NCBI GenBank assembly: GCA_025655555.1
Contig: JAHXIQ010000004.1
Location: forward strand, 248,001-312,000
Direction of reading: 5' to 3'
DNA from: Candidatus Thiodiazotropha sp. (ex Myrtea sp. 'scaly one' KF741663)
GTDB lineage: Bacteria > Pseudomonadota > Gammaproteobacteria > Chromatiales > Chromatiaceae
Length of the DNA: 64,000 bases
The translations under genes were made by a program, and so were the position numbers. The notes under the pieces were generated by a model. It was given only the letters and a program-made list of their open reading frames with translations, ran no database searches and was not told the DNA's origin. This document shows positions 1 through 64,000 of the stretch, piece after piece; position 1 is the first letter of the stretch; each line of letters opens with the position of its first letter.

Positions 1-652
1 AATATTTATGAATGAGGCGTTCGCTGTTTGAGAAAAACCAAAACTAATAATGATAAGGAGGGTATATAGTGATTTAGACATGATCAACTCTTCCCTATGT
101 GATTGTCGGTGATGATATTTACGCAACATCTATTCCATAAATAAATTTTCCATAATAATCAAATCGTTCCCACAATCGCCATTTGATAACCAAATGGAGT
201 TGTAATAAATACCGACAGTATTTAGGAGAGTTGGACATGTGACTATTACACGCTTATGGTTGGGATCGATTACAGGACGGATAATAGAATAAGGCGTTCC
301 ATCTATATGGCAGATGCCAATAAATTACATATTATTCTTTATTGTGAGTGCACGCTCTGCATGTGCTTGTGTAATAATTTCCGACACTCCTAACGTAGTG
401 GCCACTTCTGCCACTTGCCTCGTGGGTCAATTTGAGCGTAGGTTGCAGAAATTAACTATTTAATGGTGCATGGCAATTAGTCGGAATTACTAGAGTACGA
501 CCATCGCCGGATGGGAGTTATAAGACGCTCTCTGACAAAGCTGATGGATGACACCTATTCATGGAATTTATAAGTTTCTGGATATCGCCTTTACTGCACT
601 AGTGAGACAAATTCCACGCAATGTGTTGAGGTGCTCTAAAGAATAAGCGTTT
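1..652. other. AT-rich stretch without recognisable genes
   Basis: No reading frame of useful length is visible on either strand, and I recognise no RNA gene or repeat. The base composition is visibly richer in A and T than the coding regions that follow. It may be degraded accessory DNA, but nothing in it can be named. Confidence 0.5.
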
Positions 653-853
653 CTACTTAACATATCTTCTATTTAGCTTCTGTGGTTTGATATTTCCATC
701 TACTTCGAAATTCATTGTAACGGGATTGGTGTTGTGATCCTTTATCACTTCTGCGGCCGATTCAAAGTTATTGAAATAGTCTGTTGCTACGATACATTCG
801 CCATTGTTACTTTGATGCCGCTTTGTGCGGCCGCTGAGGCGATATATGTCCAT
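653..853 (-). pseudogene. Likely C-terminal end of the GGCT-domain protein, in another frame
   Basis: This 66-codon frame overlaps the last 67 bases of the larger gene upstream of it on the minus strand (787-2196). Its middle (GECIVATDYFNNFESAAE) resembles the C-terminal segment that gamma-glutamylcyclotransferase-like proteins have after the strand that ends WTYI in the larger frame. The larger frame ends abruptly in a low-complexity tail just past that strand. I therefore read this as the real C-terminus, displaced by a frameshift between about 815 and 860. It could instead be a chance frame; there is no clear ribosome binding site for independent translation. Confidence 0.45.
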
Positions 854-2196
854 ATGGTGTAAGGTCTCTGCGGGTGCATTGACTTACCCTGTTCTAAAAA
901 AAATATTTGGTCAGTGATATCGACTCTCAGATAGTTTCGTTCGCGCCGGTCGAGATCGGCCAGCATCTTTAACGTATATTTTTTCACAACTCCCGTTACT
1001 ACGCTGTTTTTCTTTTTGCTTTTCTCGATATTAAGAAAAGAGACGGTTTTCGGTTTTTCTTCACCGTTTATGGGTTCATAGATCTTATATCCGGGTATCT
1101 CAGCTTCGTTATCCATGGCGGCATGCCAGTTTCTTTCATAACCTTCCAGATTGGCGATCCGGCAATCCTCGTCTTTTAGCCATTCATCCATTAGTGAACC
1201 ATAACCAAATACATAGTTCTCGGTAGCGCCGTCTTCAAAGTCCTCCCAGCCCTTCCATGACTGTGGTTTGCCTCCTGTGCTTAAAGGTATGTTACCTGGG
1301 GGGACGTTGATGGGTTTCTCCCGTCCCTGGCTGTACCAGCCGGATCTGTCGTCAATCGGCCACCAGAGAGATTCCATCAAATGCCCGTCAGAGTCATCTA
1401 TGGTGCCCTCGATATTGATAACCAAAAATGATTTTGCTTGGGTGTTATCCTCGTTGAATTCGTCAAGAAAGGGATGACTCTGAACCTGCTTGAGTATCAG
1501 CTTACTTTCTGAGCTCTTTTCCATATCGAGATCATCTTTATCCAACGGTATCCGAATAGACAGCGGGACAAAGGGCAGGGCGATGGCCCAGGTCTTTGTC
1601 GACAGGTCAACGGTACGGTTAATTAATGACCAATCCCCTTCCCGGATCTTCGGGCGGCGTAGCTTGGCGATGAAGTTGAGGTTTAGCAGGGTCAACCGTG
1701 TGCCGTTGTAAAGCCGGCAGCGCAGCTCCCAACCGCCGCTCTTTTCCCAGTACTGCTTTTCCGGTGGATTTTCCAGGTCGCTTTCATTGGCGGGCGCCAG
1801 ACAGAGGGTCGGCCTCATCACAAAGAGATCCTTGTGGGAAAGCAGTTTAACGACAATGACAGAGAGCAGCAGCGCGATGGCGATGGTTCGCAGGATATAG
1901 AGAATCAATAGTGCCCAGTCTCTCGATACATCCTGATAGAGGGCGTTACATGTGGGTGTGGACAGTGAGAAAAACTGATAGAGATTGCATTTTGTGAGTG
2001 TCAGAAACTGTATCCAGCCTTGCGCAGAGAAGTGCGTGAATTTCACGTTTTGCAGGAAGGCAATGGCGAAGCAGAATAGTGTTAACGTGAGCAGGGCAAT
2101 TGCCGCCATCAGATAGCCGTTGCTCGAGACGATCCAGGTACTCCATTTTCTTTTGCTTGTTATATGCCTGTTGCCGAGCAAGCCTATGCCCCCCAT
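787..2196 (-). CDS. Membrane protein with C-terminal gamma-glutamylcyclotransferase-like domain
   Basis: A 469-residue protein. Two hydrophobic segments (about residues 28-50 and 93-118) place it in the inner membrane. A soluble middle region (about 125-320) has the alternating look of a beta-rich domain that I cannot assign. From residue 328 the sequence YVFGYGSLM is the nucleotide/substrate-loop signature of the GGCT/AIG2 superfamily, and LDRRERNY (Glu near 419) matches the position of the catalytic acid. Family members release 5-oxoproline from gamma-glutamyl compounds or cleave related amide bonds; the substrate here is unknown. The frame ends soon after the last core strand and probably continues in another frame (653-853), so the gene may be broken. 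The start is the only good ATG before the first membrane segment. Confidence 0.6.
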   Translation of the reverse strand: MGGIGLLGNRHITSKRKWSTWIVSSNGYLMAAIALLTLTLFCFAIAFLQNVKFTHFSAQGWIQFLTLTKCNLYQFFSLSTPTCNALYQDVSRDWALLILYILRTIAIALLLSVIVVKLLSHKDLFVMRPTLCLAPANESDLENPPEKQYWEKSGGWELRCRLYNGTRLTLLNLNFIAKLRRPKIREGDWSLINRTVDLSTKTWAIALPFVPLSIRIPLDKDDLDMEKSSESKLILKQVQSHPFLDEFNEDNTQAKSFLVINIEGTIDDSDGHLMESLWWPIDDRSGWYSQGREKPINVPPGNIPLSTGGKPQSWKGWEDFEDGATENYVFGYGSLMDEWLKDEDCRIANLEGYERNWHAAMDNEAEIPGYKIYEPINGEEKPKTVSFLNIEKSKKKNSVVTGVVKKYTLKMLADLDRRERNYLRVDITDQIFFLEQGKSMHPQRPYTIWTYIASAAAQSGIKVTMANVS

Positions 2197-2482
2197 GAGC
2201 AGGTATGACGGATGGGTGTGATATGTCTCTCTCCATATTAGGAGTCGGGCCTGGAAAATTCCACCAGTGTAGAAAATATGAGCGAAAAGAAAATATCCTG
2301 GCCAGCTATGAACCGGTTCCCGTCGCTCACACGTTCATACGGCCAGGTAATATAGGAGGGCTAATAAGTCCTAGTTGAAAAGCACACGTATCAATTCTTT
2401 TGAAGAGGCATCATTGGCTGCGGCAATCTGCTTTATCGACAAATTTGAATCCTTGGCGGTGAAATCGGCAGACTCGAATCTA

Positions 2483-2516
2483 CAGTGCAGAGCATGCTAA
2501 CCCATGCTCCGCACTG
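2483..2516 (-). terminator. Hairpin downstream of the copper efflux operon
   Basis: Two 14-base arms (2483-2496 and 2503-2516) pair with one mismatch around a 6-base loop, about 50 bases beyond the last stop codon of the cus operon. No run of T follows on the minus strand, so it is either a weak terminator or an mRNA-stabilising stem. The remainder of the 2197-2568 gap shows no gene. Confidence 0.4.
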
Positions 2517-2568
2517 CCTCCTCCGATCTAAATTCATGGATCGATTCGCCGCTTCCGCACTAAGGGGC

Positions 2569-2934
2569 TTAGTGGTTTTTCATCTTGGCGGGTTTCATGT
2601 TGGTGATGCGGTACTGCTTGTCCCGCCCCATCTTGAGGGTAAAGTGCACCTCGTCTCCCGCCTTGAATGTGGAGAGGTCCACGCGCTTGGTCACCGGTAG
2701 ATCCATGGTCATGCCGGGCCAGTTGAGTGCTGGGATGGGTTCATGGGTGAGATTGACGACTTTCTTCTCGGCATCTACCTTATGTACCGTTCCCATGCCT
2801 GTGGCTTCGTTGGCGCTACCGGTCATCTTCTCATGATCGTGCATGGAGTGATCTTCGTGACTGCCCGCTATGAGGGGTGTATTGATCAGCAGCCCTGCAA
2901 TCACGAATGGGATGGCTTTCAAGTATGTTTTCAT
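2569..2934 (-). CDS. cusF: CusF-like periplasmic copper-binding protein
   Basis: A 121-residue secreted protein when started at 2934, where AGAGGAAT sits just upstream; an upstream in-frame ATG at 2973 would overlap the pump gene. A signal peptide covers about residues 1-24, followed by a His/Met-rich linker (HEDHSMHDHEKM). The folded domain has the CusF hallmark NWPGMTMDLPV, whose Trp and Met residues, together with an upstream His, bind Cu(I) or Ag(I) in E. coli CusF. It would hand metal in the periplasm to the adaptor and pump encoded just upstream (13-base gap). It is the last gene of the operon, as CusF-type genes often are. Confidence 0.85.
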   Translation of the reverse strand: MKTYLKAIPFVIAGLLINTPLIAGSHEDHSMHDHEKMTGSANEATGMGTVHKVDAEKKVVNLTHEPIPALNWPGMTMDLPVTKRVDLSTFKAGDEVHFTLKMGRDKQYRITNMKPAKMKNH

Positions 2935-2947
2935 TTCGATATTCCTC

Positions 2948-5900
2948 TTAAGGTTGAGTGACTGGAACTTCATCAGTACGAATGGTGGAAGATGCGGTAC
3001 CCGGCAGGTGCCGCGACTCCCAGATGAGATAAATCACCGGAATCACGATGAGCGTCATTACCGTGGTGCTGATCATGCCGCCCACCATCGGTAATGCGAT
3101 ACGCCGCATGACATCCGAACCCGGCCCTTCGGTAAAGAAAATAGGCAGCAGTCCGGCGATGATGACCGAAACCGTCATCAGTTTGGGACGTACCCGAAGG
3201 GCAGCACCTGCCATGATGGCGGCAAACAGTGTTTTGCGGTCCACCGGCGGCAGAGCGCGCACCTGCTGGTCGATATAGAGCAGCATCACAACCGCCGTTT
3301 CAACGGCGATACCACCGAGCGCAATGAACCCGACGGCTACGGCGACGGAGAGGTTATAACCTGCAAGGTAGACGGACCAGAGACCGCCAACCAGCCCGAA
3401 GGGCAGAGCGGTCATCACCATCACGGTGCGGTCGGTGCGTCCGAAATGGATCATCAACAGCACCAGGATGATAGCGATAGCGGCAGGGATGGCGATCTTG
3501 AGTCGTGAGCGCGCTTCGATCATCTGTTCGTATTGACCTGACCAGGTGATGGCATATCCTGGCGGCAGGTCCACCTGTTCCGCGACCAGTCGCCGGGCCT
3601 CGTCCACATAGCCACCAATGTCCCGACCGTCGATATCCACAAAGACCCAGCCGGTCAGCCTGGCATCCTCCGATTTGACCATGGGTGGTCCCGGTGCGTA
3701 TTCGATGGTGGCCAGCTCGCCGAGGGGGATATGCATACCGCCGGGTGTCGGCACCAATATATCCGAAAGGTCGTTTATCGATTCCCGAAAGGGGCGGTCG
3801 TAACGGAGCATGATGTTGTAGCGTTCACGCCCCTGCACACTCTCGGCGACTTTCATGCCCCCAAGCGCGGTCTGAATGATAGATTGAAACACCCCGAGAT
3901 CGATGTTGCGTCGTGCCAACTCGTTCCGGTTGGGTGTGATCTCAAGGTACTTGCCACCGGTCACCCGGTCGGCAAAAGCGCTGCGGGTACCTGATACCTC
4001 TTTGACTGCACCCTCCACATCGAGCGCAATACGCCCGATTTCGTTGAGATCAGCACCGGAGATTTTGATCCCCACGGGTGTACGGATACCGGTAGAGATC
4101 ATGTCCATGCGGATCTTGATGGGGTAACCCCAACTGTTTACCAGTCCCGGCAGTTTGACCTGTTGATCGAGCGTCTTGATCAATGCGTCGATATCGATAC
4201 CTTCCCGCCATGTCTCCCGGGGTTTGAGACGCACCCAACTCTCAACCATGGAGATAGGGGCCGGGTCGGTGGCTGTGTCCGCCCGTCCCACCTTGCCGAA
4301 AACCTGGTCTACTTCAGGAACGGCCAGAATCAACCTGTTGGTTTGGGCCAGTATCTCCTTGGCCTTGGTGATGGAGACCCCCGGCAGTGTGGTAGGCATG
4401 TAGAGCAGTTCTCCCTCGTATAGCGCAGGCATGAATTCGGAACCCAGCTTGGAGAACGGATACCAGAGGCTGGCAATGCCGATGGCTGCGATCAAGAGGG
4501 TGAACCAGCGCAGTTTCATGGAAAATCTGAGTATGGGTTTATAGAGCGCCACGAAGAACCGGTTGAGCGGATTGGCCTCCTCGCGTCTTATTTTGCCGCG
4601 AATCAGCCACAGCATGAGAATAGGCACGAGAGTCACAGAGAGCACCGAGGCGAAGGCCATGGCATAGGTCTTGGTGTAGGCGAGGGGAGAAAACAACCGA
4701 TAACTTTCACCGGTGAGTGCGAAGACCGGCAGGAAGGAGACGGTGATAATCAGCAGGCTGAAGAACAGGCCAGGCCCCACCTCTTTTGCCGATTGTAACA
4801 GAGCCGCATTGCGTGCCTTGCTACCCACCGAGTCGGGCATGTCGCTCAGTTTTCGATGAGCATTTTCCACCATCACGATGGAGGCATCCACCATGGCTCC
4901 GATGGCAATGGCTATCCCGCCCAGCGACATGATGTTGGCGGTGATGCCCTGTGAGGCCATTACCATAAAGGCACCCAGCACGCCGAGGGGCAGGGTGATA
5001 ATTGCCACAAAAGCGGAACGCACATGCAGTAGAAAGATGAGGCAGACCAATGCCACCACAATGCCCTCCTCAATCAACTTGTGGTTGAGGTACTCCACTG
5101 CACCGCGAATCAGAGGTGCCCGGTCATAGACGGTTTGGATCTCGACGCCTTCGGGCAGACCGCTGCGCAGGGTGTCGAGTTTCTCTTCCACCGCTTCGAT
5201 GACATTGAGGGCGTTTTCACCGGAACGCATCACAACGATTCCGCCCACCACTTCGCCTTCACCATTGAGTTCCACCACGCCCCGCCGCAGTTCGGGCCCC
5301 TCGATGACGCGCGCCACATCGGTGAGCAGGACCGGGGTGCCGTTTTTCGCCTGCACCACAACCTGTTGCAGATCCTCCAGGGAGGAGACATAGCCACGGG
5401 AGCGGATCATCAGTTCCGTTTCGGCCTGTTCCAGCACCCGGCCACCCACTTCCATGCTGGCTGCCTTGACGGCCTGGCGTACGCGTACCAGCGGTATATC
5501 GAACGCACGCAGACGGTTGGGGTCGATGAGTACCTGGTATTCACGTACGAATCCGCCCACCGAGGCCACTTCCGAGACACCGGGTACGGCAGCAAGCTCG
5601 AAGCGCAGGAACCAGTCCTGTAGCGCACGCAGATCGGCAAGATCGTGACGGCCGCTGCGATCCAGCAGAGCGTACTGATAGACCCAACCCACGCCAGTCG
5701 CATCCGGTCCCAGTCGCGGTGAGGCATTGTCCGGCAGATCCTTCTGTACCGTAGCCAATGCCTCCGACACACGGCTGCGTGCCCAGTAGTCGTCGACACC
5801 ATCCTGGAAGATGACGTAGACGAAGCTGGTGCCGAACATGGAGAATCCCCGCACCGCCTCGGTTTTCGGCAGACCCAACAGGGTTGCCGAAAGGGGATAG

Positions 5901-6142
5901 GTCACCAGGTCCTCAACGATCTGCGGCGCCTGGCCGGGAAAATCCGTACGGATGATGACCTGGGTGTCGGACAGGTCGGGGATGGCATCCAGCGGTGTGC
6001 GATCCAATGCGAGAATGCCGGCAACAGCCAACGCAGCGGTAAAGATGAGCACAATCAGCTGATTCTGTACCGACCAGCCGATCACACGGGCGACAAAGGA
6101 TCGGGAGGGATCATCGCCGACAATATCGTGGGTGTCATGCAT
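2948..6142 (-). CDS. cusA: CusA/CzcA-family heavy-metal RND efflux pump
   Basis: A 1064-residue inner-membrane proton antiporter of the HME-RND class, full length. The N-terminal membrane helix starts near residue 25. The TM4 signature GAMVDASIVMVENA carries the proton-relay Asp at residue 419. Three methionines (LLYMP at 582, SMVES at 632, RMDM at 679/681) lie in the contexts of the three methionines that bind Cu(I)/Ag(I) in E. coli CusA, which argues for monovalent copper or silver rather than Zn/Co/Cd. It forms a tripartite complex with the adaptor and outer-membrane factor encoded upstream. Thirty bases separate it from the adaptor gene and 13 from the cusF-like gene. Confidence 0.93.
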   Translation of the reverse strand: MHDTHDIVGDDPSRSFVARVIGWSVQNQLIVLIFTAALAVAGILALDRTPLDAIPDLSDTQVIIRTDFPGQAPQIVEDLVTYPLSATLLGLPKTEAVRGFSMFGTSFVYVIFQDGVDDYWARSRVSEALATVQKDLPDNASPRLGPDATGVGWVYQYALLDRSGRHDLADLRALQDWFLRFELAAVPGVSEVASVGGFVREYQVLIDPNRLRAFDIPLVRVRQAVKAASMEVGGRVLEQAETELMIRSRGYVSSLEDLQQVVVQAKNGTPVLLTDVARVIEGPELRRGVVELNGEGEVVGGIVVMRSGENALNVIEAVEEKLDTLRSGLPEGVEIQTVYDRAPLIRGAVEYLNHKLIEEGIVVALVCLIFLLHVRSAFVAIITLPLGVLGAFMVMASQGITANIMSLGGIAIAIGAMVDASIVMVENAHRKLSDMPDSVGSKARNAALLQSAKEVGPGLFFSLLIITVSFLPVFALTGESYRLFSPLAYTKTYAMAFASVLSVTLVPILMLWLIRGKIRREEANPLNRFFVALYKPILRFSMKLRWFTLLIAAIGIASLWYPFSKLGSEFMPALYEGELLYMPTTLPGVSITKAKEILAQTNRLILAVPEVDQVFGKVGRADTATDPAPISMVESWVRLKPRETWREGIDIDALIKTLDQQVKLPGLVNSWGYPIKIRMDMISTGIRTPVGIKISGADLNEIGRIALDVEGAVKEVSGTRSAFADRVTGGKYLEITPNRNELARRNIDLGVFQSIIQTALGGMKVAESVQGRERYNIMLRYDRPFRESINDLSDILVPTPGGMHIPLGELATIEYAPGPPMVKSEDARLTGWVFVDIDGRDIGGYVDEARRLVAEQVDLPPGYAITWSGQYEQMIEARSRLKIAIPAAIAIILVLLMIHFGRTDRTVMVMTALPFGLVGGLWSVYLAGYNLSVAVAVGFIALGGIAVETAVVMLLYIDQQVRALPPVDRKTLFAAIMAGAALRVRPKLMTVSVIIAGLLPIFFTEGPGSDVMRRIALPMVGGMISTTVMTLIVIPVIYLIWESRHLPGTASSTIRTDEVPVTQP

Positions 6143-6172
6143 GGCGGCACCCCGGGTCGTGGTGTAGTGACT

Positions 6173-7786
6173 TCACTGTAATAATGCTCCCTGTCCGGTG
6201 CCGTATGGGTTGAAGGCTTCTCCCGCCATCTGAATCCATAGCCGACCATCGGAAGCGTCCTGGTAGAGCTGCACGCCTTTTTCAAGATAGTGGTCGCGCC
6301 GTCCTGTGACTATCCAGGGCTGCAGCACAGTCACCAGTTGATGCAATGCCTGTTGTTGAGCACTCTCTGTACGTGCCTGCTGAGCCTGGGCGATGGCGCT
6401 TTCCGCACCATCCAGGATGGGGCCCAATCGGGTCTCCCCAAAGCCCGGCCACAACATCTCCCGGATATCCCTCGCAGGTTGCAACTGATTGGGAGAGACC
6501 TCGTAGCCATCCACCAGCGCCTCATGAAGATAGAGCGCGGCATCGATCAAATGATCAACCATGGCAATTTGGCTTTTGCTGAGTGACAAGTCTTCAAGTG
6601 ACAGCTTGAGGCGTTGGAGCTTTTGAAACGATTCACGCAACGCGCTTTCCGAATCGATGAGAAACTGACCGGAAACCACGATACGCTCGGTACCCTCTAT
6701 GCCTTCCACGACCTCGGTGAATCCGCCGCTGCTGAGACCGATACGTACCTTTCGCGGCTGAAAGCGTCCGTCACCGAGCGCGACAACCAGATAAGGGCCG
6801 TCGTTACCGATCAATAGTGCACTGTCCGGTACCGCCAGGCGGCGATCCATGCCCACCTCAAACAACACATCCGCATAGGCGCCGGGACGCAACTGGCCGT
6901 CCGTATTGTCCAGTTCCAAACGTACGGTACCTGTACGACTGGCCGATTCCACCGTGGGATGTATGTAGTCCACACGACTGTCGATCACTTGGCCGGGTAG
7001 ATTCGGCAACACCACACGAACCGGTGTGTCGGCTGTCATGGCGGCCAGATCTTTCTCGGCCACCGCAGCATTGATCCAGACGGTAGCGTAGTCCTGGATC
7101 ACCGCTAAGGTTTCACCGGGACGGACATAAGCGCCCTCTCTGACTCGCAGGTCGCTCACAGTGCCATTCGCTTCGGCGTAGAAGGGCACGTGCTCAATTA
7201 CCTTTTTTTTGCTGCGCAATGACGTTAATAGTGAGTTAGAAACTCCAAGCGCTCCAAGGCGAACTGAGGCAGAGCGGATGCGCTTGGTACTCTCTTTTTC
7301 CAGTGCGCTGAGATAATCCCGCTGTGCAGCGATCAGGTCTGGGCTGAACAAGCGATAGAGCAGGTTACCCCGTTTCACTTCATCGCCCACTGCGGTTACC
7401 CCGAGTGATTCAATCCATCCGGCGACCCGGCTGGAGACTTCGCTGCGCAGTCTTTCATTCTCCGCAACCACGCCATAGGCGCGAATGCGGCTGCCGAACT
7501 GCGTGGTTTCGGCGCGACCGTAACGTACGCCCATGTTCTGTATGGTCTCGGGTGGGATGGTGACTACGGCACGTCCCACACTGTCTTTGCCTGCCTCAGC
7601 AGTTTTTGCACCGACATCCAGCGATACCAGGTCCATTCCACAGATAGGGCAACTTCCCATCTCTTCGGCAATGTAGTGAGGATGCATTGGGCAGGTATAT
7701 TTTTGTCCTTCCTCAGATTGGGCGGGTATTGCCAAAAGCAGAGAAAGTACCAAGATAATTTTGGTGGTCAGTGGTATGCCATTCAT
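6173..7786 (-). CDS. cusB: CusB-like periplasmic adaptor with heavy-metal-binding domain
   Basis: A 537-residue membrane fusion protein. A signal peptide (about 1-24) is followed by a short metal-binding module (TCPMHPHYIAEEMGSCPICG, about residues 31-50), a common extension in copper-efflux adaptors. The rest shows the barrel-sandwich and beta-barrel pattern of the HlyD/CusB family, for example VREGAYVRPGETLAVI. Beyond the usual adaptor length there is an extra alpha-helical C-terminal domain (about residues 400-537) of the DUF3347 type. It links the inner-membrane pump to the outer-membrane channel. The start has GGAGGAAT upstream and overlaps the preceding gene by four bases, so translation is probably coupled. 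Confidence 0.9.
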   Translation of the reverse strand: MNGIPLTTKIILVLSLLLAIPAQSEEGQKYTCPMHPHYIAEEMGSCPICGMDLVSLDVGAKTAEAGKDSVGRAVVTIPPETIQNMGVRYGRAETTQFGSRIRAYGVVAENERLRSEVSSRVAGWIESLGVTAVGDEVKRGNLLYRLFSPDLIAAQRDYLSALEKESTKRIRSASVRLGALGVSNSLLTSLRSKKKVIEHVPFYAEANGTVSDLRVREGAYVRPGETLAVIQDYATVWINAAVAEKDLAAMTADTPVRVVLPNLPGQVIDSRVDYIHPTVESASRTGTVRLELDNTDGQLRPGAYADVLFEVGMDRRLAVPDSALLIGNDGPYLVVALGDGRFQPRKVRIGLSSGGFTEVVEGIEGTERIVVSGQFLIDSESALRESFQKLQRLKLSLEDLSLSKSQIAMVDHLIDAALYLHEALVDGYEVSPNQLQPARDIREMLWPGFGETRLGPILDGAESAIAQAQQARTESAQQQALHQLVTVLQPWIVTGRRDHYLEKGVQLYQDASDGRLWIQMAGEAFNPYGTGQGALLQ

Positions 7787-9057
7787 TGGGATTCCTCCAT
7801 CAGCAGGGTGTTGATGCGCGCTGCCGCTATCGTGCGTCGTGCATTTTCTCTGGCCATATCGAGCGCAGCATCCGCGCGTTGTATGGCTGGGCGGATAACA
7901 GATTCGAGGGTGCCTTCGCCTGATTCATAACGTCGTCGATTGGAGGCTTCCAGGTCGTGCAGTCGATCGCTGCGCTTTTGCATGGCATTCAGTAGTGCAT
8001 CAGCGGTTCGGTAGTCGGCGAGTGCATTCTCGTAGGTGCCTCTCGCCTCACGCAGTTGACGATCACGCTGCGCCATCTTTGCGGTGACTGCTGCTTCAGC
8101 CGCATGCAATTTGGGTGTCTGATTGGAGCCGGCCCAGAGCGGCACGCTGGCTGTAAACTTCAGGGTAAACCAGTCGTCGCCGTCAAAGTTCTCTCCCGAT
8201 TCCCGTTGCTGCCAGGCGGCACCGAAAGCGAAGTCGGGACTGAAGGCTGCCTGTTTCTCCTTCACCTGTGCTTGTGCCACTTCGAGTTTGCCCAGAGCGA
8301 CTCGAACCGCTATCAGTTCACTGGGTTCTCCTGTCCATTGTCGTGGTGTGATTTGAGGCAGTTTCACACTATCTGGCACCCGGTCGATCAGTTGCCGTAA
8401 CTCGGCTTGCCAACGCCTGTCCTTGCCTGCCAGTGCTAACTGTTTCTCTTCGATCTCTCCCCGCTGCACATCCAGTTCATCAAAGCGGCTATAGACAGCT
8501 TCGCCACCCTCCATCTCACCGCGGAGCCAGCGCTCCAGTTCCAGGAGCAGTGCAAGCTTTCTCTCAAGCACTGTCATCGATTCCGAGATGCTTTGACGTT
8601 CCGCCAGTGCTGTGATCAGGCGTTTCTTCAGACCGGCCAAGATCTGAATGCGTTCCAATTCTGCCAATGCCGCTCGTGCGAGGTGGGTGCTGCGCACAGC
8701 CTCCCTGCCCTTGATGTTGGGAATGGACTGTCTGATTTCGAGGCTGCGGCTGCTTGGCAGATAGCGATCAAAACTGGTCGGCTCATTGATCGGGACATTG
8801 TTGAGACCCAGGGTGATGTTGGGGTTTGGCAATCCCAGTGCGCCTTCGGCACTGACCTCCCATTGCCGGGTACCGGACACTGACATGAGGACAGAGGGGT
8901 GGCGCTGCAATTGATCCAGCATCGCCTGAAAGGCGGATAAGTCTTCAGTGGTTCCCGCCGTACTGTGACTGCCAAACAGAAGCAACAATATGGGTAGGTG
9001 AACCCGGTATTTGCACAGGCGTGCACGTGACAAAGTTGCCACGACAGAACAAAACAT
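7783..9057 (-). CDS. cusC: TolC/CusC-family outer-membrane efflux protein
   Basis: A 424-residue outer-membrane factor. I place the start at 9057, where an ATG is preceded by GGGAG; a TTG six codons upstream is also in frame. A signal peptide ends near residue 35 (SHSTAG). The remainder is two long alpha-helical coiled-coil stretches rich in Ala, Arg, Glu and Gln (for instance QAQVKEKQAAFSPDFAFGAAW), typical of the periplasmic tunnel repeats of TolC-like proteins. It completes the tripartite export path for copper. No lipobox is visible, unlike E. coli CusC. Its stop codon overlaps the adaptor start. Confidence 0.85.
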   Translation of the reverse strand: MFCSVVATLSRARLCKYRVHLPILLLLFGSHSTAGTTEDLSAFQAMLDQLQRHPSVLMSVSGTRQWEVSAEGALGLPNPNITLGLNNVPINEPTSFDRYLPSSRSLEIRQSIPNIKGREAVRSTHLARAALAELERIQILAGLKKRLITALAERQSISESMTVLERKLALLLELERWLRGEMEGGEAVYSRFDELDVQRGEIEEKQLALAGKDRRWQAELRQLIDRVPDSVKLPQITPRQWTGEPSELIAVRVALGKLEVAQAQVKEKQAAFSPDFAFGAAWQQRESGENFDGDDWFTLKFTASVPLWAGSNQTPKLHAAEAAVTAKMAQRDRQLREARGTYENALADYRTADALLNAMQKRSDRLHDLEASNRRRYESGEGTLESVIRPAIQRADAALDMARENARRTIAAARINTLLMEESQ

Positions 9058-9135
9058 GGAGAAGCTCCCAATCAATAACCATCGGTCAGGGGCGAGCCAC
9101 TGACGATCAAACCGGCTGTATAGGCCGGAACAGGG

Positions 9136-9486
9136 TTATACGGTGATCAGGTGTATGGGGGGGCGAAGTTCCACGGGCTGTTCCGGCCGAGGCGGAGCAG
9201 AATTGGATGTCGCAGGTACTAGCAGGATATGCGCGACATAGGCAGTGATACGGGGTGTGACAAACTGAACGGCAAAACCACAAAACACACAGCCCATCTC
9301 TTCACAGGCAGAGGGTGTGGCGTTATCCGCATCATGGCAATGGTGATGTTCATCGGTCATAGACATGGCAGATGTCATTGCACTGTTCTCATTACCATCT
9401 GGATATGACCACGACATTAATATCGGTGCCTGCAGAAGCAGCAGCGATAATAATAAGACACTGAAAAGAGGTCTTCGTGAGTTCAT
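9136..9486 (-). CDS. Small secreted His/Cys-rich protein leading the copper operon
   Basis: A 116-residue protein with a signal peptide or anchor (about 3-26). It is followed by an acidic, metal-ligand-rich stretch (DEHHHCHD) and a cysteine cluster (CEEMGCVFCGF), then a second hydrophobic segment and a Pro-rich tail. The composition and first position in the operon suggest a periplasmic metal-binding or metal-sensing accessory protein. It may belong with DUF2946-type proteins, but I cannot confirm the family by eye. A promoter-like pair (CGTCAA at 9519-9524 and ATAATG at 9495-9500, read on the minus strand as TTGACG and CATTAT with an 18-base spacer) lies immediately upstream, although so close that the transcript would be nearly leaderless. 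Confidence 0.65.
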   Translation of the reverse strand: MNSRRPLFSVLLLSLLLLQAPILMSWSYPDGNENSAMTSAMSMTDEHHHCHDADNATPSACEEMGCVFCGFAVQFVTPRITAYVAHILLVPATSNSAPPRPEQPVELRPPIHLITV

Positions 9487-9610
9487 TATGACGCATAATG
9501 GATTAAATCCACTGGGAACGTCAATCGGTAATCTGCGGTTATGTGGGGCAGAGTATCAATATAATGCTTTTTGAGGATGCGCAATCTCCGTGCGGCCACT
9601 GGTTATGAGC

Positions 9611-9895
9611 TTATTTACCAATATTTCTAATGTCACTTAGCTCACCTTTCCCAGCTGGTTGAATATAAATTGCCTTTGGTTCTGGGTGAGTAGTCGAATA
9701 TAAAACCACATGTGTTTCAGTGATTTGAATGCCATAACTTCCAGATTTTATATACACGCCACCTGGATAACGACCGGAAGTAGTATGCCAACCAGATCTA
9801 TGTTCACGTAACCATTTATTGAGAAGCGCATGCTCTTCATCTTTTGGGGTAAGTCGTATTCTTTGCTCACTGTCGTTGCTAAGAAATAAATTCAC
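9611..9895 (-). CDS. Hypothetical small protein
   Basis: A 94-residue frame starting with GTG. It encodes a soluble protein with a C-terminal run of short beta-like strands (GVYIKSGSYGIQITETHVVLY). I do not recognise the family. The reading frame stays open upstream for about 90 bases without an ATG, so this may be the 3' remnant of a longer gene or have a different start. No Shine-Dalgarno sequence is obvious at the GTG. Confidence 0.4.
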   Translation of the reverse strand: MNLFLSNDSEQRIRLTPKDEEHALLNKWLREHRSGWHTTSGRYPGGVYIKSGSYGIQITETHVVLYSTTHPEPKAIYIQPAGKGELSDIRNIGK

Positions 9896-10035
9896 TTCAG
9901 GCTCTGGCCAGAATTTCTGGAAATTGACTGCAACGCAGTGAAACCAATACAGGCTATATAATGAGAATCTCTCATTTTGTTATTTATAACGTATGAATAA
10001 GAGTTGTGAGTGAAGTATGTTGCGTAATTTCTTTG

Positions 10036-10497
10036 TTAGCATTTTGAATGAGGCTGTGATTCAAGGTACATTTCTCTAATATATAGATTGCCATTCTGCC
10101 TGCGCTCAATATCAAGATAAAAGCCGTAATCTATAAAACATCTAAGCAAAGAATGGCGATCAGCACGAATTCTTAAATACTTACCGTTTTTCTCGTATCG
10201 TGGATTCGAGAATTCACTCCGGTCTCCGGTCGATTTTGCTATTGGAAGTCCATAATGAAGAAGTGATTTCCATTGCGCACCGTTAACATGAACCAGTTTT
10301 TCTTGGCCAGTTGGATAGCGACGTAATGATCGAATGCGGCTGTCATCTGTAAATAGTTCGATAAATGCTGGATCATAGGCGGCATCTTGCGCTTGGTAAT
10401 TATCAAAAAATCTTTTGCCTTCTTCAATGGATATTTGATCGGAGAAAGCTGATTGGCTCAGTAAGGATAAGACTAACATAACTCCTGCTTTATTCAT
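10036..10497 (-). CDS. Hypothetical secreted protein
   Basis: A 153-residue protein. The ATG is preceded by AGGA, and residues 1-19 form a clear signal peptide ending in SAFSD. The mature part reads like a small alpha+beta domain (EEGKRFFDNYQAQDAAYDPA, later YLDIERRQNGNLYIREMYLE), reminiscent of NTF2-like secreted proteins, but this is only a resemblance. It is AT-rich relative to the operon on its left and sits among other unassigned genes on the same strand. Confidence 0.55.
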   Translation of the reverse strand: MNKAGVMLVLSLLSQSAFSDQISIEEGKRFFDNYQAQDAAYDPAFIELFTDDSRIRSLRRYPTGQEKLVHVNGAQWKSLLHYGLPIAKSTGDRSEFSNPRYEKNGKYLRIRADRHSLLRCFIDYGFYLDIERRQNGNLYIREMYLESQPHSKC

Positions 10498-10562
10498 TTT
10501 GTTTTTCCTGTTACTGCTAAAGAGTGTTCCAGTGAATGCAGTGAATTTGTGTAGTAAAAAAA

Positions 10563-11090
10563 TTAGGATCGAATGCGTAACCTGCTGGGTGCATTTGACC
10601 GAACTTGATTTAGTATTTCATACGCATTATCTCGTTCAGTACGGTAATTCTCGTAAGTGCACTTACCTTGAGCTGCCCATAAACCATGTTCTGTAAATGA
10701 ATACATTCGAGTAAGAAAATTTGGAAAATCATCTTTCATCAATGACTCCTTGCTCCGTGCTAAATCTCGTATCCTCACGAAATGATCATTAAGAATCGAC
10801 CAATACATATCCTTGCTACCATAACCATCAGATAGTGGCTTTCTTTTGGGCATGAGCAAGTTCTCGATACAATGATTGAAATTATTAGATAACCCATGAA
10901 GTTCATCGGCTAATCCCTCTGTCGACTGTAACCGATTAGCCTTTGATTGCAAAAATATCTCGTCTTTACGTTTCTCCATGCTATTTCGACGAAGTATGTA
11001 CTGGGCAATAAACCAGATGGCTATCCCAAGCAAAAGTATTGCAATAGGTGTAAAGCCTAATTCATTCAGATACTCAACAATATCTATCAT
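10563..11090 (-). CDS. Hypothetical membrane-anchored protein
   Basis: A 175-residue protein with one N-terminal membrane helix (about residues 14-33, IAILLLGIAIWFIAQYIL). A charged helical cytoplasmic region follows that begins RRNSMEKRKDE, so the bulk is probably cytoplasmic. No known domain is recognised. It is transcribed in the same direction as the two hypothetical genes that follow it, with a 65-base gap to the next. Confidence 0.5.
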   Translation of the reverse strand: MIDIVEYLNELGFTPIAILLLGIAIWFIAQYILRRNSMEKRKDEIFLQSKANRLQSTEGLADELHGLSNNFNHCIENLLMPKRKPLSDGYGSKDMYWSILNDHFVRIRDLARSKESLMKDDFPNFLTRMYSFTEHGLWAAQGKCTYENYRTERDNAYEILNQVRSNAPSRLRIRS

Positions 11091-11290
11091 TGCGGTCTTA
11101 TTGCTTTTTGTTCTAGCATTATATTTTACTGCGTCTGCGCTACTAGTAATATTACCGAGTCAGCCTATGATGAGATACCTAATGGTATCTGGAATTATCT
11201 TATCTAATTCTACACATACGACCTCTTCAGGGCGGTCGTGGTAGCTATTGATCTGATATATGTCGTCAGATCTAGTCTCAGCGTCTACAA

Positions 11291-12649
11291 TTATTTACCA
11301 TTCTCTGTATCCAGTATCTGACAAATTAGCTTGCCTTGTGAAAGCCTGGCCGTCACATGCTCCCCATGTTTTACTTCCTTGTAGGAACGAACAATCCGTC
11401 CATCCTCTGAACGACTGACAATGGCATAACCACGGCCGAGTGTGTTGAGCGGGCTGAGTGTATGCAGGTCGCGGGCAAGCTGGCCGAGTCTGTTCCTTGC
11501 CTTTTCCAGCCGTTGCGTCATTGTGCGTTGAAGACGCTCGTTGAGTTGTTGTTGTGTGACAGCAAGTCTCTCCAGTCGACGTGTCGGTGACTGTCCTGCG
11601 AGGCGAGCCTGTAGCTGCTCCAGTCCGCGACTCTGTTGTAGAAGGCGTAAATGCATGCCCTGTCGCAGGCGTTGACCCAGTTCGTCGAGTCGTTGCGAGC
11701 TTTGCTGCAATCGTTGCATGGGATGTTGCTTATGCAGGCGTTTTTCCACTCCGGTGAACAGATCCCTCAACTGTTGCAGCTTGCGAGTTTGGTGTCGGTT
11801 GAGTCGTTGTGAAAGGAGCAACAGCCCTTGTCGCCACGCCTGTTGGTCTGGTGCTACCAGTTCAGCGGCAGCCGATGGGGTGGGCGCCCGTTGATCGGCG
11901 ACGAAGTCGGCGATGGTGAAGTCGATCTCATGTCCTACACCACAGACCACGGGAATCTGCGAGTCGTGTATCGCCCTGGCCACGGCTTCGTCGTTGAAGG
12001 CCTGTAGATCTTCCAGTGAACCGCCGCCCCGACTGAGAATCAGCACATCGCACTCCCCGCGTTGGTTGGCCAGCTGGAGTTTACGGATGATCTGTCCGGG
12101 TGCCTCATCGCCTTGCACCTGTACCGGGTAGATGACGACCGGGATCGCTGGGAAACGGCGTTTCAGTACACTCAGCAGATCGCGTATCGCAGCTCCGCTT
12201 GGTGATGTGATGATGCCGATTTGTTTTGGTATGACGGGGAGTGATCTTTTTTTCTCAGTATCGAACAGGCCCTCTGTGGCGAGTTTTTCTTTGAGTTGCT
12301 CGAAGGCCAGTCGTAAAGCGCCCTCACCAGAGGGTTCCATATGCTCCACGATCAGCTGGAATTCACCACGCGCTTCGTAGAGGCTGATCCTCGCACGGAC
12401 CAGGACTTGCTGGCCGTTCTCCGGACGAAAGCGCATCCGTTGTCGCTTCATGCGGAACATGGCGCAGCGGACCTGGGCAACCTCATCCTTCAGGCTGAAG
12501 TAGATATGGCCCGAGGCCGGTTGTGCCAGGTTGGAGATCTCTCCACTGATCCAGAGAAGCGGAAAGCTGCCTTCGAGTACGGCGCGGGTTTCACGTACCA
12601 GACGTGAAACGCTGTAGATATCCCGCTTGGGAGAGTTAGGCTCTATCAT
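11291..12649 (-). CDS. xseA: Exodeoxyribonuclease VII large subunit
   Basis: A 452-residue protein when started at 12649 (MIEPNSPKRDIYSVSRL), which matches the usual XseA N-terminus. A longer frame to 12736 would run into the upstream gene. The N-terminal OB fold (WISGEISNLAQPASGHIYF), the catalytic core (GRGGGSLEDLQAFNDE, CGVGHEIDFTIADFVAD, RAPTPSAAAE) and the long coiled coil of alternating Gln, Leu and Arg are all present. With XseB, which is not in the window, it degrades single-stranded DNA to oligonucleotides in recombination and mismatch repair. It follows the cyclic-di-GMP gene by only a few bases on the same strand. Confidence 0.95.
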   Translation of the reverse strand: MIEPNSPKRDIYSVSRLVRETRAVLEGSFPLLWISGEISNLAQPASGHIYFSLKDEVAQVRCAMFRMKRQRMRFRPENGQQVLVRARISLYEARGEFQLIVEHMEPSGEGALRLAFEQLKEKLATEGLFDTEKKRSLPVIPKQIGIITSPSGAAIRDLLSVLKRRFPAIPVVIYPVQVQGDEAPGQIIRKLQLANQRGECDVLILSRGGGSLEDLQAFNDEAVARAIHDSQIPVVCGVGHEIDFTIADFVADQRAPTPSAAAELVAPDQQAWRQGLLLLSQRLNRHQTRKLQQLRDLFTGVEKRLHKQHPMQRLQQSSQRLDELGQRLRQGMHLRLLQQSRGLEQLQARLAGQSPTRRLERLAVTQQQLNERLQRTMTQRLEKARNRLGQLARDLHTLSPLNTLGRGYAIVSRSEDGRIVRSYKEVKHGEHVTARLSQGKLICQILDTENGK

Positions 12650-12654
12650 CGATG

Positions 12655-15600
12655 TCAGGACTGTTTGTTTAAATGGTTGATAAACTGGTCGGCCGGTTGT
12701 GGGCGAGCAAAATAGTAACCTTGAAACAGTCGACAACCATTGTCACGTAAAAAATTGAGTTGAGACTCGTTCTCTACACCGACGGCAACCACATGAATCT
12801 CCATTTGCTGCGCCAGCGAGATCAGGGTCTGTACCAGTTTGGCATCCTCGGGATTAGAAAGCATGCGACCCACTATGCTGCGATCGATCTTCAGTTCATG
12901 CAGTGCAAACTTTCTGAGGAAGGAGACAGATGCATAGTCGATACCGAATCTGTCAATGGAAAAGCGTACCCCCAGTTGTTGGAGATAGTCGATCTTGGTA
13001 GCAGCCTCTTCAAGATTGGAAGCCAGAGTTGCTTCGTGGATCTCCAGTGTGAGGCGTTGCGGGTTAAAGCCGGTCTCGTGGAGAATCCTCTCCAAGTTTT
13101 CGGTGAAGCCGGCCTGGTGAAAGAGCGCAGAATGAATATTCACAGAGATACCCTGTAGCGAGGGATGCGCTTCAATCCACGGTTTGCATCGGGTCAGCGC
13201 CTGAGTCAGTACCCAATTACATATTTCGAGAATCTGTCCTGACTCCTCTGCCACGTGAAGAAAATCTTTGGGCTCAACCGTGCCGTGGGTGGGATGGGAC
13301 CATCTCAGAAGTACCTCTGCACTGAGCGTTCTGCCTTCACCGTCGACCATCGGCTGGAAGTAGAGATTTAACTCCTGATGAGAGATGGCATGGCGGAGAT
13401 CATTCTGCAGTTGTAGCTGTACCTCCGCCGACTGCTGCATTTCCGGCAGAAAAAACCGGACGGTATTTCTGCCCGCTTCTTTAGCACGGTACATCGCGCT
13501 ATCGGCATATTTGAGAATGTCGTCCGCATTCTCATCATCCATTGGGAAGATGACGATGCCCAGGCTTGGAGTAATGTGTAACTGGTTGCCTTGAATCGTA
13601 TAGGGCTCAGAGAGAGCGGCTTGTATTTTCTTGGCGCCTGTGCGGGCTTGTTGCGCGGCGACTTGCGGGTCTCCGTCCAGCTCGGAAAAGAGTACCACGA
13701 ATTCGTCACCGCCCAGTCTTGAGGCAGTATCTTCATCACGGATCTGTCCCTGCAGGCGTTTGGCCACTTCGATGAGTAGCAGGTCGCCGACAGTATGGCC
13801 AAGTGTATCGTTGATGGTTTTGAAGTGATCCAGGTCCATGAAAAAGACCGCGCCTTTGTGAGCATGCCGCCGGCAGCGTGCCTGGGCCTGTGTCAGGCGG
13901 TCGATCAAAAGACGTCGGTTCGGCAGATCTGTGAGTGAGTCGAAGGTGGCTCGGTGTTGCAGTTTTTCTGTCGCCCGCTTGCGCTCGATCTCCGCACTGA
14001 TACGGGCGGCGATGATCTCCATGACATCTTTCCAATCGGACTCCATACGCAGGGGTTGGCGAGAGACTACCCAGACGACACCGATGGCCTCTCCTTTGAT
14101 ATTTCTGATCGGCACCCCGGCATAGCCTTCGATGTTCAGTACGATAAGGTCCTGGTCGCTGGGGAAGAGCTCCTGTACCCCTTCAGGGTAGAGGTGTGGA
14201 CCTTGCATCACGACCTGATTACAAGGTGTGCCCCTGAGGTGATATTGAAAGTCCTCCACCACTTTGCCATCGACGATGGTGGAGAGCGCCACAATACGAT
14301 TTTTCTCCACCACCTCACCGATATTGGCACCATCGGCATGGAACCAGTGGCAGAGTTCCCGCGCTGCTCTTTCGAAAAAATCCTCACCTGTGATGCCGAC
14401 CATGCTTCGCATCAGCGTATGTAGCGTCTCCTCGGCGTGTTTGCGCTCCGTGATGTTCTCGTGGGTGCCGCAGGCGCGAAGGGGCTGATTGGTCGATGGG
14501 TCGTACTCGACCACGGCGCCAGCACCCTGGATCCAGACCCAGTGATTATCAGCATGGCGCAAGCGGAACTCCAGTGTGTAAGGTGTGCCTGCCTGAATAT
14601 GTTCCCTGATAGCGGGCAGGGTAATCGGGGCATCGTCCGGGTGAATTCGCTCTTCAAAATCCGCTATTCCATGGGTCAGCGTGGATCTGTCCAGACCGAG
14701 CATTTCGATCCAGCGGTCGTTGACGGTAAGCTCGTCGGTTATCAGGTTCCAGTCCCAGAATCCGAGTGATGCTCCCTGTATGACTTGCGACAAGCGTTTC
14801 TCTGTCTGACGCTGATGGGTGACATCGAGCATAGAGACCGGTACCCGGTAGGATTCTTCTAATCTGTAGGAGATGGGAAAAAAGATGATGACCCGGATCG
14901 GCTGACGATCGAAAGTGAGTAGATCCAGTTCTCCGGTAAAAACCCGCTGCTTCTTACTTGCGGCCACCAGTGTTTGTTGAAAAACGCTGTAGGCAGAGGG
15001 TGTGAAGGCATGGGGTATCCAGCTCTGCAGCTCTTCCACTGTGTTCACTCCGAACAATCGGAGTGTGGCTGGATTGGCGCTTACGATGCGGATCTGTCTG
15101 ACCCAGGTCCTCAGTTCATCAGGATGATCGTCGAAGTAGGTGTTGATATCGCGAATGCCGGTATGGATGAGTTGTTGCAACCGTTGCAATAACCGAGAGC
15201 TGTCACCCTCCCAAAAAGAGATGGCCACAGCATCGAAAAAACCTTTGTATCGCATCTCTTGATGGGACAGCTCCTGTGTTTGTTGCCGAATGCGCCAACG
15301 CATGACCTGTACCACTAAGAACAGGCCGAGTACAACCAGTAAAGAGAGGATGAAGGTTCTAAGTAACCAAGTCGGCTGCTCACTCTCCTCATGGCCATTA
15401 CCAAATAGTTTTCTCAATTGTGTGTGATAGATGGACAGCTCGTCAGTTTTCATCCTGTGGAGATGGTGGTCGATACGCTCTTTGAGAATCTCCTTGTGTG
15501 GGGTTTCGTGGGAGATCGCGATACGGATGTCGGTCGGCATCAGTACGATTGGGCTGGGTAACGGTGTGTATCGGAGACCCTCGGTTGCACCAAAAAGGCG

Positions 15601-16179
15601 GTTGACCAGGCCGGCATCCACTTTGTTCCGGGCAGTGGCCATCAATACCTGTTCATACGAGGGGTATGTTTTAAGTTCACAATCGATATTGAAGGAGCGG
15701 CAGATCGCTGCGATACCGGGTTCGCCGGTGTAGTAGATATCGTCACTCAGCACGGCGATAGTCAGACCATCCAGATCCGGTATGGACTGGATCGGGGAAT
15801 CCTCAGGCACAAAGACCTGCGCCCAGTTTGCGATCACTGTCTCATTAATGAAAAGGAACTGCTTCTCCCGCGTGTCATCGATGGCGATGGCAGGTAGGAG
15901 ATCTATTTTGCCGGCCTCCAGGCGTGTCAGTTGATCGCTCCAGGTGCCACGAAGAAATTGAAGGTTCCAGTTTTCCTGCCCGGCAATAGCGCTCAGGATA
16001 TCGATAAATAAGCCCCGTGGTGTGCCGGTAGGTCCGATGGAGACTAATGGTGGGTTGTGATAGATGCCGACTCGTACTGAGGTTTGAGACGGCCCGGCCT
16101 TAGTTCTGCCAATGCCATCTAGGAATAGGAAAAATAAGCAAAAAATCAGTAAGTTAATTGTTTTTTTCTGGATTTTCAT
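12655..16179 (-). CDS. SBP-PAS-PAS-GAF-GGDEF-EAL cyclic-di-GMP sensor protein
   Basis: A 1174-residue inner-membrane signalling protein. In order: a signal segment; a periplasmic amino-acid-binding-type domain (SBP_bac_3, about 35-260); a membrane helix (about 272-292); two PAS-like domains (about 310-585); a GAF-like domain (about 590-750); GGDEF (intact motif SRLGGDEF at about 822); and EAL (about 935-1165). The diguanylate cyclase site looks functional. The EAL domain begins AEVLLRW and keeps several ligands, but the metal-site DDFG is DRFG (about 1075) and the conserved Glu of AEGVE is Val (VVAVGVEN, about 1129), so phosphodiesterase activity is doubtful. The periplasmic domain suggests that a small solute controls c-di-GMP synthesis. 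Effector and output are unknown. Confidence 0.9.
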   Translation of the reverse strand: MKIQKKTINLLIFCLFFLFLDGIGRTKAGPSQTSVRVGIYHNPPLVSIGPTGTPRGLFIDILSAIAGQENWNLQFLRGTWSDQLTRLEAGKIDLLPAIAIDDTREKQFLFINETVIANWAQVFVPEDSPIQSIPDLDGLTIAVLSDDIYYTGEPGIAAICRSFNIDCELKTYPSYEQVLMATARNKVDAGLVNRLFGATEGLRYTPLPSPIVLMPTDIRIAISHETPHKEILKERIDHHLHRMKTDELSIYHTQLRKLFGNGHEESEQPTWLLRTFILSLLVVLGLFLVVQVMRWRIRQQTQELSHQEMRYKGFFDAVAISFWEGDSSRLLQRLQQLIHTGIRDINTYFDDHPDELRTWVRQIRIVSANPATLRLFGVNTVEELQSWIPHAFTPSAYSVFQQTLVAASKKQRVFTGELDLLTFDRQPIRVIIFFPISYRLEESYRVPVSMLDVTHQRQTEKRLSQVIQGASLGFWDWNLITDELTVNDRWIEMLGLDRSTLTHGIADFEERIHPDDAPITLPAIREHIQAGTPYTLEFRLRHADNHWVWIQGAGAVVEYDPSTNQPLRACGTHENITERKHAEETLHTLMRSMVGITGEDFFERAARELCHWFHADGANIGEVVEKNRIVALSTIVDGKVVEDFQYHLRGTPCNQVVMQGPHLYPEGVQELFPSDQDLIVLNIEGYAGVPIRNIKGEAIGVVWVVSRQPLRMESDWKDVMEIIAARISAEIERKRATEKLQHRATFDSLTDLPNRRLLIDRLTQAQARCRRHAHKGAVFFMDLDHFKTINDTLGHTVGDLLLIEVAKRLQGQIRDEDTASRLGGDEFVVLFSELDGDPQVAAQQARTGAKKIQAALSEPYTIQGNQLHITPSLGIVIFPMDDENADDILKYADSAMYRAKEAGRNTVRFFLPEMQQSAEVQLQLQNDLRHAISHQELNLYFQPMVDGEGRTLSAEVLLRWSHPTHGTVEPKDFLHVAEESGQILEICNWVLTQALTRCKPWIEAHPSLQGISVNIHSALFHQAGFTENLERILHETGFNPQRLTLEIHEATLASNLEEAATKIDYLQQLGVRFSIDRFGIDYASVSFLRKFALHELKIDRSIVGRMLSNPEDAKLVQTLISLAQQMEIHVVAVGVENESQLNFLRDNGCRLFQGYYFARPQPADQFINHLNKQS

Positions 16180-16351
16180 GCAATTCCGTGCCAGCGAATT
16201 ACCCTACACCTCATCACTTAGCATAGTCTTTTCACCGCTTGACGGCAGGGGTTATCAAGTGTTTTCTCGACATTTTTTGAGTCTTGTTTTGCAGAATCAC
16301 CCCCATGGTCCAATGGGTTTTTTCCGGGTTCTTATGAGGGTATGGGGCTGA

Positions 16352-17917
<1,566 letters not shown>

Positions 17918-17941
17918 TTTTTATGTCGGTCAAATATTTTC

Positions 17942-17984
17942 AAGGGGCATAGCGACTGGTTTCGCTTGCCCCTTCTGTTTTTTT
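17942..17984 (+). terminator. Hairpin with T run between guaB and guaA
   Basis: AAGGGGCA (17942-17949) pairs with TGCCCCTT (17967-17974), and the inner AGCGA/TCGCT bases extend the stem. It is followed by CTGTTTTTTTG, the layout of an intrinsic terminator. Because guaA starts only 20 bases later, it would either end guaB transcripts or lower guaA expression relative to guaB. Confidence 0.65.
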
Positions 17985-18003
17985 GACGGGAAGTAACAAG
18001 TAC

Positions 18004-19581
18004 ATGTCTACCGATATCCATGCCCATCGAATCCTGATTCTCGATTTCGGCTCCCAGTATACGCAACTGATTGCGCGGCGGGTGCGTGAGGCGGGAGTCT
18101 ACTGTGAGATTTTTCCCTACGACAATGCCGATGAGGGCTTCGAGGGGGAGAAACCGGCCGGCATCATCCTTTCGGGTGGACCGGAGACGGTCACCGCCGA
18201 CGAAGCGCCAGCGGCGCCGGCCCAAGTGTTTGAGCTGGGTATCCCGGTTTTAGGTATCTGTTACGGCATGCAGACCATGGCAGCACAACTGGGTGGCTCG
18301 GTAACACCTTCGGATAAACACGAATACGGCTATGCCCAGGTCAGGGCTAGGGGGCACTCGAAGCTGTTGCGCGATATCGAGGATCACACCAGTCCGGAAG
18401 GCTATGGTCTGCTGGATGTCTGGATGAGTCATGGTGACCGGGTCGATACCTTGCCTCCTGGTTTTCAGGTGATGTGCGAGACAGAAAATGCGCCACTGGC
18501 GGGCATGGCGGATGAGAGCCGGAGCTATTACGGGCTGCAATTCCACCCGGAAGTGACCCACACGCGACAGGGCAAGCGCATTGTCGAGCGATTCCTGTTT
18601 GATATCTGTGGCTGTGAGGCACTGTGGACTGCCGGCCAGATCATCGATGACAGCATCCATCATGTCAGGGAACAGGTGGGTGAAGATAAAGTCGTACTGG
18701 GGCTTTCCGGTGGTGTCGACTCTTCAGTCGTGGCTGCCCTATTACATCGAGCAATCGGAGAGCAACTGACCTGTGTGTTTGTCGATAATGGTCTGTTGCG
18801 ATTGCACGAGGGCGATCAGGTGATGGCAACTTTTGCTGAACACATGGGCGTCAAGGTGGTTCGCGTCAATGCCGAGGATCGTTTTCTTAAGGCGCTTAAA
18901 GGGATTGCAGACCCAGAACAGAAGCGCAAGATTATCGGCAACCTCTTCATCGACATTTTTGAAGAAGAGGCCAGCAAGTTGGAAGGCGTCTCTTACCTTG
19001 CACAGGGGACTATCTATCCTGACGTCATCGAGTCGGCCGGCGCAAAGTCCGGCAAGGCACATGTGATCAAGTCGCATCACAACGTGGGCGGATTGCCGGA
19101 CTATATGAAACTTCGTCTCGTGGAACCATTGCGCGAACTGTTTAAAGATGAGGTACGCAAAATCGGTGTGGAGCTCGGCCTGCCCTACGAAATGGTCTAT
19201 CGGCATCCTTTTCCTGGTCCCGGTCTCGGTGTGCGTATACTTGGTGAGGTTAATAAAACCTATGCGGATCTGCTACGCCAAGCGGATGATATTTATATCG
19301 AAGAGCTTCGAAAGAACGATCTCTATGATGAGGTCAGTCAGGCTTTTGCTGTATTCCTGCCTGTCAAATCAGTTGGTGTAGTGGGTGATGCGCGTTGTTA
19401 TGAGTACGTGGTCTCGCTGAGAGCCGTCAAGACGGTCGATTTTATGACGGCCAAGTTTGCACACTTGCCATTTGAATTCCTTGAAGAGGTCTCGCGTAGA
19501 ATTATCAATGAGGTAACCGGCATCTCACGGGTAGCCTACGATATCTCAAGTAAGCCGCCAGCCACGATTGAGTGGGAGTAA
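18004..19581 (+). CDS. guaA: GMP synthase (glutamine-hydrolysing)
   Basis: A 525-residue enzyme that converts XMP to GMP using glutamine and ATP. The start at 18004 ([21 protein letters not shown]) is preceded by GGGAAG. The class I amidotransferase domain has Cys86 (GICYGMQ) and the His-x-Glu pair (FHPEVTHT). The ATP pyrophosphatase loop is LSGGVDSSV, and the C-terminal dimerisation domain ends with TIEWE. The 3' end of this gene is a well-known integration site for genomic islands, and here it is followed by island-like sequence whose far end repeats the guaA tail. Confidence 0.98.
19564..19581 (+). repeat. Left att-like repeat (guaA 3' end)
   Basis: ACGATTGAGTGGGAGTAA forms the last codons of guaA. 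Its final 12 bases, GAGTGGGAGTAA, are identical to the right copy at 23119-23130. Confidence 0.7.
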
Positions 19582-19650
19582 CCGGAATTTCTAATCCATT
19601 GAAATATGAGAATAAAAACAATCCAATTGATAATATAATCTGCATCATCA

Positions 19651-19670
19651 ATGGTATTTCTCATGGTATT
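19651..19670 (+). repeat. Sub-terminal direct repeat, left copy
   Basis: ATGGTATTTCTCATGGTATT matches 23039-23058 at 18 of 20 positions in the same orientation. Each copy lies tens of bases inside the att-like repeat of its end. The internally repeated ATGGTATT unit looks like an integrase or accessory-protein arm site; this role is inferred. Confidence 0.5.
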
Positions 19671-19697
19671 TATTGCGCGCTATAACGCAAAAACCAG

Positions 19698-19736
19698 TGA
19701 TACCATGACAGGTAGATTGATGCTGTCATGGTATCA
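19698..19736. repeat. Perfect 14-bp inverted repeat
   Basis: TGATACCATGACAG (19698-19711) and CTGTCATGGTATCA (19723-19736) are exact reverse complements around an 11-base loop. It lies 43 bases beyond the stop of the primase-helicase gene, with no T run on either side. It contains the CATGGTAT unit also seen in the sub-terminal repeats. It may be a terminator stem or a protein-binding site of the element. Confidence 0.6.
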
Positions 19737-19779
19737 GAGAGCTTGAACAGCCTGCGCTCTGGAGCAATCCGGAAACTAG

Positions 19780-22187
19780 TTATACCAGTACAGCTTCAAA
19801 TTGCTTTACCTTATCCGTGCTGGCTGGTTCACCCGAGAATAAGATAGTATAGCTCATTGCCTTGTAGCTTTTTTCGCGCTTATTGAACATGCGCTGGAGC
19901 ATGGGAAGACCGCAGTCAACGTAATCGTGAATCGTCACTTGCGTTTTACCGTCTGATTCCCGGTGAATCCTTCCCGCATATTGCGCCAGCGAGCCTTTCC
20001 AGGCGATGGGCATGGCAAGAAAAAGTGTATCCAGCCTGGGTAGGTCAAAACCCTCTCCCACATATTTTCCGGTGGCGACCACAACCTGAGCCGAATGCAA
20101 ATGCTCTTCAACTCGCTTGCGTTCAGCGGCTTTCATAGCGCCTTTTAATATGATGGAATCAATACCGTTTTCTTTGAGAAGGTTGTTAATCATCTCGGCA
20201 TGCTGGCGCCTTTCAGTGAGGACGATTGGGTGCCTGTTTTCATGAACACAATCAATCACATCTGACGTAATTTGCCGCGTTCGTGCTTCGTTTTCCATGA
20301 TCCATCGGAAGGCTCTGTAATTCTTGGACGCTCTTCGGGCTGGGAAATATACAGTGGTGGCGTATCGTAGAACTGATGGACTTGAACTTCTTGTTCGAAC
20401 CTTCCTTCACCTGAGCTTTTAACTTTGTGTCGAATGGGGCCGGCAGCCATAAAGATAATCTTCTGGTGGCCGTCCTGTCTTTCTGGAGTAGCAGTAAGGC
20501 CGAGCACATATTTCGCTCGAACTTCGTTCAATACCATCTCAAAGCGCGGTGCCGATACGTGGTGACATTCATCAACTATCACATGCCCATAGTCCTGAAC
20601 AATGGGAGAGATGGTATTGTCTTTCTTGTTAATCAGGCTTTGATACGTCGCTATATCAATTATACCAGTGGGCTTTTTCTTTCCCCCGCGGGTGACGCCG
20701 ATTTCCGCTTCCGGCAAAAACGAGCGCAGCCTTTCCTGCCATTGATCAAGCAGTTGGCGGCTATGTACCAGAATAAGCGTGTTTGCTTTGCGCTTGGCGA
20801 TCATTCCGATAGCTGTCACGGTTTTTCCAAATACTGTAGGTGCATGTAGTATTCCTGCATCGTGTTTGCTCATTTCTTTTACGGCGGTCTGCTGATTTTT
20901 CCTCAAAGTTAATAATGGCTTGATGCCTGAAAGTTTAGTGCCCAACTCACGCATATCATCGATTTGAACGTCTATATTGTTCTCTTTCAATAACGTGAGA
21001 GCATCGTCCAAACACCCACGAGGCAATGCCAAGTAGCCACGTTCAATGCGTGCGCAAGAAATGAATCGCGGAATACCGTGGGTCGAAAAGCGAAGCGCCT
21101 GTGTTTTAAAGAAAACCGGATTCGAAAAGCTGGCTAGACGCCTTAATCTTGCTAAAAGGGCACTTGGCAGCGCCTTTACCTCAAAGTAGATGTGGTTGGC
21201 CAGCGTTATGCTTACCTGCTGAGGTGGGTTTTCCAGAACCAGGGGCCTGGGTTTGGCTGTTATCTCCCAGGGTGGCCGGGTATCAGTAACGTCCTGCTCT
21301 GAAATCAGGTTTCCGTTGGGAGAAATCTGCGAAAGAAGCTTATTTAGCTCAAGCCTGGAAAGTCTCTTTATCTGTGCGAGGTACTGCCATTGATCTTCAA
21401 TGACATTCAATTCTTTATCGACAAATGAGCTATTGCCTGCTTGTCTGGCTTCGCGCTGTAGTGGTAATGCAATCAAGTTGCCGAATCCCCCCTCAGGCAG
21501 AATGTCCTGATTGGGGAACAATCTGTCATAGGAGTCGAAAGACAGGTTTGGATAAACCTCCATCGCTTTATCAAGGAGACTAAATCCCAGCAAGCGTGCT
21601 TCATTGGCGGGCACCTTGTCATCGAAAAATATCCATAAGTGCGCGCCATTCCCGGAGCGTGAAATCTCGACTGCGTGAGGCACGTCATATTCGGTACAAG
21701 CTCTGGACATCGCTTTTACTTCATCTTGCCAGTTCCCTTTGTCGAAGTCGGCGGCCAGCAAGTGGCAGGTGCTATCTTGGAGCAGGGGATACAGGCCAAC
21801 AACCTGCTGTCCTGCCAAGTGGCGATAGATGACCTGATCGTTTAACTCGCTAAACTGGCGGTGAGTGCAGTCAAGGCATTTGATTCTCGGCTTGTTGCAG
21901 ACACCCTGAACCCACTCGTTGTCACAGGCTACGGAATAGCCACTTCGGCCTCGCTGGTTCTGCCAACGATTGGCAAAAATATCTGTGCGGCCACGAAACA
22001 GGTTTCTGAAAATTGCTATCTTTTGTTCTGGAGAAAAGGAATCTGAAATGGGAGGTACTGGCTTCGATTTTTGCAGCTCTACTCTGAGCGCGATGAGCTG
22101 CTGCTTTTCCTGTTCAAGATCTGCCAGCCTCGAATCGATAGCGGAAATATCAAGAAATTTATCTCCATTGCGATATTGATCAGGCAT
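19780..22187 (-). pseudogene. TOTE-type primase-helicase, frameshifted
   Basis: Two overlapping frames (22187 to 20256 and 20298 to 19780) together make one protein of about 800 residues. The first part has a coiled-coil start, a Cys cluster (GVCNKPRIKCLDC), and an archaeo-eukaryotic primase-like core with D147-F-D149, SGNGAHLW (His183), a later PNQD and FGNLIALP. A superfamily 2 helicase follows, with Walker A APTVFGKT (about 445), VDECHH (about 538) and GLTATPER. The helicase C-lobe lies in the other frame and contains VVATGKYVGEGFD and QYAGRIHR. Continuity is restored (ITE then AFRWIMENEAR) if one base is added near 20311-20315. This primase plus XPB-like helicase layout is the one described for TOTE conflict systems. 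The start overlaps higA by eight bases. Confidence 0.75.
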
Positions 22188-22548
22188 GAGCTTGAGGTGG
22201 TTTGATCAGCGACTCAGCCGGAATACCCAAGCCTTCGTGGAGCTTCCAGATCATCTTCAAAGTCAGCGAACGCTTGTGATTAAGGATCTCGTAAACGCGA
22301 TTACTTTTACCGATCATCGGCTCCAGGTCTTTTACGGTTAAGCCCTTGCGTTCCATTTCGAACTTGATCGCCTCAACAGGATCAGGCAAATCCATCGGGA
22401 AATGCTTGGCTTCATAAGCCTCAATAAGCGTGACCATAACATCCAGCTTTTCGCCTTCCGGGGTGTCTGGCCCAGCCATCATCAGGCTTTCAATTTCTTT
22501 TAATGCCGCGCGGTAGTCGGCATCAGTTTTAATCGGTTTGATGTCCAT
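22180..22548 (-). CDS. higA: HigA-type antitoxin
   Basis: A 122-residue DNA-binding antitoxin. A short N-terminal helical region is followed by a helix-turn-helix (about residues 68-112) with KGLTVKDLEPMIGKSNRVYE, the pattern of HigA proteins of the COG5499 type. It lies 17 bases downstream of the toxin gene in the toxin-first order typical of hig loci. It should neutralise HigB and repress the operon, probably at the palindrome upstream of higB. Its last eight bases overlap the start of the primase-helicase gene, which ties that gene into the same transcript and probably couples translation. Confidence 0.88.
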   Translation of the reverse strand: MDIKPIKTDADYRAALKEIESLMMAGPDTPEGEKLDVMVTLIEAYEAKHFPMDLPDPVEAIKFEMERKGLTVKDLEPMIGKSNRVYEILNHKRSLTLKMIWKLHEGLGIPAESLIKPPQAHA

Positions 22549-22565
22549 GGTTAATCCTCCGGCAG

Positions 22566-22868
22566 TTAAATGGTTTGCACATCAATCTTGTCGTACTGCA
22601 TATGGGTGCCAATAAAGCGGATGTAGACAACCCGGTAGGTGTAGTTGATCCACACGACGAGTCGATATTTGTTCCCCGCGATATTGAACACCACTCGGCC
22701 ATCTTTAAGGATGCTGGCATTCCCGAAGTCCTGCTTTACCTCGGCAGGTGAACTCCAGTCGGCACGCAAGGCATGACGATGCCAGGCCAAAGTTGGCTCC
22801 TTTGCATCCTGGTACTCCGGGCTCTCTTCCCAGAAGGCTTTCAGTGTCGACAGTGCGATGATTCTCAT
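22566..22868 (-). CDS. higB: HigB-type mRNA interferase toxin
   Basis: A 100-residue RelE/ParE-fold toxin of the HigB family (PF09907 type). Recognisable stretches are LKAFWEESPEYQDAKEPTLA, SILKDGRVVFNIAGNKYRLV and VYIRFIGTHMQYDKID; the His in THMQYDKID is the conserved C-terminal element. Such toxins cleave mRNA in association with the ribosome. It is the first gene of the higB-higA-primase/helicase unit. A TATATC box and a palindrome lie directly upstream of the ATG, leaving almost no 5' leader. Confidence 0.88.
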   Translation of the reverse strand: MRIIALSTLKAFWEESPEYQDAKEPTLAWHRHALRADWSSPAEVKQDFGNASILKDGRVVFNIAGNKYRLVVWINYTYRVVYIRFIGTHMQYDKIDVQTI

Positions 22869-22882
22869 GTATTCGATATACT

Positions 22883-22899
22883 AGTCCCAAAATGGGACT
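22883..22899. promoter_or_regulatory. Probable HigA operator at the higBA promoter
   Basis: AGTCCC (22883-22888) and GGGACT (22894-22899) form an inverted repeat with a 5-base spacer, beside a TATATC -10-like box on the minus strand. It lies 15 bases upstream of higB, where an autorepressing antitoxin would bind. Binding by HigA is inferred. Confidence 0.55.
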
Positions 22900-23038
22900 T
22901 CAGCAACAACTTTTTGGTCATACGCAGATTTGGCTAACATCATCAACCTGTATATCCTCTTGAAAAAGTGTTTGAATGAGGCATTTTGTGCTTACGGATT
23001 TGTGGAAAAAATGAAACTTTTTGAAGAAATTTCTGAGC

Positions 23039-23058
23039 ATGGTATTTTTCATGGCATT
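23039..23058 (+). repeat. Sub-terminal direct repeat, right copy
   Basis: ATGGTATTTTTCATGGCATT matches 19651-19670 at 18 of 20 positions. It lies 55 bases inside the right att-like repeat. The rest of 22900-23112 holds no recognisable gene. Confidence 0.5.
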
Positions 23059-23112
23059 ACCAATTAGCGGAAAAATTAGTCATTGAATATAAAAGACAAA
23101 AAAGGCTTATTT

Positions 23113-23130
23113 ACAATCGAGTGGGAGTAA
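23113..23130 (+). repeat. Right att-like repeat (copy of guaA tail)
   Basis: ACAATCGAGTGGGAGTAA repeats the end of guaA with two silent differences. In frame it reads T-I-E-W-E-stop. Synonymous differences suggest that one copy came with the element from another host's guaA rather than by simple duplication. Confidence 0.7.
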
Positions 23131-23168
23131 GATGAAGGCGGCGACGTAATGATTGACGGAACTCTCTT

Positions 23169-23669
23169 GTGACTCAGATTGAGGCCCATCAGGTCGACGT
23201 GGCCTTCATGCGGCGCGCACTTGAGCTGGCGGCGAATGCCTGGGAAGAAGGTGAAGTTCCAGTCGGCGCGGTGATTGTTTTGGATGGCGAAATTATTGGC
23301 CAAGGATGGAATCGACCGATTGCCAGCCACGATCCCACAGCACATGCCGAGATTATGGCGTTGCGAGAGGCAGCGGCAAAGATAGGTAACTATCGGCTTT
23401 GTAAGAGTACGCTCTATGCCACATTGGAGCCTTGTCCCATGTGTGCTGGCGCCATTGTGCATGCTCGGGTTGAACGTGTTGTTTATGCCGCTCCAGATCC
23501 TAAGGGTGGTGCTGCAGGCAGTGTTTTCGATCTACTCCCCACGGATGAACGATTCAATCACAGGGTCAGTGTAGACAATGGCGTGCTGGAGGAGGAGAGC
23601 AGCGTGTTACTAAAGAATTTTTTTCGTCATCGGCGTCAACAACAAAAAGAGGCGAGACAAACATCGTGA
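23169..23669 (+). CDS. tadA: tRNA(adenine34) deaminase
   Basis: A 166-residue deaminase that converts A34 to inosine in tRNA-Arg(ACG). The start is GTG at 23169; the N-terminal residues up to FMRRALELA match the family, so the internal ATG is less likely. The zinc and proton-shuttle motif is HAE (His59, Glu61), and the second zinc site is PCPMCAGA. The C-terminal RHRRQQQK is the basic tRNA-binding tail. The gene starts 38 bases beyond the right end of the guaA island and overlaps pldA by four bases. Confidence 0.95.
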   Translation: MTQIEAHQVDVAFMRRALELAANAWEEGEVPVGAVIVLDGEIIGQGWNRPIASHDPTAHAEIMALREAAAKIGNYRLCKSTLYATLEPCPMCAGAIVHARVERVVYAAPDPKGGAAGSVFDLLPTDERFNHRVSVDNGVLEEESSVLLKNFFRHRRQQQKEARQTS

Positions 23670-24688
23670 GTGCATACAAAAGGTGGCTTGGTCCGGTTCC
23701 TGCAATAATTCTGGTCGGCCTGGTGGGAGTGCAGCCTGTTTTAGCTGAACCTCAGTCACGCATGGATGCTTGTCTACTGAAGCAGATTCAAGTTGCCGAC
23801 CCCGGAATGAGCGTGGGTGATCTGAAGGACCAATGCGAGATAGTGATGAGTGTCACGGAACCTGTGGTACTGGAAGAAAGTATCCCCGAGGCGCCGGTTG
23901 TGGTGGAAGAGTCACTGATCAGTCGACGTATGAAAGCAGAGAAGGCTACCCGCTACAATCCCTTCGTGTTGTCGCCACATAAGCAGAACTATGTCTTGCT
24001 GGCATCTTATAACGATACCCCCAACTACGAAATCTACAATATCCCGGCATCTGATTTCGACCGGGTCGAAATGAAGTTCCAGCTCAGTTTCAAGATACCT
24101 GTCATCGAAGGTCTTTTGGGTAGCGATGCTGATCTCTATATGGCCTATAGCAACCTCTCTTTCTGGCAGGCTTACAATCGAAAAATTTCCTCACCGTTTC
24201 GAGAGACCATTCATGAGCCTGAGATGTTTGTGATTGTGCCGAACGATTGGGAGATCGGGGGTTGGAGGAATTCCCTCTTTCAGATAGGAGCGGTTCATCA
24301 ATCGAATGGGCAGGGGGGCTTTCTCTCCCGCAGCTGGAATCGTGTCTATGCTAATTTTCTATTTGAAAAAGACAGGTTTTTGGTCGGATTCAAACCTTGG
24401 CGCCGGATTAAAGAGAGTGACGATGACAACCCGGACATCACGGATTTCATGGGTCACTATGAGTTGACCGGAATCTATAAGAAAGGTGAGCACACATTCA
24501 GTCTGATGCTGCGCAATCTTTTTGATAGCCAGGACAGGGATACTTTTCAAGTGGATTGGAGCTTCCCGCTACACAAACGCTGGCGTGGTTATTTTCAATA
24601 TTTCAATGGATATGGTGAAAGTCTGATTGATTACAATGCCGACACTAATCGTATCGGCTTTGGTGTGCAATTAACTGACTGGCTTTGA
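23666..24688 (+). CDS. pldA: Outer-membrane phospholipase A
   Basis: A 340-residue outer-membrane beta-barrel enzyme that hydrolyses phospholipids mislocated to the outer leaflet. It has a signal peptide (about 1-27), an acidic N-terminal extension rich in Glu and Val, and then a barrel. The active site GAVHQSNGQGG has His211 and Ser213, with Asn in RSWNR completing the usual His-Ser-Asn arrangement. It starts with GTG overlapping the tadA stop, so it is probably translated from the tadA message. The barrel ends with the aromatic-rich LTDWL. Confidence 0.9.
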   Translation: MSAYKRWLGPVPAIILVGLVGVQPVLAEPQSRMDACLLKQIQVADPGMSVGDLKDQCEIVMSVTEPVVLEESIPEAPVVVEESLISRRMKAEKATRYNPFVLSPHKQNYVLLASYNDTPNYEIYNIPASDFDRVEMKFQLSFKIPVIEGLLGSDADLYMAYSNLSFWQAYNRKISSPFRETIHEPEMFVIVPNDWEIGGWRNSLFQIGAVHQSNGQGGFLSRSWNRVYANFLFEKDRFLVGFKPWRRIKESDDDNPDITDFMGHYELTGIYKKGEHTFSLMLRNLFDSQDRDTFQVDWSFPLHKRWRGYFQYFNGYGESLIDYNADTNRIGFGVQLTDWL

Positions 24689-24695
24689 GAGGATT

Positions 24696-24720
24696 CCGGT
24701 AGCACTCAGAGTGCATCCGG
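24696..24720. terminator. Hairpin between convergent pldA and mltF
   Basis: CCGG-GCACT pairs with AGTGC-CCGG around a 3-base loop, with one 2-base internal mismatch. It lies at the junction of two converging genes and overlaps the mltF stop. No T run follows, so a shared terminator role is only possible. Confidence 0.35.
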
Positions 24721-26133
24721 GATGATTGACAAGGCATGGGTTTTCTTGCCGTTGTCTTCGCTGGATGCTGCCTGCTTTCGAAGTTGCCATCTCATCAGCT
24801 CATAGTAGCCCCGTATGTTGTCCACATAGTTAACGGGCTCATTGCCTCGAGCATAGCCGTGCTTGAGTGTTGAATTCCATTTTTTTAAGCTGAGTTTTGG
24901 CAGGTGTTTTTTAACGTCCGCCCACTTGTCAGGATCGCCGTCCAGATGTTCGGTCAGAATTCGAGCATCTTCCAGGTGTCCGAATCCTACATTGTAGCCT
25001 GCCAGCGTCAACCAGAGGCGATCGGGTTCCTGAATGCGTTCGGGTAATCGCTTCTCGATATAACGCAGATACTTTCCGCCACCGATGATGCTTTGTTGAG
25101 GATCCAGGCGGCTCTCTATCTTCATCTGCTTTGCACTGGCGAGGGTCAGCATCATGATACCCCTGACACCCGTAGGCGATTTGGCCTTTGGATTCCAGTG
25201 TGACTCCTGGTAACCGATCGCTGCCAACATGCGCCAATCAATACCAGTGATTTCTGCTGCCTCCTTAAAATAGTCTATATATTTGGGTAGGCGATTTTCG
25301 AAATGTTTGACGAAGGTTTTCAGTTCTACGAAATTGAGCCGGCCGATGTGTCCATAGTAGCGCTCGATCAACTGGTCGAGCGTGCCATCCTCGGCGATCC
25401 GGTCGAAGAATTCATTCATGGTGTTGAATAGGCTGGCGTCCTCTGCATGTGCCATGGCCCAGGCTAGAGACTGGGGTTCAGTTAAATCAAAAGCAACACC
25501 CAGGTTGGGCATGAAGCGCCGTGTAATGGCAAACTCATTGGAATCGGCGATGGTGTAATCGATCTGGCTGTTGTGAACCATCTGCATCAACTCGGCGCTT
25601 TCCAAATCGGAGCGACTCTCCCAAGTCAGGTCGGGATAGGATGGCTTCAGTCTTAGTAACTCCTCTTCATGACTGCTGCCGGCAAGAATCACCAGCTTAC
25701 CGCCGATCAGATCCTCAATCTTGCGTGGGCGCCGCTTGCCCTGACGATAGATGATCTGTTGGGTGATCTCCTGATAGGCTGGACCGAAGCGAATCTCCGA
25801 TACCCGGTCCGGTGTGACAGTCAAACCTGCGGCGGCAAGATGGGCGTCACCATTGATGACTCTGGGTAAGAGGTCATCAAAGCGCTTAGGTATGATGAAG
25901 TGAGGTTTTACGTCGAGTTCTTCGGCAAAGAGTTGTACTAAATCATATTCGAATCCGGTTAGTCCCTCGGGACCTTCATATAGTGTGGTGCCACTATTGC
26001 GGGTTACAACAATCAACTCACCGGCAGCTTTTATCCGATCAACCAAAGGCGGGGGAATACTACAGCCGATCAGCAGCACCAATCCTGCTGTAATCAGTGA
26101 ACCCGTATGTAGTATTGACGAATGTCGTCCCAT
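24706..26133 (-). CDS. mltF: Membrane-bound lytic transglycosylase F
   Basis: A 475-residue envelope enzyme. The N-terminus ends in LIGC, a lipobox, so it may be a lipoprotein rather than simply anchored. Residues about 35-260 form a solute-binding (SBP_bac_3) domain, the regulatory module of MltF. Residues about 285-440 form the SLT catalytic domain with Glu310 in AIGYQESHWNP and the later TGVRGIMMLT and AGYNVG motifs. It cuts peptidoglycan glycan strands with formation of 1,6-anhydromuramic ends. The C-terminal tail runs past the usual end. Confidence 0.92.
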   Translation of the reverse strand: MGRHSSILHTGSLITAGLVLLIGCSIPPPLVDRIKAAGELIVVTRNSGTTLYEGPEGLTGFEYDLVQLFAEELDVKPHFIIPKRFDDLLPRVINGDAHLAAAGLTVTPDRVSEIRFGPAYQEITQQIIYRQGKRRPRKIEDLIGGKLVILAGSSHEEELLRLKPSYPDLTWESRSDLESAELMQMVHNSQIDYTIADSNEFAITRRFMPNLGVAFDLTEPQSLAWAMAHAEDASLFNTMNEFFDRIAEDGTLDQLIERYYGHIGRLNFVELKTFVKHFENRLPKYIDYFKEAAEITGIDWRMLAAIGYQESHWNPKAKSPTGVRGIMMLTLASAKQMKIESRLDPQQSIIGGGKYLRYIEKRLPERIQEPDRLWLTLAGYNVGFGHLEDARILTEHLDGDPDKWADVKKHLPKLSLKKWNSTLKHGYARGNEPVNYVDNIRGYYELMRWQLRKQAASSEDNGKKTHALSIIPDAL

Positions 26134-26480
26134 CTTGATCGTTTTATGCGGCCTTGTTTTTGATTATTCTTAAGACATTTTATTGCCGAATCCATTCCCG
26201 GTATAAAAATGAGGTACATTCTCCATTGCGTTGTGGCTTGTATGCAGGTGAATTCGTATAGAATAGTGTCACAAAGCTCGTTTGACGGACAAACCTTAAT
26301 TACAGATGTTGTCTGACAATAGCATTGATTTTAGACAATCAGGAGCTGATTTGGCTGGATCAGGCTCCTGGCATGATGCAAAATGCCGTCTCGATCATTC
26401 TCTGATGTCCGGCTTGTTTGGGAAATCTCCTATCCCGGAGAGACCAGATAACCCATGAAAGGGTATCCGCTTTACTCAAT
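26134..26480. other. Intergenic region upstream of mltF and tRNA-Ser
   Basis: No gene is visible in these 347 bases. It must hold the divergent promoters for mltF and tRNA-Ser, but no confident -35/-10 pair stands out. Confidence 0.4.
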
Positions 26481-26570
26481 GGAGAGGTGCCGGAGTGGCC
26501 GAACGGGCCTGACTCGAAATCAGGTGATCCCTTGCGGGATCCGAGGGTTCGAATCCCTCCTTCTCCGCCA
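26481..26570 (+). tRNA. tRNA-Ser(CGA)
   Basis: A 90-base class II tRNA with encoded CCA. The acceptor stem pairs GGAGAGG with CCTTCTCC apart from the usual offset. The anticodon loop is CTCGAAA (anticodon CGA, reads UCG). A long variable arm (ATCCCTTGCGGGAT) and the T loop GGTTCGAATCC confirm serine. Confidence 0.97.
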
Positions 26571-26916
26571 TTTGAACTGAATATCCTCGGCTATAGAAAT
26601 CAATAAAAATCTTTTACGTGATTGATTGATCTTGCTTTCGTCCACAGACGTGATTTGGTTTGTCGGATTATTCAGTTGTCCAGATGTAAAGTTCCCCGTA
26701 TGAATTTCGATGGTATGCCATCGCGCTGACTGACGAGAACAAGCGGAAAACGATTTTCAATCAAAAAACCGTGTCACTGTACAGATGGTTGCCAGCAGTA
26801 ACACAGCGATCACTGGGTGAGAAAAGTGAGCATTCCAGTGAGGGTAGTCCTGCTGGATGATAGTGAGTCAGTGGCAAGAGGAGAGGAGGGATTGAGACGC
26901 TATTTGCTAATTTGAT
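26571..26916. other. Intergenic region between the two tRNA genes
   Basis: I see no coding frame, RNA or repeat in these 346 bases between the plus-strand tRNA-Ser and the minus-strand tRNA-Pro. Confidence 0.4.
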
Positions 26917-26993
26917 TGGTCGGGGTGAGAGGATTCGAACCTCCGGCCCCTGCCTCCCGAAGACAGTGCTCTACCAGGCTGAGCTACACCCCG
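26917..26993 (-). tRNA. tRNA-Pro(CGG)
   Basis: A 77-base tRNA with encoded CCA on the minus strand. The acceptor stem is CGGGGTG/CACCCCG, the anticodon loop TTCGGGA gives CGG, and the T arm is GGAGGTTCGAATCCTC. It lies about 70 bases downstream of ispB on the same strand. Confidence 0.97.
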
Positions 26994-27065
26994 AATCAGC
27001 GCTGAATCGGTCTAAGACAGACCGGCGCAGCGAGCGACAGATGGTAATGGAATTGCTGTGGTGAT

Positions 27066-28034
27066 TCAATTGGTTCTGGCGACGGAGAAGTCTGCCAGGT
27101 CGGCCAGGGCTTGCCGATAGGGGGTGTCAGGCAGACAGGAGAGCGCCTGTTTGGCCAGCTCAACCTCGTTTCGGGCAATCTGCTGGGTGTAGGTGATGGC
27201 GTTGGTCTCTGCGATGGTCTGCATGACGAAGTCTATCTGGTCCAAACCTCCATTTTCGACAATATCCATCAGTCGTTGACGGTTCGGTTCACTGGATTTC
27301 TTCATGGCCTGAATCAGGGGGAGTGTGGGTTTTCCCTCGGCCAGGTCATCTCCGATATTCTTGCCGATCTCTTTATTGTTGGCGTCGTAGTCGAGTGAGT
27401 CATCGACCAATTGAAAGGCGATACCGAGATGTAGGCCGTAGTCGGCCAATGCTTGCTGTTGATCCTCAGGGATGCCGGTAATAACCCCTCCCAAGCGGGC
27501 TCCTGCCTCAAACAAGGTGGCGGTCTTTCGTTTGATGACCTCCATGTACTCCGTTTCACTGGTTTCGGGGTTATGTACGTTCAGCAACTGTAAAACCTCT
27601 CCCTCGGCGATACGGTTGGTCGCGTGGGAGAGAATATCCATAACCCGCATTTCACCCACATCCACCATCATTTCGAAGGAGCGGGAGTAGAGAAAATCGC
27701 CCACCAGTACGCTGGCCTCGTTGCCCCATACGGCATTGGCGGTTTCTCGATTTCTGCGTAGCTCGGAGCCGTCCACCACATCATCATGCAGCAGGGTAGC
27801 GGTATGGATGAATTCAATAATGGCAGCGAGATCGATGTGATGCGCTCCCTCATACCCACAGGCGCGGGCAGCCATCAGCACAATCATCGGACGCAATCGT
27901 TTGCCGCCGCTATGAACAATATAGGCACCGATCTGGTTGATCAGCACGACATCAGATTTCAGGCGCTGAATGATGAGATTGTCGACAGACGTCATGTCGT
28001 CGGCGATGAGTTGGCGAATAGTTGTTATATCCAT
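27066..28034 (-). CDS. ispB: Octaprenyl diphosphate synthase
   Basis: A 322-residue trans-prenyltransferase that extends farnesyl diphosphate with isopentenyl diphosphate to make the ubiquinone side chain. Both aspartate-rich motifs are present: LLHDDVVD (about residues 83-90) and QLVDDSLDYD (about 209-218). The substrate-binding GGKRLRP is near residue 45. The length matches IspB. It follows mutM on the same strand after about 100 bases. Confidence 0.94.
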   Translation of the reverse strand: MDITTIRQLIADDMTSVDNLIIQRLKSDVVLINQIGAYIVHSGGKRLRPMIVLMAARACGYEGAHHIDLAAIIEFIHTATLLHDDVVDGSELRRNRETANAVWGNEASVLVGDFLYSRSFEMMVDVGEMRVMDILSHATNRIAEGEVLQLLNVHNPETSETEYMEVIKRKTATLFEAGARLGGVITGIPEDQQQALADYGLHLGIAFQLVDDSLDYDANNKEIGKNIGDDLAEGKPTLPLIQAMKKSSEPNRQRLMDIVENGGLDQIDFVMQTIAETNAITYTQQIARNEVELAKQALSCLPDTPYRQALADLADFSVARTN

Positions 28035-28140
28035 GGAGCAGTATGACCGATAAAAAACTCCCGCATGCTAGGAGGGGGGGAGATGGGTGTCAAGGGATTC
28101 AGTCAGTTAGCGTGTCTTAATATCATGGAAAAACGGTCCC

Positions 28141-28956
28141 TTAACGCTGGCATTGGGGGCAATAGAAGCTGTTGCGTTGGCCGATGACTTGACTGCGAAT
28201 GGTATCTCCGCATTGTGGGCAGTGTTCTCCGGAACGACCATAAACCTGAAGTGATTGGGCGAAATAGCCGGGGTTGCCGTCCTCCCGCTGAAAGTCACGC
28301 AGGGTTGTCCCCCCCTGTTCAATGGCGGCGCAGAGAACCGACTGTATCGCACTCGCCAGCATCTCGTAACGTGTTGCGGAAATACGATAACTGGCTCTCA
28401 TGGGATGGATGCCGGCACGAAACAGCGCTTCGCTGGCGTAGATGTTGCCGACACCGACTACTACCCGGCTATCCATGATCATGTTTTTAATGGCGGTTCG
28501 GCGCCCTTTACCCGCTTGCTGAAGGTGGGTTCCGTTGAAGGATTCACTCAGGGGTTCTGGGCCCAGTGATGCGAGCAGGGGGTGCTGTTCCGGTTTTTCT
28601 CCGGTCCAGACGACAGCACCAAAACGCCTGGGATCACGCAGGCGCAGGCATTGACCGCCACTCAGTCTTAGGTCGAAGTGGTCATGTTTCTGAGGGGGGG
28701 TGTCAGCATTCAGGATACGCAAGCTGCCAGACATGCCCAGATGTATCAGCAGTGTGCCGTGATGGAAACCGATCAACAGGTACTTACCGCGCCGGCTGAC
28801 ACTGAGAATCTTGCGGCCTCTCAGGAGCGTGGGAAGTTCATGCGGAATTGGCCAGCGTAAACGTGGCTCGCGGATGATTACACCATTGATGCGCGCGTCC
28901 GTCAGGTGGGGTGCAATGCCCCGGCGCGTGGTCTCGACCTCGGGCAGCTCAGGCAT
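28141..28956 (-). CDS. mutM: Formamidopyrimidine-DNA glycosylase
   Basis: A 271-residue base-excision repair enzyme that removes 8-oxoguanine and formamidopyrimidines and nicks the site. The N-terminal PELPEVET supplies the catalytic Pro2 and Glu3. The helix-two-turn-helix and DNA-contact region (VGVGNIYASEALF) is present. The C-terminal zinc finger is CPQCG...CPQCQR. Its ATG shares one base with the stop of the preceding DUF4340 gene. Confidence 0.97.
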   Translation of the reverse strand: MPELPEVETTRRGIAPHLTDARINGVIIREPRLRWPIPHELPTLLRGRKILSVSRRGKYLLIGFHHGTLLIHLGMSGSLRILNADTPPQKHDHFDLRLSGGQCLRLRDPRRFGAVVWTGEKPEQHPLLASLGPEPLSESFNGTHLQQAGKGRRTAIKNMIMDSRVVVGVGNIYASEALFRAGIHPMRASYRISATRYEMLASAIQSVLCAAIEQGGTTLRDFQREDGNPGYFAQSLQVYGRSGEHCPQCGDTIRSQVIGQRNSFYCPQCQR

Positions 28957-29432
28957 CAGGGGGAGTCCAACCAGGCTTCCCGTGGAGCACGGAGGTGATG
29001 GTAAAAGCCGTCAGCAATCAGATGAATCTGATCGGCGTAGCGGACATACCGCCAACCGTTCACCGGGTCTGTGTTGCCAAACACGAGGGATTCTCCATTC
29101 AGTTTCATCATGATTGGCGGTGTTTCCAGTCCGAACGGATGTAGATCTGCCGGTGGGTCGAAACGCTCAAGGCTCGGCGTTTGACATAGCTGTAGCAGTT
29201 GCTGGATACGGGGTTGATTGGCGGGTTCGTTGCCTATACGCCAAGTATCTGTCTCTCTCTGAAGCAGGATGTGGCGGCCCGATAGGTCGCTGATCTCAAT
29301 CCGGGTAATGCCTTCAGGCTGAAGATTTGTCAGCGATGGCAATCCACTGGACTGTTGAGAAAGCCAGACAAACAGGCCAAGGACGCATACGGTCAATAGC
29401 AGCACCAGGTTTATCCGCAGGCGTCTGTCCAT
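28956..29432 (-). CDS. DUF4340-type membrane-anchored protein
   Basis: A 158-residue protein with one N-terminal membrane helix (about 8-25) and a periplasmic part. The part LQPEGITRIEISDLSGRHI and the later DTWRIGNEPANQPRI are typical of the DUF4340 proteins that accompany Gld-type ABC exporters. Family members are usually longer with repeated units; this one has a single unit. It follows the GldG-like gene after four bases and is probably an accessory of that complex. Confidence 0.7.
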   Translation of the reverse strand: MDRRLRINLVLLLTVCVLGLFVWLSQQSSGLPSLTNLQPEGITRIEISDLSGRHILLQRETDTWRIGNEPANQPRIQQLLQLCQTPSLERFDPPADLHPFGLETPPIMMKLNGESLVFGNTDPVNGWRYVRYADQIHLIADGFYHHLRAPREAWLDSP

Positions 29433-29436
29433 GTGT

Positions 29437-30777
29437 TTAGGCTTTGTTGCGGTGCCAGGTCATCAGGAGGCCTGTGAGGAGCAGAGAGAGCGGGAGTACA
29501 ATCAATGATCCCAGTCCGATGATACCTATGGCCATTTTGGATAGATGCAGTTCCTGATCGTCTACAGCTGCAGCCGGGATGCCGATCATCTTATCGTCAC
29601 CTGACAGCCATCTGACCAGGGCGAGGCCCAGATCGAGATTCCCGGCATTAGTGATAAAGCTGTTCGAGATAAAATCACTATCACCAATGACCTGGATTCG
29701 CTGTTCACCCGTTTCTGTTTGGCGAGTCAGGGCATAACCTATGGTCAGGGGTCCGGGTTCTTCCCCATCGAACGGGTCTCGCATGATCTCACCGGTCAGT
29801 GATCCAGTCTCATTCCAACTGCGTTCCAGCGTTTGCAACAGGGCAGTCGCTTCCCATGAAGATGGCATCGGTGCTCTCAGTGCTGCGGCCTGAGGAAACA
29901 GGGTGAGTAGTTTAAAATCAGTGACAGCAGGATGCTCGGGATAAGCAGGGACCAGCGCCACGGCTGGGTTGTCGATGCCCAGCTCCTGTACATTGGCGTC
30001 CACAATGGTGCCAGGCAACTGTGCGACGCCGGTCAGTGTCTCGATTAGCGAGGTGGCCACTGCGTTCTCTGGATCACTCAGTAGCAGGAGATTGCCGCCT
30101 TGTGAAAGATAATCCTGCAAACGTTCAATCTCCCCGTCGAGTAACGGGCGTGTGGGTGAAGCAATGACCAATAGTGCGGTATTGTCAGGTGGTGTCGGTG
30201 TGGTGGCCAGGTCCAGGCCAACGACCTTGTAACCCTGTTGGCTGATCGATTTGCCGAAGTCGCCCAAATCGTGGTTTGCCACACCCAACAGGTCTCGTTC
30301 ACCGTGACCGCCAAGGCTGGCTATCCAGCGGGCTTGGGACTGTCCCAGACGTAGGATGGCATTGCTGAAACGCTCCTCATCGAGCTGCTGCAGCCGCTCT
30401 TCCCGGTCCTGGTATTTCAGCAGGATTTCCCCAGAGAGGCTGATGCCCTGGCGGCGGGCTTCATCAGGTTGTCTCAATGGGTCGACAAAGTTGAGTGTGA
30501 TGTCGTGCTTCACCTGCTGATAGCGGGCCACGAAACGCCGGATACGCTCACGCAGGGTAGCGTTCTCCGGCGTATAGGCAGTCACCTCAACAGGCCCAGG
30601 CGTGCGAGTCAGGATATCGATGCTGATCGGGTTAAGACTGTTGGCGCCATGTCGGGTCCAGTCCCACTGTTGTGAAAATCGTCCGCTCAACCAGGCCAGG
30701 AGAACCAGCATGACGACCATCAAGAGATGGAAGATCAGTATATTGAATCGTTTCGACAGTCTTGCCACTATCCACAC
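29437..30777 (-). CDS. GldG-like ABC exporter auxiliary protein
   Basis: A 446-residue protein with membrane helices at the N-terminus (about 13-32) and C-terminus (about 415-438). Between them is a large periplasmic domain of the ABC_transp_aux type (TPGPVEVTAYTPENATLRER, LLVIASPTRPLLDGEIERLQ, LLLLSDPEN). It starts with GTG inside the end of the permease gene. These proteins pair with a GldA/GldF-like ATPase and permease. In Bacteroidetes they serve gliding, but in Proteobacteria the substrate is unknown. The absence of gliding genes here argues only for a general exporter. Confidence 0.8.
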   Translation of the reverse strand: MWIVARLSKRFNILIFHLLMVVMLVLLAWLSGRFSQQWDWTRHGANSLNPISIDILTRTPGPVEVTAYTPENATLRERIRRFVARYQQVKHDITLNFVDPLRQPDEARRQGISLSGEILLKYQDREERLQQLDEERFSNAILRLGQSQARWIASLGGHGERDLLGVANHDLGDFGKSISQQGYKVVGLDLATTPTPPDNTALLVIASPTRPLLDGEIERLQDYLSQGGNLLLLSDPENAVATSLIETLTGVAQLPGTIVDANVQELGIDNPAVALVPAYPEHPAVTDFKLLTLFPQAAALRAPMPSSWEATALLQTLERSWNETGSLTGEIMRDPFDGEEPGPLTIGYALTRQTETGEQRIQVIGDSDFISNSFITNAGNLDLGLALVRWLSGDDKMIGIPAAAVDDQELHLSKMAIGIIGLGSLIVLPLSLLLTGLLMTWHRNKA

Positions 30778-31493
30778 CTTCGCTGATCGAGCCGCTGGTA
30801 TGACAGGCCGAGAAAGAACAGCATCAACAGCAGGAAATAGGCGATGTCGCCACTATGCACCAACCCCATCTGCAGATTCAGATAGTGGGAGGGCCAGGCA
30901 AGCCAGTGCAGAAAACCACCGCTTGCTGTGTGCTGATCCAGCAGCGAGAGCAGTAGCGACAGGCCATAAGCACCGGCAGCGGCAACAGCGGGGTTTTCGC
31001 TGAGGATAGAAAGATAGAGTCCGATGGCGGTGTAGAGCACACTCAGCAGTATTAGTCCCAGGGTGGCTGCGGCGATCAGTCCCAGGTCGAGTGTGGTGCC
31101 GGTTGTGAGTGTCAGGCTGAGGCCCGCCGGCATCAGGACAAATGGGAGTTGAAGCAGCAGAATGCCAAAAAATTTCCCCAACAGGATATCGCTGACGGAG
31201 ATGGCGCTACTGCTCAACAGTGTATAGGTGCCGCTGCGAAAGGCCTCGCTGAAGACGCGCATGGTCAGGATGGGTGTGATGATAAACAACACCACTGCAG
31301 CCAGGCCAAAGAGTTGCAGGCCGAGATGGTGAGTCAGACCCAATATACGGTCGCCGGTCTGCATGCCGACGAAGGCCTCCAGGGTGCCGAGAAACTGCCA
31401 GCTCAGCAGACAGAGGCTGACAGCCAGCATAACCCACGCCAGTGGGGTTCGCATGACTCTTTTCCACTCTACCCAGGCCAGTCGCCGGATCAT
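30768..31493 (-). CDS. GldF-like ABC-2 permease
   Basis: A 241-residue integral membrane protein with six hydrophobic segments, starting MIRRLAWVEWKRVMRTPLAW. The conserved cytoplasmic-loop stretch LTMRVFSEAFRSGTYTLLSS matches ABC-2 permeases of the GldF/NosY type. It overlaps both neighbours by a few bases, so ATPase, permease and auxiliary protein are made together. Confidence 0.83.
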   Translation of the reverse strand: MIRRLAWVEWKRVMRTPLAWVMLAVSLCLLSWQFLGTLEAFVGMQTGDRILGLTHHLGLQLFGLAAVVLFIITPILTMRVFSEAFRSGTYTLLSSSAISVSDILLGKFFGILLLQLPFVLMPAGLSLTLTTGTTLDLGLIAAATLGLILLSVLYTAIGLYLSILSENPAVAAAGAYGLSLLLSLLDQHTASGGFLHWLAWPSHYLNLQMGLVHSGDIAYFLLLMLFFLGLSYQRLDQRRCG

Positions 31494-32401
31494 GATTCGC
31501 CTCCGGTGGTGGCTTGCAGGTAGCGTTGTTCAAGGCTGAGTGTTTCGGGGGTCAGCTCGATCAATCCCCAGCCCTTTTCAAGGATCAACCGCGATAGCTC
31601 GCTGGGGTTGGCACCCGTCTTTAGGGTCACACGGAAATAATCGGTATGCAGGTGTTCCACCGAAGTGACCGGTGAGAGTGCTGCGATCAGTACTTCATCC
31701 GGGTCCTGTTCCAGTCCGATACGATAGCAGGGAGATGCCGGTGTGGAGAGATCGCCTGAATAGACGGTTCTGCCATCCTGCAGTATGACAACCCGATTAC
31801 AGGTAGCCTGAATCTCAGGCAGGATATGACTGGAGAGGATCACGCCTCTGGTCTCTGCCAACGACCGGATCAACTCCCTCACCTGGCGGATCTGTGCCGG
31901 ATCGAGACCATCCGTGGGTTCGTCGAGAATCACCACCTGCGGATCATGGATGATCGCCTGCGCCAAGCCGACCCGCTGTTGATACCCCTTGGAGAGTTTT
32001 CGGATCAAGCGGGAACCCACCGACTCGAGTCCACACTGCTGCTTGCTTTGCAGTCGTGCGGTCTTGCATGCGGAACGATCCATACCCCGCAGGTAGGCGC
32101 AATCGGTCAGATATTCATCCACCGTCTGGTCGTGGTGGAGTGGTGGCCGCTCCGGCAGGAAGCCGATCCTGCGTTTGCATGGCAGCGGTTGCTGCAGCAG
32201 GTCATCCCCACCGATCTCGACAGTACCGCCAGAGGGGGCCAGATCGCCGCATAGCATACGCATGATGGTCGACTTTCCAGCGCCGTTGGGCCCCAGCAGT
32301 CCCAGGATGTCACCGGTGCTCAGCTGCAAATCGAGTGGCTCGACCACGAGTCTGCTGTGGAAACTGCGCTGGAGCTGTTTTGCATTGAGAAGGGTGGACA
32401 T
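31490..32401 (-). CDS. ABC exporter ATP-binding protein (GldA/CcmA-like)
   Basis: A 303-residue ATPase when started at 32401 (MSTLLNAKQLQRSF); an upstream ATG at 32443 is possible. Walker A is GPNGAGKST (about residue 36), the signature is LSKGYQQRVGLAQA, Walker B is VVILDEPTDGLDP and the switch His is in SSHILPE. A C-terminal regulatory stretch follows. It is the first gene of the exporter operon. The MITE-like element begins about 100 bases upstream and may separate the operon from its original promoter region. Confidence 0.9.
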   Translation of the reverse strand: MSTLLNAKQLQRSFHSRLVVEPLDLQLSTGDILGLLGPNGAGKSTIMRMLCGDLAPSGGTVEIGGDDLLQQPLPCKRRIGFLPERPPLHHDQTVDEYLTDCAYLRGMDRSACKTARLQSKQQCGLESVGSRLIRKLSKGYQQRVGLAQAIIHDPQVVILDEPTDGLDPAQIRQVRELIRSLAETRGVILSSHILPEIQATCNRVVILQDGRTVYSGDLSTPASPCYRIGLEQDPDEVLIAALSPVTSVEHLHTDYFRVTLKTGANPSELSRLILEKGWGLIELTPETLSLEQRYLQATTGGES

Positions 32402-32499
32402 CGGCTGCAAGATACAGGAAACCGGTGTTGTTGAAAAAGCCATTGAATCCGGTTGCTAAACATATCACCCTTGCGTCTGGGTTCAAGCGATTCATCCAC

Positions 32500-32730
32500 T
32501 AGGGCCTGTTAACACTAATTTGATTGCCACTGTTGCACCTGAAAAAGCGCCAATCAAGGCACATCCCAAGGGCACTTCCTTCGGGGCGCAACCCGGAGGG
32601 CCAAGGCCATTTTTTTGCCCAGCGACGTTATCAGTCGCTTATGTAGACCGGCTACACTGCGCTCCGTCTGCCTTGCTGGACAAAAAAATGGTCATGGCAG
32701 TGACGATCAAATTAGTGTTAACAGGCCCTA
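32500..32730. mobile_element. MITE-like element with 25-bp perfect inverted ends
   Basis: The first 25 bases (beginning TAGGGCCTGTTAACAC) are the exact reverse complement of the last 25 (ending GTTAACAGGCCCTA). The outermost TA on both sides fits a TA target duplication, as made by IS630/Tc1-mariner transposases. Inner arms also pair (CCATTTTTTTG with CAAAAAAATGG), so the whole 231 bases can fold into a long hairpin. It carries no transposase and would need one in trans. It lies between the divergent ABC exporter operon and hyuA. Confidence 0.85.
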
Positions 32731-32747
32731 AAATAAATTTCAAAGAT

Positions 32748-34727
32748 ATGGTTGACGAAAAGAGAGACCTGATCGGTATCGATACGGGAGGCACTTTTAC
32801 CGATTTCGTGCTGTTTCGATCGCAGGGCATCACCATCCATAAGGTGCTATCGACCCCCAAGGCACCGGAAGCTGCCATCTTGCAGGGCATTCGAGAGCTG
32901 AATCTCGACCCCGCCCGCTTGACAGTGATTCACGGCTCTACAGTAGCGACCAACGCCGCTCTGGAATCGAAAGGCGTACGCACACTCTATATCGGTAACC
33001 GGGGCCTGGGAGATCTGCTCACTATCGGCAGGCAGGCGCGGCGCGAACTCTATAACCTGGAGCCGGCTGAGGTTCGACCGCCGGTATCCCGTGCCGATTG
33101 CCTGGAGACCGGGGGCAGACTTGGTCCGGCAGGTGAGGTACTTGAACCCTTGAGTCAAGCAGCATTGGAAAAGCTGGTGCAACAGGTGGAGGCGTCCGGA
33201 GCAGAGTCTGTGGCAATCAACCTGCTCTACAGTTTTCTTGATGATAGCTTCGAGCGAATGATCGAGACGGCGATGCCGCAGGGGATGTTTGTCTCCCGCT
33301 CCTCTAGCGTGTTGCCAGCCAGTGGTGAATATGAGCGGGGCATCGCCACTTGGCTGAATAGCTGGGTGGGTCCGCTGGTGGCCGGATATATCGAACGTCT
33401 ACGTGATGGACTGCCGGAGGCAAGGGTGTCTGTCATGCAGAGCTCCGGTGAGGCTATCGATGCCGTTCAGGCTTCACGTCAGGCAGTGCGTATGTTGCTC
33501 TCAGGACCGGCTGGTGGCCTGGTAGGTGCAGGGTTTACTGCCGAAGTCTCGGGACGCCGACAGCTCCTCACCTTCGATATGGGGGGAACCTCTTCCGACG
33601 TGGCGCTGATCGATGGTGCACCTCGGTTGACCCGGGAGGGTCATATTGGCCCCTGGCCGGTGGCAGTGCCAATGGTTGATATGCATACCATCGGTGCGGG
33701 AGGTGGTTCCATCGCCTCTCTTGATGACGGGGGTATGTTGCAGGTGGGTCCGGCTTCTGCCGGTGCCGATCCCGGTCCGGCCTGCTACGGTCTTGGTGGT
33801 AGTTTACCTACTGTGACCGACGCTAATCTGGTTCTCGGTCGGTTAAGACCAGGTGCTTTCCTCGGTGGACGCATGCACCTTGATACCCGTGCGGCATCAC
33901 AGGCGATAGGCAGTCTGGCCAAGGCGATGGATCTTACTCTCGAAGCTGCAGCGGCAGGTATCATCCGTGTCGCCAACGAGCATATGGCCCGTGCCCTGCG
34001 GGTGATTTCGGTGCAGCGGGGTATCGATCCCAGAAGCTATACCCTGGTCTCCTTTGGTGGGGCGGGTGGGCTGCATGTCTGTGCACTGGCCGATGCGCTG
34101 GGTGTGAAAGAGGCGATGGTGCCGGTACATGCCGGCGTGCTCTCTGCGTTGGGTATGCTGGCGACACGGCCGGGTCGACAGTTGGTACATACCCGACCGG
34201 GCTTGCTGAGTGAGTGTGAGGACAAAGGTCTCACTACTGAGCTGGAGGCACTGGCAGAAGAGGGTGTGGAGGCCTTGTCGGAGGAGGGTATCGTTCAGTC
34301 TGACATTAGCAGGGAGTATTCCCTGGATCTGCGCTATCTCGGTCAGTCCTATACGCTGAATGTCCCCTGGAACAGTTGCCGACAGGCAATTGAGGATTTT
34401 CATGGCCAGCATGAAGCCCGCTATGGACATCGTATGCAGGCACCTGTGGAGCTGGTCAATCTCAGGGTGGCTTTGAAAGGGCCGCAGTTGGCTGTCACGC
34501 TACCTCGTCTGAGCCAAGCTGGTGGTGCACAGGTAGTCGAGTGGTTGAACTTGGTAGGAATCGAGCAACAGGTCCCGCGTTATGAGCGTTCAAAGCTGGC
34601 TGTCGGTCAGCAGATCCTGGGACCTGCCCTGATTACTGAAATGGCTTCCACCACTTGGTTGGCGGAGGGTTGGAACTCGATCCTGGATGAGGCGGGCAAT
34701 CTTATCCTGAGCCGTCAGCTGTCGTAG
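32748..34727 (+). CDS. hyuA: Hydantoinase/oxoprolinase A family protein
   Basis: A 659-residue protein. I start it at 32748 (MVDEKRDLIGIDTGGTFTDF); the same frame stays open leftward into the MITE, but that part is not family sequence. The ASKHA ATP-binding motifs are IGIDTGGTFTDF and LTFDMGGTSSDVALI, with the later GGAGGLHVCALADALG typical of HyuA. Such proteins use ATP to open hydantoin, 5-oxoproline or acetone-type substrates and usually work with a HyuB subunit. None is encoded next to it; the neighbour is convergent and unrelated. The substrate is therefore open. Confidence 0.85.
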   Translation: MVDEKRDLIGIDTGGTFTDFVLFRSQGITIHKVLSTPKAPEAAILQGIRELNLDPARLTVIHGSTVATNAALESKGVRTLYIGNRGLGDLLTIGRQARRELYNLEPAEVRPPVSRADCLETGGRLGPAGEVLEPLSQAALEKLVQQVEASGAESVAINLLYSFLDDSFERMIETAMPQGMFVSRSSSVLPASGEYERGIATWLNSWVGPLVAGYIERLRDGLPEARVSVMQSSGEAIDAVQASRQAVRMLLSGPAGGLVGAGFTAEVSGRRQLLTFDMGGTSSDVALIDGAPRLTREGHIGPWPVAVPMVDMHTIGAGGGSIASLDDGGMLQVGPASAGADPGPACYGLGGSLPTVTDANLVLGRLRPGAFLGGRMHLDTRAASQAIGSLAKAMDLTLEAAAAGIIRVANEHMARALRVISVQRGIDPRSYTLVSFGGAGGLHVCALADALGVKEAMVPVHAGVLSALGMLATRPGRQLVHTRPGLLSECEDKGLTTELEALAEEGVEALSEEGIVQSDISREYSLDLRYLGQSYTLNVPWNSCRQAIEDFHGQHEARYGHRMQAPVELVNLRVALKGPQLAVTLPRLSQAGGAQVVEWLNLVGIEQQVPRYERSKLAVGQQILGPALITEMASTTWLAEGWNSILDEAGNLILSRQLS

Positions 34728-34742
34728 TGCCAGATGACAATG

Positions 34743-35957
34743 CTAAGTATCTTGCAACGATTGCTGATCCTGAAAGGCCTGCTCACTGGCAGCAAGGTAT
34801 AGCTGATAGATTTCATCCCGATCGACACCAGGGAAATCGATCAGATGCCACTCTCCGGCCTCTACCTGTCGTGCGCAATGCAAGGCCTTACCTGAGATAC
34901 CTTCACCCATCAGCAATGCTGCATTGATTTGATCGGAGAGGGAGAGCTCCTGGACGATCTCTGGCATGGGTTTGCTGAGCAGTAGGTCGAGAATGGAGAG
35001 CAGACCCACAGTGAAGCCGGTATCATCCTGTGGGTTCGCGCGTTCAACCAAGCGTTCACAGAGATGGGCGCGGACCAGGGCCATGAGATAGTGGTCTTGA
35101 GGGCGGTTTTTCAATCCTGTCATGACCAAGAGATTGGCCCAGGCGCGAATGCGTCTGAGTCCCATCATAACGACAGCCTGTCCAATGGACGCTATCTTGC
35201 GCGGCATACCGACTGCGGCGGAGTTGATATAACGCAGCGTCTTGTAACTGAGGCCCGCATCCTGCCCGATCAGGGTCTCTATCTCGTGGATGCTGGCATC
35301 GGGTCGGTTTAGTTCGGTCAGCAGTCGCAGAACAACCATCTGGTTCTCTTCCAGGCGTTTGCCGCCGACCAATTCAGGACGGGAAAAGTAGAAACCCTGA
35401 AAGTAGTCGAATCCCATCTCGTGTAGCGCAGTGTACATCTCGTGGGTCTCAACTTTTTCAGCCACCAGTTTGAGATTGTGCTGGCGTAGTTTTGGCAGGC
35501 CGGTGCGGATCTGATCAAGGCTGAGAGCGGGTATCTCCAGCTTGATGATATGCACCCAGGGCAGCAGGGGGTCCCAGATCGGGTCAAACACGTAATCGTC
35601 GAGTGCCAGCTGAATGCCCATTTTCGATAGGCAGGCTACCCGTTCGACCAGCGATTCATCTACCGGGATGTCTTCCAGCAACTCCATCACAACACGATCT
35701 TTTTGCTGCACGAGCGGGTGATCGCAGGCGATCAGGTTTCTTGTCAGGTTGATGAAGATGCGTGAATCGCCGGCGATCCGTTCCAGGCCGATCTCTATGA
35801 AGGTGTTGAGGAGGACCTCGGAAGTGGCGCCATCGCCGTCCAGCAGTGCTTTGAGACCAGCATTGTCCGAATCGGCTGAGCGGAATAGCAATTCATAGGC
35901 AAAAAGTTTGCCTTTTCGGTCGTAAATAGCCTGCCTGCCAAGGTAGATGTCCTTCAT
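34743..35957 (-). CDS. EAL-HDOD signalling protein
   Basis: A 404-residue cytoplasmic protein. The N-terminal half (about 1-200) is an EAL-like domain (GRQAIYDRKGKLFAYELLFR, ALDDYVFDP, VAEKVET, FQGFYFSRP). The second half (about 205-395) is an HDOD domain (IGQDAGLSYKTLRYINSA, GLRRIRAWANLLVM). The EAL core has LALDDYVFD instead of DDFGTG and KLE instead of KxD, so it may bind rather than cleave cyclic-di-GMP, as for CdgJ/YuxH-like proteins that influence motility. It converges with hyuA, with 15 bases between the stops. Confidence 0.88.
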   Translation of the reverse strand: MKDIYLGRQAIYDRKGKLFAYELLFRSADSDNAGLKALLDGDGATSEVLLNTFIEIGLERIAGDSRIFINLTRNLIACDHPLVQQKDRVVMELLEDIPVDESLVERVACLSKMGIQLALDDYVFDPIWDPLLPWVHIIKLEIPALSLDQIRTGLPKLRQHNLKLVAEKVETHEMYTALHEMGFDYFQGFYFSRPELVGGKRLEENQMVVLRLLTELNRPDASIHEIETLIGQDAGLSYKTLRYINSAAVGMPRKIASIGQAVVMMGLRRIRAWANLLVMTGLKNRPQDHYLMALVRAHLCERLVERANPQDDTGFTVGLLSILDLLLSKPMPEIVQELSLSDQINAALLMGEGISGKALHCARQVEAGEWHLIDFPGVDRDEIYQLYLAASEQAFQDQQSLQDT

Positions 35958-36056
35958 GTTTATGCTTCTTGTGATGATGCCTGTGCCTGCGGCTATTCAT
36001 TCGTGGTTAGCGGCAATCAGAAAGAATTGTTGAAGCCAGATAAATGCAGAAACAAA

Positions 36057-36078
36057 AAACCCGCCTTTCGGCGGGTTT
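36057..36078 (-). terminator. Intrinsic terminator of rpmBG
   Basis: CCCGCC and GGCGGG pair around TTTC, flanked by AAAA and TTTT. Read on the minus strand the stem is followed by a T-rich run, 24 bases after the rpmG stop. Confidence 0.85.
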
Positions 36079-36101
36079 TCCAGGGATGCTCTGAAGGAGA
36101 T

Positions 36102-36257
36102 CTATTTGATCTTTGATTCCTTATACATCACATGTTTGCGAACCTTCGGGTCAAACTTCTTGATTTCCATCTTACCTGGCTGATTCCGTTTGTTTTTGGT
36201 GGTGGTGTAGAAGTGTCCAGTACCGGCGCTGGAGACGAGTTTGATTTTATCACGCAT
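36102..36257 (-). CDS. rpmG: 50S ribosomal protein L33
   Basis: A 51-residue ribosomal protein, [20 protein letters not shown] at the start and [10 protein letters not shown] at the end. It is the Cys-free type without the zinc ribbon ([11 protein letters not shown]). It lies 17 bases downstream of rpmB in the usual rpmB-rpmG order and is followed by a strong terminator. Confidence 0.96.
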
Positions 36258-36274
36258 GGCTCAGTACTCCTGAA

Positions 36275-36511
36275 TTAGACTTTTTCGCCGCGGGCGCGCA
36301 TCTCGGCCAGGACGGTATCTATGCCCTTCTTATCGATAATGCGCATACCTTTAGATGTTAGACGCAGACGCACCCAACGGTTTTCGCTCTCGACCCAGAA
36401 CCTGTGACTATGCAGGTTGGGGAGAAAACGGCGTTTGGTTTTATTGTGCGCATGGGAAACGTTGTTTCCCGAGACCGGGCGCTTGCCGGTTACCTGGCAG
36501 ACTTTTGACAT
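36275..36511 (-). CDS. rpmB: 50S ribosomal protein L28
   Basis: A 78-residue ribosomal protein. I use the ATG at 36511 ([20 protein letters not shown]), the normal N-terminus; another ATG two codons upstream is in frame. The C-terminus ([17 protein letters not shown]) is typical. It heads the rpmBG pair and is the form with a Cys only at position 5, lacking the zinc-ribbon set. Confidence 0.96.
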
Positions 36512-36609
36512 GGTCAAAACCTCAAAAAAATGTGATCCCTGGGGGCGAAAGGCGCGTATTTATATCAGAGTGGGCCCGTTGAGGCAAGTTGAGGTTGCCT
36601 GGAATGTGT

Positions 36610-37284
36610 CTAAATCATCCCCCTTTCAGCCAGGGAGACCGGCTCGCCCTCACCGATCACGATGTGGTCGAGTACACGGATATCCACCAATGCCAGGGCC
36701 TGTTTCAGGTGTGCGGTGATTTGTCGATCCGCCTGACTCGGCTCGGCAACACCTGAAGGGTGATTGTGGGCAAGGATCAAGGCGGCGGCATTATGCTCCA
36801 GTGAGCGTTTGACGACCTCTCTGGGATGGACGCTAGCGCCGTCGATGGTGCCACGGAATAGCTCCTCGAAACAGATTACCCGGTGTCTGTTGTCGAGAAA
36901 GAGACAGGAGAAGACTTCATGAGGGTAGTGCATGAGTTTTGCCTGAAGATAGCGGCGGGTCTCCTGGGGGCTGGAAAGGGTGTCAGTCTGTATGAGCTGT
37001 TCCTGTAGATAGCGACGCGACATTTCGAGAACAGCCTGTAGCTGGGCGAACTTTGCCAGCCCCAGTCCACGTCCCTGGCAGAAGCGTTGCTGGTCTGCGG
37101 CCAGAAGCTGCCTCAGGCCACCGAACTCATTCAGCAGACTACGTGCCAGATCGACCGCCGTCTGACCTGCAACCCCGGTGCGCAGGAATATGGCCAGTAG
37201 TTCCGCATCCGAGAGTGAAGCGGTACCGCGTTGCAGTAACTTTTCTCTAGGTCGTTCTTCAATGGGCCAGTCAGTAATCGGCAT
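36610..37284 (-). CDS. radC: RadC family JAMM-domain protein
   Basis: A 224-residue protein. The start at 37284 ([17 protein letters not shown]) has a strong AAGGAGG upstream, better than an upstream in-frame ATG. A helix-hairpin-helix-like N-terminal part ([15 protein letters not shown]) precedes the JAMM metal site: Glu in [11 protein letters not shown], then [16 protein letters not shown]. The repair role once proposed for RadC is not supported by later work, and the biochemical function is unresolved. It sits upstream of rpmB on the same strand, a common neighbourhood. Confidence 0.93.
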
Positions 37285-37715
37285 GCAAGACCTCCTTGTC
37301 CTGTGTGGTTGAGGGCTCATGCTACCCTGGATTTTCTAAGATGACGATAACGGAATATGAAGTCGAAAATGGGACAGAGACACCAAGCGGTAAAATTGTT
37401 GTGACGGACGTGATATGTATTAATAAATATCTTTTCAATCAAATGGATATAGGCGGACTGTCGTTGATAGCAACCAATCCTTGCTGATGTAATTATCACT
37501 GGTGACTCACCATATTTGAGTTATGTTTGGTTATCAGTCATCTTGTGGTCTTTTCTTGAATAACCTGTTGTCCCGGTGAATTGATACCTGTTTTTTCTCT
37601 ACCGGAATTTCCGCTGGGACAGAAATGCAGGCATTCCTGTATAACGTAATTTATTGAACAGAATCAGCCGCATGGGTTACTCTGACGCATTGCACCATTG
37701 GACTCGACATGTTTT
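37285..37715. other. Intergenic region between radC and coaBC
   Basis: These 431 bases contain the divergent promoters of radC and coaBC. A 63-codon plus-strand frame at 37296-37487 has no start signal or recognisable product. I see nothing else. Confidence 0.4.
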
Positions 37716-38936
37716 ATGTCCTCACTCGACAATAAAAAGATCCTTTTAGGGGTCACCGGCGGCATTGCAGCCTATAAGAGCGCAGTATTATTGCGGGCAT
37801 TGCAAGCGGCCGGAGCGGAAGTGAGAGTTGTGATGACCTCGGCCGCACAGGCCTTCGTGACCCCCCTGACTTTTCAGGCCCTCTCCGGTCACCCTGTCTA
37901 CACTGAATTGCTTGACCCGGGACAGGAAGCGTCCATGGATCACATCAGCCTCGCACGTTGGGCTGATTTTATCCTGGTGGCGCCGGCGACAGCAGACTTT
38001 ATCGCTCGTGTCGCCAACGGCCATGCCAATGATCTGCTCTCCACGCTCTGCCTCGCTGCCACAGTTCCCATCGCCTTGGCACCTGCCATGAATCAAGGCA
38101 TGTGGCTGAATGCTGCGACGCAGGGAAATATTGAAACAGTCAGTGGTTATGGCCATCAACTCTGGGGGCCGGATGAAGGAGATCAGGCCTGCGGTGAGAC
38201 TGGACCGGGGCGTATGCTCGAGCCGGAAGCTTTACTGGCAAAGGTCATGGATTTCTTTGCACCCGGTCCCCTTCAAGATATTTCCGTGCTGTTGACTGCC
38301 GGCGGTACGCAAGAACCGATTGATCCCGTTCGCTTCGTGGGTAACCGAAGCTCCGGTAGGATGGGATATGCCCTGGTGAAGGCAATGCGCGACCTTGGCG
38401 CCGAGGTGACTCTGATCAGCGGTCCGGTGTCCCTTCTACCGCCGACCGGTATCGAGTTTCACTCCATCCAGACCGCTCAGGAGATGTATGCTGAGGTGAT
38501 GGCGAGAGCATCGGATTGCGATATTTTTATCGCTGTGGCTGCGGTGGCTGACTATCGTCCGGGCGAGGTGGCAAAAGAAAAGATTAAAAAGCGTAATGAT
38601 TCACTGAGTCTCGAATTGGTGCGCAATCCCGATATACTTGCCGATGTGTCGGCACTTGATGATGCACCCTTCACAGTGGGCTTCGCAGCTGAGACGGAGC
38701 AGGTGGAAGCCTATGCAGAGGCGAAGCGGCTGGCAAAGGGTGTGGATATGATAGCTGCGAATCAGGTAGGAACCTCCGAGGGCGGCTTTGAAAGTGACCG
38801 CAATGCACTGACTCTGCTCTGGGAAGGCGGTCGCGAATCTCTACCCATGATGAAAAAGACACAGCTGGCTCGGCAACTTGCTGATCGAATCAAGAAGCAC
38901 TATCTCAAGGTGGAGAATGCCAGGAATGAGAACTGA
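37716..38936 (+). CDS. coaBC: Bifunctional phosphopantothenoylcysteine synthetase/decarboxylase
   Basis: A 406-residue flavoprotein of coenzyme A synthesis. The start at 37716 (MSSLDNKKILLGVTGGIAAY) is preferred to an upstream TTG. The CoaC half has the catalytic His in MDHISLARWAD, the PAMN motif and the Cys of the flexible flap in EGDQACGETGPGRM. The CoaB half has TAGGTQEPIDPVRFVGNRSS and the KKRN lysine motif. In many gammaproteobacteria dut follows directly; here it does not. Confidence 0.95.
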   Translation: MSSLDNKKILLGVTGGIAAYKSAVLLRALQAAGAEVRVVMTSAAQAFVTPLTFQALSGHPVYTELLDPGQEASMDHISLARWADFILVAPATADFIARVANGHANDLLSTLCLAATVPIALAPAMNQGMWLNAATQGNIETVSGYGHQLWGPDEGDQACGETGPGRMLEPEALLAKVMDFFAPGPLQDISVLLTAGGTQEPIDPVRFVGNRSSGRMGYALVKAMRDLGAEVTLISGPVSLLPPTGIEFHSIQTAQEMYAEVMARASDCDIFIAVAAVADYRPGEVAKEKIKKRNDSLSLELVRNPDILADVSALDDAPFTVGFAAETEQVEAYAEAKRLAKGVDMIAANQVGTSEGGFESDRNALTLLWEGGRESLPMMKKTQLARQLADRIKKHYLKVENARNEN

Positions 38937-39137
38937 TTATTAAACGCCACATTGATAGGATGGGGGCAAGGGCATCGGTGGGATGTAGCTTTCCAGCCAT
39001 GCTGGAACCGCCAGCCACCATTTTTCTGCTGTGTGTACGATAAAATGCAAGCCGAAAGGTAAGTGGTGAAGATATACATTAAGATGGGCTCGGGATTATG
39101 TGGAGGCCTAATCCCAAGCACTATATATCGACTGTAA

Positions 39138-39159
39138 TAGGGCCAGTTAACAGGCCCTA
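39138..39159. repeat. 22-bp palindrome resembling collapsed MITE ends
   Basis: TAGGGCC-AGTTAACA-GGCCCTA: its right 13 bases equal the outer right end of the 32500-32730 element, and its left seven equal the left end. It has no interior. It may be an excision scar, an internally deleted copy or an unrelated palindrome. It lies in the coaBC-algC gap. Confidence 0.55.
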
Positions 39160-39230
39160 ATTGAAAAGAATAAGAATAAATGATCCATGCGCCAGCCAAT
39201 AGGCTGGCTGATGAACCATCGGGGAAGAAT

Positions 39231-41720
39231 ATGGGATTGACTAAAAGCACAGGCGGGACAGATAAAAAGCCGCTTGGTGGTCGTGGTGTTCGCGGATACT
39301 GGTTGATTGGTGTTTTAGGGTTGCTGTTGCTGACATTGATGGCCGCTGCGGCGATCTACGTTCAGTCAGAAGCAGCCTCCACGTCTCGGATGAAGCGGCA
39401 GACCCAAGCAGCTGCGCAGGCAGTAGCCAACCATGTGGAAGTGCTCAACCAGCAGCGACGGGAGTTGATAAAGGAACTGGCGCTGCAGCCTCAACTGGTC
39501 AGCCTGCTTGAAACGGGTGATGTTTCTGCACTGCGCGATGAACAGGATAGATTGACGCGTTTGGTGCCTGATGCACAACAGATCAGACTCCTGCCCGCCG
39601 GAACCAGCGAACCGGATACTGAGCTGGCGCCCAACATGAGTTACGCTTCTTTGCAGATGCTGCGCCAGGCTGAGACTCGGGATGGTGCCCTGCCTGCCGA
39701 AGCCCATCAGTTCAATACGGTACATCAACATATTGCTATTGCTGCAGGTATTCGCACTGCCCCCGGTGAACCCGCGCTGGGCGTGCTTCATGCGGCATTC
39801 CCTCTGGCTGGACTGCAGCAATTGCTGGATTCGGTCGATGACTATGCAGGCCGGGTAGAACTGCAACAGATTATTCCCAATAAGGCGCCTTTCGTGATCG
39901 CGAGCAAAGGACCGGTGGTCCAGGGTGGTTCGCCTGACCGTGTATTACCTATTCACGGCAGCTTATGGCAGCTTGCCTATTGGGGAGGCACGAGTGTCAG
40001 TCTGAATGTAATGGATATATTGATGCTGACCGGGCCGGGTCTTCTGGTCTTTTTGCTGGCCAATGCATTGTTGTTTTTGCTGTCGCAACAGATGATCAAG
40101 GCGCTTAAAAAGGATCAGCATGCCATCCTGACCCTGTTCGAGGCGCTCACGGCTGGTAGGCCACCTAAGTCACAGCCAGCGAAGTTAGGTGATCTACAAC
40201 CGACGTTTGATGTGCTGGAGCACCTGATCAAGGAGTTCCGTGCCACTCAGGCTGGGAAGGCCAAAGGCCGAGCCACAGGTGGTATCACTGTAGATGAACA
40301 ATTACCTGAAGTGGTCGATCAATCTTCTGTCAGTCTCAGCGATCCTGTGGATATTTCACCGACCATTTTTCGTGCATACGATATCCGGGGTGTGGTGGGG
40401 GAGACTCTCACAGAAGAAGTGGTTGCTCGGTTGGGGCAAGGTATTGGCAGTGAAGTGTTCGATAAGGGGTATCAGTCGGTGCTTGTGGCGAGGGATGCGC
40501 GCAATTCCAGTGACAGCCTGCAAAGCGCACTGATACAGGGCCTTAAGGCCAGTGGCCGGGATGTTATCGATATCGGTCTGGTACCGACTCCGATGCTGAA
40601 TTATGCGATTCATGAGCACAATATCGAGTGTGGTGTCATCATTACGGGGAGCCATAACCCGCCACAATATAACGGACTTAAGGTGGTTATCGGCGGGGAG
40701 AGTCCTTCCCGCGAAGGTATCCAGGAATTGCGGCGCCGCATCGATGCAAGCCAGCTTCTCCAGGGAGAGGGTTCGTTTGATTCGATGGATGTTGTTTCCG
40801 ATTATATCGAACGCATTGTCTCCGATATTCGTCTAGGCCAACCCTTAAAAGTCGTTATAGACTGTGGGAATGCAGCCGCATCTGTCGTCGCGCCCGAGCT
40901 CTATCGCCAGCTGGGATGTGAAGTGATCGAGCTCTTTTGTACGGTAGATGGCAACTTTCCCAACCACCATCCGGATCCTGGTGACCCAAAAAATATGCAA
41001 GCCCTGCAGCAGGCGGTTGTGGAACATCAGGCAGCATTAGGTCTGGCGTTCGATGGCGATGGGGACCGCCTGGGTGTCGTCGATTCGTCAGGTAAACTGA
41101 TTTGGCCGGATCGTCTGCTGATGTATCTGGCAACCGATGTGCTCAGCCGAGAACCGGGCGGCGACATCATCTACGATGTGAAATGCAGCAGGCATCTGGC
41201 AAATATTATTCTCTCCAATGGTGGCCGGCCGCTGATGTGGAAGAGTGGACATTCCAGCCTTAAGAGTAAGATGAAAGAGACCCATGCCTTGCTGGCGGGT
41301 GAGTTCAGTGGCCACATAATGTTCTCCGAGCGTTGGTATGGCTTCGATGACGGGCTCTATGCCGGGGCGAGGCTGCTGGAGATTCTTTCCCTCGACTATC
41401 GCACCAGTGCAGAGGTGTTTGCAGAACTCCCTGAAGGGCTTGCTACGCCGGAGTATGCCCTGCGCTTGGAAGAGGGCAAGGCACAGGAAGTGATGAAAGC
41501 TGTCGATCAATTACCGGACCTGCCTGGCGCTCGCCTGGTCAAAATAGACGGGTTGCGTGCAGAATTTGAACAGGGATGGGGTCTGATTCGCGCGTCGAAC
41601 ACAACACCGGCACTGCTCTTCCGTTTCGAATCCGATAGCGAGGAGGGGCTGGCACGGGTACAGTCGATATTCAGGGACCTGCTGGCTGATGTGGCGCCAG
41701 ATCTGACTGCGCCATTCTAG
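39231..41720 (+). CDS. algC: Phosphomannomutase/phosphoglucomutase, long membrane-anchored form
   Basis: An 829-residue protein when started at 39231, where GGGGAAG sits upstream. The N-terminal 380 residues carry two membrane helices (about 20-42 and 262-290) around a periplasmic or extracytoplasmic region, then a linker. The enzyme follows from about 385 (SPTIFRAYDIRG). Catalytic phosphoserine is Ser474 in ITGSHNPP, the metal loop is DGDGDRLGV, and the sugar-binding EFSGHIMF and C-terminal phosphate-binding RASNTTPALLFRFE are present. AlgC makes mannose-1-P and glucose-1-P for exopolysaccharide and LPS. The long form with a membrane sensor-like part is known in other gammaproteobacteria. 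Confidence 0.93.
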   Translation: MGLTKSTGGTDKKPLGGRGVRGYWLIGVLGLLLLTLMAAAAIYVQSEAASTSRMKRQTQAAAQAVANHVEVLNQQRRELIKELALQPQLVSLLETGDVSALRDEQDRLTRLVPDAQQIRLLPAGTSEPDTELAPNMSYASLQMLRQAETRDGALPAEAHQFNTVHQHIAIAAGIRTAPGEPALGVLHAAFPLAGLQQLLDSVDDYAGRVELQQIIPNKAPFVIASKGPVVQGGSPDRVLPIHGSLWQLAYWGGTSVSLNVMDILMLTGPGLLVFLLANALLFLLSQQMIKALKKDQHAILTLFEALTAGRPPKSQPAKLGDLQPTFDVLEHLIKEFRATQAGKAKGRATGGITVDEQLPEVVDQSSVSLSDPVDISPTIFRAYDIRGVVGETLTEEVVARLGQGIGSEVFDKGYQSVLVARDARNSSDSLQSALIQGLKASGRDVIDIGLVPTPMLNYAIHEHNIECGVIITGSHNPPQYNGLKVVIGGESPSREGIQELRRRIDASQLLQGEGSFDSMDVVSDYIERIVSDIRLGQPLKVVIDCGNAAASVVAPELYRQLGCEVIELFCTVDGNFPNHHPDPGDPKNMQALQQAVVEHQAALGLAFDGDGDRLGVVDSSGKLIWPDRLLMYLATDVLSREPGGDIIYDVKCSRHLANIILSNGGRPLMWKSGHSSLKSKMKETHALLAGEFSGHIMFSERWYGFDDGLYAGARLLEILSLDYRTSAEVFAELPEGLATPEYALRLEEGKAQEVMKAVDQLPDLPGARLVKIDGLRAEFEQGWGLIRASNTTPALLFRFESDSEEGLARVQSIFRDLLADVAPDLTAPF

Positions 41721-41751
41721 TGGGTATAGCCGATTTCGTTCACTGTTGTAA

Positions 41752-42659
<908 letters not shown>

Positions 42660-42660
<1 letters not shown>

Positions 42661-43250
42661 TGAATCAGCCGAAAACACCACGCCGCCAGTTAATACTCGA
42701 GGCATTAGCCCGTGAACTGGAGGAGAATCCGGGAGATCGCATCACCACTGCCTCCTTGAGTCGGGCTGTTGGGGTATCCGAGGCAGCCCTCTACCGCCAC
42801 TTTGCCAGTAAGGCGAAGATGTTCGAGGGACTGATCGATTTTGCCGAGGAGAGTATTTTCGCGCGCATCAACCAAATTTTGAAAGAGCCTCTGGATGCAC
42901 GACAGCGCTGCGGGCAATTACTCTATCTGTTGCTGGCTTTTTCCGAGAGAAATCCAGGTATAACGCGGGTGCTGCTTGGCGATGCACTGGTCGGTGAGAC
43001 CGAACGGCTAATGGTAAGAGTGGGTCAGTTTTTTACCCGCTTGGAGACTCAGCTGAAGCAGATTCTGCGGGAAGGTGAGATGCGCGGTGAAGCGTCGTCA
43101 GGGGTTGAAGCCAATGTGGCGGCCAATCTCATGATCGCCTCGGCGGAAGGCCTGATGCATCAGTACCTGCGCAGTCGCTTCGAGATGCCGCCCCTGGCGC
43201 AGTGGGATGCCCAGTGGCAGGTATTGGAAAACAGTTTTTTTACCCGTTAG
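42660..43250 (+). CDS. slmA: Nucleoid occlusion protein SlmA
   Basis: A 196-residue TetR-family protein that binds specific chromosomal sites and blocks FtsZ assembly over the nucleoid. The helix-turn-helix (RITTASLSRAVGVSEAALYRHF, shown here in part as VGVSEAALYRHFASK) is near residues 25-55. The C-terminal helices match the SlmA/EnvR length. The TAATG overlap with argB suggests coupled translation. argB-slmA-pyrE neighbourhoods are common in this group. Confidence 0.9.
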
Positions 43251-44268
43251 GCGAGGCGATCTCCAAGCCAGTTGGTGTTTGAGGTGCTTGAGAGTCGCCA
43301 CCCAATGCGGCCTGGAATCCCTCTTTGATACGCACGACTTTTTCACCCCGGGCACAAAGTGCAACACCTTGATTGGTCCCCTTGCATTGCAGATCCATGA
43401 AAATCAGGGTTTGGCTGGTTTTCTTGTCCCGGATGCGTGAGACGGTGATGCTGATATCGTCATTCTCTGCCGGTGCTCTGGTCATGAGTATGTTCTCACC
43501 CTCCATACTGACCGGCATGGTGCTGTTTTTCCTCAGATAGGCTTTTGCATTGAGCCAGGCCTGATCGCAATTCTTGCTTTCACCGCAGTTGTAGACATTC
43601 AAAAGAGCATCAATGTAAGATTGCTTCGCTTCCTGAGTCGGATCGTTGGTCTGTGCCAGCTTTTTTAGCTCCCGGAAACGTTTCAGATCCGTTGCAAACG
43701 ATTGACGAATCCTGTTTTTTTCCCGTTCACGATCAACTATGGACTGATAGGAGTCTTTGAGTGCCTGTCTTTTGGTCTCAATATCATTCAGATACCGGAC
43801 AGAGACGGCTTGTCCACTCAGTTCGAGCTCCGCGGCATTTTGCTGCATCACTTCGAGTGTATTTTTCAATCGCTTGATGTTCGACTCAGTGACGCGGATA
43901 TAGGTGTCGACCGCCTGGATCTGGCCGTCTCTAGCCATCTGGATGTCGTCCACTGTGCGGAAGGTGCGCAGCAATACACGATCCTCAGCCCGCTGTTTCT
44001 CCGCCAGACGCTCCTGTTCGCGGCGCAGTCTTGCTTCTTCCGCCTCTTGTCTGATCTGTTCCGGTGTTTTTGCCGCCTCAACATTATCGACGGTAATACC
44101 GCGTCCATCGAGGTGGGAGCGTGCACGTCTGGTATCGCTGGGTGGTAGCTTATCTGAGTAGTGGGTGTGACCTTCGTCGTCCACCCATTTGTAGAGTTTA
44201 CCCGCATGTCCGCTCATCGGCAGACAGGCAATAACCATAAATGCGGCAAGTAGGTGTCTAAAAGACAT
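43240..44268 (-). CDS. DUF4124-domain secreted coiled-coil protein
   Basis: A 342-residue protein starting at 44268 (MSFRHLLAAFMVIACLPMSG), or at an ATG 14 codons upstream. A signal peptide is followed directly by the DUF4124 motif KLYKWVDDEGHTHYSDKLPP. A long charged coiled coil follows (about 85-200), then a C-terminal beta-like domain with paired cysteines (VYNCGESKNCDQ, and the later LQCKGTNQGVALCARG). It is probably periplasmic or envelope-associated; its function is unknown. It converges with slmA, overlapping by 11 bases. Confidence 0.8.
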   Translation of the reverse strand: MSFRHLLAAFMVIACLPMSGHAGKLYKWVDDEGHTHYSDKLPPSDTRRARSHLDGRGITVDNVEAAKTPEQIRQEAEEARLRREQERLAEKQRAEDRVLLRTFRTVDDIQMARDGQIQAVDTYIRVTESNIKRLKNTLEVMQQNAAELELSGQAVSVRYLNDIETKRQALKDSYQSIVDREREKNRIRQSFATDLKRFRELKKLAQTNDPTQEAKQSYIDALLNVYNCGESKNCDQAWLNAKAYLRKNSTMPVSMEGENILMTRAPAENDDISITVSRIRDKKTSQTLIFMDLQCKGTNQGVALCARGEKVVRIKEGFQAALGGDSQAPQTPTGLEIASPNG

Positions 44269-44350
44269 AAAACTGCGTCTCGGGGCTAGATCGGTTCTGA
44301 TGGTAAACATGGATTATACTGCGTGCCTCTGGAATTAAGATACTCACTTT

Positions 44351-45097
44351 GTGGAACAGTTCACCCTTTTTATAATCTCTCTGCTGGCCAATCTGTTTTC
44401 CGCCTTCTCAGGTGGAGGGGCGGGGTTGGTGCAGCTACCGGCCCTGATTTTTCTCGGTCTACCCTTCGGTGTGGCATTGGCGACCCATAAGATTGCCTCT
44501 GTAGCTTTAGGTATCGGCGCCACCGTCAGACACTTGAGGGAAGGGGGGTTGGAGCGCCAGTTTGTCATTTTTATGTTGTTGGCCGGTGTGCCCGGGGTGG
44601 TGATTGGCGCCAGTCTGATTCTGCAGGTGCCCGATCGCGTCGCTGAGGTGGCACTTGGCCTGCTGACATTGGGACTGGGTATCTATTCGATCTTGAGTCC
44701 CTCCCTGGGGCAGGTCTACCTACCCACACATCGCAGCCGACAGGGATTTGCAGCAGGCGGTGTGGGCTTGTTTCTCATTGGCCTGCTCAATGGATCTCTC
44801 ACCTCGGGTACCGGCCTGTTTGTCACGCTCTGGCTGGTTCGCTGGTTCGGGCTCGATTATCGCCGGGCAGTAGCCCATACGCTGGTGATGGTTGGCGTTT
44901 TTTGGAATGGTAGTGGTGCTGTCACTCTGGGACTGCTGGGTGAGGTGAAGTGGGCTTGGTTGCCGGTGCTTTTGGCCGGTTCCCTATTGGGCGGGTACCT
45001 GGGAGCCCATCTCTCAATTGTCAAAGGTAATCGTTGGATCAAGCGGGGGTTCGAAGTGGTGACCCTGGTGGTGGGCAGCAAGCTGATTCTTGGCTGA
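44351..45097 (+). CDS. TauE/SafE family membrane transporter
   Basis: A 248-residue integral membrane protein with about eight hydrophobic segments and the family's two-fold pattern (SGGGAGLVQLPALIFLGLPF; NGSLTSGTGLFVTLWLVRWF). The start is GTG at 44351. Members export sulfite, sulfoacetate or other organosulfonates, or are uncharacterised. No sulfur genes lie beside it, so the substrate is open. It converges with pyrE. Confidence 0.85.
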   Translation: MEQFTLFIISLLANLFSAFSGGGAGLVQLPALIFLGLPFGVALATHKIASVALGIGATVRHLREGGLERQFVIFMLLAGVPGVVIGASLILQVPDRVAEVALGLLTLGLGIYSILSPSLGQVYLPTHRSRQGFAAGGVGLFLIGLLNGSLTSGTGLFVTLWLVRWFGLDYRRAVAHTLVMVGVFWNGSGAVTLGLLGEVKWAWLPVLLAGSLLGGYLGAHLSIVKGNRWIKRGFEVVTLVVGSKLILG

Positions 45098-45128
45098 GTG
45101 CTACCCACTAGATGCGACAAGCCGTTGT

Positions 45129-45770
45129 TCAGACGCCGTAGGTCTCGCGATAGGCGCGGATCCGCTGCAGGGCGTTACCCGAGTCCTCCTTCTCCTCCAG
45201 ATACTCAACCAGTTGCTCGAGACGGACTATAGCGGTGACCGGCATGCCGTAGTCGCTCTCGACCTCCTGGATTGCCGAGCGCTCACCCTGGCCCCGTTCC
45301 TGTCGATCCAATGCAATCACCACACCAGCAGGTGTGGCCTGCAGGTCCTTGATGATGTCGACGGATTCGCGTACGGAGGTACCGGCGGAGATGACGTCGT
45401 CGATGATCAGTACCCGGCCTTCCAACTGATGTCCGACGATAATACCGCCTTCACCGTGATCTTTGGCTTCTTTTCGATTGAAGGCATAGGGGATATCGAT
45501 GTTGTGATGATCGTAAAGTGCCGCTGCAGTGGCCGCAGCCAGGGGAATGCCTTTGTAGGCTGGTCCATAGAGTACGTCGAATTCGATCCCAGCATCGACA
45601 ATGGCCTGTGCGTAATAACGCCCCAGGCGGGCTAGGCTGGCCCCTGTGTTGAAGAGACCGGCATTGAAGAAATAGGGGCTGATACGACCCGACTTGAGTG
45701 TGAACTCGCCGAAGCGAAGTACGCCCACATCGAGGGCAAAGTCGAGAAAATCGCGTTGATAGTCCTGCAT
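45129..45770 (-). CDS. pyrE: Orotate phosphoribosyltransferase
   Basis: A 213-residue enzyme that joins orotate to PRPP in pyrimidine synthesis. The PRPP-binding motif is [17 protein letters not shown] (about residues 119-135), the flexible loop is [13 protein letters not shown] and the N-terminal [17 protein letters not shown] is typical. The length equals E. coli PyrE. Confidence 0.97.
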
Positions 45771-45911
45771 GATTGATATCCTGTCAGAAAAAATTTACGC
45801 ATTGTAACCTTTATTGGGATAAGGCTTATATAATCACGCATCTGTTTATTTTTTTAAGCACCGTCCGGTTTCGTAGCGTATCCTCTCGGTTGCTGTCACT
45901 ATGAGCATCCG

Positions 45912-47183
45912 ATGATCCCGCCCAGATCGATAATTTCTATAGCTATCACACTATTCAGCCGACGTATGCTCATCACCCTGGTGATGGGATTCGCCAGCGG
46001 GTTGCCTCTGCTCTTAACCGGATCGGTGCTGCAGGCCTGGATGATTGATGAGGGGGTGGATCTCACCACCATTGGCCTGTTTGCCATGGTTGGGCTTCCA
46101 TACACACTGAAATTTCTGTGGGCGCCGATGCTCGATCGCTACACACCATTGCTGCTAGGAAGGCGACGCGGTTGGTTGCTGATTGCGCAGATTTGCCTGA
46201 TTCTCTCTATTCTGCTGCTTTCTTTGAGCAGGCCGGCGGAGAGTGTGATTGGGGTTGGAGTTGCGGCGTTACTGCTGACTTTTTTTTCGGCCACCCAGGA
46301 TGTAGTCATAGATGCCTATCGAAGGGAGTCACTTGCCGATAGTGAATTGGGTCTGGGTGCTTCTCTTTATGTTAATGGTTATCGGGTAGGGATGTTGCTG
46401 GCATCGGGTGGAGGTTTGATATTGGCAGATATCATAAGCTTCAGTCAGGTCTATCAAGTCATGGCGGTCATCATGCTTGTGGGTGTGTTGACGACAATTT
46501 TCGCCCCCGAGCCTGAGGATCCGGCAGGTAGACCTAGGAGCCTGCGTGAGGCTGTTATCGATCCGTTTCTCGAATATTTCAATCGCCAGGATGCCTTACT
46601 GATACTTTTTTTTATCCTGCTCTACAAGGTGGGTGACACGATGGCGAGCCATATGTCTACGCCATTTTATCTCGATATCGGTTTTTCCAAATCTGAAATT
46701 GGCACAGTGGTCAAACTGTTTGGCTTTTGGGCGACGATTGCGGGGGGCTTCATCGGTGGCCTTTTGTTACTGCGTATCGGAATCTATAAGGGGCTTTGGA
46801 TATTTGGAGTGTTGCAGGGATTGTCTACGGTAGGGTTTGCTCTGTTGGCCATTCTCGGTCATAACTTGGGTGGTTTGGCCGCAGTCATTATCTTCGAGAA
46901 TTTAAGCAGCGGGATGGGTACAGCTGCCTATGTGGCATTTATGGCAAGTCTGACTAACAAGCGGTTTACAGCTACCCAGTATGCACTGCTGTCGAGCTTT
47001 ATGGGAATACCCCGAGTGATTGTGGCCTCGCCTACAGGGCTTATGGCCGATACCATGGGTTGGGTGTCGTTTTTTATCTTCTGTGCCTTGATTGCGCTTC
47101 CAGGTCTTTTATTGTTGCGTTGGCTGCAAAACCGGGGGTTGGATCAATGTCTGCAGAAACGCAGTGAAGGGGGAGTGGCCTGA
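45912..47183 (+). CDS. ampG: AmpG-like muropeptide MFS transporter
   Basis: A 423-residue major facilitator with about twelve membrane segments. The AmpG-type stretches GFASGLPLLLTGSVLQAWM, YTLKFLWAPMLDRYTP, TQDVVIDAYRRE and VAFMASLTNKRFTATQYALL are clear. AmpG imports anhydro-muropeptides for cell-wall recycling; mltF elsewhere in the window produces such fragments. Its stop overlaps the next gene (TGATG). Confidence 0.9.
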   Translation: MIPPRSIISIAITLFSRRMLITLVMGFASGLPLLLTGSVLQAWMIDEGVDLTTIGLFAMVGLPYTLKFLWAPMLDRYTPLLLGRRRGWLLIAQICLILSILLLSLSRPAESVIGVGVAALLLTFFSATQDVVIDAYRRESLADSELGLGASLYVNGYRVGMLLASGGGLILADIISFSQVYQVMAVIMLVGVLTTIFAPEPEDPAGRPRSLREAVIDPFLEYFNRQDALLILFFILLYKVGDTMASHMSTPFYLDIGFSKSEIGTVVKLFGFWATIAGGFIGGLLLLRIGIYKGLWIFGVLQGLSTVGFALLAILGHNLGGLAAVIIFENLSSGMGTAAYVAFMASLTNKRFTATQYALLSSFMGIPRVIVASPTGLMADTMGWVSFFIFCALIALPGLLLLRWLQNRGLDQCLQKRSEGGVA

Positions 47184-47863
47184 TGCAGGCAGAGTTCGGG
47201 TATGTGAGCGCCTTTGTCGTCGGCCTCTTAGGCGGGGCGCATTGTGTCGGTATGTGTGGGGGGATCGTCGGCGCCCTGGCCTTTGGTCTGCCAGAAAAGA
47301 TTCGCCACCATTTTCCCAGCACGCTGCCCTATCAACTGGGTTATAACTTGGGGCGGATTACCAGCTATGTGGTTGCCGGGGGTGTCATGGGCGGCTTGGG
47401 TATGCTGCTGACGCAGATCATGCCGATCTATGTGGCACAACGGGCGCTGTTGGTCATTGCAGCCGTCTTTATGATCCTGCTGGGTCTCTACCTCGGTGGC
47501 TGGTGGATGGGGCTGGCGCGTATTGAGAAACTGGGTGGGCGTTTGTGGACTCGTATAGAGCCATTTGCCCGTAGACTGTTGCCAGTACGGACACCGGCAC
47601 AGGCTTGGAAGCTTGGGTTGGTATGGGGCTGGATTCCCTGTGGGCTGGTTTACAGCATGCTGGTCTGGACCGTCTCGGCCGGCAGTGTCATGAAGGGCGC
47701 CGGACTAATGCTTGCCTTCGGCTTAGGTACGTTGCCGAATCTTTTTGCCATGGGAATGGTGGCGGGCAGTTTGGCGCGCTGGTCAAAAAACATCCGCGTC
47801 AGGCGTATAGCGGGTCTTTTGGTGATCGCATTTGGCTTGTATACCCTGTCGCATGTGTTTTGA
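47183..47863 (+). CDS. SafE/UreH-like membrane protein (DsbD_2 type)
   Basis: A 226-residue membrane protein with six hydrophobic segments. The N-terminal GGAHCVGMCGGIVGALAFGL, with its His and paired Cys, and the later WGWIPCGLVYSMLVWTVSAG are the hallmarks of the sulfite-exporter TauE/SafE relatives found beside cytochrome oxidase and copper genes. They are thought to move metals or thiols, but this is unproven. It is probably co-transcribed with ampG. Confidence 0.82.
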   Translation: MQAEFGYVSAFVVGLLGGAHCVGMCGGIVGALAFGLPEKIRHHFPSTLPYQLGYNLGRITSYVVAGGVMGGLGMLLTQIMPIYVAQRALLVIAAVFMILLGLYLGGWWMGLARIEKLGGRLWTRIEPFARRLLPVRTPAQAWKLGLVWGWIPCGLVYSMLVWTVSAGSVMKGAGLMLAFGLGTLPNLFAMGMVAGSLARWSKNIRVRRIAGLLVIAFGLYTLSHVF

Positions 47864-47880
47864 ATATCATGCGACAGGGT
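47843..47880 (+). terminator. Hairpin overlapping the end of the SafE-like gene
   Basis: ACCCTGTCGCATG (47843-47855) and CATGCGACAGGGT (47868-47880) are perfect 13-base reverse complements around a 12-base loop that includes the stop codon. Only TTTC follows. It lies between converging genes and could terminate in both directions. Confidence 0.6.
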
Positions 47881-47902
47881 TTCGGGTGGTGTAAAAGGGC
47901 TA

Positions 47903-48349
47903 TTAGTTGTCGATAAAGAACTGCTGACTCAGCTTGGCGGTGTAGAAACGGGTCTCCCCTCTGGGCTGTACCTGCAGTTCAAAATTAAGCGTCTCCTGAT
48001 CGGCAATACGAAATTCGCCAATGTAATAGACGGCATCACCCTCTTCAACCTTGCGCATCGGGATGCTGATCAACTGCCCGCGGATATTCGTGGCTTTTGC
48101 CATGACCACGCCATTGCTTGGCTTCCCAGTTGTGCCCTCTTCGGTCTTTATGATACTGACGTTCAGCAGGCCGCGGTATTTGCTGCGCTGGATGGCGTAT
48201 TGTTTGGCAACTGAAGGGTCGAGGGATGCCGTGGAGATGGCGTTGTGATGAATCGCATAGCCTGGGATGGTAGTACTGTTTTCTGCCCATGCTGGGATGA
48301 CAATCAGTGTCATAAGCAGCAGGAGGAGGATTGTTTTAGTTATCGTCAT
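47903..48349 (-). CDS. DUF4426 secreted protein
   Basis: A 148-residue protein. The start at 48349 has AAAGGAG upstream. The signal peptide is MTITKTILLLLLMTLIVIPA. The mature part begins with the family pattern GYAIHHNAISTASLDPSVAK and QYAIQRSKYRGLLNVSIIK, and is an all-beta periplasmic domain of unknown function. It is transcribed alone, about 100 bases downstream of the dynamin-like gene. Confidence 0.85.
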   Translation of the reverse strand: MTITKTILLLLLMTLIVIPAWAENSTTIPGYAIHHNAISTASLDPSVAKQYAIQRSKYRGLLNVSIIKTEEGTTGKPSNGVVMAKATNIRGQLISIPMRKVEEGDAVYYIGEFRIADQETLNFELQVQPRGETRFYTAKLSQQFFIDN

Positions 48350-48409
48350 ATAGCGCTCCTTTGGATGTCGGTCTTTTTGACCAATCTTGTGCTTGGAGTG
48401 TAGACGATC

Positions 48410-48435
48410 ATCACCCGGCGGTGAAGCCGGGTGAT
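48410..48435 (-). terminator. Hairpin downstream of the dynamin-like gene
   Basis: ATCACCCGGC and GCCGGGTGAT are perfect 10-base complements around GGTGAA, 20 bases beyond the stop of the minus-strand gene. There is no T tail, so termination efficiency is uncertain. Confidence 0.5.
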
Positions 48436-48455
48436 CAGGAGACATTAGTTGCTGT

Positions 48456-50432
48456 TCAAGAGGCGTTCTGCTTGACCAGTTTGGGTTTTGGCCGCTCAGC
48501 CTGGTGTAGTGGGCGGTTATTGTTGATGCGATTGGCCATGTTGCGCAGTGCGGTCAGTTGTCTTGCCAGCTCGGTATACTGTTCTTGCAGCTCAAGGATA
48601 CGGTACTGCAGGGTGTTACGTGATTGACCGATTTTCTGCAGATTATTCAGCCGCTTCTCCATCATCTCCTTGTGGTCCTTGATTTGCATCACAAGGGGCT
48701 CGAGGGTGTTGCTCAGCCAGCCGTCTATCTCGTCGTCGGCATGACTGAATATCTCGCGTGCCCGTTCAACCAGGGCTGAGAAGAAGCGTTTGACCACGAA
48801 GTTCTGTTCCATCATGGCGGTCACAGGGCTATTGCGGAAAACCTCGGCCTCCTGATGCAGTAACTCAAGTTCAACCCGGTATTTGACGATCGAGAACATC
48901 TTCGGCTGCACCACAGCAAAACCATGTTCGTTTTGAAACTTGCGGTAGATGGAACGGATCAGTTTTCTTGTCTGCTCACTTTGGGTAACCACATTAAGCA
49001 TGACACGGCGTATCTCCTCGAAGAGGTTCTTCATGGAGGTCTTCATGCCGCTGGTGGTCCAACTGTTGGTCATCTCCTTTCTGCAACGGTCGATGATGTC
49101 GTTGAGCGATTCCAAATTGAGAGTCTGACTCAGTTGGTCAGCCTGCAGCTTGAGTTGTTTGCGGCTCTGCTGGAAGCTCTCCACATCCCGCAGATACTGG
49201 GCCTGTTCTGTGCGCGTCTTCTCCATCAGATTGGTGATGACATCGTCACTTTTATCGCTCAACTCCTCCAACTCTTCCAATTGGCGCTTGGTGTCGTTGA
49301 GCTTGCCAGACAGTATGCTGCGGCTGTTGTCGAGCATCTGCCCAACATCAGCGCCGACAGTCTCGAGAATAATCTGCTGTTTTATACCGAGGACATCCTG
49401 GCCCAGATAATTTTCAAGGTCGAGCAGTCCGCTCTTCTCCAGCAGTTGGTCATCGGTTTTGATCTTGGCCAACAGACCTTTTTGTGCAGAGACCGGAAAG
49501 ACTGAACGGGATTCAATGCCCAACAGACCGGCAGTGGAGGTTTGTTGATTGTAAATGGCGTCATGTACATCTTCGGTTTCACGCAGATCATCCCACAGGG
49601 TATCGATCTTATTCAGGACCACCATCAGACCTCGTTGCCGTCCGCTTTGGAAGCCCTTGATGTGGTGTTGCCAGATTTCCATATCGCTGCGGGTGACACC
49701 GGTGTCAGCGCCGAGTACGAATAGTACGGCCTGTGCAGCTGGCAGCATGTTTAGCGTCAGCTCGGGCTCAGTACCCAAGGCATTGAGGCCTGGGGTGTCG
49801 AGGATGGTCAGGCCTTTTTTCAGTAAGTGATGCGGGAAGCTGATCAGGGCATGTCGCCACTTGGGGATCTCAATCATCTCCGGCGGCTGTGACTGATGAG
49901 GGTGCAGGTCAGGGCTATAAAGTCCCAGGTGCTTGGCTTCTTCGAGGGTCACACTTTTGGTCTGGATGACTTCGCTCAAGGCCGCCTGCATCTGCTCCAC
50001 AGAGTCAGTTTCCAAGGGGTAGTGAACCCATTGCTTGGTGTCCTTGCGTAATTTTGTCAGGCTGATGTCCTGCAATCGGGTCTCGATCGGCAGAAGCCTC
50101 ACATAGGCCTCGTCCCGTTTGTCGTCGTAGAAGATCTCAGTCGGGCACATGGTTGTGCGCCCTGCATCTGACGGTAGTAGACGACGGCCAAAGTCGGCAA
50201 AAAAGATTCCGTTGATCAGTTCGGTCTTGCCGCGGGAGAATTCTGCGACAAAGGCGATGGTCAGCTTGTCGCTTCTGAGCGCTTCAAGGGTATGTTCAAT
50301 ACGCTGTTGGGTGTCCCCGGAAGACATGTCGTTCTCTTCCAGCCAGGGACCATACTCCTCGATCGTGTTGATGACATCCATCTTCCACTGTTCGTAGGCT
50401 TGCAGCTGTTCTTGAAATCGTACTTTGTCCAT
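48456..50432 (-). CDS. Dynamin-family GTPase
   Basis: A 658-residue large GTPase. G1 is AEFSRGKTELIN (Lys69), G3 is ILDTPGLNALG and G4 is VLNKIDTLWDD, so nucleotide-binding residues are intact. The C-terminal half is long amphipathic coiled coil (about 360-640) with a short hydrophobic region, as in bacterial dynamin-like proteins that bind and remodel membranes. Family roles include membrane repair, vesicle formation and phage tolerance; which applies here is unknown. It stands alone, 116 bases downstream of DUF167. Confidence 0.88.
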   Translation of the reverse strand: MDKVRFQEQLQAYEQWKMDVINTIEEYGPWLEENDMSSGDTQQRIEHTLEALRSDKLTIAFVAEFSRGKTELINGIFFADFGRRLLPSDAGRTTMCPTEIFYDDKRDEAYVRLLPIETRLQDISLTKLRKDTKQWVHYPLETDSVEQMQAALSEVIQTKSVTLEEAKHLGLYSPDLHPHQSQPPEMIEIPKWRHALISFPHHLLKKGLTILDTPGLNALGTEPELTLNMLPAAQAVLFVLGADTGVTRSDMEIWQHHIKGFQSGRQRGLMVVLNKIDTLWDDLRETEDVHDAIYNQQTSTAGLLGIESRSVFPVSAQKGLLAKIKTDDQLLEKSGLLDLENYLGQDVLGIKQQIILETVGADVGQMLDNSRSILSGKLNDTKRQLEELEELSDKSDDVITNLMEKTRTEQAQYLRDVESFQQSRKQLKLQADQLSQTLNLESLNDIIDRCRKEMTNSWTTSGMKTSMKNLFEEIRRVMLNVVTQSEQTRKLIRSIYRKFQNEHGFAVVQPKMFSIVKYRVELELLHQEAEVFRNSPVTAMMEQNFVVKRFFSALVERAREIFSHADDEIDGWLSNTLEPLVMQIKDHKEMMEKRLNNLQKIGQSRNTLQYRILELQEQYTELARQLTALRNMANRINNNRPLHQAERPKPKLVKQNAS

Positions 50433-50525
50433 ACCCTTTTCCCGTGATTCCCCTGACAGAACAGGCCGTTACTCACAACACACAGCCTATTGGCAAATGA
50501 TACGCGAGGCGTGGCCTAATACCAA

Positions 50526-50545
50526 ACCCGGTGAAAAAACCGGGT
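50526..50545 (-). terminator. Terminator of the yggS-proC-yggT-DUF167 operon
   Basis: ACCCGGT (50526-50532) and ACCGGGT (50539-50545) pair around a GAAAAA loop just past the DUF167 stop. On the minus strand the stem is followed by a T-rich TTGGTATT. Confidence 0.55.
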
Positions 50546-50548
50546 CAT

Positions 50549-50833
50549 TCAATCTCCCGGAAATATCGGCAGCTGTGTTGGGGACTTTAGCCGCAGGCAT
50601 TTACTTCGGGAGTGGGGACCGGATTCAAGAATTACCCTTGTACGGGGCAGACCGAAGGTCTTGGCAATGAATTTCAGCAGATGGGTGTTGGCTCTGCCAT
50701 CCACCGGGGGGGCGGTCAGTGTAACCTTATATTCTTTATCGCCATAAGGGCCGACTAGCGCATCTTTACTGGCTTTGGGTTGCACGCGCAGGTGCAAAAT
50801 CAGGTCATCACCCTCCCAGCGGTGCCAGGTCAT
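50549..50833 (-). CDS. yggU: DUF167 (YggU) family protein
   Basis: A 94-residue protein. LHLRVQPKASKDALVGPYGD and the Pro-Pro-Val-Asp-Gly-Arg-Ala-Asn motif are the family's conserved parts. The function is unknown. It overlaps yggT by four bases and is the last gene of the proC operon. Confidence 0.92.
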   Translation of the reverse strand: MTWHRWEGDDLILHLRVQPKASKDALVGPYGDKEYKVTLTAPPVDGRANTHLLKFIAKTFGLPRTRVILESGPHSRSKCLRLKSPTQLPIFPGD

Positions 50834-51423
50834 AGAAAAGGGGTGCTGCCGAACGGGCTGCCAGTGAGTGCCTTAAGGGGGGGCAAAAGGAGCATTTTTA
50901 ATAGTACCAGCCCGATCATCACTAGCATGGGTGAAAGATCAAGGCCTCCCATGGGTGGTAACAGCTTCTGTGCAGGACGCATGACCGGCCCGGTAAGGCT
51001 GTAGAGCAATGCTGTTGCCGGGTTGTAACTGCCAGGATTGATCCAGCTGAGAATCACTTGGATCAAAATGGCAAAAAGGAAGATATTGATCGCCAGTTCC
51101 ACCAACTCCGGTATGGCCCAGACCAGCGGGCCGAGTAGGTTTACGGCATTTCCTGAGATGCTGAGCACCAGCAGGAGTTCGATGGCCTTGAGCAGCCAAG
51201 CGAGGATCACAGAAGCGAGATCAATGCCGCCGAGGCCAGGAATAAACCGGCGCAAGATCTTAAGCGGCGGATTGGTTGCCTTGACCAGAAACTGGGAGAT
51301 GGGGTTGAAAAAATCGGCATGAACAAGCTGTAACAGAAATCTTAACAGCACCGCCAGTATGTAGAGGCCAAACAGGGTCTGTACCAGAAAAATCATTGGA
51401 TTGGCGAGGTAGCTTCCGCTCAT
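50830..51423 (-). CDS. yggT: YggT family membrane protein
   Basis: A 197-residue membrane protein with two YGGT units, each a pair of hydrophobic segments with a loop ending NPISQFLVKATNPPLKILRR and NPATALLYSLTGPVMRPAQK. Family members are linked to osmotic tolerance and division, but the mechanism is not established. The start overlaps the proC stop. Confidence 0.93.
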   Translation of the reverse strand: MSGSYLANPMIFLVQTLFGLYILAVLLRFLLQLVHADFFNPISQFLVKATNPPLKILRRFIPGLGGIDLASVILAWLLKAIELLLVLSISGNAVNLLGPLVWAIPELVELAINIFLFAILIQVILSWINPGSYNPATALLYSLTGPVMRPAQKLLPPMGGLDLSPMLVMIGLVLLKMLLLPPLKALTGSPFGSTPFL

Positions 51424-52253
51424 GGCAATCGGTGTCCCAGCATGTTGGAGAGTTCCTGAGAGCGTGTTTGTGCACCGCGCAAAGCTTTTGCGAACAACTC
51501 TCTGAGCTTGCCCTCTTCCAGAATGTCCAGTGCTCGCTCCGTCGTGCCGCCGGGTGAGGTGACTTTTTCTCGAAGGGTGGCGGGTGAGTCGCTGCTCTCC
51601 ATTGCCATGCGGGATGCGCCCAGTGCGGTCTGGAGAACCAGCAGGCGAGCCGTCTCATTGTCGAGTCCCATCTCAATGGCGGCAGCTTCCATCGCCTCCA
51701 TGATGAGAAAAAAATAGGCTGGCCCACTGCCGGAAACCGCCGTGACCGCATCCATCTGCGTCTCGTCATCCACCCAGCGGGTGAGGCCGACTGCGCGCAG
51801 GATGTTTTCTGCCATATCCCGTTGCTCATCGGTGACGCCGGGACCGGCATGCAGCCCGGTTGCGCCCGATTGGATCATTGCCGGTGTATTGGGCATGCTG
51901 CGAACCAGCGTCACATCACCGCCAAGCCAGTCGCGTAAAATCGTCTCCTGTACGCCCGCTGCGATGGAGATGACCAAAGGCTGGGTTTTCTGCAGGGTCT
52001 CCGCCAAACCCCGGGCTACGCTTTCCAGGACTTGCGGTTTGACGGCCAGGACGATGATGCCTGCATCTTCGATGGCCTTTGCATTATCGGGCTCGGTATG
52101 AATCCCAAACCGGGCTGCCATCAGAGCCAGTTTTTCGCTGTCCAGATCACTGACTGTGATTAATTGGCTGTCGTAGCCATCGGCTATCAGACCGGCGATC
52201 AGGCTGGTGGCCATATTGCCGCCGCCGACGAATGTGAGTTTGCTGCTTGTCAT
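51420..52253 (-). CDS. proC: Pyrroline-5-carboxylate reductase
   Basis: A 277-residue enzyme that makes proline from pyrroline-5-carboxylate with NAD(P)H. The N-terminal dinucleotide fold is LTFVGGGNMATSLIAGL, and VRSMPNTPAMIQSGATGL and AVSGSGPAYFFLIMEAM are conserved; SPGGTTERALDILE forms the C-terminal substrate site. yggS lies 35 bases upstream, a frequent pairing. Confidence 0.96.
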   Translation of the reverse strand: MTSSKLTFVGGGNMATSLIAGLIADGYDSQLITVSDLDSEKLALMAARFGIHTEPDNAKAIEDAGIIVLAVKPQVLESVARGLAETLQKTQPLVISIAAGVQETILRDWLGGDVTLVRSMPNTPAMIQSGATGLHAGPGVTDEQRDMAENILRAVGLTRWVDDETQMDAVTAVSGSGPAYFFLIMEAMEAAAIEMGLDNETARLLVLQTALGASRMAMESSDSPATLREKVTSPGGTTERALDILEEGKLRELFAKALRGAQTRSQELSNMLGHRLP

Positions 52254-52288
52254 CGTTGTCTTTATTTCTATCGATGCTTGGTTTGAAG

Positions 52289-53002
52289 TTAGTGATTATA
52301 CCCACGTGGGCCGAAAATTGCGGTGCCGATTCGAATGATCGTGGCGCCCTCGGTAATGGCGGCCTCCAGATCATTCGACATGCCCATGGATAGGGTCTCA
52401 AGGGGTAGTTGTGGACTGGATAGGCGGTCACGTAAGCTGCGAAGCAGCCGGAAAGGGTGGGCCATATCTGAATCTCCCTCAGCAGGTGCCGGAATCGTCA
52501 TCAATCCGCGTATCTGTAGGTTTGGTAGGGATGCGTAGTCCATCAGAAGTGAGGATAGAGATTCAGGGCTGTGGCCATCCTTGCTGGTTTCTCCACTGGT
52601 ATTGACCTGTAGGCAAATATTGAGTGGGGGCAGGTGTGGCGGACGCTGTTCACTGAGCCGTCTGGCGTGTTTGAGGCTGGCTACACTGTGTATCCAATCA
52701 AAGTGTTCTGCGATGGAGCGGGTTTTGTTGCTCTGAATGCGGCCAATGAAATGCCACTCCAGAGGGAGATCGCGCAGTTGTTTGATTTTTTCCTCCGCTT
52801 CCTGCAGATAATTCTCACCGAACCGGAACTGACCCAACGCTGCCAGTCCACGAATCTCATCTGCGGTTCGGGTTTTACTCACTGCTAACAGATGAGTATT
52901 GGACTTCCGGCCACAGGCTGCCTCGGCCTGTCGGACGCGCTTTAGCAAGGCCTGATAGCGCTGTCCGAGCAGATCATTGGTGGGTATTTCGGGATCGATC
53001 AC
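52289..53002 (-). CDS. yggS: YggS-type PLP homeostasis protein
   Basis: A 237-residue pyridoxal-phosphate-binding protein (COG0325). The PLP lysine lies in HLLAVSKTRTADEI. FGENYLQEAEEKI, WHFIGRIQSNKTR, GLMTIPAP and LSMGMSNDLEAAI are family hallmarks. It buffers PLP and affects amino-acid metabolism. It is the first gene of the operon and is divergent from pilT. Confidence 0.95.
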   Translation of the reverse strand: MIDPEIPTNDLLGQRYQALLKRVRQAEAACGRKSNTHLLAVSKTRTADEIRGLAALGQFRFGENYLQEAEEKIKQLRDLPLEWHFIGRIQSNKTRSIAEHFDWIHSVASLKHARRLSEQRPPHLPPLNICLQVNTSGETSKDGHSPESLSSLLMDYASLPNLQIRGLMTIPAPAEGDSDMAHPFRLLRSLRDRLSSPQLPLETLSMGMSNDLEAAITEGATIIRIGTAIFGPRGYNH

Positions 53003-53214
53003 GTCTGAAATAAAAAAAATTGCCGTTGGAACAGATTTTTTGTTACCTGCCTAGTATATTACTTCCTAGCCATGTAGGGCGCTAACGAGGTCGGCTTAGT
53101 CTGGTTAACTTTGCTATGCCGGCTCAACCTATGGCCGTGTGCCTACTAAACTTATCAGGCATTGGGTCGATATGACTAGAGATAAGTTGCATCAGTTTCA
53201 TCATGGGGGAATGA

Positions 53215-54249
53215 ATGGATATCGCTGAATTACTTGCTTTCAGTGTGAAGCACAATGCCTCGGACCTGCATCTCTCGGCAGGATTGCCGCCGATGATCCG
53301 TGTGGATGGTGACATCCGTCGAATCAATGTGCCGGCATTGGAACATAAAGTGGTGCATGCCCTGGTGTATGACATCATGAACGATAAACAGCGCAAGGAC
53401 TTTGAGGAATTTCTCGAGACAGATTTCTCCTTCGAGATTCCTGGCCTGGCACGTTTTCGTGTTAATGCCTTCAATCAGGCTCGCGGCGCATCGGCGGTAT
53501 TTCGTACCATCCCTTCCAAAGTGTTGACCCTGGAGGACCTTGGTTGTCCTCAGACCTTCAGGGATATCGTGGATGTTCCCCGTGGCCTGGTACTGGTGAC
53601 TGGGCCAACTGGTTCGGGTAAGTCGACCACCCTGGCTGCCATGATGGATTACAAGAATGACAACGACTACTCACATATCCTCACCATTGAGGATCCCATC
53701 GAGTTCGTACACGCCAGTAAGAAATGTTTGATCAACCAGCGCGAGGTACACCGAGACACCCTGGGATTCGCCGAGGCGTTGCGTTCCGCCTTGCGTGAGG
53801 ATCCGGACATCATCCTGGTGGGTGAGTTGCGTGACCTGGAGACCATCCGTCTGGCATTGACTGCGGCGGAAACCGGACATCTGGTTTTCGGTACGCTACA
53901 TACCAGTTCTGCGGCGAAGACCATCGACCGAATTATCGATGTATTTCCCGCTGGTGAGAAATCGATGGTACGTTCCATGTTGTCAGAGTCTCTGCGGTCG
54001 GTTATCGCGCAGACACTGCTGAAGAAGATCGGTGGTGGTCGAATCGCTGCCTGGGAGATCATGGTAGGTACGCCGGCTATCCGTAATCTGATCAGGGAAG
54101 ATAAGGTGGCGCAGATGTATTCCGCCATCCAGACAGGTCAGGCTCACGGTATGCAGACGATGGATCAGGCGCTAAAAGAACTCGTACAGAAAGGCATTGT
54201 CAGCCGTCTGGACGCCAAGGCAAAGGCGCAGAACAAAGAGCAGATGTAG
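53215..54249 (+). CDS. pilT: Type IV pilus retraction ATPase PilT
   Basis: A 344-residue hexameric ATPase that depolymerises the pilus at the inner membrane. The start has GGGGGA upstream. Walker A is GPTGSGKST (about residue 130). The Asp box, Walker B (EDPDIILVGELRD) and the His box (AETGHLVFGTLHTSSAAKT) are intact. The AIRNLIREDKVAQM motif, needed for retraction in PilT, is present. Confidence 0.97.
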   Translation: MDIAELLAFSVKHNASDLHLSAGLPPMIRVDGDIRRINVPALEHKVVHALVYDIMNDKQRKDFEEFLETDFSFEIPGLARFRVNAFNQARGASAVFRTIPSKVLTLEDLGCPQTFRDIVDVPRGLVLVTGPTGSGKSTTLAAMMDYKNDNDYSHILTIEDPIEFVHASKKCLINQREVHRDTLGFAEALRSALREDPDIILVGELRDLETIRLALTAAETGHLVFGTLHTSSAAKTIDRIIDVFPAGEKSMVRSMLSESLRSVIAQTLLKKIGGGRIAAWEIMVGTPAIRNLIREDKVAQMYSAIQTGQAHGMQTMDQALKELVQKGIVSRLDAKAKAQNKEQM

Positions 54250-54310
54250 CGAATCTGTACGGTGAGCAGGATATCTACGAAAGATAAAGAATGACGAAGA
54301 GGATTTAACT

Positions 54311-55432
54311 ATGGAACTGGGTCCGCTGCTGTCCATGATGGTCAAGAACAAAGCGTCCGATCTCTTCATTACGGCCGGTCGTGAGCCGTCCATGAAGGTG
54401 GACGGTAAGATACACCCGGTCAACAAAACGGTGTTTACGGCCAAGCAGACGAAGTCGTTGGCTTATAGCATCATGACAGATACCCAGCAGCGGGAATTTG
54501 ATGAGACCAAAGAGTGTAACTTCGCCATCAGCGCCAAGGGTATCGGTCGATTTCGTGTCAGCGCTTTTATCCAGCGCGATGCGGTGGGTATGGTTCTGCG
54601 ACGTATAGAGAATCGCATACCCACCCTCGAATCACTCTTTCTGCCCCCAATTTTGCAGGATCTCTCCATGACCAAGCGCGGTTTGGTCATTTTTGTGGGT
54701 GCTACAGGCACCGGTAAATCAACCTCCCTGGCGTCCATGATTGGCTATCGCAATACCCGGGGTGATGGCCACATTATCAGTATTGAAGATCCCATTGAGT
54801 ACATTCACGATCACAACAGCTGTATCATTACCCAGCGTGAGGTGGGTATAGATACCGACTCTTATGAAGTGGCGCTGAAGAATACACTGCGGCAGGCACC
54901 GGATGTGATCCTGATCGGTGAGATCCGAACCCGCCAAACCATGGAGCACGCCATTTCGTTTGCCGAGACGGGGCATCTCTGTCTCTCGACCCTGCACGCG
55001 AACAATGCCAACCAGGCACTGGATCGCATCATTCACTTCTTTCCCGAAGATGCCAGGGATCAGATTTTTATGGATCTTTCACTCAATCTGAAAGCGATCG
55101 TCGCCCAACAGCTGATACCTAAGGCAGATGGGACAGGTCGCCGTGCCGCAATCGAAGTCATGCTGAACACGCCGTTGGCGGCAGAGTTGATCAGAAAAGG
55201 CGAGATCCACAAACTGAAAGAGTTGATGAAGCGTTCAACGGAACACGGCATGATCACCTTCGATCAGCACCTCTATCAGCTCTATGAAGAAGGGGTCATC
55301 AGCTATGAGAATGCACTGGCCTATGCTGATTCAACCAATGATGTCCGCTTGATGATCAAGCTGGGTGCCAGTCGCGCCAAGGATGCCCTGGTGGATGGTC
55401 TCGATGGGATTACGCTGATGGACGGTAAATAA
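54311..55432 (+). CDS. pilU: PilT-like ATPase PilU
   Basis: A 373-residue paralogue of PilT and helper of pilus retraction. Walker A is GATGTGKSTS, Walker B contains PDVILIGEIRT, and the His box is SFAETGHLCLSTLHANNAN. The C-terminal LIRKGEIHKLKELM replaces the PilT motif, and a longer tail with KDALVDGLDGITLMDG is typical of PilU. It follows pilT by 61 bases. Confidence 0.95.
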   Translation: MELGPLLSMMVKNKASDLFITAGREPSMKVDGKIHPVNKTVFTAKQTKSLAYSIMTDTQQREFDETKECNFAISAKGIGRFRVSAFIQRDAVGMVLRRIENRIPTLESLFLPPILQDLSMTKRGLVIFVGATGTGKSTSLASMIGYRNTRGDGHIISIEDPIEYIHDHNSCIITQREVGIDTDSYEVALKNTLRQAPDVILIGEIRTRQTMEHAISFAETGHLCLSTLHANNANQALDRIIHFFPEDARDQIFMDLSLNLKAIVAQQLIPKADGTGRRAAIEVMLNTPLAAELIRKGEIHKLKELMKRSTEHGMITFDQHLYQLYEEGVISYENALAYADSTNDVRLMIKLGASRAKDALVDGLDGITLMDGK

Positions 55433-55433
55433 A

Positions 55434-55453
55434 GCGGGGTACCAGAACCCCGC
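55434..55453 (+). terminator. Hairpin after pilU
   Basis: GCGGGGT and ACCCCGC pair around ACCAGA directly after the pilU stop. No T run follows at once. A second weak stem near 55472-55505 ends in CTTTTTC, so termination may occur there. Confidence 0.4.
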
Positions 55454-55532
55454 CAATAGAGACCGAGTTAGCAGGCGCTCCTGATCACTGCCAGAAGCGC
55501 GCTTTTTCTCGATTCACTGTCAGTTAGACTGG

Positions 55533-55994
55533 TTATCCACCCAAATACTTCTGCGCCATCTGGTACTGCTTTTCCGCCTCATTGGCGACGCCGCCCTCAT
55601 CATTGAGGATCATTTCGCAGTTTTTTGCCATGCGGGCCTGCATGGCTGCTTTCCAGGCATTGTTTCCTTTTACACCTGTTTGATCTTCAGGTGCGAGGCT
55701 CGCAGCGGCTGCTGCGGCAACGAAATGTTCTGCCTGGGCCGCCCAGTCCGCATCACTGCCACAAGCCGTGTAGCTCTGTGTTGCGAAGGCTTTGACCGAT
55801 TTATACGATTCTTCCAAAGCCTGGGGAGTCGTACCTGCATCGGCCGCCGCTTCCAGCGCTCTTCCTATTCTTGGATCATTACTGAGGTGGCCGACACTGG
55901 CAACGAATAGGCCGCCCAGCTCCCTTTGTTGTGAGAGTGTGAGCGTGTTCAGTGCTTCCCGCAGTCCTTGGTCGTTCGTAATTTGTGCGGTCAT
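55533..55994 (-). CDS. Hypothetical alanine-rich helical protein
   Basis: A 153-residue protein starting at 55994, where GGGAGG lies upstream. It has no signal peptide or membrane segment. It is Ala-rich and helical (ALEAAADAGTTPQALEESYK, EHFVAAAAAASLAPED), with two cysteines. I do not recognise the family. It converges on pilU, and nothing in the sequence links it to pili. Confidence 0.6.
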   Translation of the reverse strand: MTAQITNDQGLREALNTLTLSQQRELGGLFVASVGHLSNDPRIGRALEAAADAGTTPQALEESYKSVKAFATQSYTACGSDADWAAQAEHFVAAAAAASLAPEDQTGVKGNNAWKAAMQARMAKNCEMILNDEGGVANEAEKQYQMAQKYLGG

Positions 55995-56131
55995 AGAGGA
56001 TTCCTCCCGGCCTGCCTTCACAGGATTTTCGTGGACTTATGTGTTTGTAAATCATAAACCGCCTTTGTGCCGAGGCTATGATGTAGGTCAGTTATTCAGA
56101 AGATTCTAATGTTTGGGGGGATTGAGTGTCC

Positions 56132-56704
56132 TTACTCCGTATATTGACTCAGAAGGGTGATAATCTCTGCATGCTTCATCTCTTTTGCCCAGTCGAGTGC
56201 GCTTTTGCCATCAAAGTCCTGAGCTGTGGCATCAGCCTGGGCGCTGATCAGTTGTCTGATTGTAGCGGTATGACCGAGTTTCGCAGACCAGATCATTGCA
56301 GTGAAGCCGCCGGTTTGTTCAACCAGATCAGGGCTGGCGCCTGCGTTGATGAGCAGATCGATGATCTCAGCATGGTTATTAGAGGCGGCTAACATGAGCG
56401 CTGAGTAGCCACCCTTGTCCACCAGATTGACGTCAGCATTGGCTTGGATCAGTTGAAGAACTGCTTGTGTATGGCCGTTGAGTGCTGCCTTCATCAAAGG
56501 TGTCCAGAGACAAGCGTCTCTGATATCAACAGCTGAATTTTCTGCGGTCAGCCGCTGAATCGTTGGTAGATCACCGTTTTCGGCCGCTGTCAGTAGGGGA
56601 GGGTCTTGTTGGTCAGCTGTTTCCGGTTCTGCTGTGCACGCGGCTAGGGTGAGAAAAAGGGAGAGAAACAGCCAGACGCTGTGATGAAATACACAGGAGT
56701 TCAT
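56132..56704 (-). CDS. Ankyrin-repeat lipoprotein
   Basis: A 190-residue protein. The signal peptide ends in the lipobox LAAC, so it is probably a periplasmic lipoprotein. Four ankyrin repeats follow, for example DACLWTPLMKAALNGHTQAV, GGYSALMLAASNNHAEIIDL and GGFTAMIWSAKLGHTATIRQ. Such repeats bind proteins; the partner is unknown. Confidence 0.85.
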   Translation of the reverse strand: MNSCVFHHSVWLFLSLFLTLAACTAEPETADQQDPPLLTAAENGDLPTIQRLTAENSAVDIRDACLWTPLMKAALNGHTQAVLQLIQANADVNLVDKGGYSALMLAASNNHAEIIDLLINAGASPDLVEQTGGFTAMIWSAKLGHTATIRQLISAQADATAQDFDGKSALDWAKEMKHAEIITLLSQYTE

Positions 56705-56783
56705 AATGATCGAGACTTTTGAGAGGAGGGGGTATTGTCAAAAGTCTGATCCGGCGCAGCAATGCGCATTCTCAATCGTGGAG

Positions 56784-57125
56784 TTATTTGTCAGGGCTTT
56801 TTCTGGGGCCTGGGAAGTGATGAGGGAAAGGCGTGATGTTTGAGTCTCCATCAATCTCTATGATCTTGCCCGGACCATGCTCGTTCTTTTCCACCTCGTC
56901 GATACGAATGACGGAATGAATCGGGATACGTGTGCGATGGACACCGGAGAACTCCTCTTTAAGCTTTTCCGCAGAGGGATCTACTAACAGTGACCCGCTC
57001 TCCTGGAAGATCAGATCTTCGACCTCCACAAAGCCATAGAGCTCACCTTGTCGCACCATACGGGCGAAGATCTCATAGACCTTCCCCTGGTTGAGAAACA
57101 CGATCTTGAAAATACGCATAGGCAA
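56784..57125 (-). CDS. DUF1820 family protein
   Basis: A 113-residue cytoplasmic protein. RIFKIVFLNQGKVYEIFARM, YGFVEVEDLIF and HRTRIPIHSVIRIDEVEK are family stretches. It is conserved in gammaproteobacteria and uncharacterised. The ATG two codons downstream is an equally good start. Confidence 0.85.
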   Translation of the reverse strand: MPMRIFKIVFLNQGKVYEIFARMVRQGELYGFVEVEDLIFQESGSLLVDPSAEKLKEEFSGVHRTRIPIHSVIRIDEVEKNEHGPGKIIEIDGDSNITPFPHHFPGPRKSPDK

Positions 57126-57244
57126 ACCGGTTTTGACGTTTGGTTAATCAGATTAATGATGAACCTGATGGAACTCCCGTTCCGGGCTCCCTCTATTCTC
57201 ACAGTCACAATATCATTTGAGTTGTGGCCGTGAGGCAGAAAAAA

Positions 57245-57320
<76 letters not shown>

Positions 57321-57368
57321 TGGAAGGCGGCAATTATAGTCGCCTAGTTGATGTTGGGTCTAGCCGGT

Positions 57369-58457
57369 TTAGTCTCTGTGGGCGTCAAGCGCGTAAGGTG
57401 TTGACGGGAGAATCGGTTCTCTACCCAGGACCAGGTCACTCATCAGGCGGGCCGAGGCGGGGCCAAGCACTACGCCGTTTCGAAAATGACCGGCATTGAG
57501 ATAGAGTCCCTCAATACCGGGAACAGGGCCAATGTAGGGTATGCCGCTGGGTGAGCCGGGACGCAGGCCGGCCCAGTGATGTTCGATTTTGGCCTCTCTG
57601 AGTAGTGGAAAATGCGCTAAGGCGTAGTCCTTCAAAGCCTCTTTAGCAGCTTGCGTAGTGGTCTTGTCAAAGCCTCTATGCTCAAGGGTGCTGCCAACCA
57701 GAACCCTTCCGTCACGTCGTGGGATAACGTATCGATCCTGATGCAGGACGATGCGCGAAATGACCCCGGGCTGTGAACGGAAAAGAATCATCTGTCCCAG
57801 CACCGGCTCGATTTCAGGACGAGTGACAAAATCCTTGAGCAGATCACCCGTCCAGGCGCCCGCGCAGACGATCACCTGCTTTGTGGCTATGTTACCGGAA
57901 TCCGTCTCTAAGCCTTGTATGCGACCGTCTCTAGCCAATAATTTGGAAACACGGCAGTTCTCGCGAATCTCAACCCGCTTTTCTATGGCGCCGTAGGCAG
58001 CCTTGACCAGCCTGGGATTGCGTACCTGTGCAACCTCGGGCATCCAGATTGCCTTATTTGCTGTTGTAGTGAGCGCCGGTTCACAGTCGCCGATAGCGGT
58101 TTTCTCTAGATTAGTCAGTGATTGCTGAGTGGCCTTTCCCCAGGTGAGGGCTTGCTCGTTGTCTTCCGGTTCAACAATGAGAAGGCCGTTCCTGGTATAT
58201 TCCGGATCGATATCGCTCTCTCTATAGAGAGCTGCCATCAGCTCAGGATAGTAGTGTTGCCCCCAACTGGCCAATGCTGTGATTGAGGGATCGTACCGCC
58301 AGGGGTAGAGGGGAGAAATGATGCCGCCACCTGCCCAGGATGACTCCCGTCCAACCCGGTTTTGTTCCAGCAGAGTGACCTGCTTGCCGGCCATAGCCAA
58401 TTCTCTGGCTGTAAGCATGCCGATGAGGCCGCCACCGATAACAAAGATTTCAGACAT
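57369..58457 (-). CDS. thiO: Glycine oxidase ThiO
   Basis: A 362-residue FAD enzyme of the DAO family that oxidises glycine to iminoglycine for the thiazole ring of thiamine. The dinucleotide fold is IFVIGGGLIGMLTARELA, SSWAGGGIISPLYPW is the FAD contact characteristic of ThiO, and the C-terminal LYLNAGHFRNGVVLGPASA closes the FAD site. No other thi gene or riboswitch is adjacent. Confidence 0.9.
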   Translation of the reverse strand: MSEIFVIGGGLIGMLTARELAMAGKQVTLLEQNRVGRESSWAGGGIISPLYPWRYDPSITALASWGQHYYPELMAALYRESDIDPEYTRNGLLIVEPEDNEQALTWGKATQQSLTNLEKTAIGDCEPALTTTANKAIWMPEVAQVRNPRLVKAAYGAIEKRVEIRENCRVSKLLARDGRIQGLETDSGNIATKQVIVCAGAWTGDLLKDFVTRPEIEPVLGQMILFRSQPGVISRIVLHQDRYVIPRRDGRVLVGSTLEHRGFDKTTTQAAKEALKDYALAHFPLLREAKIEHHWAGLRPGSPSGIPYIGPVPGIEGLYLNAGHFRNGVVLGPASARLMSDLVLGREPILPSTPYALDAHRD

Positions 58458-58679
58458 CGAGAAAGTTAATCGAGTGATGGTTGATGGAGTTCACAATTAT
58501 GATTGGAAAAGACGTGGTTTGTATACCATAGAGCTAGGTTTTGAATGTAGCTAAGCTTCATTTTTAACAGCTTTGGACGATAAGAATCAAAATCGTTTGA
58601 TAGCCATTCATCGGCGTTTAGGTACTGTTTATCATCTTGGCCTGTATATACATATCAACTTTCTGCTATAGAGAGAGAC

Positions 58680-59225
58680 ATGAAAAAGATTTCCGGAATG
58701 ACACTTATCGAGCTAATGGTGACCTTGGCCGTGGGGATTCTCATACTGTCCATTGGCGTACCTTCGTTTATGAGTATGATGTCAAGTAATCAGGCTGCTG
58801 GCTATTCCAATGATCTTGTTAGTGCATTACGCCTGGCGCGTAGTGAAGCGGTGAAGAGGAGTATAGTCGTTTCTGTTTGCTCTAGAAATAAAACTCCTGG
58901 AAGTGTTGCTTGTGATCCTGGTGCTGGGTGGGCATATGGCTGGCTCGTATTCACTGATGATGGCACTTCTCCTTCCAATGGGGACTTCGATTCTGGGTCG
59001 GAGACACTTCTCAGAAGTTGGGAAATTCCCGAAAATGATGGAGACCGCATCACCTTTAGTGGGGGCACACCCGGTAATATAGGTTTCATAGCTACCGGTG
59101 CCAACACACAAGATGCTGATATCCAGTTATCGTTCAAGAAAACTGATTGTCATGGTATGCAGGCGAGACGGATAACAGTCTCAAGAATGGGTAGGGCTTC
59201 ATTTGATAATGTGAGCTGTTTGTGA
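58680..59225 (+). CDS. fimT: FimT/GspH-type minor pseudopilin
   Basis: A 181-residue type IV pilin-like protein. The prepilin site is ISGMTLIELMVTLAVG, with Met replacing the usual Phe at +1; Glu+5 is present. A GspH domain follows (ALRLARSEAVKRSIVVSVCS) with paired cysteines. It opens the minor-pilin operon, with pilV starting 9 bases later. The 58458-58679 gap upstream should hold the promoter; no sigma-54 site is evident. Confidence 0.88.
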   Translation: MKKISGMTLIELMVTLAVGILILSIGVPSFMSMMSSNQAAGYSNDLVSALRLARSEAVKRSIVVSVCSRNKTPGSVACDPGAGWAYGWLVFTDDGTSPSNGDFDSGSETLLRSWEIPENDGDRITFSGGTPGNIGFIATGANTQDADIQLSFKKTDCHGMQARRITVSRMGRASFDNVSCL

Positions 59226-59234
59226 GGAGTGTCG

Positions 59235-59810
59235 ATGGTGTTTTTTCAGAGAAATAGCCGGGGTTTAAAAGTCTATTCTCGTTCTATGGGGTTCACCTTG
59301 ATGGAAGTGCTGGTCACTGTTGTGATCCTCTCTATTGGACTTCTAGGCGTGGCTGGTCTCCAGATGAGTTCACTTAGAGGTAATCAGACAGCAATGGAAG
59401 CCTCTCTCGCTGTATCTTTGTTGATGGAAGGCGCTGATCGAGTGAGAGCCAATCGGCCAGGTGTTCGCAATCCAAATACAGGTAGAGCAACCGGTGATGC
59501 TTATGATTATATCAGTGCGCCAGGTACTGATCCGGGGTGCATTAGTTCGGGATGCAGTGTAGCTCAGATTGCACAAACAGATGCATTTCAGTGGGTTTCA
59601 AAAATACAGCAGCAATTACCCAGTGGTGTTGGTGTGATTTGCAGGGACAGTACACCTAGCGATGGTTTGGGTGGATCAGATACAGTTGCATGGAACGATG
59701 AATGTGATATTGACCGAACCGCAGATATTTTCGCAGTAAAAGTTGCATGGGATCACGACAGGGATTCCACAACACCCTTTTTGGTATACAGAATGAGCCT
59801 CGTTCCATGA
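59235..59810 (+). CDS. pilV: Minor pilin PilV
   Basis: A 191-residue minor pilin. The ATG at 59235 has AGGAG upstream; a GTG two codons earlier is also in frame. The prepilin motif is MGFTLMEVLVTVVILSIG, and the family continuation GVAGLQMSSLRGNQTAMEAS is present. Its stop overlaps the pilW ATG. Confidence 0.9.
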   Translation: MVFFQRNSRGLKVYSRSMGFTLMEVLVTVVILSIGLLGVAGLQMSSLRGNQTAMEASLAVSLLMEGADRVRANRPGVRNPNTGRATGDAYDYISAPGTDPGCISSGCSVAQIAQTDAFQWVSKIQQQLPSGVGVICRDSTPSDGLGGSDTVAWNDECDIDRTADIFAVKVAWDHDRDSTTPFLVYRMSLVP

Positions 59811-60844
59811 AAGGAAAAAATAACATTACTTATAGTAGTGGGTTAACCCTAGTTGAGCTCATGATAGGGCTTGTGCTTAGTTTGATGATTCTCGGTGGTG
59901 CGGTATCGATATTCATGAGTAGCAAGGAGAGTTTTCGACTTGAAGAAGATCTTTCTGTCCTACAGGAGAGCTTCCGCTTTATTGCAGACAAAATTAATAA
60001 AGATATCAGTATGGTGGGTTACTCCGGTTGTGCTATGCCCTATGTGAATAATACGCCAACTGTTGATGTTTATGTCAATGGACTCGGTGTAACAGATGTT
60101 ATTCAAGGTACAGAGGGGGGTGCGGGTCCTGATTCAATCACCGTCAGCTACGCTCTGCCTGGGACAGGAATACCTGTTGTTGAGGGCGCAGCATCTCGTG
60201 CAGACCCTTTGCGAGTTACACAGAATTCAACACTATATCAACAACTCGCAGATAACTTTGATACATCTAAAACACCTACACCACAGCCAATTACTGTATT
60301 AGTCGGTAATTGTGATCGCGCAAATATCTTTCTGGTGAGCGGGGTGGCTAATACTACAAGTGCTAATTTTCCCACTGCTGGAGAAATCTTCCATTGGGAT
60401 GCCTATGACCCTGGTCATCCAGATGATGTTGATGGGCAGGCAGCGGTTAGCATTGCCGGAGTTGAAAATTCTAGTGGAGAGTTGAGTGAGCGTTACGGCG
60501 CCATTGGGGAAGAGACTTCATTCGTTTATGGTGTTGGTAGTGTTACTTATGAAATAGCGACGGTTTCTGGAGTGACAGGTCTCTACGAATCTCGGAATGG
60601 TGGCACGCGGCAACTTCTCTTCGACAATGTCACCGATATGCAAGTTCTGTATGGTATAGATTCCCCGGCAGCAGATGATGGAAATGCGGATCGTTATGTA
60701 AGCTGGTCAGGTGGACTGCGTTTATCCGACATTACGAGCTTAAAAATCTTGTTAACGATGGTGATTAGTCAAGTTGGTACTAATGACGTGACTCAAGATT
60801 TTGAGTTCACAGTGAAGTTGCGCAATATGGGGCTGGATGCATGA
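59807..60844 (+). CDS. pilW: Minor pilin PilW
   Basis: A 345-residue minor pilin with the prepilin motif SGLTLVELMIGLVLSLMI and the PilW-type helix continuation FRFIADKINKDISMVGYSGC. The large C-terminal region contains a Cys pair and ends DFEFTVKLRNMGLDA. The start at 59807 overlaps pilV by four bases, and its end overlaps pilX. Confidence 0.9.
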   Translation: MKGKNNITYSSGLTLVELMIGLVLSLMILGGAVSIFMSSKESFRLEEDLSVLQESFRFIADKINKDISMVGYSGCAMPYVNNTPTVDVYVNGLGVTDVIQGTEGGAGPDSITVSYALPGTGIPVVEGAASRADPLRVTQNSTLYQQLADNFDTSKTPTPQPITVLVGNCDRANIFLVSGVANTTSANFPTAGEIFHWDAYDPGHPDDVDGQAAVSIAGVENSSGELSERYGAIGEETSFVYGVGSVTYEIATVSGVTGLYESRNGGTRQLLFDNVTDMQVLYGIDSPAADDGNADRYVSWSGGLRLSDITSLKILLTMVISQVGTNDVTQDFEFTVKLRNMGLDA

Positions 60845-61545
60845 GATTCTATTGTTCCCAATCAAAAGTTAAAGACCAAAGCGGTATTAGGAAGGGGCTT
60901 GGCAGTAAACAGCGTGGGGCTGTCATGATTGTAGCTCTGATGTTGTTGTTAGTGATGACTGTGCTTGCTATATCGGGAATTGGAAATTCAACACTTGAAC
61001 AACAAATGTCCGGTAACTATTTTCGTTCTTCGTCAGCATTTCAGTCGGCAGAATATGGTTTACGGGTTGCTGAGGAATGGGTGGTCATTACAGTGCCAAC
61101 TGGCGCATGGCAAACATGGTTTCAAACGGCAGGTGGTCCTGATGGCCTTTATACTACACAAGACCTCACGCCTACGAATTCAACCGAAGTTTGCCGAGGT
61201 GATATCGATTGTTCTTTTAATCCTAACGATGAGAGTGCATGGTGCGCCGGTGCTTCATGTGCATTACCTAAGGGATTTATCACGCTAGGTGACGATATTC
61301 TGGGAAATGGAAATATTCTGCCGCAGTTGGATATTTTGCCGGACGCTCTTAACGCGCAGGAGCAGGCACTCCAGCCACGGCTTATTATCGAATATATAGG
61401 ACCGGTAGGAGCCGATGCGCCAATTCAAATTGGTGTGCCGCCAATGCCCGCACCTCGGCAGGGGTTTCGTATAACAGTTATTGGATGGGGGCAGGATAGA
61501 ACTTCTCATCATGTCCTGCAAAGTCACGTATCCATACCTCTTTGA
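60841..61545 (+). CDS. pilX: Minor pilin PilX
   Basis: A 234-residue protein. The PilX N-terminal membrane helix is RGAVMIVALMLLLVMTVLAI, followed by STLEQQMSGNYFRSSSAFQ, the family signature. The C-terminal part has several cysteines. It lies in the usual order before pilY1 and initiates at an ATGA overlap with pilW. Confidence 0.9.
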   Translation: MRFYCSQSKVKDQSGIRKGLGSKQRGAVMIVALMLLLVMTVLAISGIGNSTLEQQMSGNYFRSSSAFQSAEYGLRVAEEWVVITVPTGAWQTWFQTAGGPDGLYTTQDLTPTNSTEVCRGDIDCSFNPNDESAWCAGASCALPKGFITLGDDILGNGNILPQLDILPDALNAQEQALQPRLIIEYIGPVGADAPIQIGVPPMPAPRQGFRITVIGWGQDRTSHHVLQSHVSIPL

Positions 61546-61565
61546 GTGTCAAAGAGGAGGTAAGC

Positions 61566-64000
61566 ATGAACGACGGAAATAGAATGATCAGTCAATCACA
61601 AAACAACAGTACTTTGGTGAAAAGTTGCAAATACTTTTTACTGGGTATATTGGCTTCACCAATAGGACTGCTACAGTCTGCACCTGGTCCGTTATCTCAG
61701 CTACCATTATTTCTTGCCAAACCGGTTCAACCCAATATTTTCTTCATGCTTGATGATTCTGGAAGTATGGACTGGGAAGTAATGCGTCGTAATGACGGTG
61801 GTGGCTCTGGTGATCTTGACTTTACTCCGAATGATACTACCGAGAATCTGGAGCTCTGCGCGGGTTATAACGCACTGGCTTACGATCCCTCAGCAACCTA
61901 TACACCATGGTTTGGTGAAGATAGAAATGGAGCTTTATTCACAGATTCCATACCAAGTAGTGCGAGGGTGAATCCTTATACAGCTGGTAGTAGCACGGGA
62001 TCATGTGATAGTAGTGGAGATGTCAATAATGACAATGGCGTTACCTGTGATCTCATCAATGGTTTTGGTGGCAATGGCGCATTTTATTATAATTGGAATG
62101 ATGCTGATGCTGATGGCCTCTATGATACTGGGGAGTGCCCGACTGATAATGCCAGCCGGGTTTTTGTTAGTACACTATCTGCACAACAACAAACTAACTT
62201 CGCAAACTGGTTCAGCTACTTTCGCAAACGTGAGTATGTGATGAAACGTGCTGTGAGTCAGGTGATTGAGCAGTCAAGGCAACGTATTGGTATCGGAACT
62301 ATCAATCGTAATAACCATATTACGAAAGGAACTGAGGTAGGAACACAAGTCAAAGATATCGATGATATTTCATTACCGATTGATGCAACTGCTGCTACGA
62401 ATAAAGATACCCTGCTCGATAATCTTTTAGGTGTTAACTCATCTAGTGGGACACCACTTCGGTTAGGTTTGCAGAACACTGGCCGATATTTCATGAACCA
62501 GATGAGTAATAGTGCTCTCTTTGGATATACGCCATCCGCACAAGCGGATAGTGCTGCTGGGCATTCTCCAATACTGAATGAGACCCTTGGTGGAACATGC
62601 CAGCAAAATTTTGCAATTGTCATGTCCGATGGTTTTTGGAACGGGGGCGATCCCTCAGTAGGAAATACAGATATTGATGGAGCGGGTAGCGATTTTGACG
62701 GGCAATCATATTCAGATACGGTTCCGAATACTTTAGCTGATGTTGCGATGCATTATTATGAGACAGACCTTGTGGCTCTTGCTGATGAAGTTCCTACTGT
62801 CAGAATACCAGTCGCACTAAATGATCAAACAGAATGTAATAATGTTATTTCAGGTGAAGAAAACCTACATCCGAATTGTTACGATACAAATACTGAACAA
62901 CATCTTGTGACATTTACAGTCGCATTTGGTGTCAGGGGCTCAATACCTGAAACAGATGGCCTGGGCAACCCATGCTTACCGCCATCTCGATCTACAGGGG
63001 TGGTTGCAGATAATTGGCCGGCATTATGCAATGCGGCACTGGGCGCTGGTTGGCCAACTCCTGCTGCTAATACGAATAGAACCGTGGACGATATGATGCA
63101 TGCAGCATGGAACGGGCGCGGTTTATTTCTTAGCGCTAAAGATCCCGAGCAGTTGATACTCCGTCTTCAGCAAGCTATAGACGACATTTCATCAAGAAAT
63201 CCAGTGGCTGCCACCGCTGTAGCGGTTGACACATTCAACATACTCAGTGGCGGTAATGTGGTTCAGGGTAAATTCGATTCAAGCTACTGGAGCGGTGAGC
63301 TATACAGTTATGGCATTACTGGTGGGGTGGTCGACACCGTGCCAACGTGGAAAGCGCATGACTTACTGGATTCTCGGGCGTATAACACGAGATTTGCAGT
63401 GACTTATAGCGGCTCTCAGGGAATCCCATTTGAATTTCCTGCAGATTACACAGATTCAAGTGACTTTGGTTCTACTGAGGTAAGCATTGAACAAGTCAGA
63501 GATCTGTTACATGATGCCCCCTTCCCCATTACAACAACAGATGCTACGGAAATAATCGCCAATCAGGCTTATGGAGTAAGCTTAGTTAATTATTTGTTGG
63601 GTGATCACTCAAGCGAAGGAAAGAATGTTGGCGATTTTCGATATCGTGGAACCCATAGATTAGGTGATATTTCACATTCATCACCAGTATATGTTGGTGA
63701 CCCTGATCCCAGTTTGTTTCTAAGTACCTCGTATCAGAGTTGGGCAAATAATTTGACCCCGACGGGTGCCAAAGGCAGAAGAAAAATGATCTATGTCGGC
63801 GCCAATGATGGAGGACTCCATGCATTTGATGCAATAACAGGCGAAGAAGTATTTGTCTACTTTCCCAGAGCTGTATTCAGTGACGACAGCCGAAACGGTC
63901 TTCATTGGTTAGCAGATCAGGCTTATGAGCATCGTTATTACGTAGATGGTGAGTCGGTCGTAGCCGAGGTATATATTGATACTGGTGATGGAGGTGGTCT
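61566..64000 (+). CDS. pilY1: PilY1 type IV pilus tip protein, cut by the window edge
   Basis: The first 811 codons or so of a large secreted protein, open to the window end. The ATG has AGGAGGT upstream, and the signal segment follows at about 25-45. A von Willebrand-like region carries the metal-binding DDSGSM (residues 63-68), preceded by NIFFML. The beta-propeller begins around residue 700 with the PilY1 signature IYVGANDGGLHAFDA. PilY1 sits at the pilus tip and acts in adhesion, surface sensing and retraction control. The calcium-binding loop lies beyond the window. Confidence 0.93.
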   Translation, partial: MNDGNRMISQSQNNSTLVKSCKYFLLGILASPIGLLQSAPGPLSQLPLFLAKPVQPNIFFMLDDSGSMDWEVMRRNDGGGSGDLDFTPNDTTENLELCAGYNALAYDPSATYTPWFGEDRNGALFTDSIPSSARVNPYTAGSSTGSCDSSGDVNNDNGVTCDLINGFGGNGAFYYNWNDADADGLYDTGECPTDNASRVFVSTLSAQQQTNFANWFSYFRKREYVMKRAVSQVIEQSRQRIGIGTINRNNHITKGTEVGTQVKDIDDISLPIDATAATNKDTLLDNLLGVNSSSGTPLRLGLQNTGRYFMNQMSNSALFGYTPSAQADSAAGHSPILNETLGGTCQQNFAIVMSDGFWNGGDPSVGNTDIDGAGSDFDGQSYSDTVPNTLADVAMHYYETDLVALADEVPTVRIPVALNDQTECNNVISGEENLHPNCYDTNTEQHLVTFTVAFGVRGSIPETDGLGNPCLPPSRSTGVVADNWPALCNAALGAGWPTPAANTNRTVDDMMHAAWNGRGLFLSAKDPEQLILRLQQAIDDISSRNPVAATAVAVDTFNILSGGNVVQGKFDSSYWSGELYSYGITGGVVDTVPTWKAHDLLDSRAYNTRFAVTYSGSQGIPFEFPADYTDSSDFGSTEVSIEQVRDLLHDAPFPITTTDATEIIANQAYGVSLVNYLLGDHSSEGKNVGDFRYRGTHRLGDISHSSPVYVGDPDPSLFLSTSYQSWANNLTPTGAKGRRKMIYVGANDGGLHAFDAITGEEVFVYFPRAVFSDDSRNGLHWLADQAYEHRYYVDGESVVAEVYIDTGDGGG

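Follow-up and report, generated by a model that had tools for sequence, protein, structure and literature searches.

An integrase-less toxin-antitoxin cassette at the 3' end of guaA in Candidatus Thiodiazotropha, a likely satellite of guaA-specific tyrosine integrases

Integrons combine an integrase that acts in trans with small cassettes, rich in toxin-antitoxin genes, that form arrays at a single site. The guaA gene already has a record as a target of integration, and CR2-sul2 is a known example of a unit that lacks an integrase and moves with a guaA enzyme. According to PMC9376610, the GIsul2 integrase acts at the core GAGTGGGA, and both excises and integrates CR2-sul2 between such cores. 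We have analyzed a segment located between guaA and tadA in a window of 64,000 nt from Candidatus Thiodiazotropha (contig JAHXIQ010000004.1, positions 248,001-312,000, forward strand; all positions below are window coordinates). No description of such guaA cassettes was found among the matches listed in searches of the open-licence PMC literature. We consider it likely that the segment is an integrated, integrase-less cassette that lives as a satellite of GIsul2-type tyrosine integrases specific for guaA, and conclude that it belongs to a family of cassettes arranged in tandem arrays instead of being a single island minus its integrase.

The segment between guaA and tadA

The last 18 bases of guaA, ACGATTGAGTGGGAGTAA, recur as ACAATCGAGTGGGAGTAA about 3.5 kb away, in the same orientation (Table 1). 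As the preliminary description had reported, the two copies differ at two third positions (ACG/ACA and ATT/ATC; 16 of 18 bases identical), both changes are silent, and both copies translate as T-I-E-W-E-stop. The chance of an ungapped match of at least 16/18, calculated for a uniform base composition, is p ~2e-8 per start and ~7e-5 over 3.5 kb. Three exact copies of the core, GAGTGGGAGTAA, are present in the genome (3.98 Mb), two of them being those of the guaA segment. A second direct repeat, ATGGTATTTYTCATGGYATT, lies just internal to both ends (19651-19670 and 23039-23058; 18/20 identical). The GC content of the segment (~0.44-0.52) is lower than that of guaA (0.51-0.57) but close to that of the tadA side (0.47-0.52), and GC alone therefore says little.

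All predicted genes of the segment are on the minus strand, opposite to guaA, and the accessory genes that had been proposed for it were found to be higBA and a frameshifted TOTE primase-helicase. The four ORFs thus correspond to higB, higA, and two primase-helicase pieces; the rcr2 transposase and sul2 are absent, and no relaxase or other transfer gene was found among them. Neither family searches of these ORFs nor an integrase profile revealed an integrase, in agreement with the earlier reading of the sequence. An unbroken TOTE frame of 802 aa is present in two relatives (L068:3180-5588 and L131:1080-3488), while the helicase of the window cassette is frameshifted, so the window copy may be in decay. 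A complete PD-Lambda-2 system was considered for the higBA pair and rejected, since the A partner is matched over its full length but the B partner only over residues 1-123 of 402. In the L131 cassette, HigA and the helicase are present, and no HigB was called.

Table 1. Features of the guaA-tadA region in window coordinates. The left-end and right-end HMMs were built from 13 and 11 sequences, respectively, the window's own ends being among both sets.
Feature	Position	Strand	Evidence
guaA, target gene with its 3' end as attachment site (ORF coordinates from the first listed start)	17983-19581	+	NF000848 glutamine-hydrolyzing GMP synthase, E 1.5e-246, match starting at residue 17
attL core with GAGTGGGA, formed by the final 18 bases of guaA	19564-19581	+	direct repeat; identical to the G018 empty site over all 18 bases
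Conserved left end (type A), core and arm repeats	19564-19735	+	left-end HMM 1-172, E 8.1e-50
Direct arm repeats ATGGTAT (two), core +87 and +99	19651-19669	+	repeat search
Inverted arm repeats TGATACCATGACAG / CTGTCATGGTATCA, 11-base loop, same motif as direct arms	19698-19736		inverted repeat
TOTE primase-helicase, C-terminal helicase part, in a different frame from the upstream piece	19780-20298	-	Helicase_C E 2.4e-9
TOTE archaeo-eukaryotic primase and DEAD/ResIII helicase, N-terminal part	20256-22187	-	AEP-TOTE E 8.7e-100; ResIII E 1.4e-27
HigA-like antitoxin (HTH)	22180-22548	-	HTH_3 E 2.1e-4 (under the Pfam cut-off); PADLOC PD-Lambda-2_B E 1.8e-42
HigB toxin	22566-22868	-	HigB_toxin E 6.3e-31; PD-Lambda-2_A E 6.4e-36
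Conserved right end, core preceded by arm repeats	23031-23130	+	right-end HMM 1-99, E 1.4e-27
Right-arm repeats ATGGTAT / ATGGCAT, core -74 and -62	23039-23057	+	repeat search
attR core, displaced guaA-tail copy	23113-23130	+	direct repeat
tadA, native right neighbour of guaA	23169-23669	+	NF008113 TadA, E 1.2e-65

An empty site was found in two close relatives, as predicted for a precise insertion. In G018, guaA runs directly into tadA, and the flanks match those of the window with 92.7% identity over 1200 bp and 97.2% over 600 bp; G014 is also empty (flanks 95.5% and 90.5% identical), and in both genomes tadA starts ~40 bp past guaA. Of the 21 genomes of the genus in which the end of guaA could be read, nine carry a type A left end, eight a type B left end (GGCA repeats), one another sequence, and three are empty, where "occupied" in fragmented genomes means only that tadA is missing from the stretch after guaA (down to 0.6 kb, in G012); G017 gave no guaA match. 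The first bases after guaA in the 18 occupied genomes are of at least three kinds. The same genes held fixed at this place without an empty site, the situation that would have spoken against an integrated element, were not found in these genomes.

A family of cassettes with shared ends

The exact left-end motif was found in 52 stretches from 41 assemblies (counted by record prefixes), which by their titles are mostly Gammaproteobacterial MAGs; having been collected with a type A motif, this set of loci is biased toward type A. With end models partly derived from the window itself, assemblies of Candidatus Thiodiazotropha and of further bacteria, most of them Gammaproteobacterial, yielded 71 type A left ends at 60 bits or more (73 at E 1e-3), 18 of them anchored at guaA and 53 coming from motif-found loci, with eight duplicate loci removed. 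What precedes these ends is a GuaA tail, as the gene or as a partial copy, in 35 cases, the right end of another cassette in 33, and "other" sequence in three; by inspection, two of the latter are GuaA tails and one is a degraded copy. Since 70 of the 71 left ends follow a readable GuaA tail or another cassette's right end, the cassettes form tandem arrays, the lengths of which are lower bounds because most assemblies are labelled MAG. Many array junctions lie exactly at a shared core, while in some the core has drifted beyond the pattern used.

The arm repeats seen in the window recur at fixed places. ATGGTAT is exact within 1 base of +87 in 57/71 and of +99 in 51/71 type A left ends, both counts being inflated by overlap with the search motif; outside the motif, ATACCAT is found at +137 in 45/71 and ATGGTAT at +164 in 56/71. 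In the 18 ends that were not motif-found, the repeats at +87, +99, +137, and +164 are exact in 14, 8, 12, and 13, respectively, and a trial of the same four repeats at 2000 positions drawn at random from a different stretch gave 0, 0, 0, and 1. The type A family is not common everywhere: the exact motif is present in three of 369 genomes of the class, the window's own included, and, with up to two mismatches, in eight of 22 genomes within the genus, both figures being minimum values because type A ends that have diverged, like that of G009, escape the motif. Cassette arrays at guaA occur in various Gammaproteobacteria, the window's host being a relative of clam-symbiont bacteria; the sole Desulfuromonadales record may be misbinned.

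Both a left and a right end could be assigned to 57 intervals, and 47 of them (0.8-5.5 kb, median 2.3 kb) were kept; nine intervals above 5.6 kb and one of 228 bp were excluded. The 228-bp interval (L127) probably results from a spurious call by the right-end model. A recognized toxin, antitoxin, or TOTE gene is present in 32 of the 47 cassettes, or in 38 when DUF4143 ATPases are counted, leaving nine without any of these, with the Pfam tally resting on 25 listed of 61 families and the ParE, ParD, Fic, and DUF4143 clusters being named by cluster size against that tally and by reading, rather than by member-by-member scans. The control, 59 ORFs from the window's other 60 kb, is a single core-chromosome stretch rather than a matched island set; it contained no toxin-antitoxin family among the 25 listed of 104 Pfam families, and seven PADLOC families with one member each. 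An integrase profile (37 sequences) that recovers 29/29 tested integrases matched none of the 141 cassette ORFs. Tblastn with eight integrases against 47 stretches gave matches confined to the contigs of G001 and G030, apart from one in G048 that was short and weak, and in a PF00589 search of 19 genomes none of the matches listed, from which weak ones may be missing, fell in the guaA-tadA intervals of G002, G003, G004, G015, or G016.

Comparison of hosts revealed that the window cassette is 93.2% identical (3310/3553) to a cassette that sits inside an array in G020, whereas guaA and tadA of the two genomes are only 78.3% (691/882) and 72.7% (317/436) identical. The cassette of L131, a Lamellibrachia endosymbiont assembly, is 88.5% identical to that of the window, with guaA at 77.2%.

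Integrase-bearing elements and the source of the enzyme

Related elements carrying a guaA-specific tyrosine integrase, which the preliminary description had named as support for its reading, were found directly beside the same guaA core in G001, G030 (two contigs), and G070; together with the empty site, they support its proposal of an element that integrated at guaA and restored the end of the gene. On the integrase contigs of G001, G030 (C84), and G070, ATGGTAT is located at +147, +159, and +224 from the core and an inverted copy at 196, while G030:C30 is without the exact +159 repeat. The order of the arms is common to cassettes and integrase contigs, with spacings of 12, 38, and 27 versus 12, 37, and 28, respectively. 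Among the 30 integrase loci examined, a guaA core together with a partial match to the left end is found on these four contigs; the other 26 are more distant and show neither within the stretch examined. Over its first ~90 bp, the type A left end is unlike that of known autonomous elements, and thus the true type A helper may be a different, unsampled element. A search for a close guaA integrase in the window's genome gave 0 matches at 1e-30, and one of 88% or more was present in only three of the 57 genomes searched; the helper is therefore usually absent. There were no matches of the exact left-end motif in viral contigs, or of the window's left end in plasmids, phages, and E. coli genomes, and carriage by phages was rejected on the viral and phage results.

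Taken as sequence evidence, these data suggest that the cassette family probably moves by means of another element's enzyme. The two cassette ends retain the recombination core in the guaA tail, as well as the arm repeats that flank it, and enclose a short cargo. A guaA integrase arriving on an ICE, an IME, or a plasmid would treat these ends as its own and excise the cassette as a circle, which could then insert where the guaA end is unoccupied or into the core next to a resident cassette. Because the recombined core still encodes the guaA tail, guaA would remain intact. The cargo, mostly of toxin-antitoxin or defence-like genes, may make losing the cassette costly or give the host protection.

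It is rather unlikely that each segment is instead the independent remnant of an autonomous guaA ICE or IME, i.e., a CIME that lost its integrase and transfer genes by decay and kept attL and attR. Such an origin, with tandem accretion, is described in a review (PMC5704250), and the 9-23 kb intervals do look decayed or composite, as do the incomplete copies of GuaA in G016 and G021. Repeated independent loss, however, predicts no single shared non-autonomous end family, whereas 71 ends with differing short cargo share the type A left end, the initial part of which is their own and differs from the integrase-bearing elements; the shortness of the cargo, its toxin-antitoxin and TOTE content, and the lack of integrase matches among its ORFs argue in the same direction. 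Shared ends could still be produced by an unsampled autonomous type A element that is decaying. Spread of the cassettes through homologous recombination in and around guaA-tadA, a route that involves no site-specific event, is highly improbable: the conserved guaA could serve as a flank and array ends could pair, but the window's flanks are those of its own lineage, as the comparison with empty G018 indicates, while its cassette is 93% identical to an array member in G020, and many junctions coincide with the core. A simple duplication of the guaA tail, or a chance repeat around old native genes, is compatible with the 18-bp length of the repeat itself but is ruled out by the empty sites of G018 and G014 and by arm repeats and conserved ends that reach far past 18 bp.

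Comparison with known systems

The satellite cassette proposed here resembles GIsul2-type guaA islands in its location at the guaA 3' end and in its core, GAGTGGGA. GIsul2 and other guaA IMEs, however, encode an integrase, AlpA, and other functions, none of which was recognized in the cassettes. Integrases in plasmid records, which presumably hold GIsul2 itself, share 86.5% identity with the G001 integrase over 394 aa; in one such record (L185), the integrase gene adjoins an AlpA gene and a RepA-helicase gene, and an ATACCAT/ATGGTAT pair with members 28 bases apart is located upstream.

Like CR2-sul2, the window cassette is integrase-less and flanked by guaA-type cores with GAGTGGGA, and the terIS given for CR2-sul2 in PMC9376610, GGGAGTGACGGGCACTGGC, resembles, by eye, type B left ends. 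According to that work, CR2-sul2 carries the rcr2 transposase and sul2, while the cassettes carry mostly toxin-antitoxin genes. The cassettes further differ in having conserved arm-repeat ends, arrays of varied cargo, environmental and symbiotic hosts, and a mobility deduced from sequence. They would thus be a natural family that appears to live as CR2-sul2 does, with mainly toxin-antitoxin and defence-like cargo. Such a family offers a testable route by which toxin-antitoxin and defence genes may enter genomes without a recombinase of their own, and supplies a defined finding motif and short natural att sites for guaA integrases.

With CIMEs, the window segment shares retained attL and attR and the lack of an integrase and of recognized transfer genes, and the arrays correspond to tandem accretion; CIMEs are by definition decay products, whereas the cassettes are a sequence-defined family with ends of their own.

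The likeness to integron gene cassettes, as these are generally known, is functional: attachment sites and integrase differ, and the guaA arrays observed contain a few cassettes. We propose, tentatively and as the less probable extension of our reading, that guaA arrays constitute an integron-like system, in which toxin-antitoxin and defence cassettes with standard ends form a widespread, exchangeable pool and are gathered in tandem by integrases that passing conjugative elements would supply in trans. If this is the case, the array of a given host would be a shifting collection of modules for anti-phage defence and stability.

Insertion at the guaA end and empty sites

The preliminary description held that the end of guaA recurs in the same orientation and that the two att copies are synonymous. 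Both claims were borne out: the copies (see table) are identical at 16 of 18 bases, and both mismatches are silent. A further direct repeat, ATGGTATTTYTCATGGYATT, lies just internal to both cassette ends, and an inverted repeat with the same motif is also present in the left end. The minus-strand products encoded between the guaA repeats are HigB, a HigA-like antitoxin and a TOTE-type primase-helicase; this last product is broken by a frameshift near 20.3 kb, and an unbroken 802-aa frame is present in relatives (loci L068 and L131). No integrase was found in the segment, in agreement with the initial reading.

An empty site, with guaA followed directly by tadA, had been proposed as a check and is present in G018 and G014, whose GuaA proteins come closest to the window's (99%). 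Identity between the G018 flanks and those of the window is 92.7% across 1200 bp and 97.2% across 600 bp, and the junction falls precisely on the core, the recombination site in the guaA tail. The guaA end was readable in 21 genomes of the same genus: the site was empty in three (G001, G014 and G018), followed by the window's left-end type (type A) in nine, by a GGCA-repeat-rich left end (type B) in eight, and by something else in one. In genomes with both genes on one contig, the guaA-tadA distance reached about 112 kb (G016).

The G001 assembly contains an empty guaA-tadA junction as well as a second contig beginning with the guaA tail beside an integrase (contigs C44 and C83), which could mean that the population is mixed or that an excised form is present. 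Additional partial copies of GuaA, reaching 95 aa and 88% identity, were also observed, either downstream of guaA on its own contig or on different contigs; in some elements the duplicated 3' part of guaA is long, beyond the 18-base core alone.

Coordinates of features
Feature	Locus	Position
guaA tail repeat	window	19564-19581
Displaced guaA tail repeat	window	23113-23130
Tyrosine integrase of G001	L061	138-1565
Partial GuaA copy	L049	12514-12789
Partial GuaA copy	L052	3662-3910
Partial GuaA copy	G008, C290	11313-11513
Partial GuaA copy	G012, C65	
Left end G030R (no usual core-side part)	L078	294-378
~108-aa protein	L049	15471-15797
~108-aa protein	L127	2711-3034
~108-aa protein	L142	2031-2354
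~108-aa protein	L148	5926-6252
~108-aa protein	L152	4628-4954
DUF6880 protein	L053	3172-4545
DUF6880 protein	L108	215-1591
DUF6880 protein	L143	4382-5836
DUF6880 protein (two ORFs, split)	L049	17482-18677

Cassette ends, tandem arrays and cargo

Across cassettes of differing content, sequence is conserved over the first ~170 bp after the guaA core and over the final ~100 bp. Genome contigs were scanned with one exact 28-base left-end motif, which matched 52 stretches from 41 assemblies (counted by record prefix); in separate motif searches of genomes, a reversed-pattern control gave 0 matches. The records were mostly titled Gammaproteobacteria (Thiodiazotropha, Sedimenticola, Solemya and Lamellibrachia symbionts, Haliea, Porticoccaceae, Lysobacteraceae and Methylothermaceae), and one was a Desulfuromonadales MAG. 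End profiles, applied with 8 duplicate loci left out, identified 71 type A left ends scoring 60 bits or more; the guaA-anchored set supplied 18 of them and the motif-found loci 53. Upstream of the 71 lay a GuaA tail, from the gene or a partial copy, in 35 cases and another cassette's right end, with one core in common, in 33; the last three were read as GuaA tails, one of them degraded. The right ends, 71 at 35 bits or more (79 at E 1e-3), were followed by a type A left end in 34 cases, a type B left end in 22 and neither in 15. The cassettes are joined end to end in tandem arrays. Left-end arm repeats without the part normally present on the core side (match to HMM positions 88-172 alone) were seen at G030R, L119, L137 and G009L, perhaps representing a third left-end type or decayed ends.

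Fifty-seven intervals were bounded by both ends. Nine exceeded 5.6 kb and one measured 228 bp; without these, 47 remained (median length 2.3 kb), of which 31 were type A and 16 type B. Cargo classes were taken from gene clusters named via Pfam tallies and representative scans; the ParE, ParD, Fic and DUF4143 names come from cluster size matched to Pfam tally and reading, and the G002 VapC label from tally and reading. ParDE, VapC/PIN, HigBA, RelE, HipA, AbiE, Fic or TOTE helicase occurred in 32 cassettes; inclusion of DUF4143 ATPases raised the number with recognised cargo to 38, and nine had none of these. By reading, all eight examined type B cassettes of 791-821 bp are ParDE units. None of 141 cassette ORFs matched a profile of 37 integrase sequences. 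In the control, 59 ORFs from the window's other 60 kb, the 25 Pfam families listed, out of 104, included no toxin-antitoxin family, and there were 7 single PADLOC matches.

A recurring ~108-aa protein adjoins the right end in cassettes with otherwise unrecognised cargo; its blastp cluster has 7 members, two of them shorter or located elsewhere, and the one member scanned had no Pfam match. Four of nine Fic cassettes encode a DUF6880 protein after the Fic protein, which suggests a Fic-DUF6880 module.

Consistent with horizontal movement, the higBA-TOTE cassette also occurs inside an array in G020, at 93.2% identity over 3553 aligned bases, versus 78.3% for guaA and 72.7% for tadA of the two hosts. 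A third copy, 88.5% identical, belongs to an array from a Lamellibrachia endosymbiont assembly, whose guaA is 77.2% identical. Outside any guaA array, Acinetobacter towneri plasmid pGX5 (L188) carries annotated higB and higA, then an unannotated TOTE-type helicase, in the same order, the helicase being 71.7% identical to the first piece of the window's. The three genes may form one functional unit.

A candidate helper integrase and known guaA elements

The G001 tyrosine integrase directly adjoins the guaA core, as do related integrases on two G030 contigs (93-94%) and in G070 (88%). Between core and gene, counting from the core, these contigs carry the arm repeat ATGGTAT at +147, +159 (no exact copy in G030 contig C30) and +224, and its inverse ATACCAT at 196; each has a further repeat at +293. 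In the cassettes the repeats lie at +87, +99, inverted 137 and +164; exact copies no more than one base away from these positions occur in 57, 51, 45 and 56 of the 71 left ends, the first two counts being raised because the search motif overlaps these positions. In 18 left ends found without the motif the counts were 14, 8, 12 and 13, and at 2000 random positions of another stretch 0, 0, 0 and 1. Order and spacing are maintained (12, 38, 27 in cassettes; 12, 37, 28 in integrase contigs). Thirty loci were examined out of 32 integrase matches; the 26 distant integrases (29-39% identity) had neither core nor left end in the stretch examined, and four of these loci had one stray repeat each. Plasmid records hold relatives of the G001 integrase at 86.5% identity, most of them carrying the annotation site-specific integrase. 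One has an AlpA gene as its neighbour and a similar inverted repeat pair; in a Vibrio record the guaA core is accompanied by the inverted pair at nearly the same distance. The annotation of a small circular Sphingomonas record (L187, p5, NZ_CP155767.1; 3,975 bp) lists three genes: guaA, an AlpA gene and, at 55% identity, a guaA-type integrase; the record resembles a circle that was excised or arose by misassembly.

The simplest account is that of an integrase-less cassette family that keeps the att sites of GIsul2-like guaA integrases and is moved in trans by them. Insertion, ends, arrays and cargo are read directly in the sequence; recombination in trans we infer from how the arm repeats are laid out and from the precedent of CR2-sul2. 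A GIsul2-like integrase would act on the cassette attachment sites, and toxin-antitoxin or defence cargo would favour cassette retention. Against trans-mobilisation, a close helper integrase was found in only 3 of 57 genomes searched and not in the window's own, the left end of the autonomous elements differs in the first ~90 bp, and no vehicle was found among the plasmids, phages, viral contigs and E. coli genomes searched. The main rival is that the cassettes are CIMEs (cis-mobilizable elements) left by repeated decay of larger islands, an origin set out in a review (PMC5704250); the common, distinct left end and the narrow cargo range make it less likely.

Movement in trans by a guaA integrase would have precedent. 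Already known are the guaA site with its core, the integrase family and the idea of a unit that lacks an integrase. No description was seen, in search listings of the open-licence PMC literature, of a family of cassettes that has conserved arm-repeat ends of its own, forms tandem arrays and carries toxin-antitoxin and defence cargo. In the GIsul2 report the core is GAGTGGGA, and the integrase is reported to excise and integrate both the island itself and the integrase-less CR2-sul2 unit (PMC9376610). By eye, the CR2-sul2 boundary published there resembles the cassettes' type B left end.
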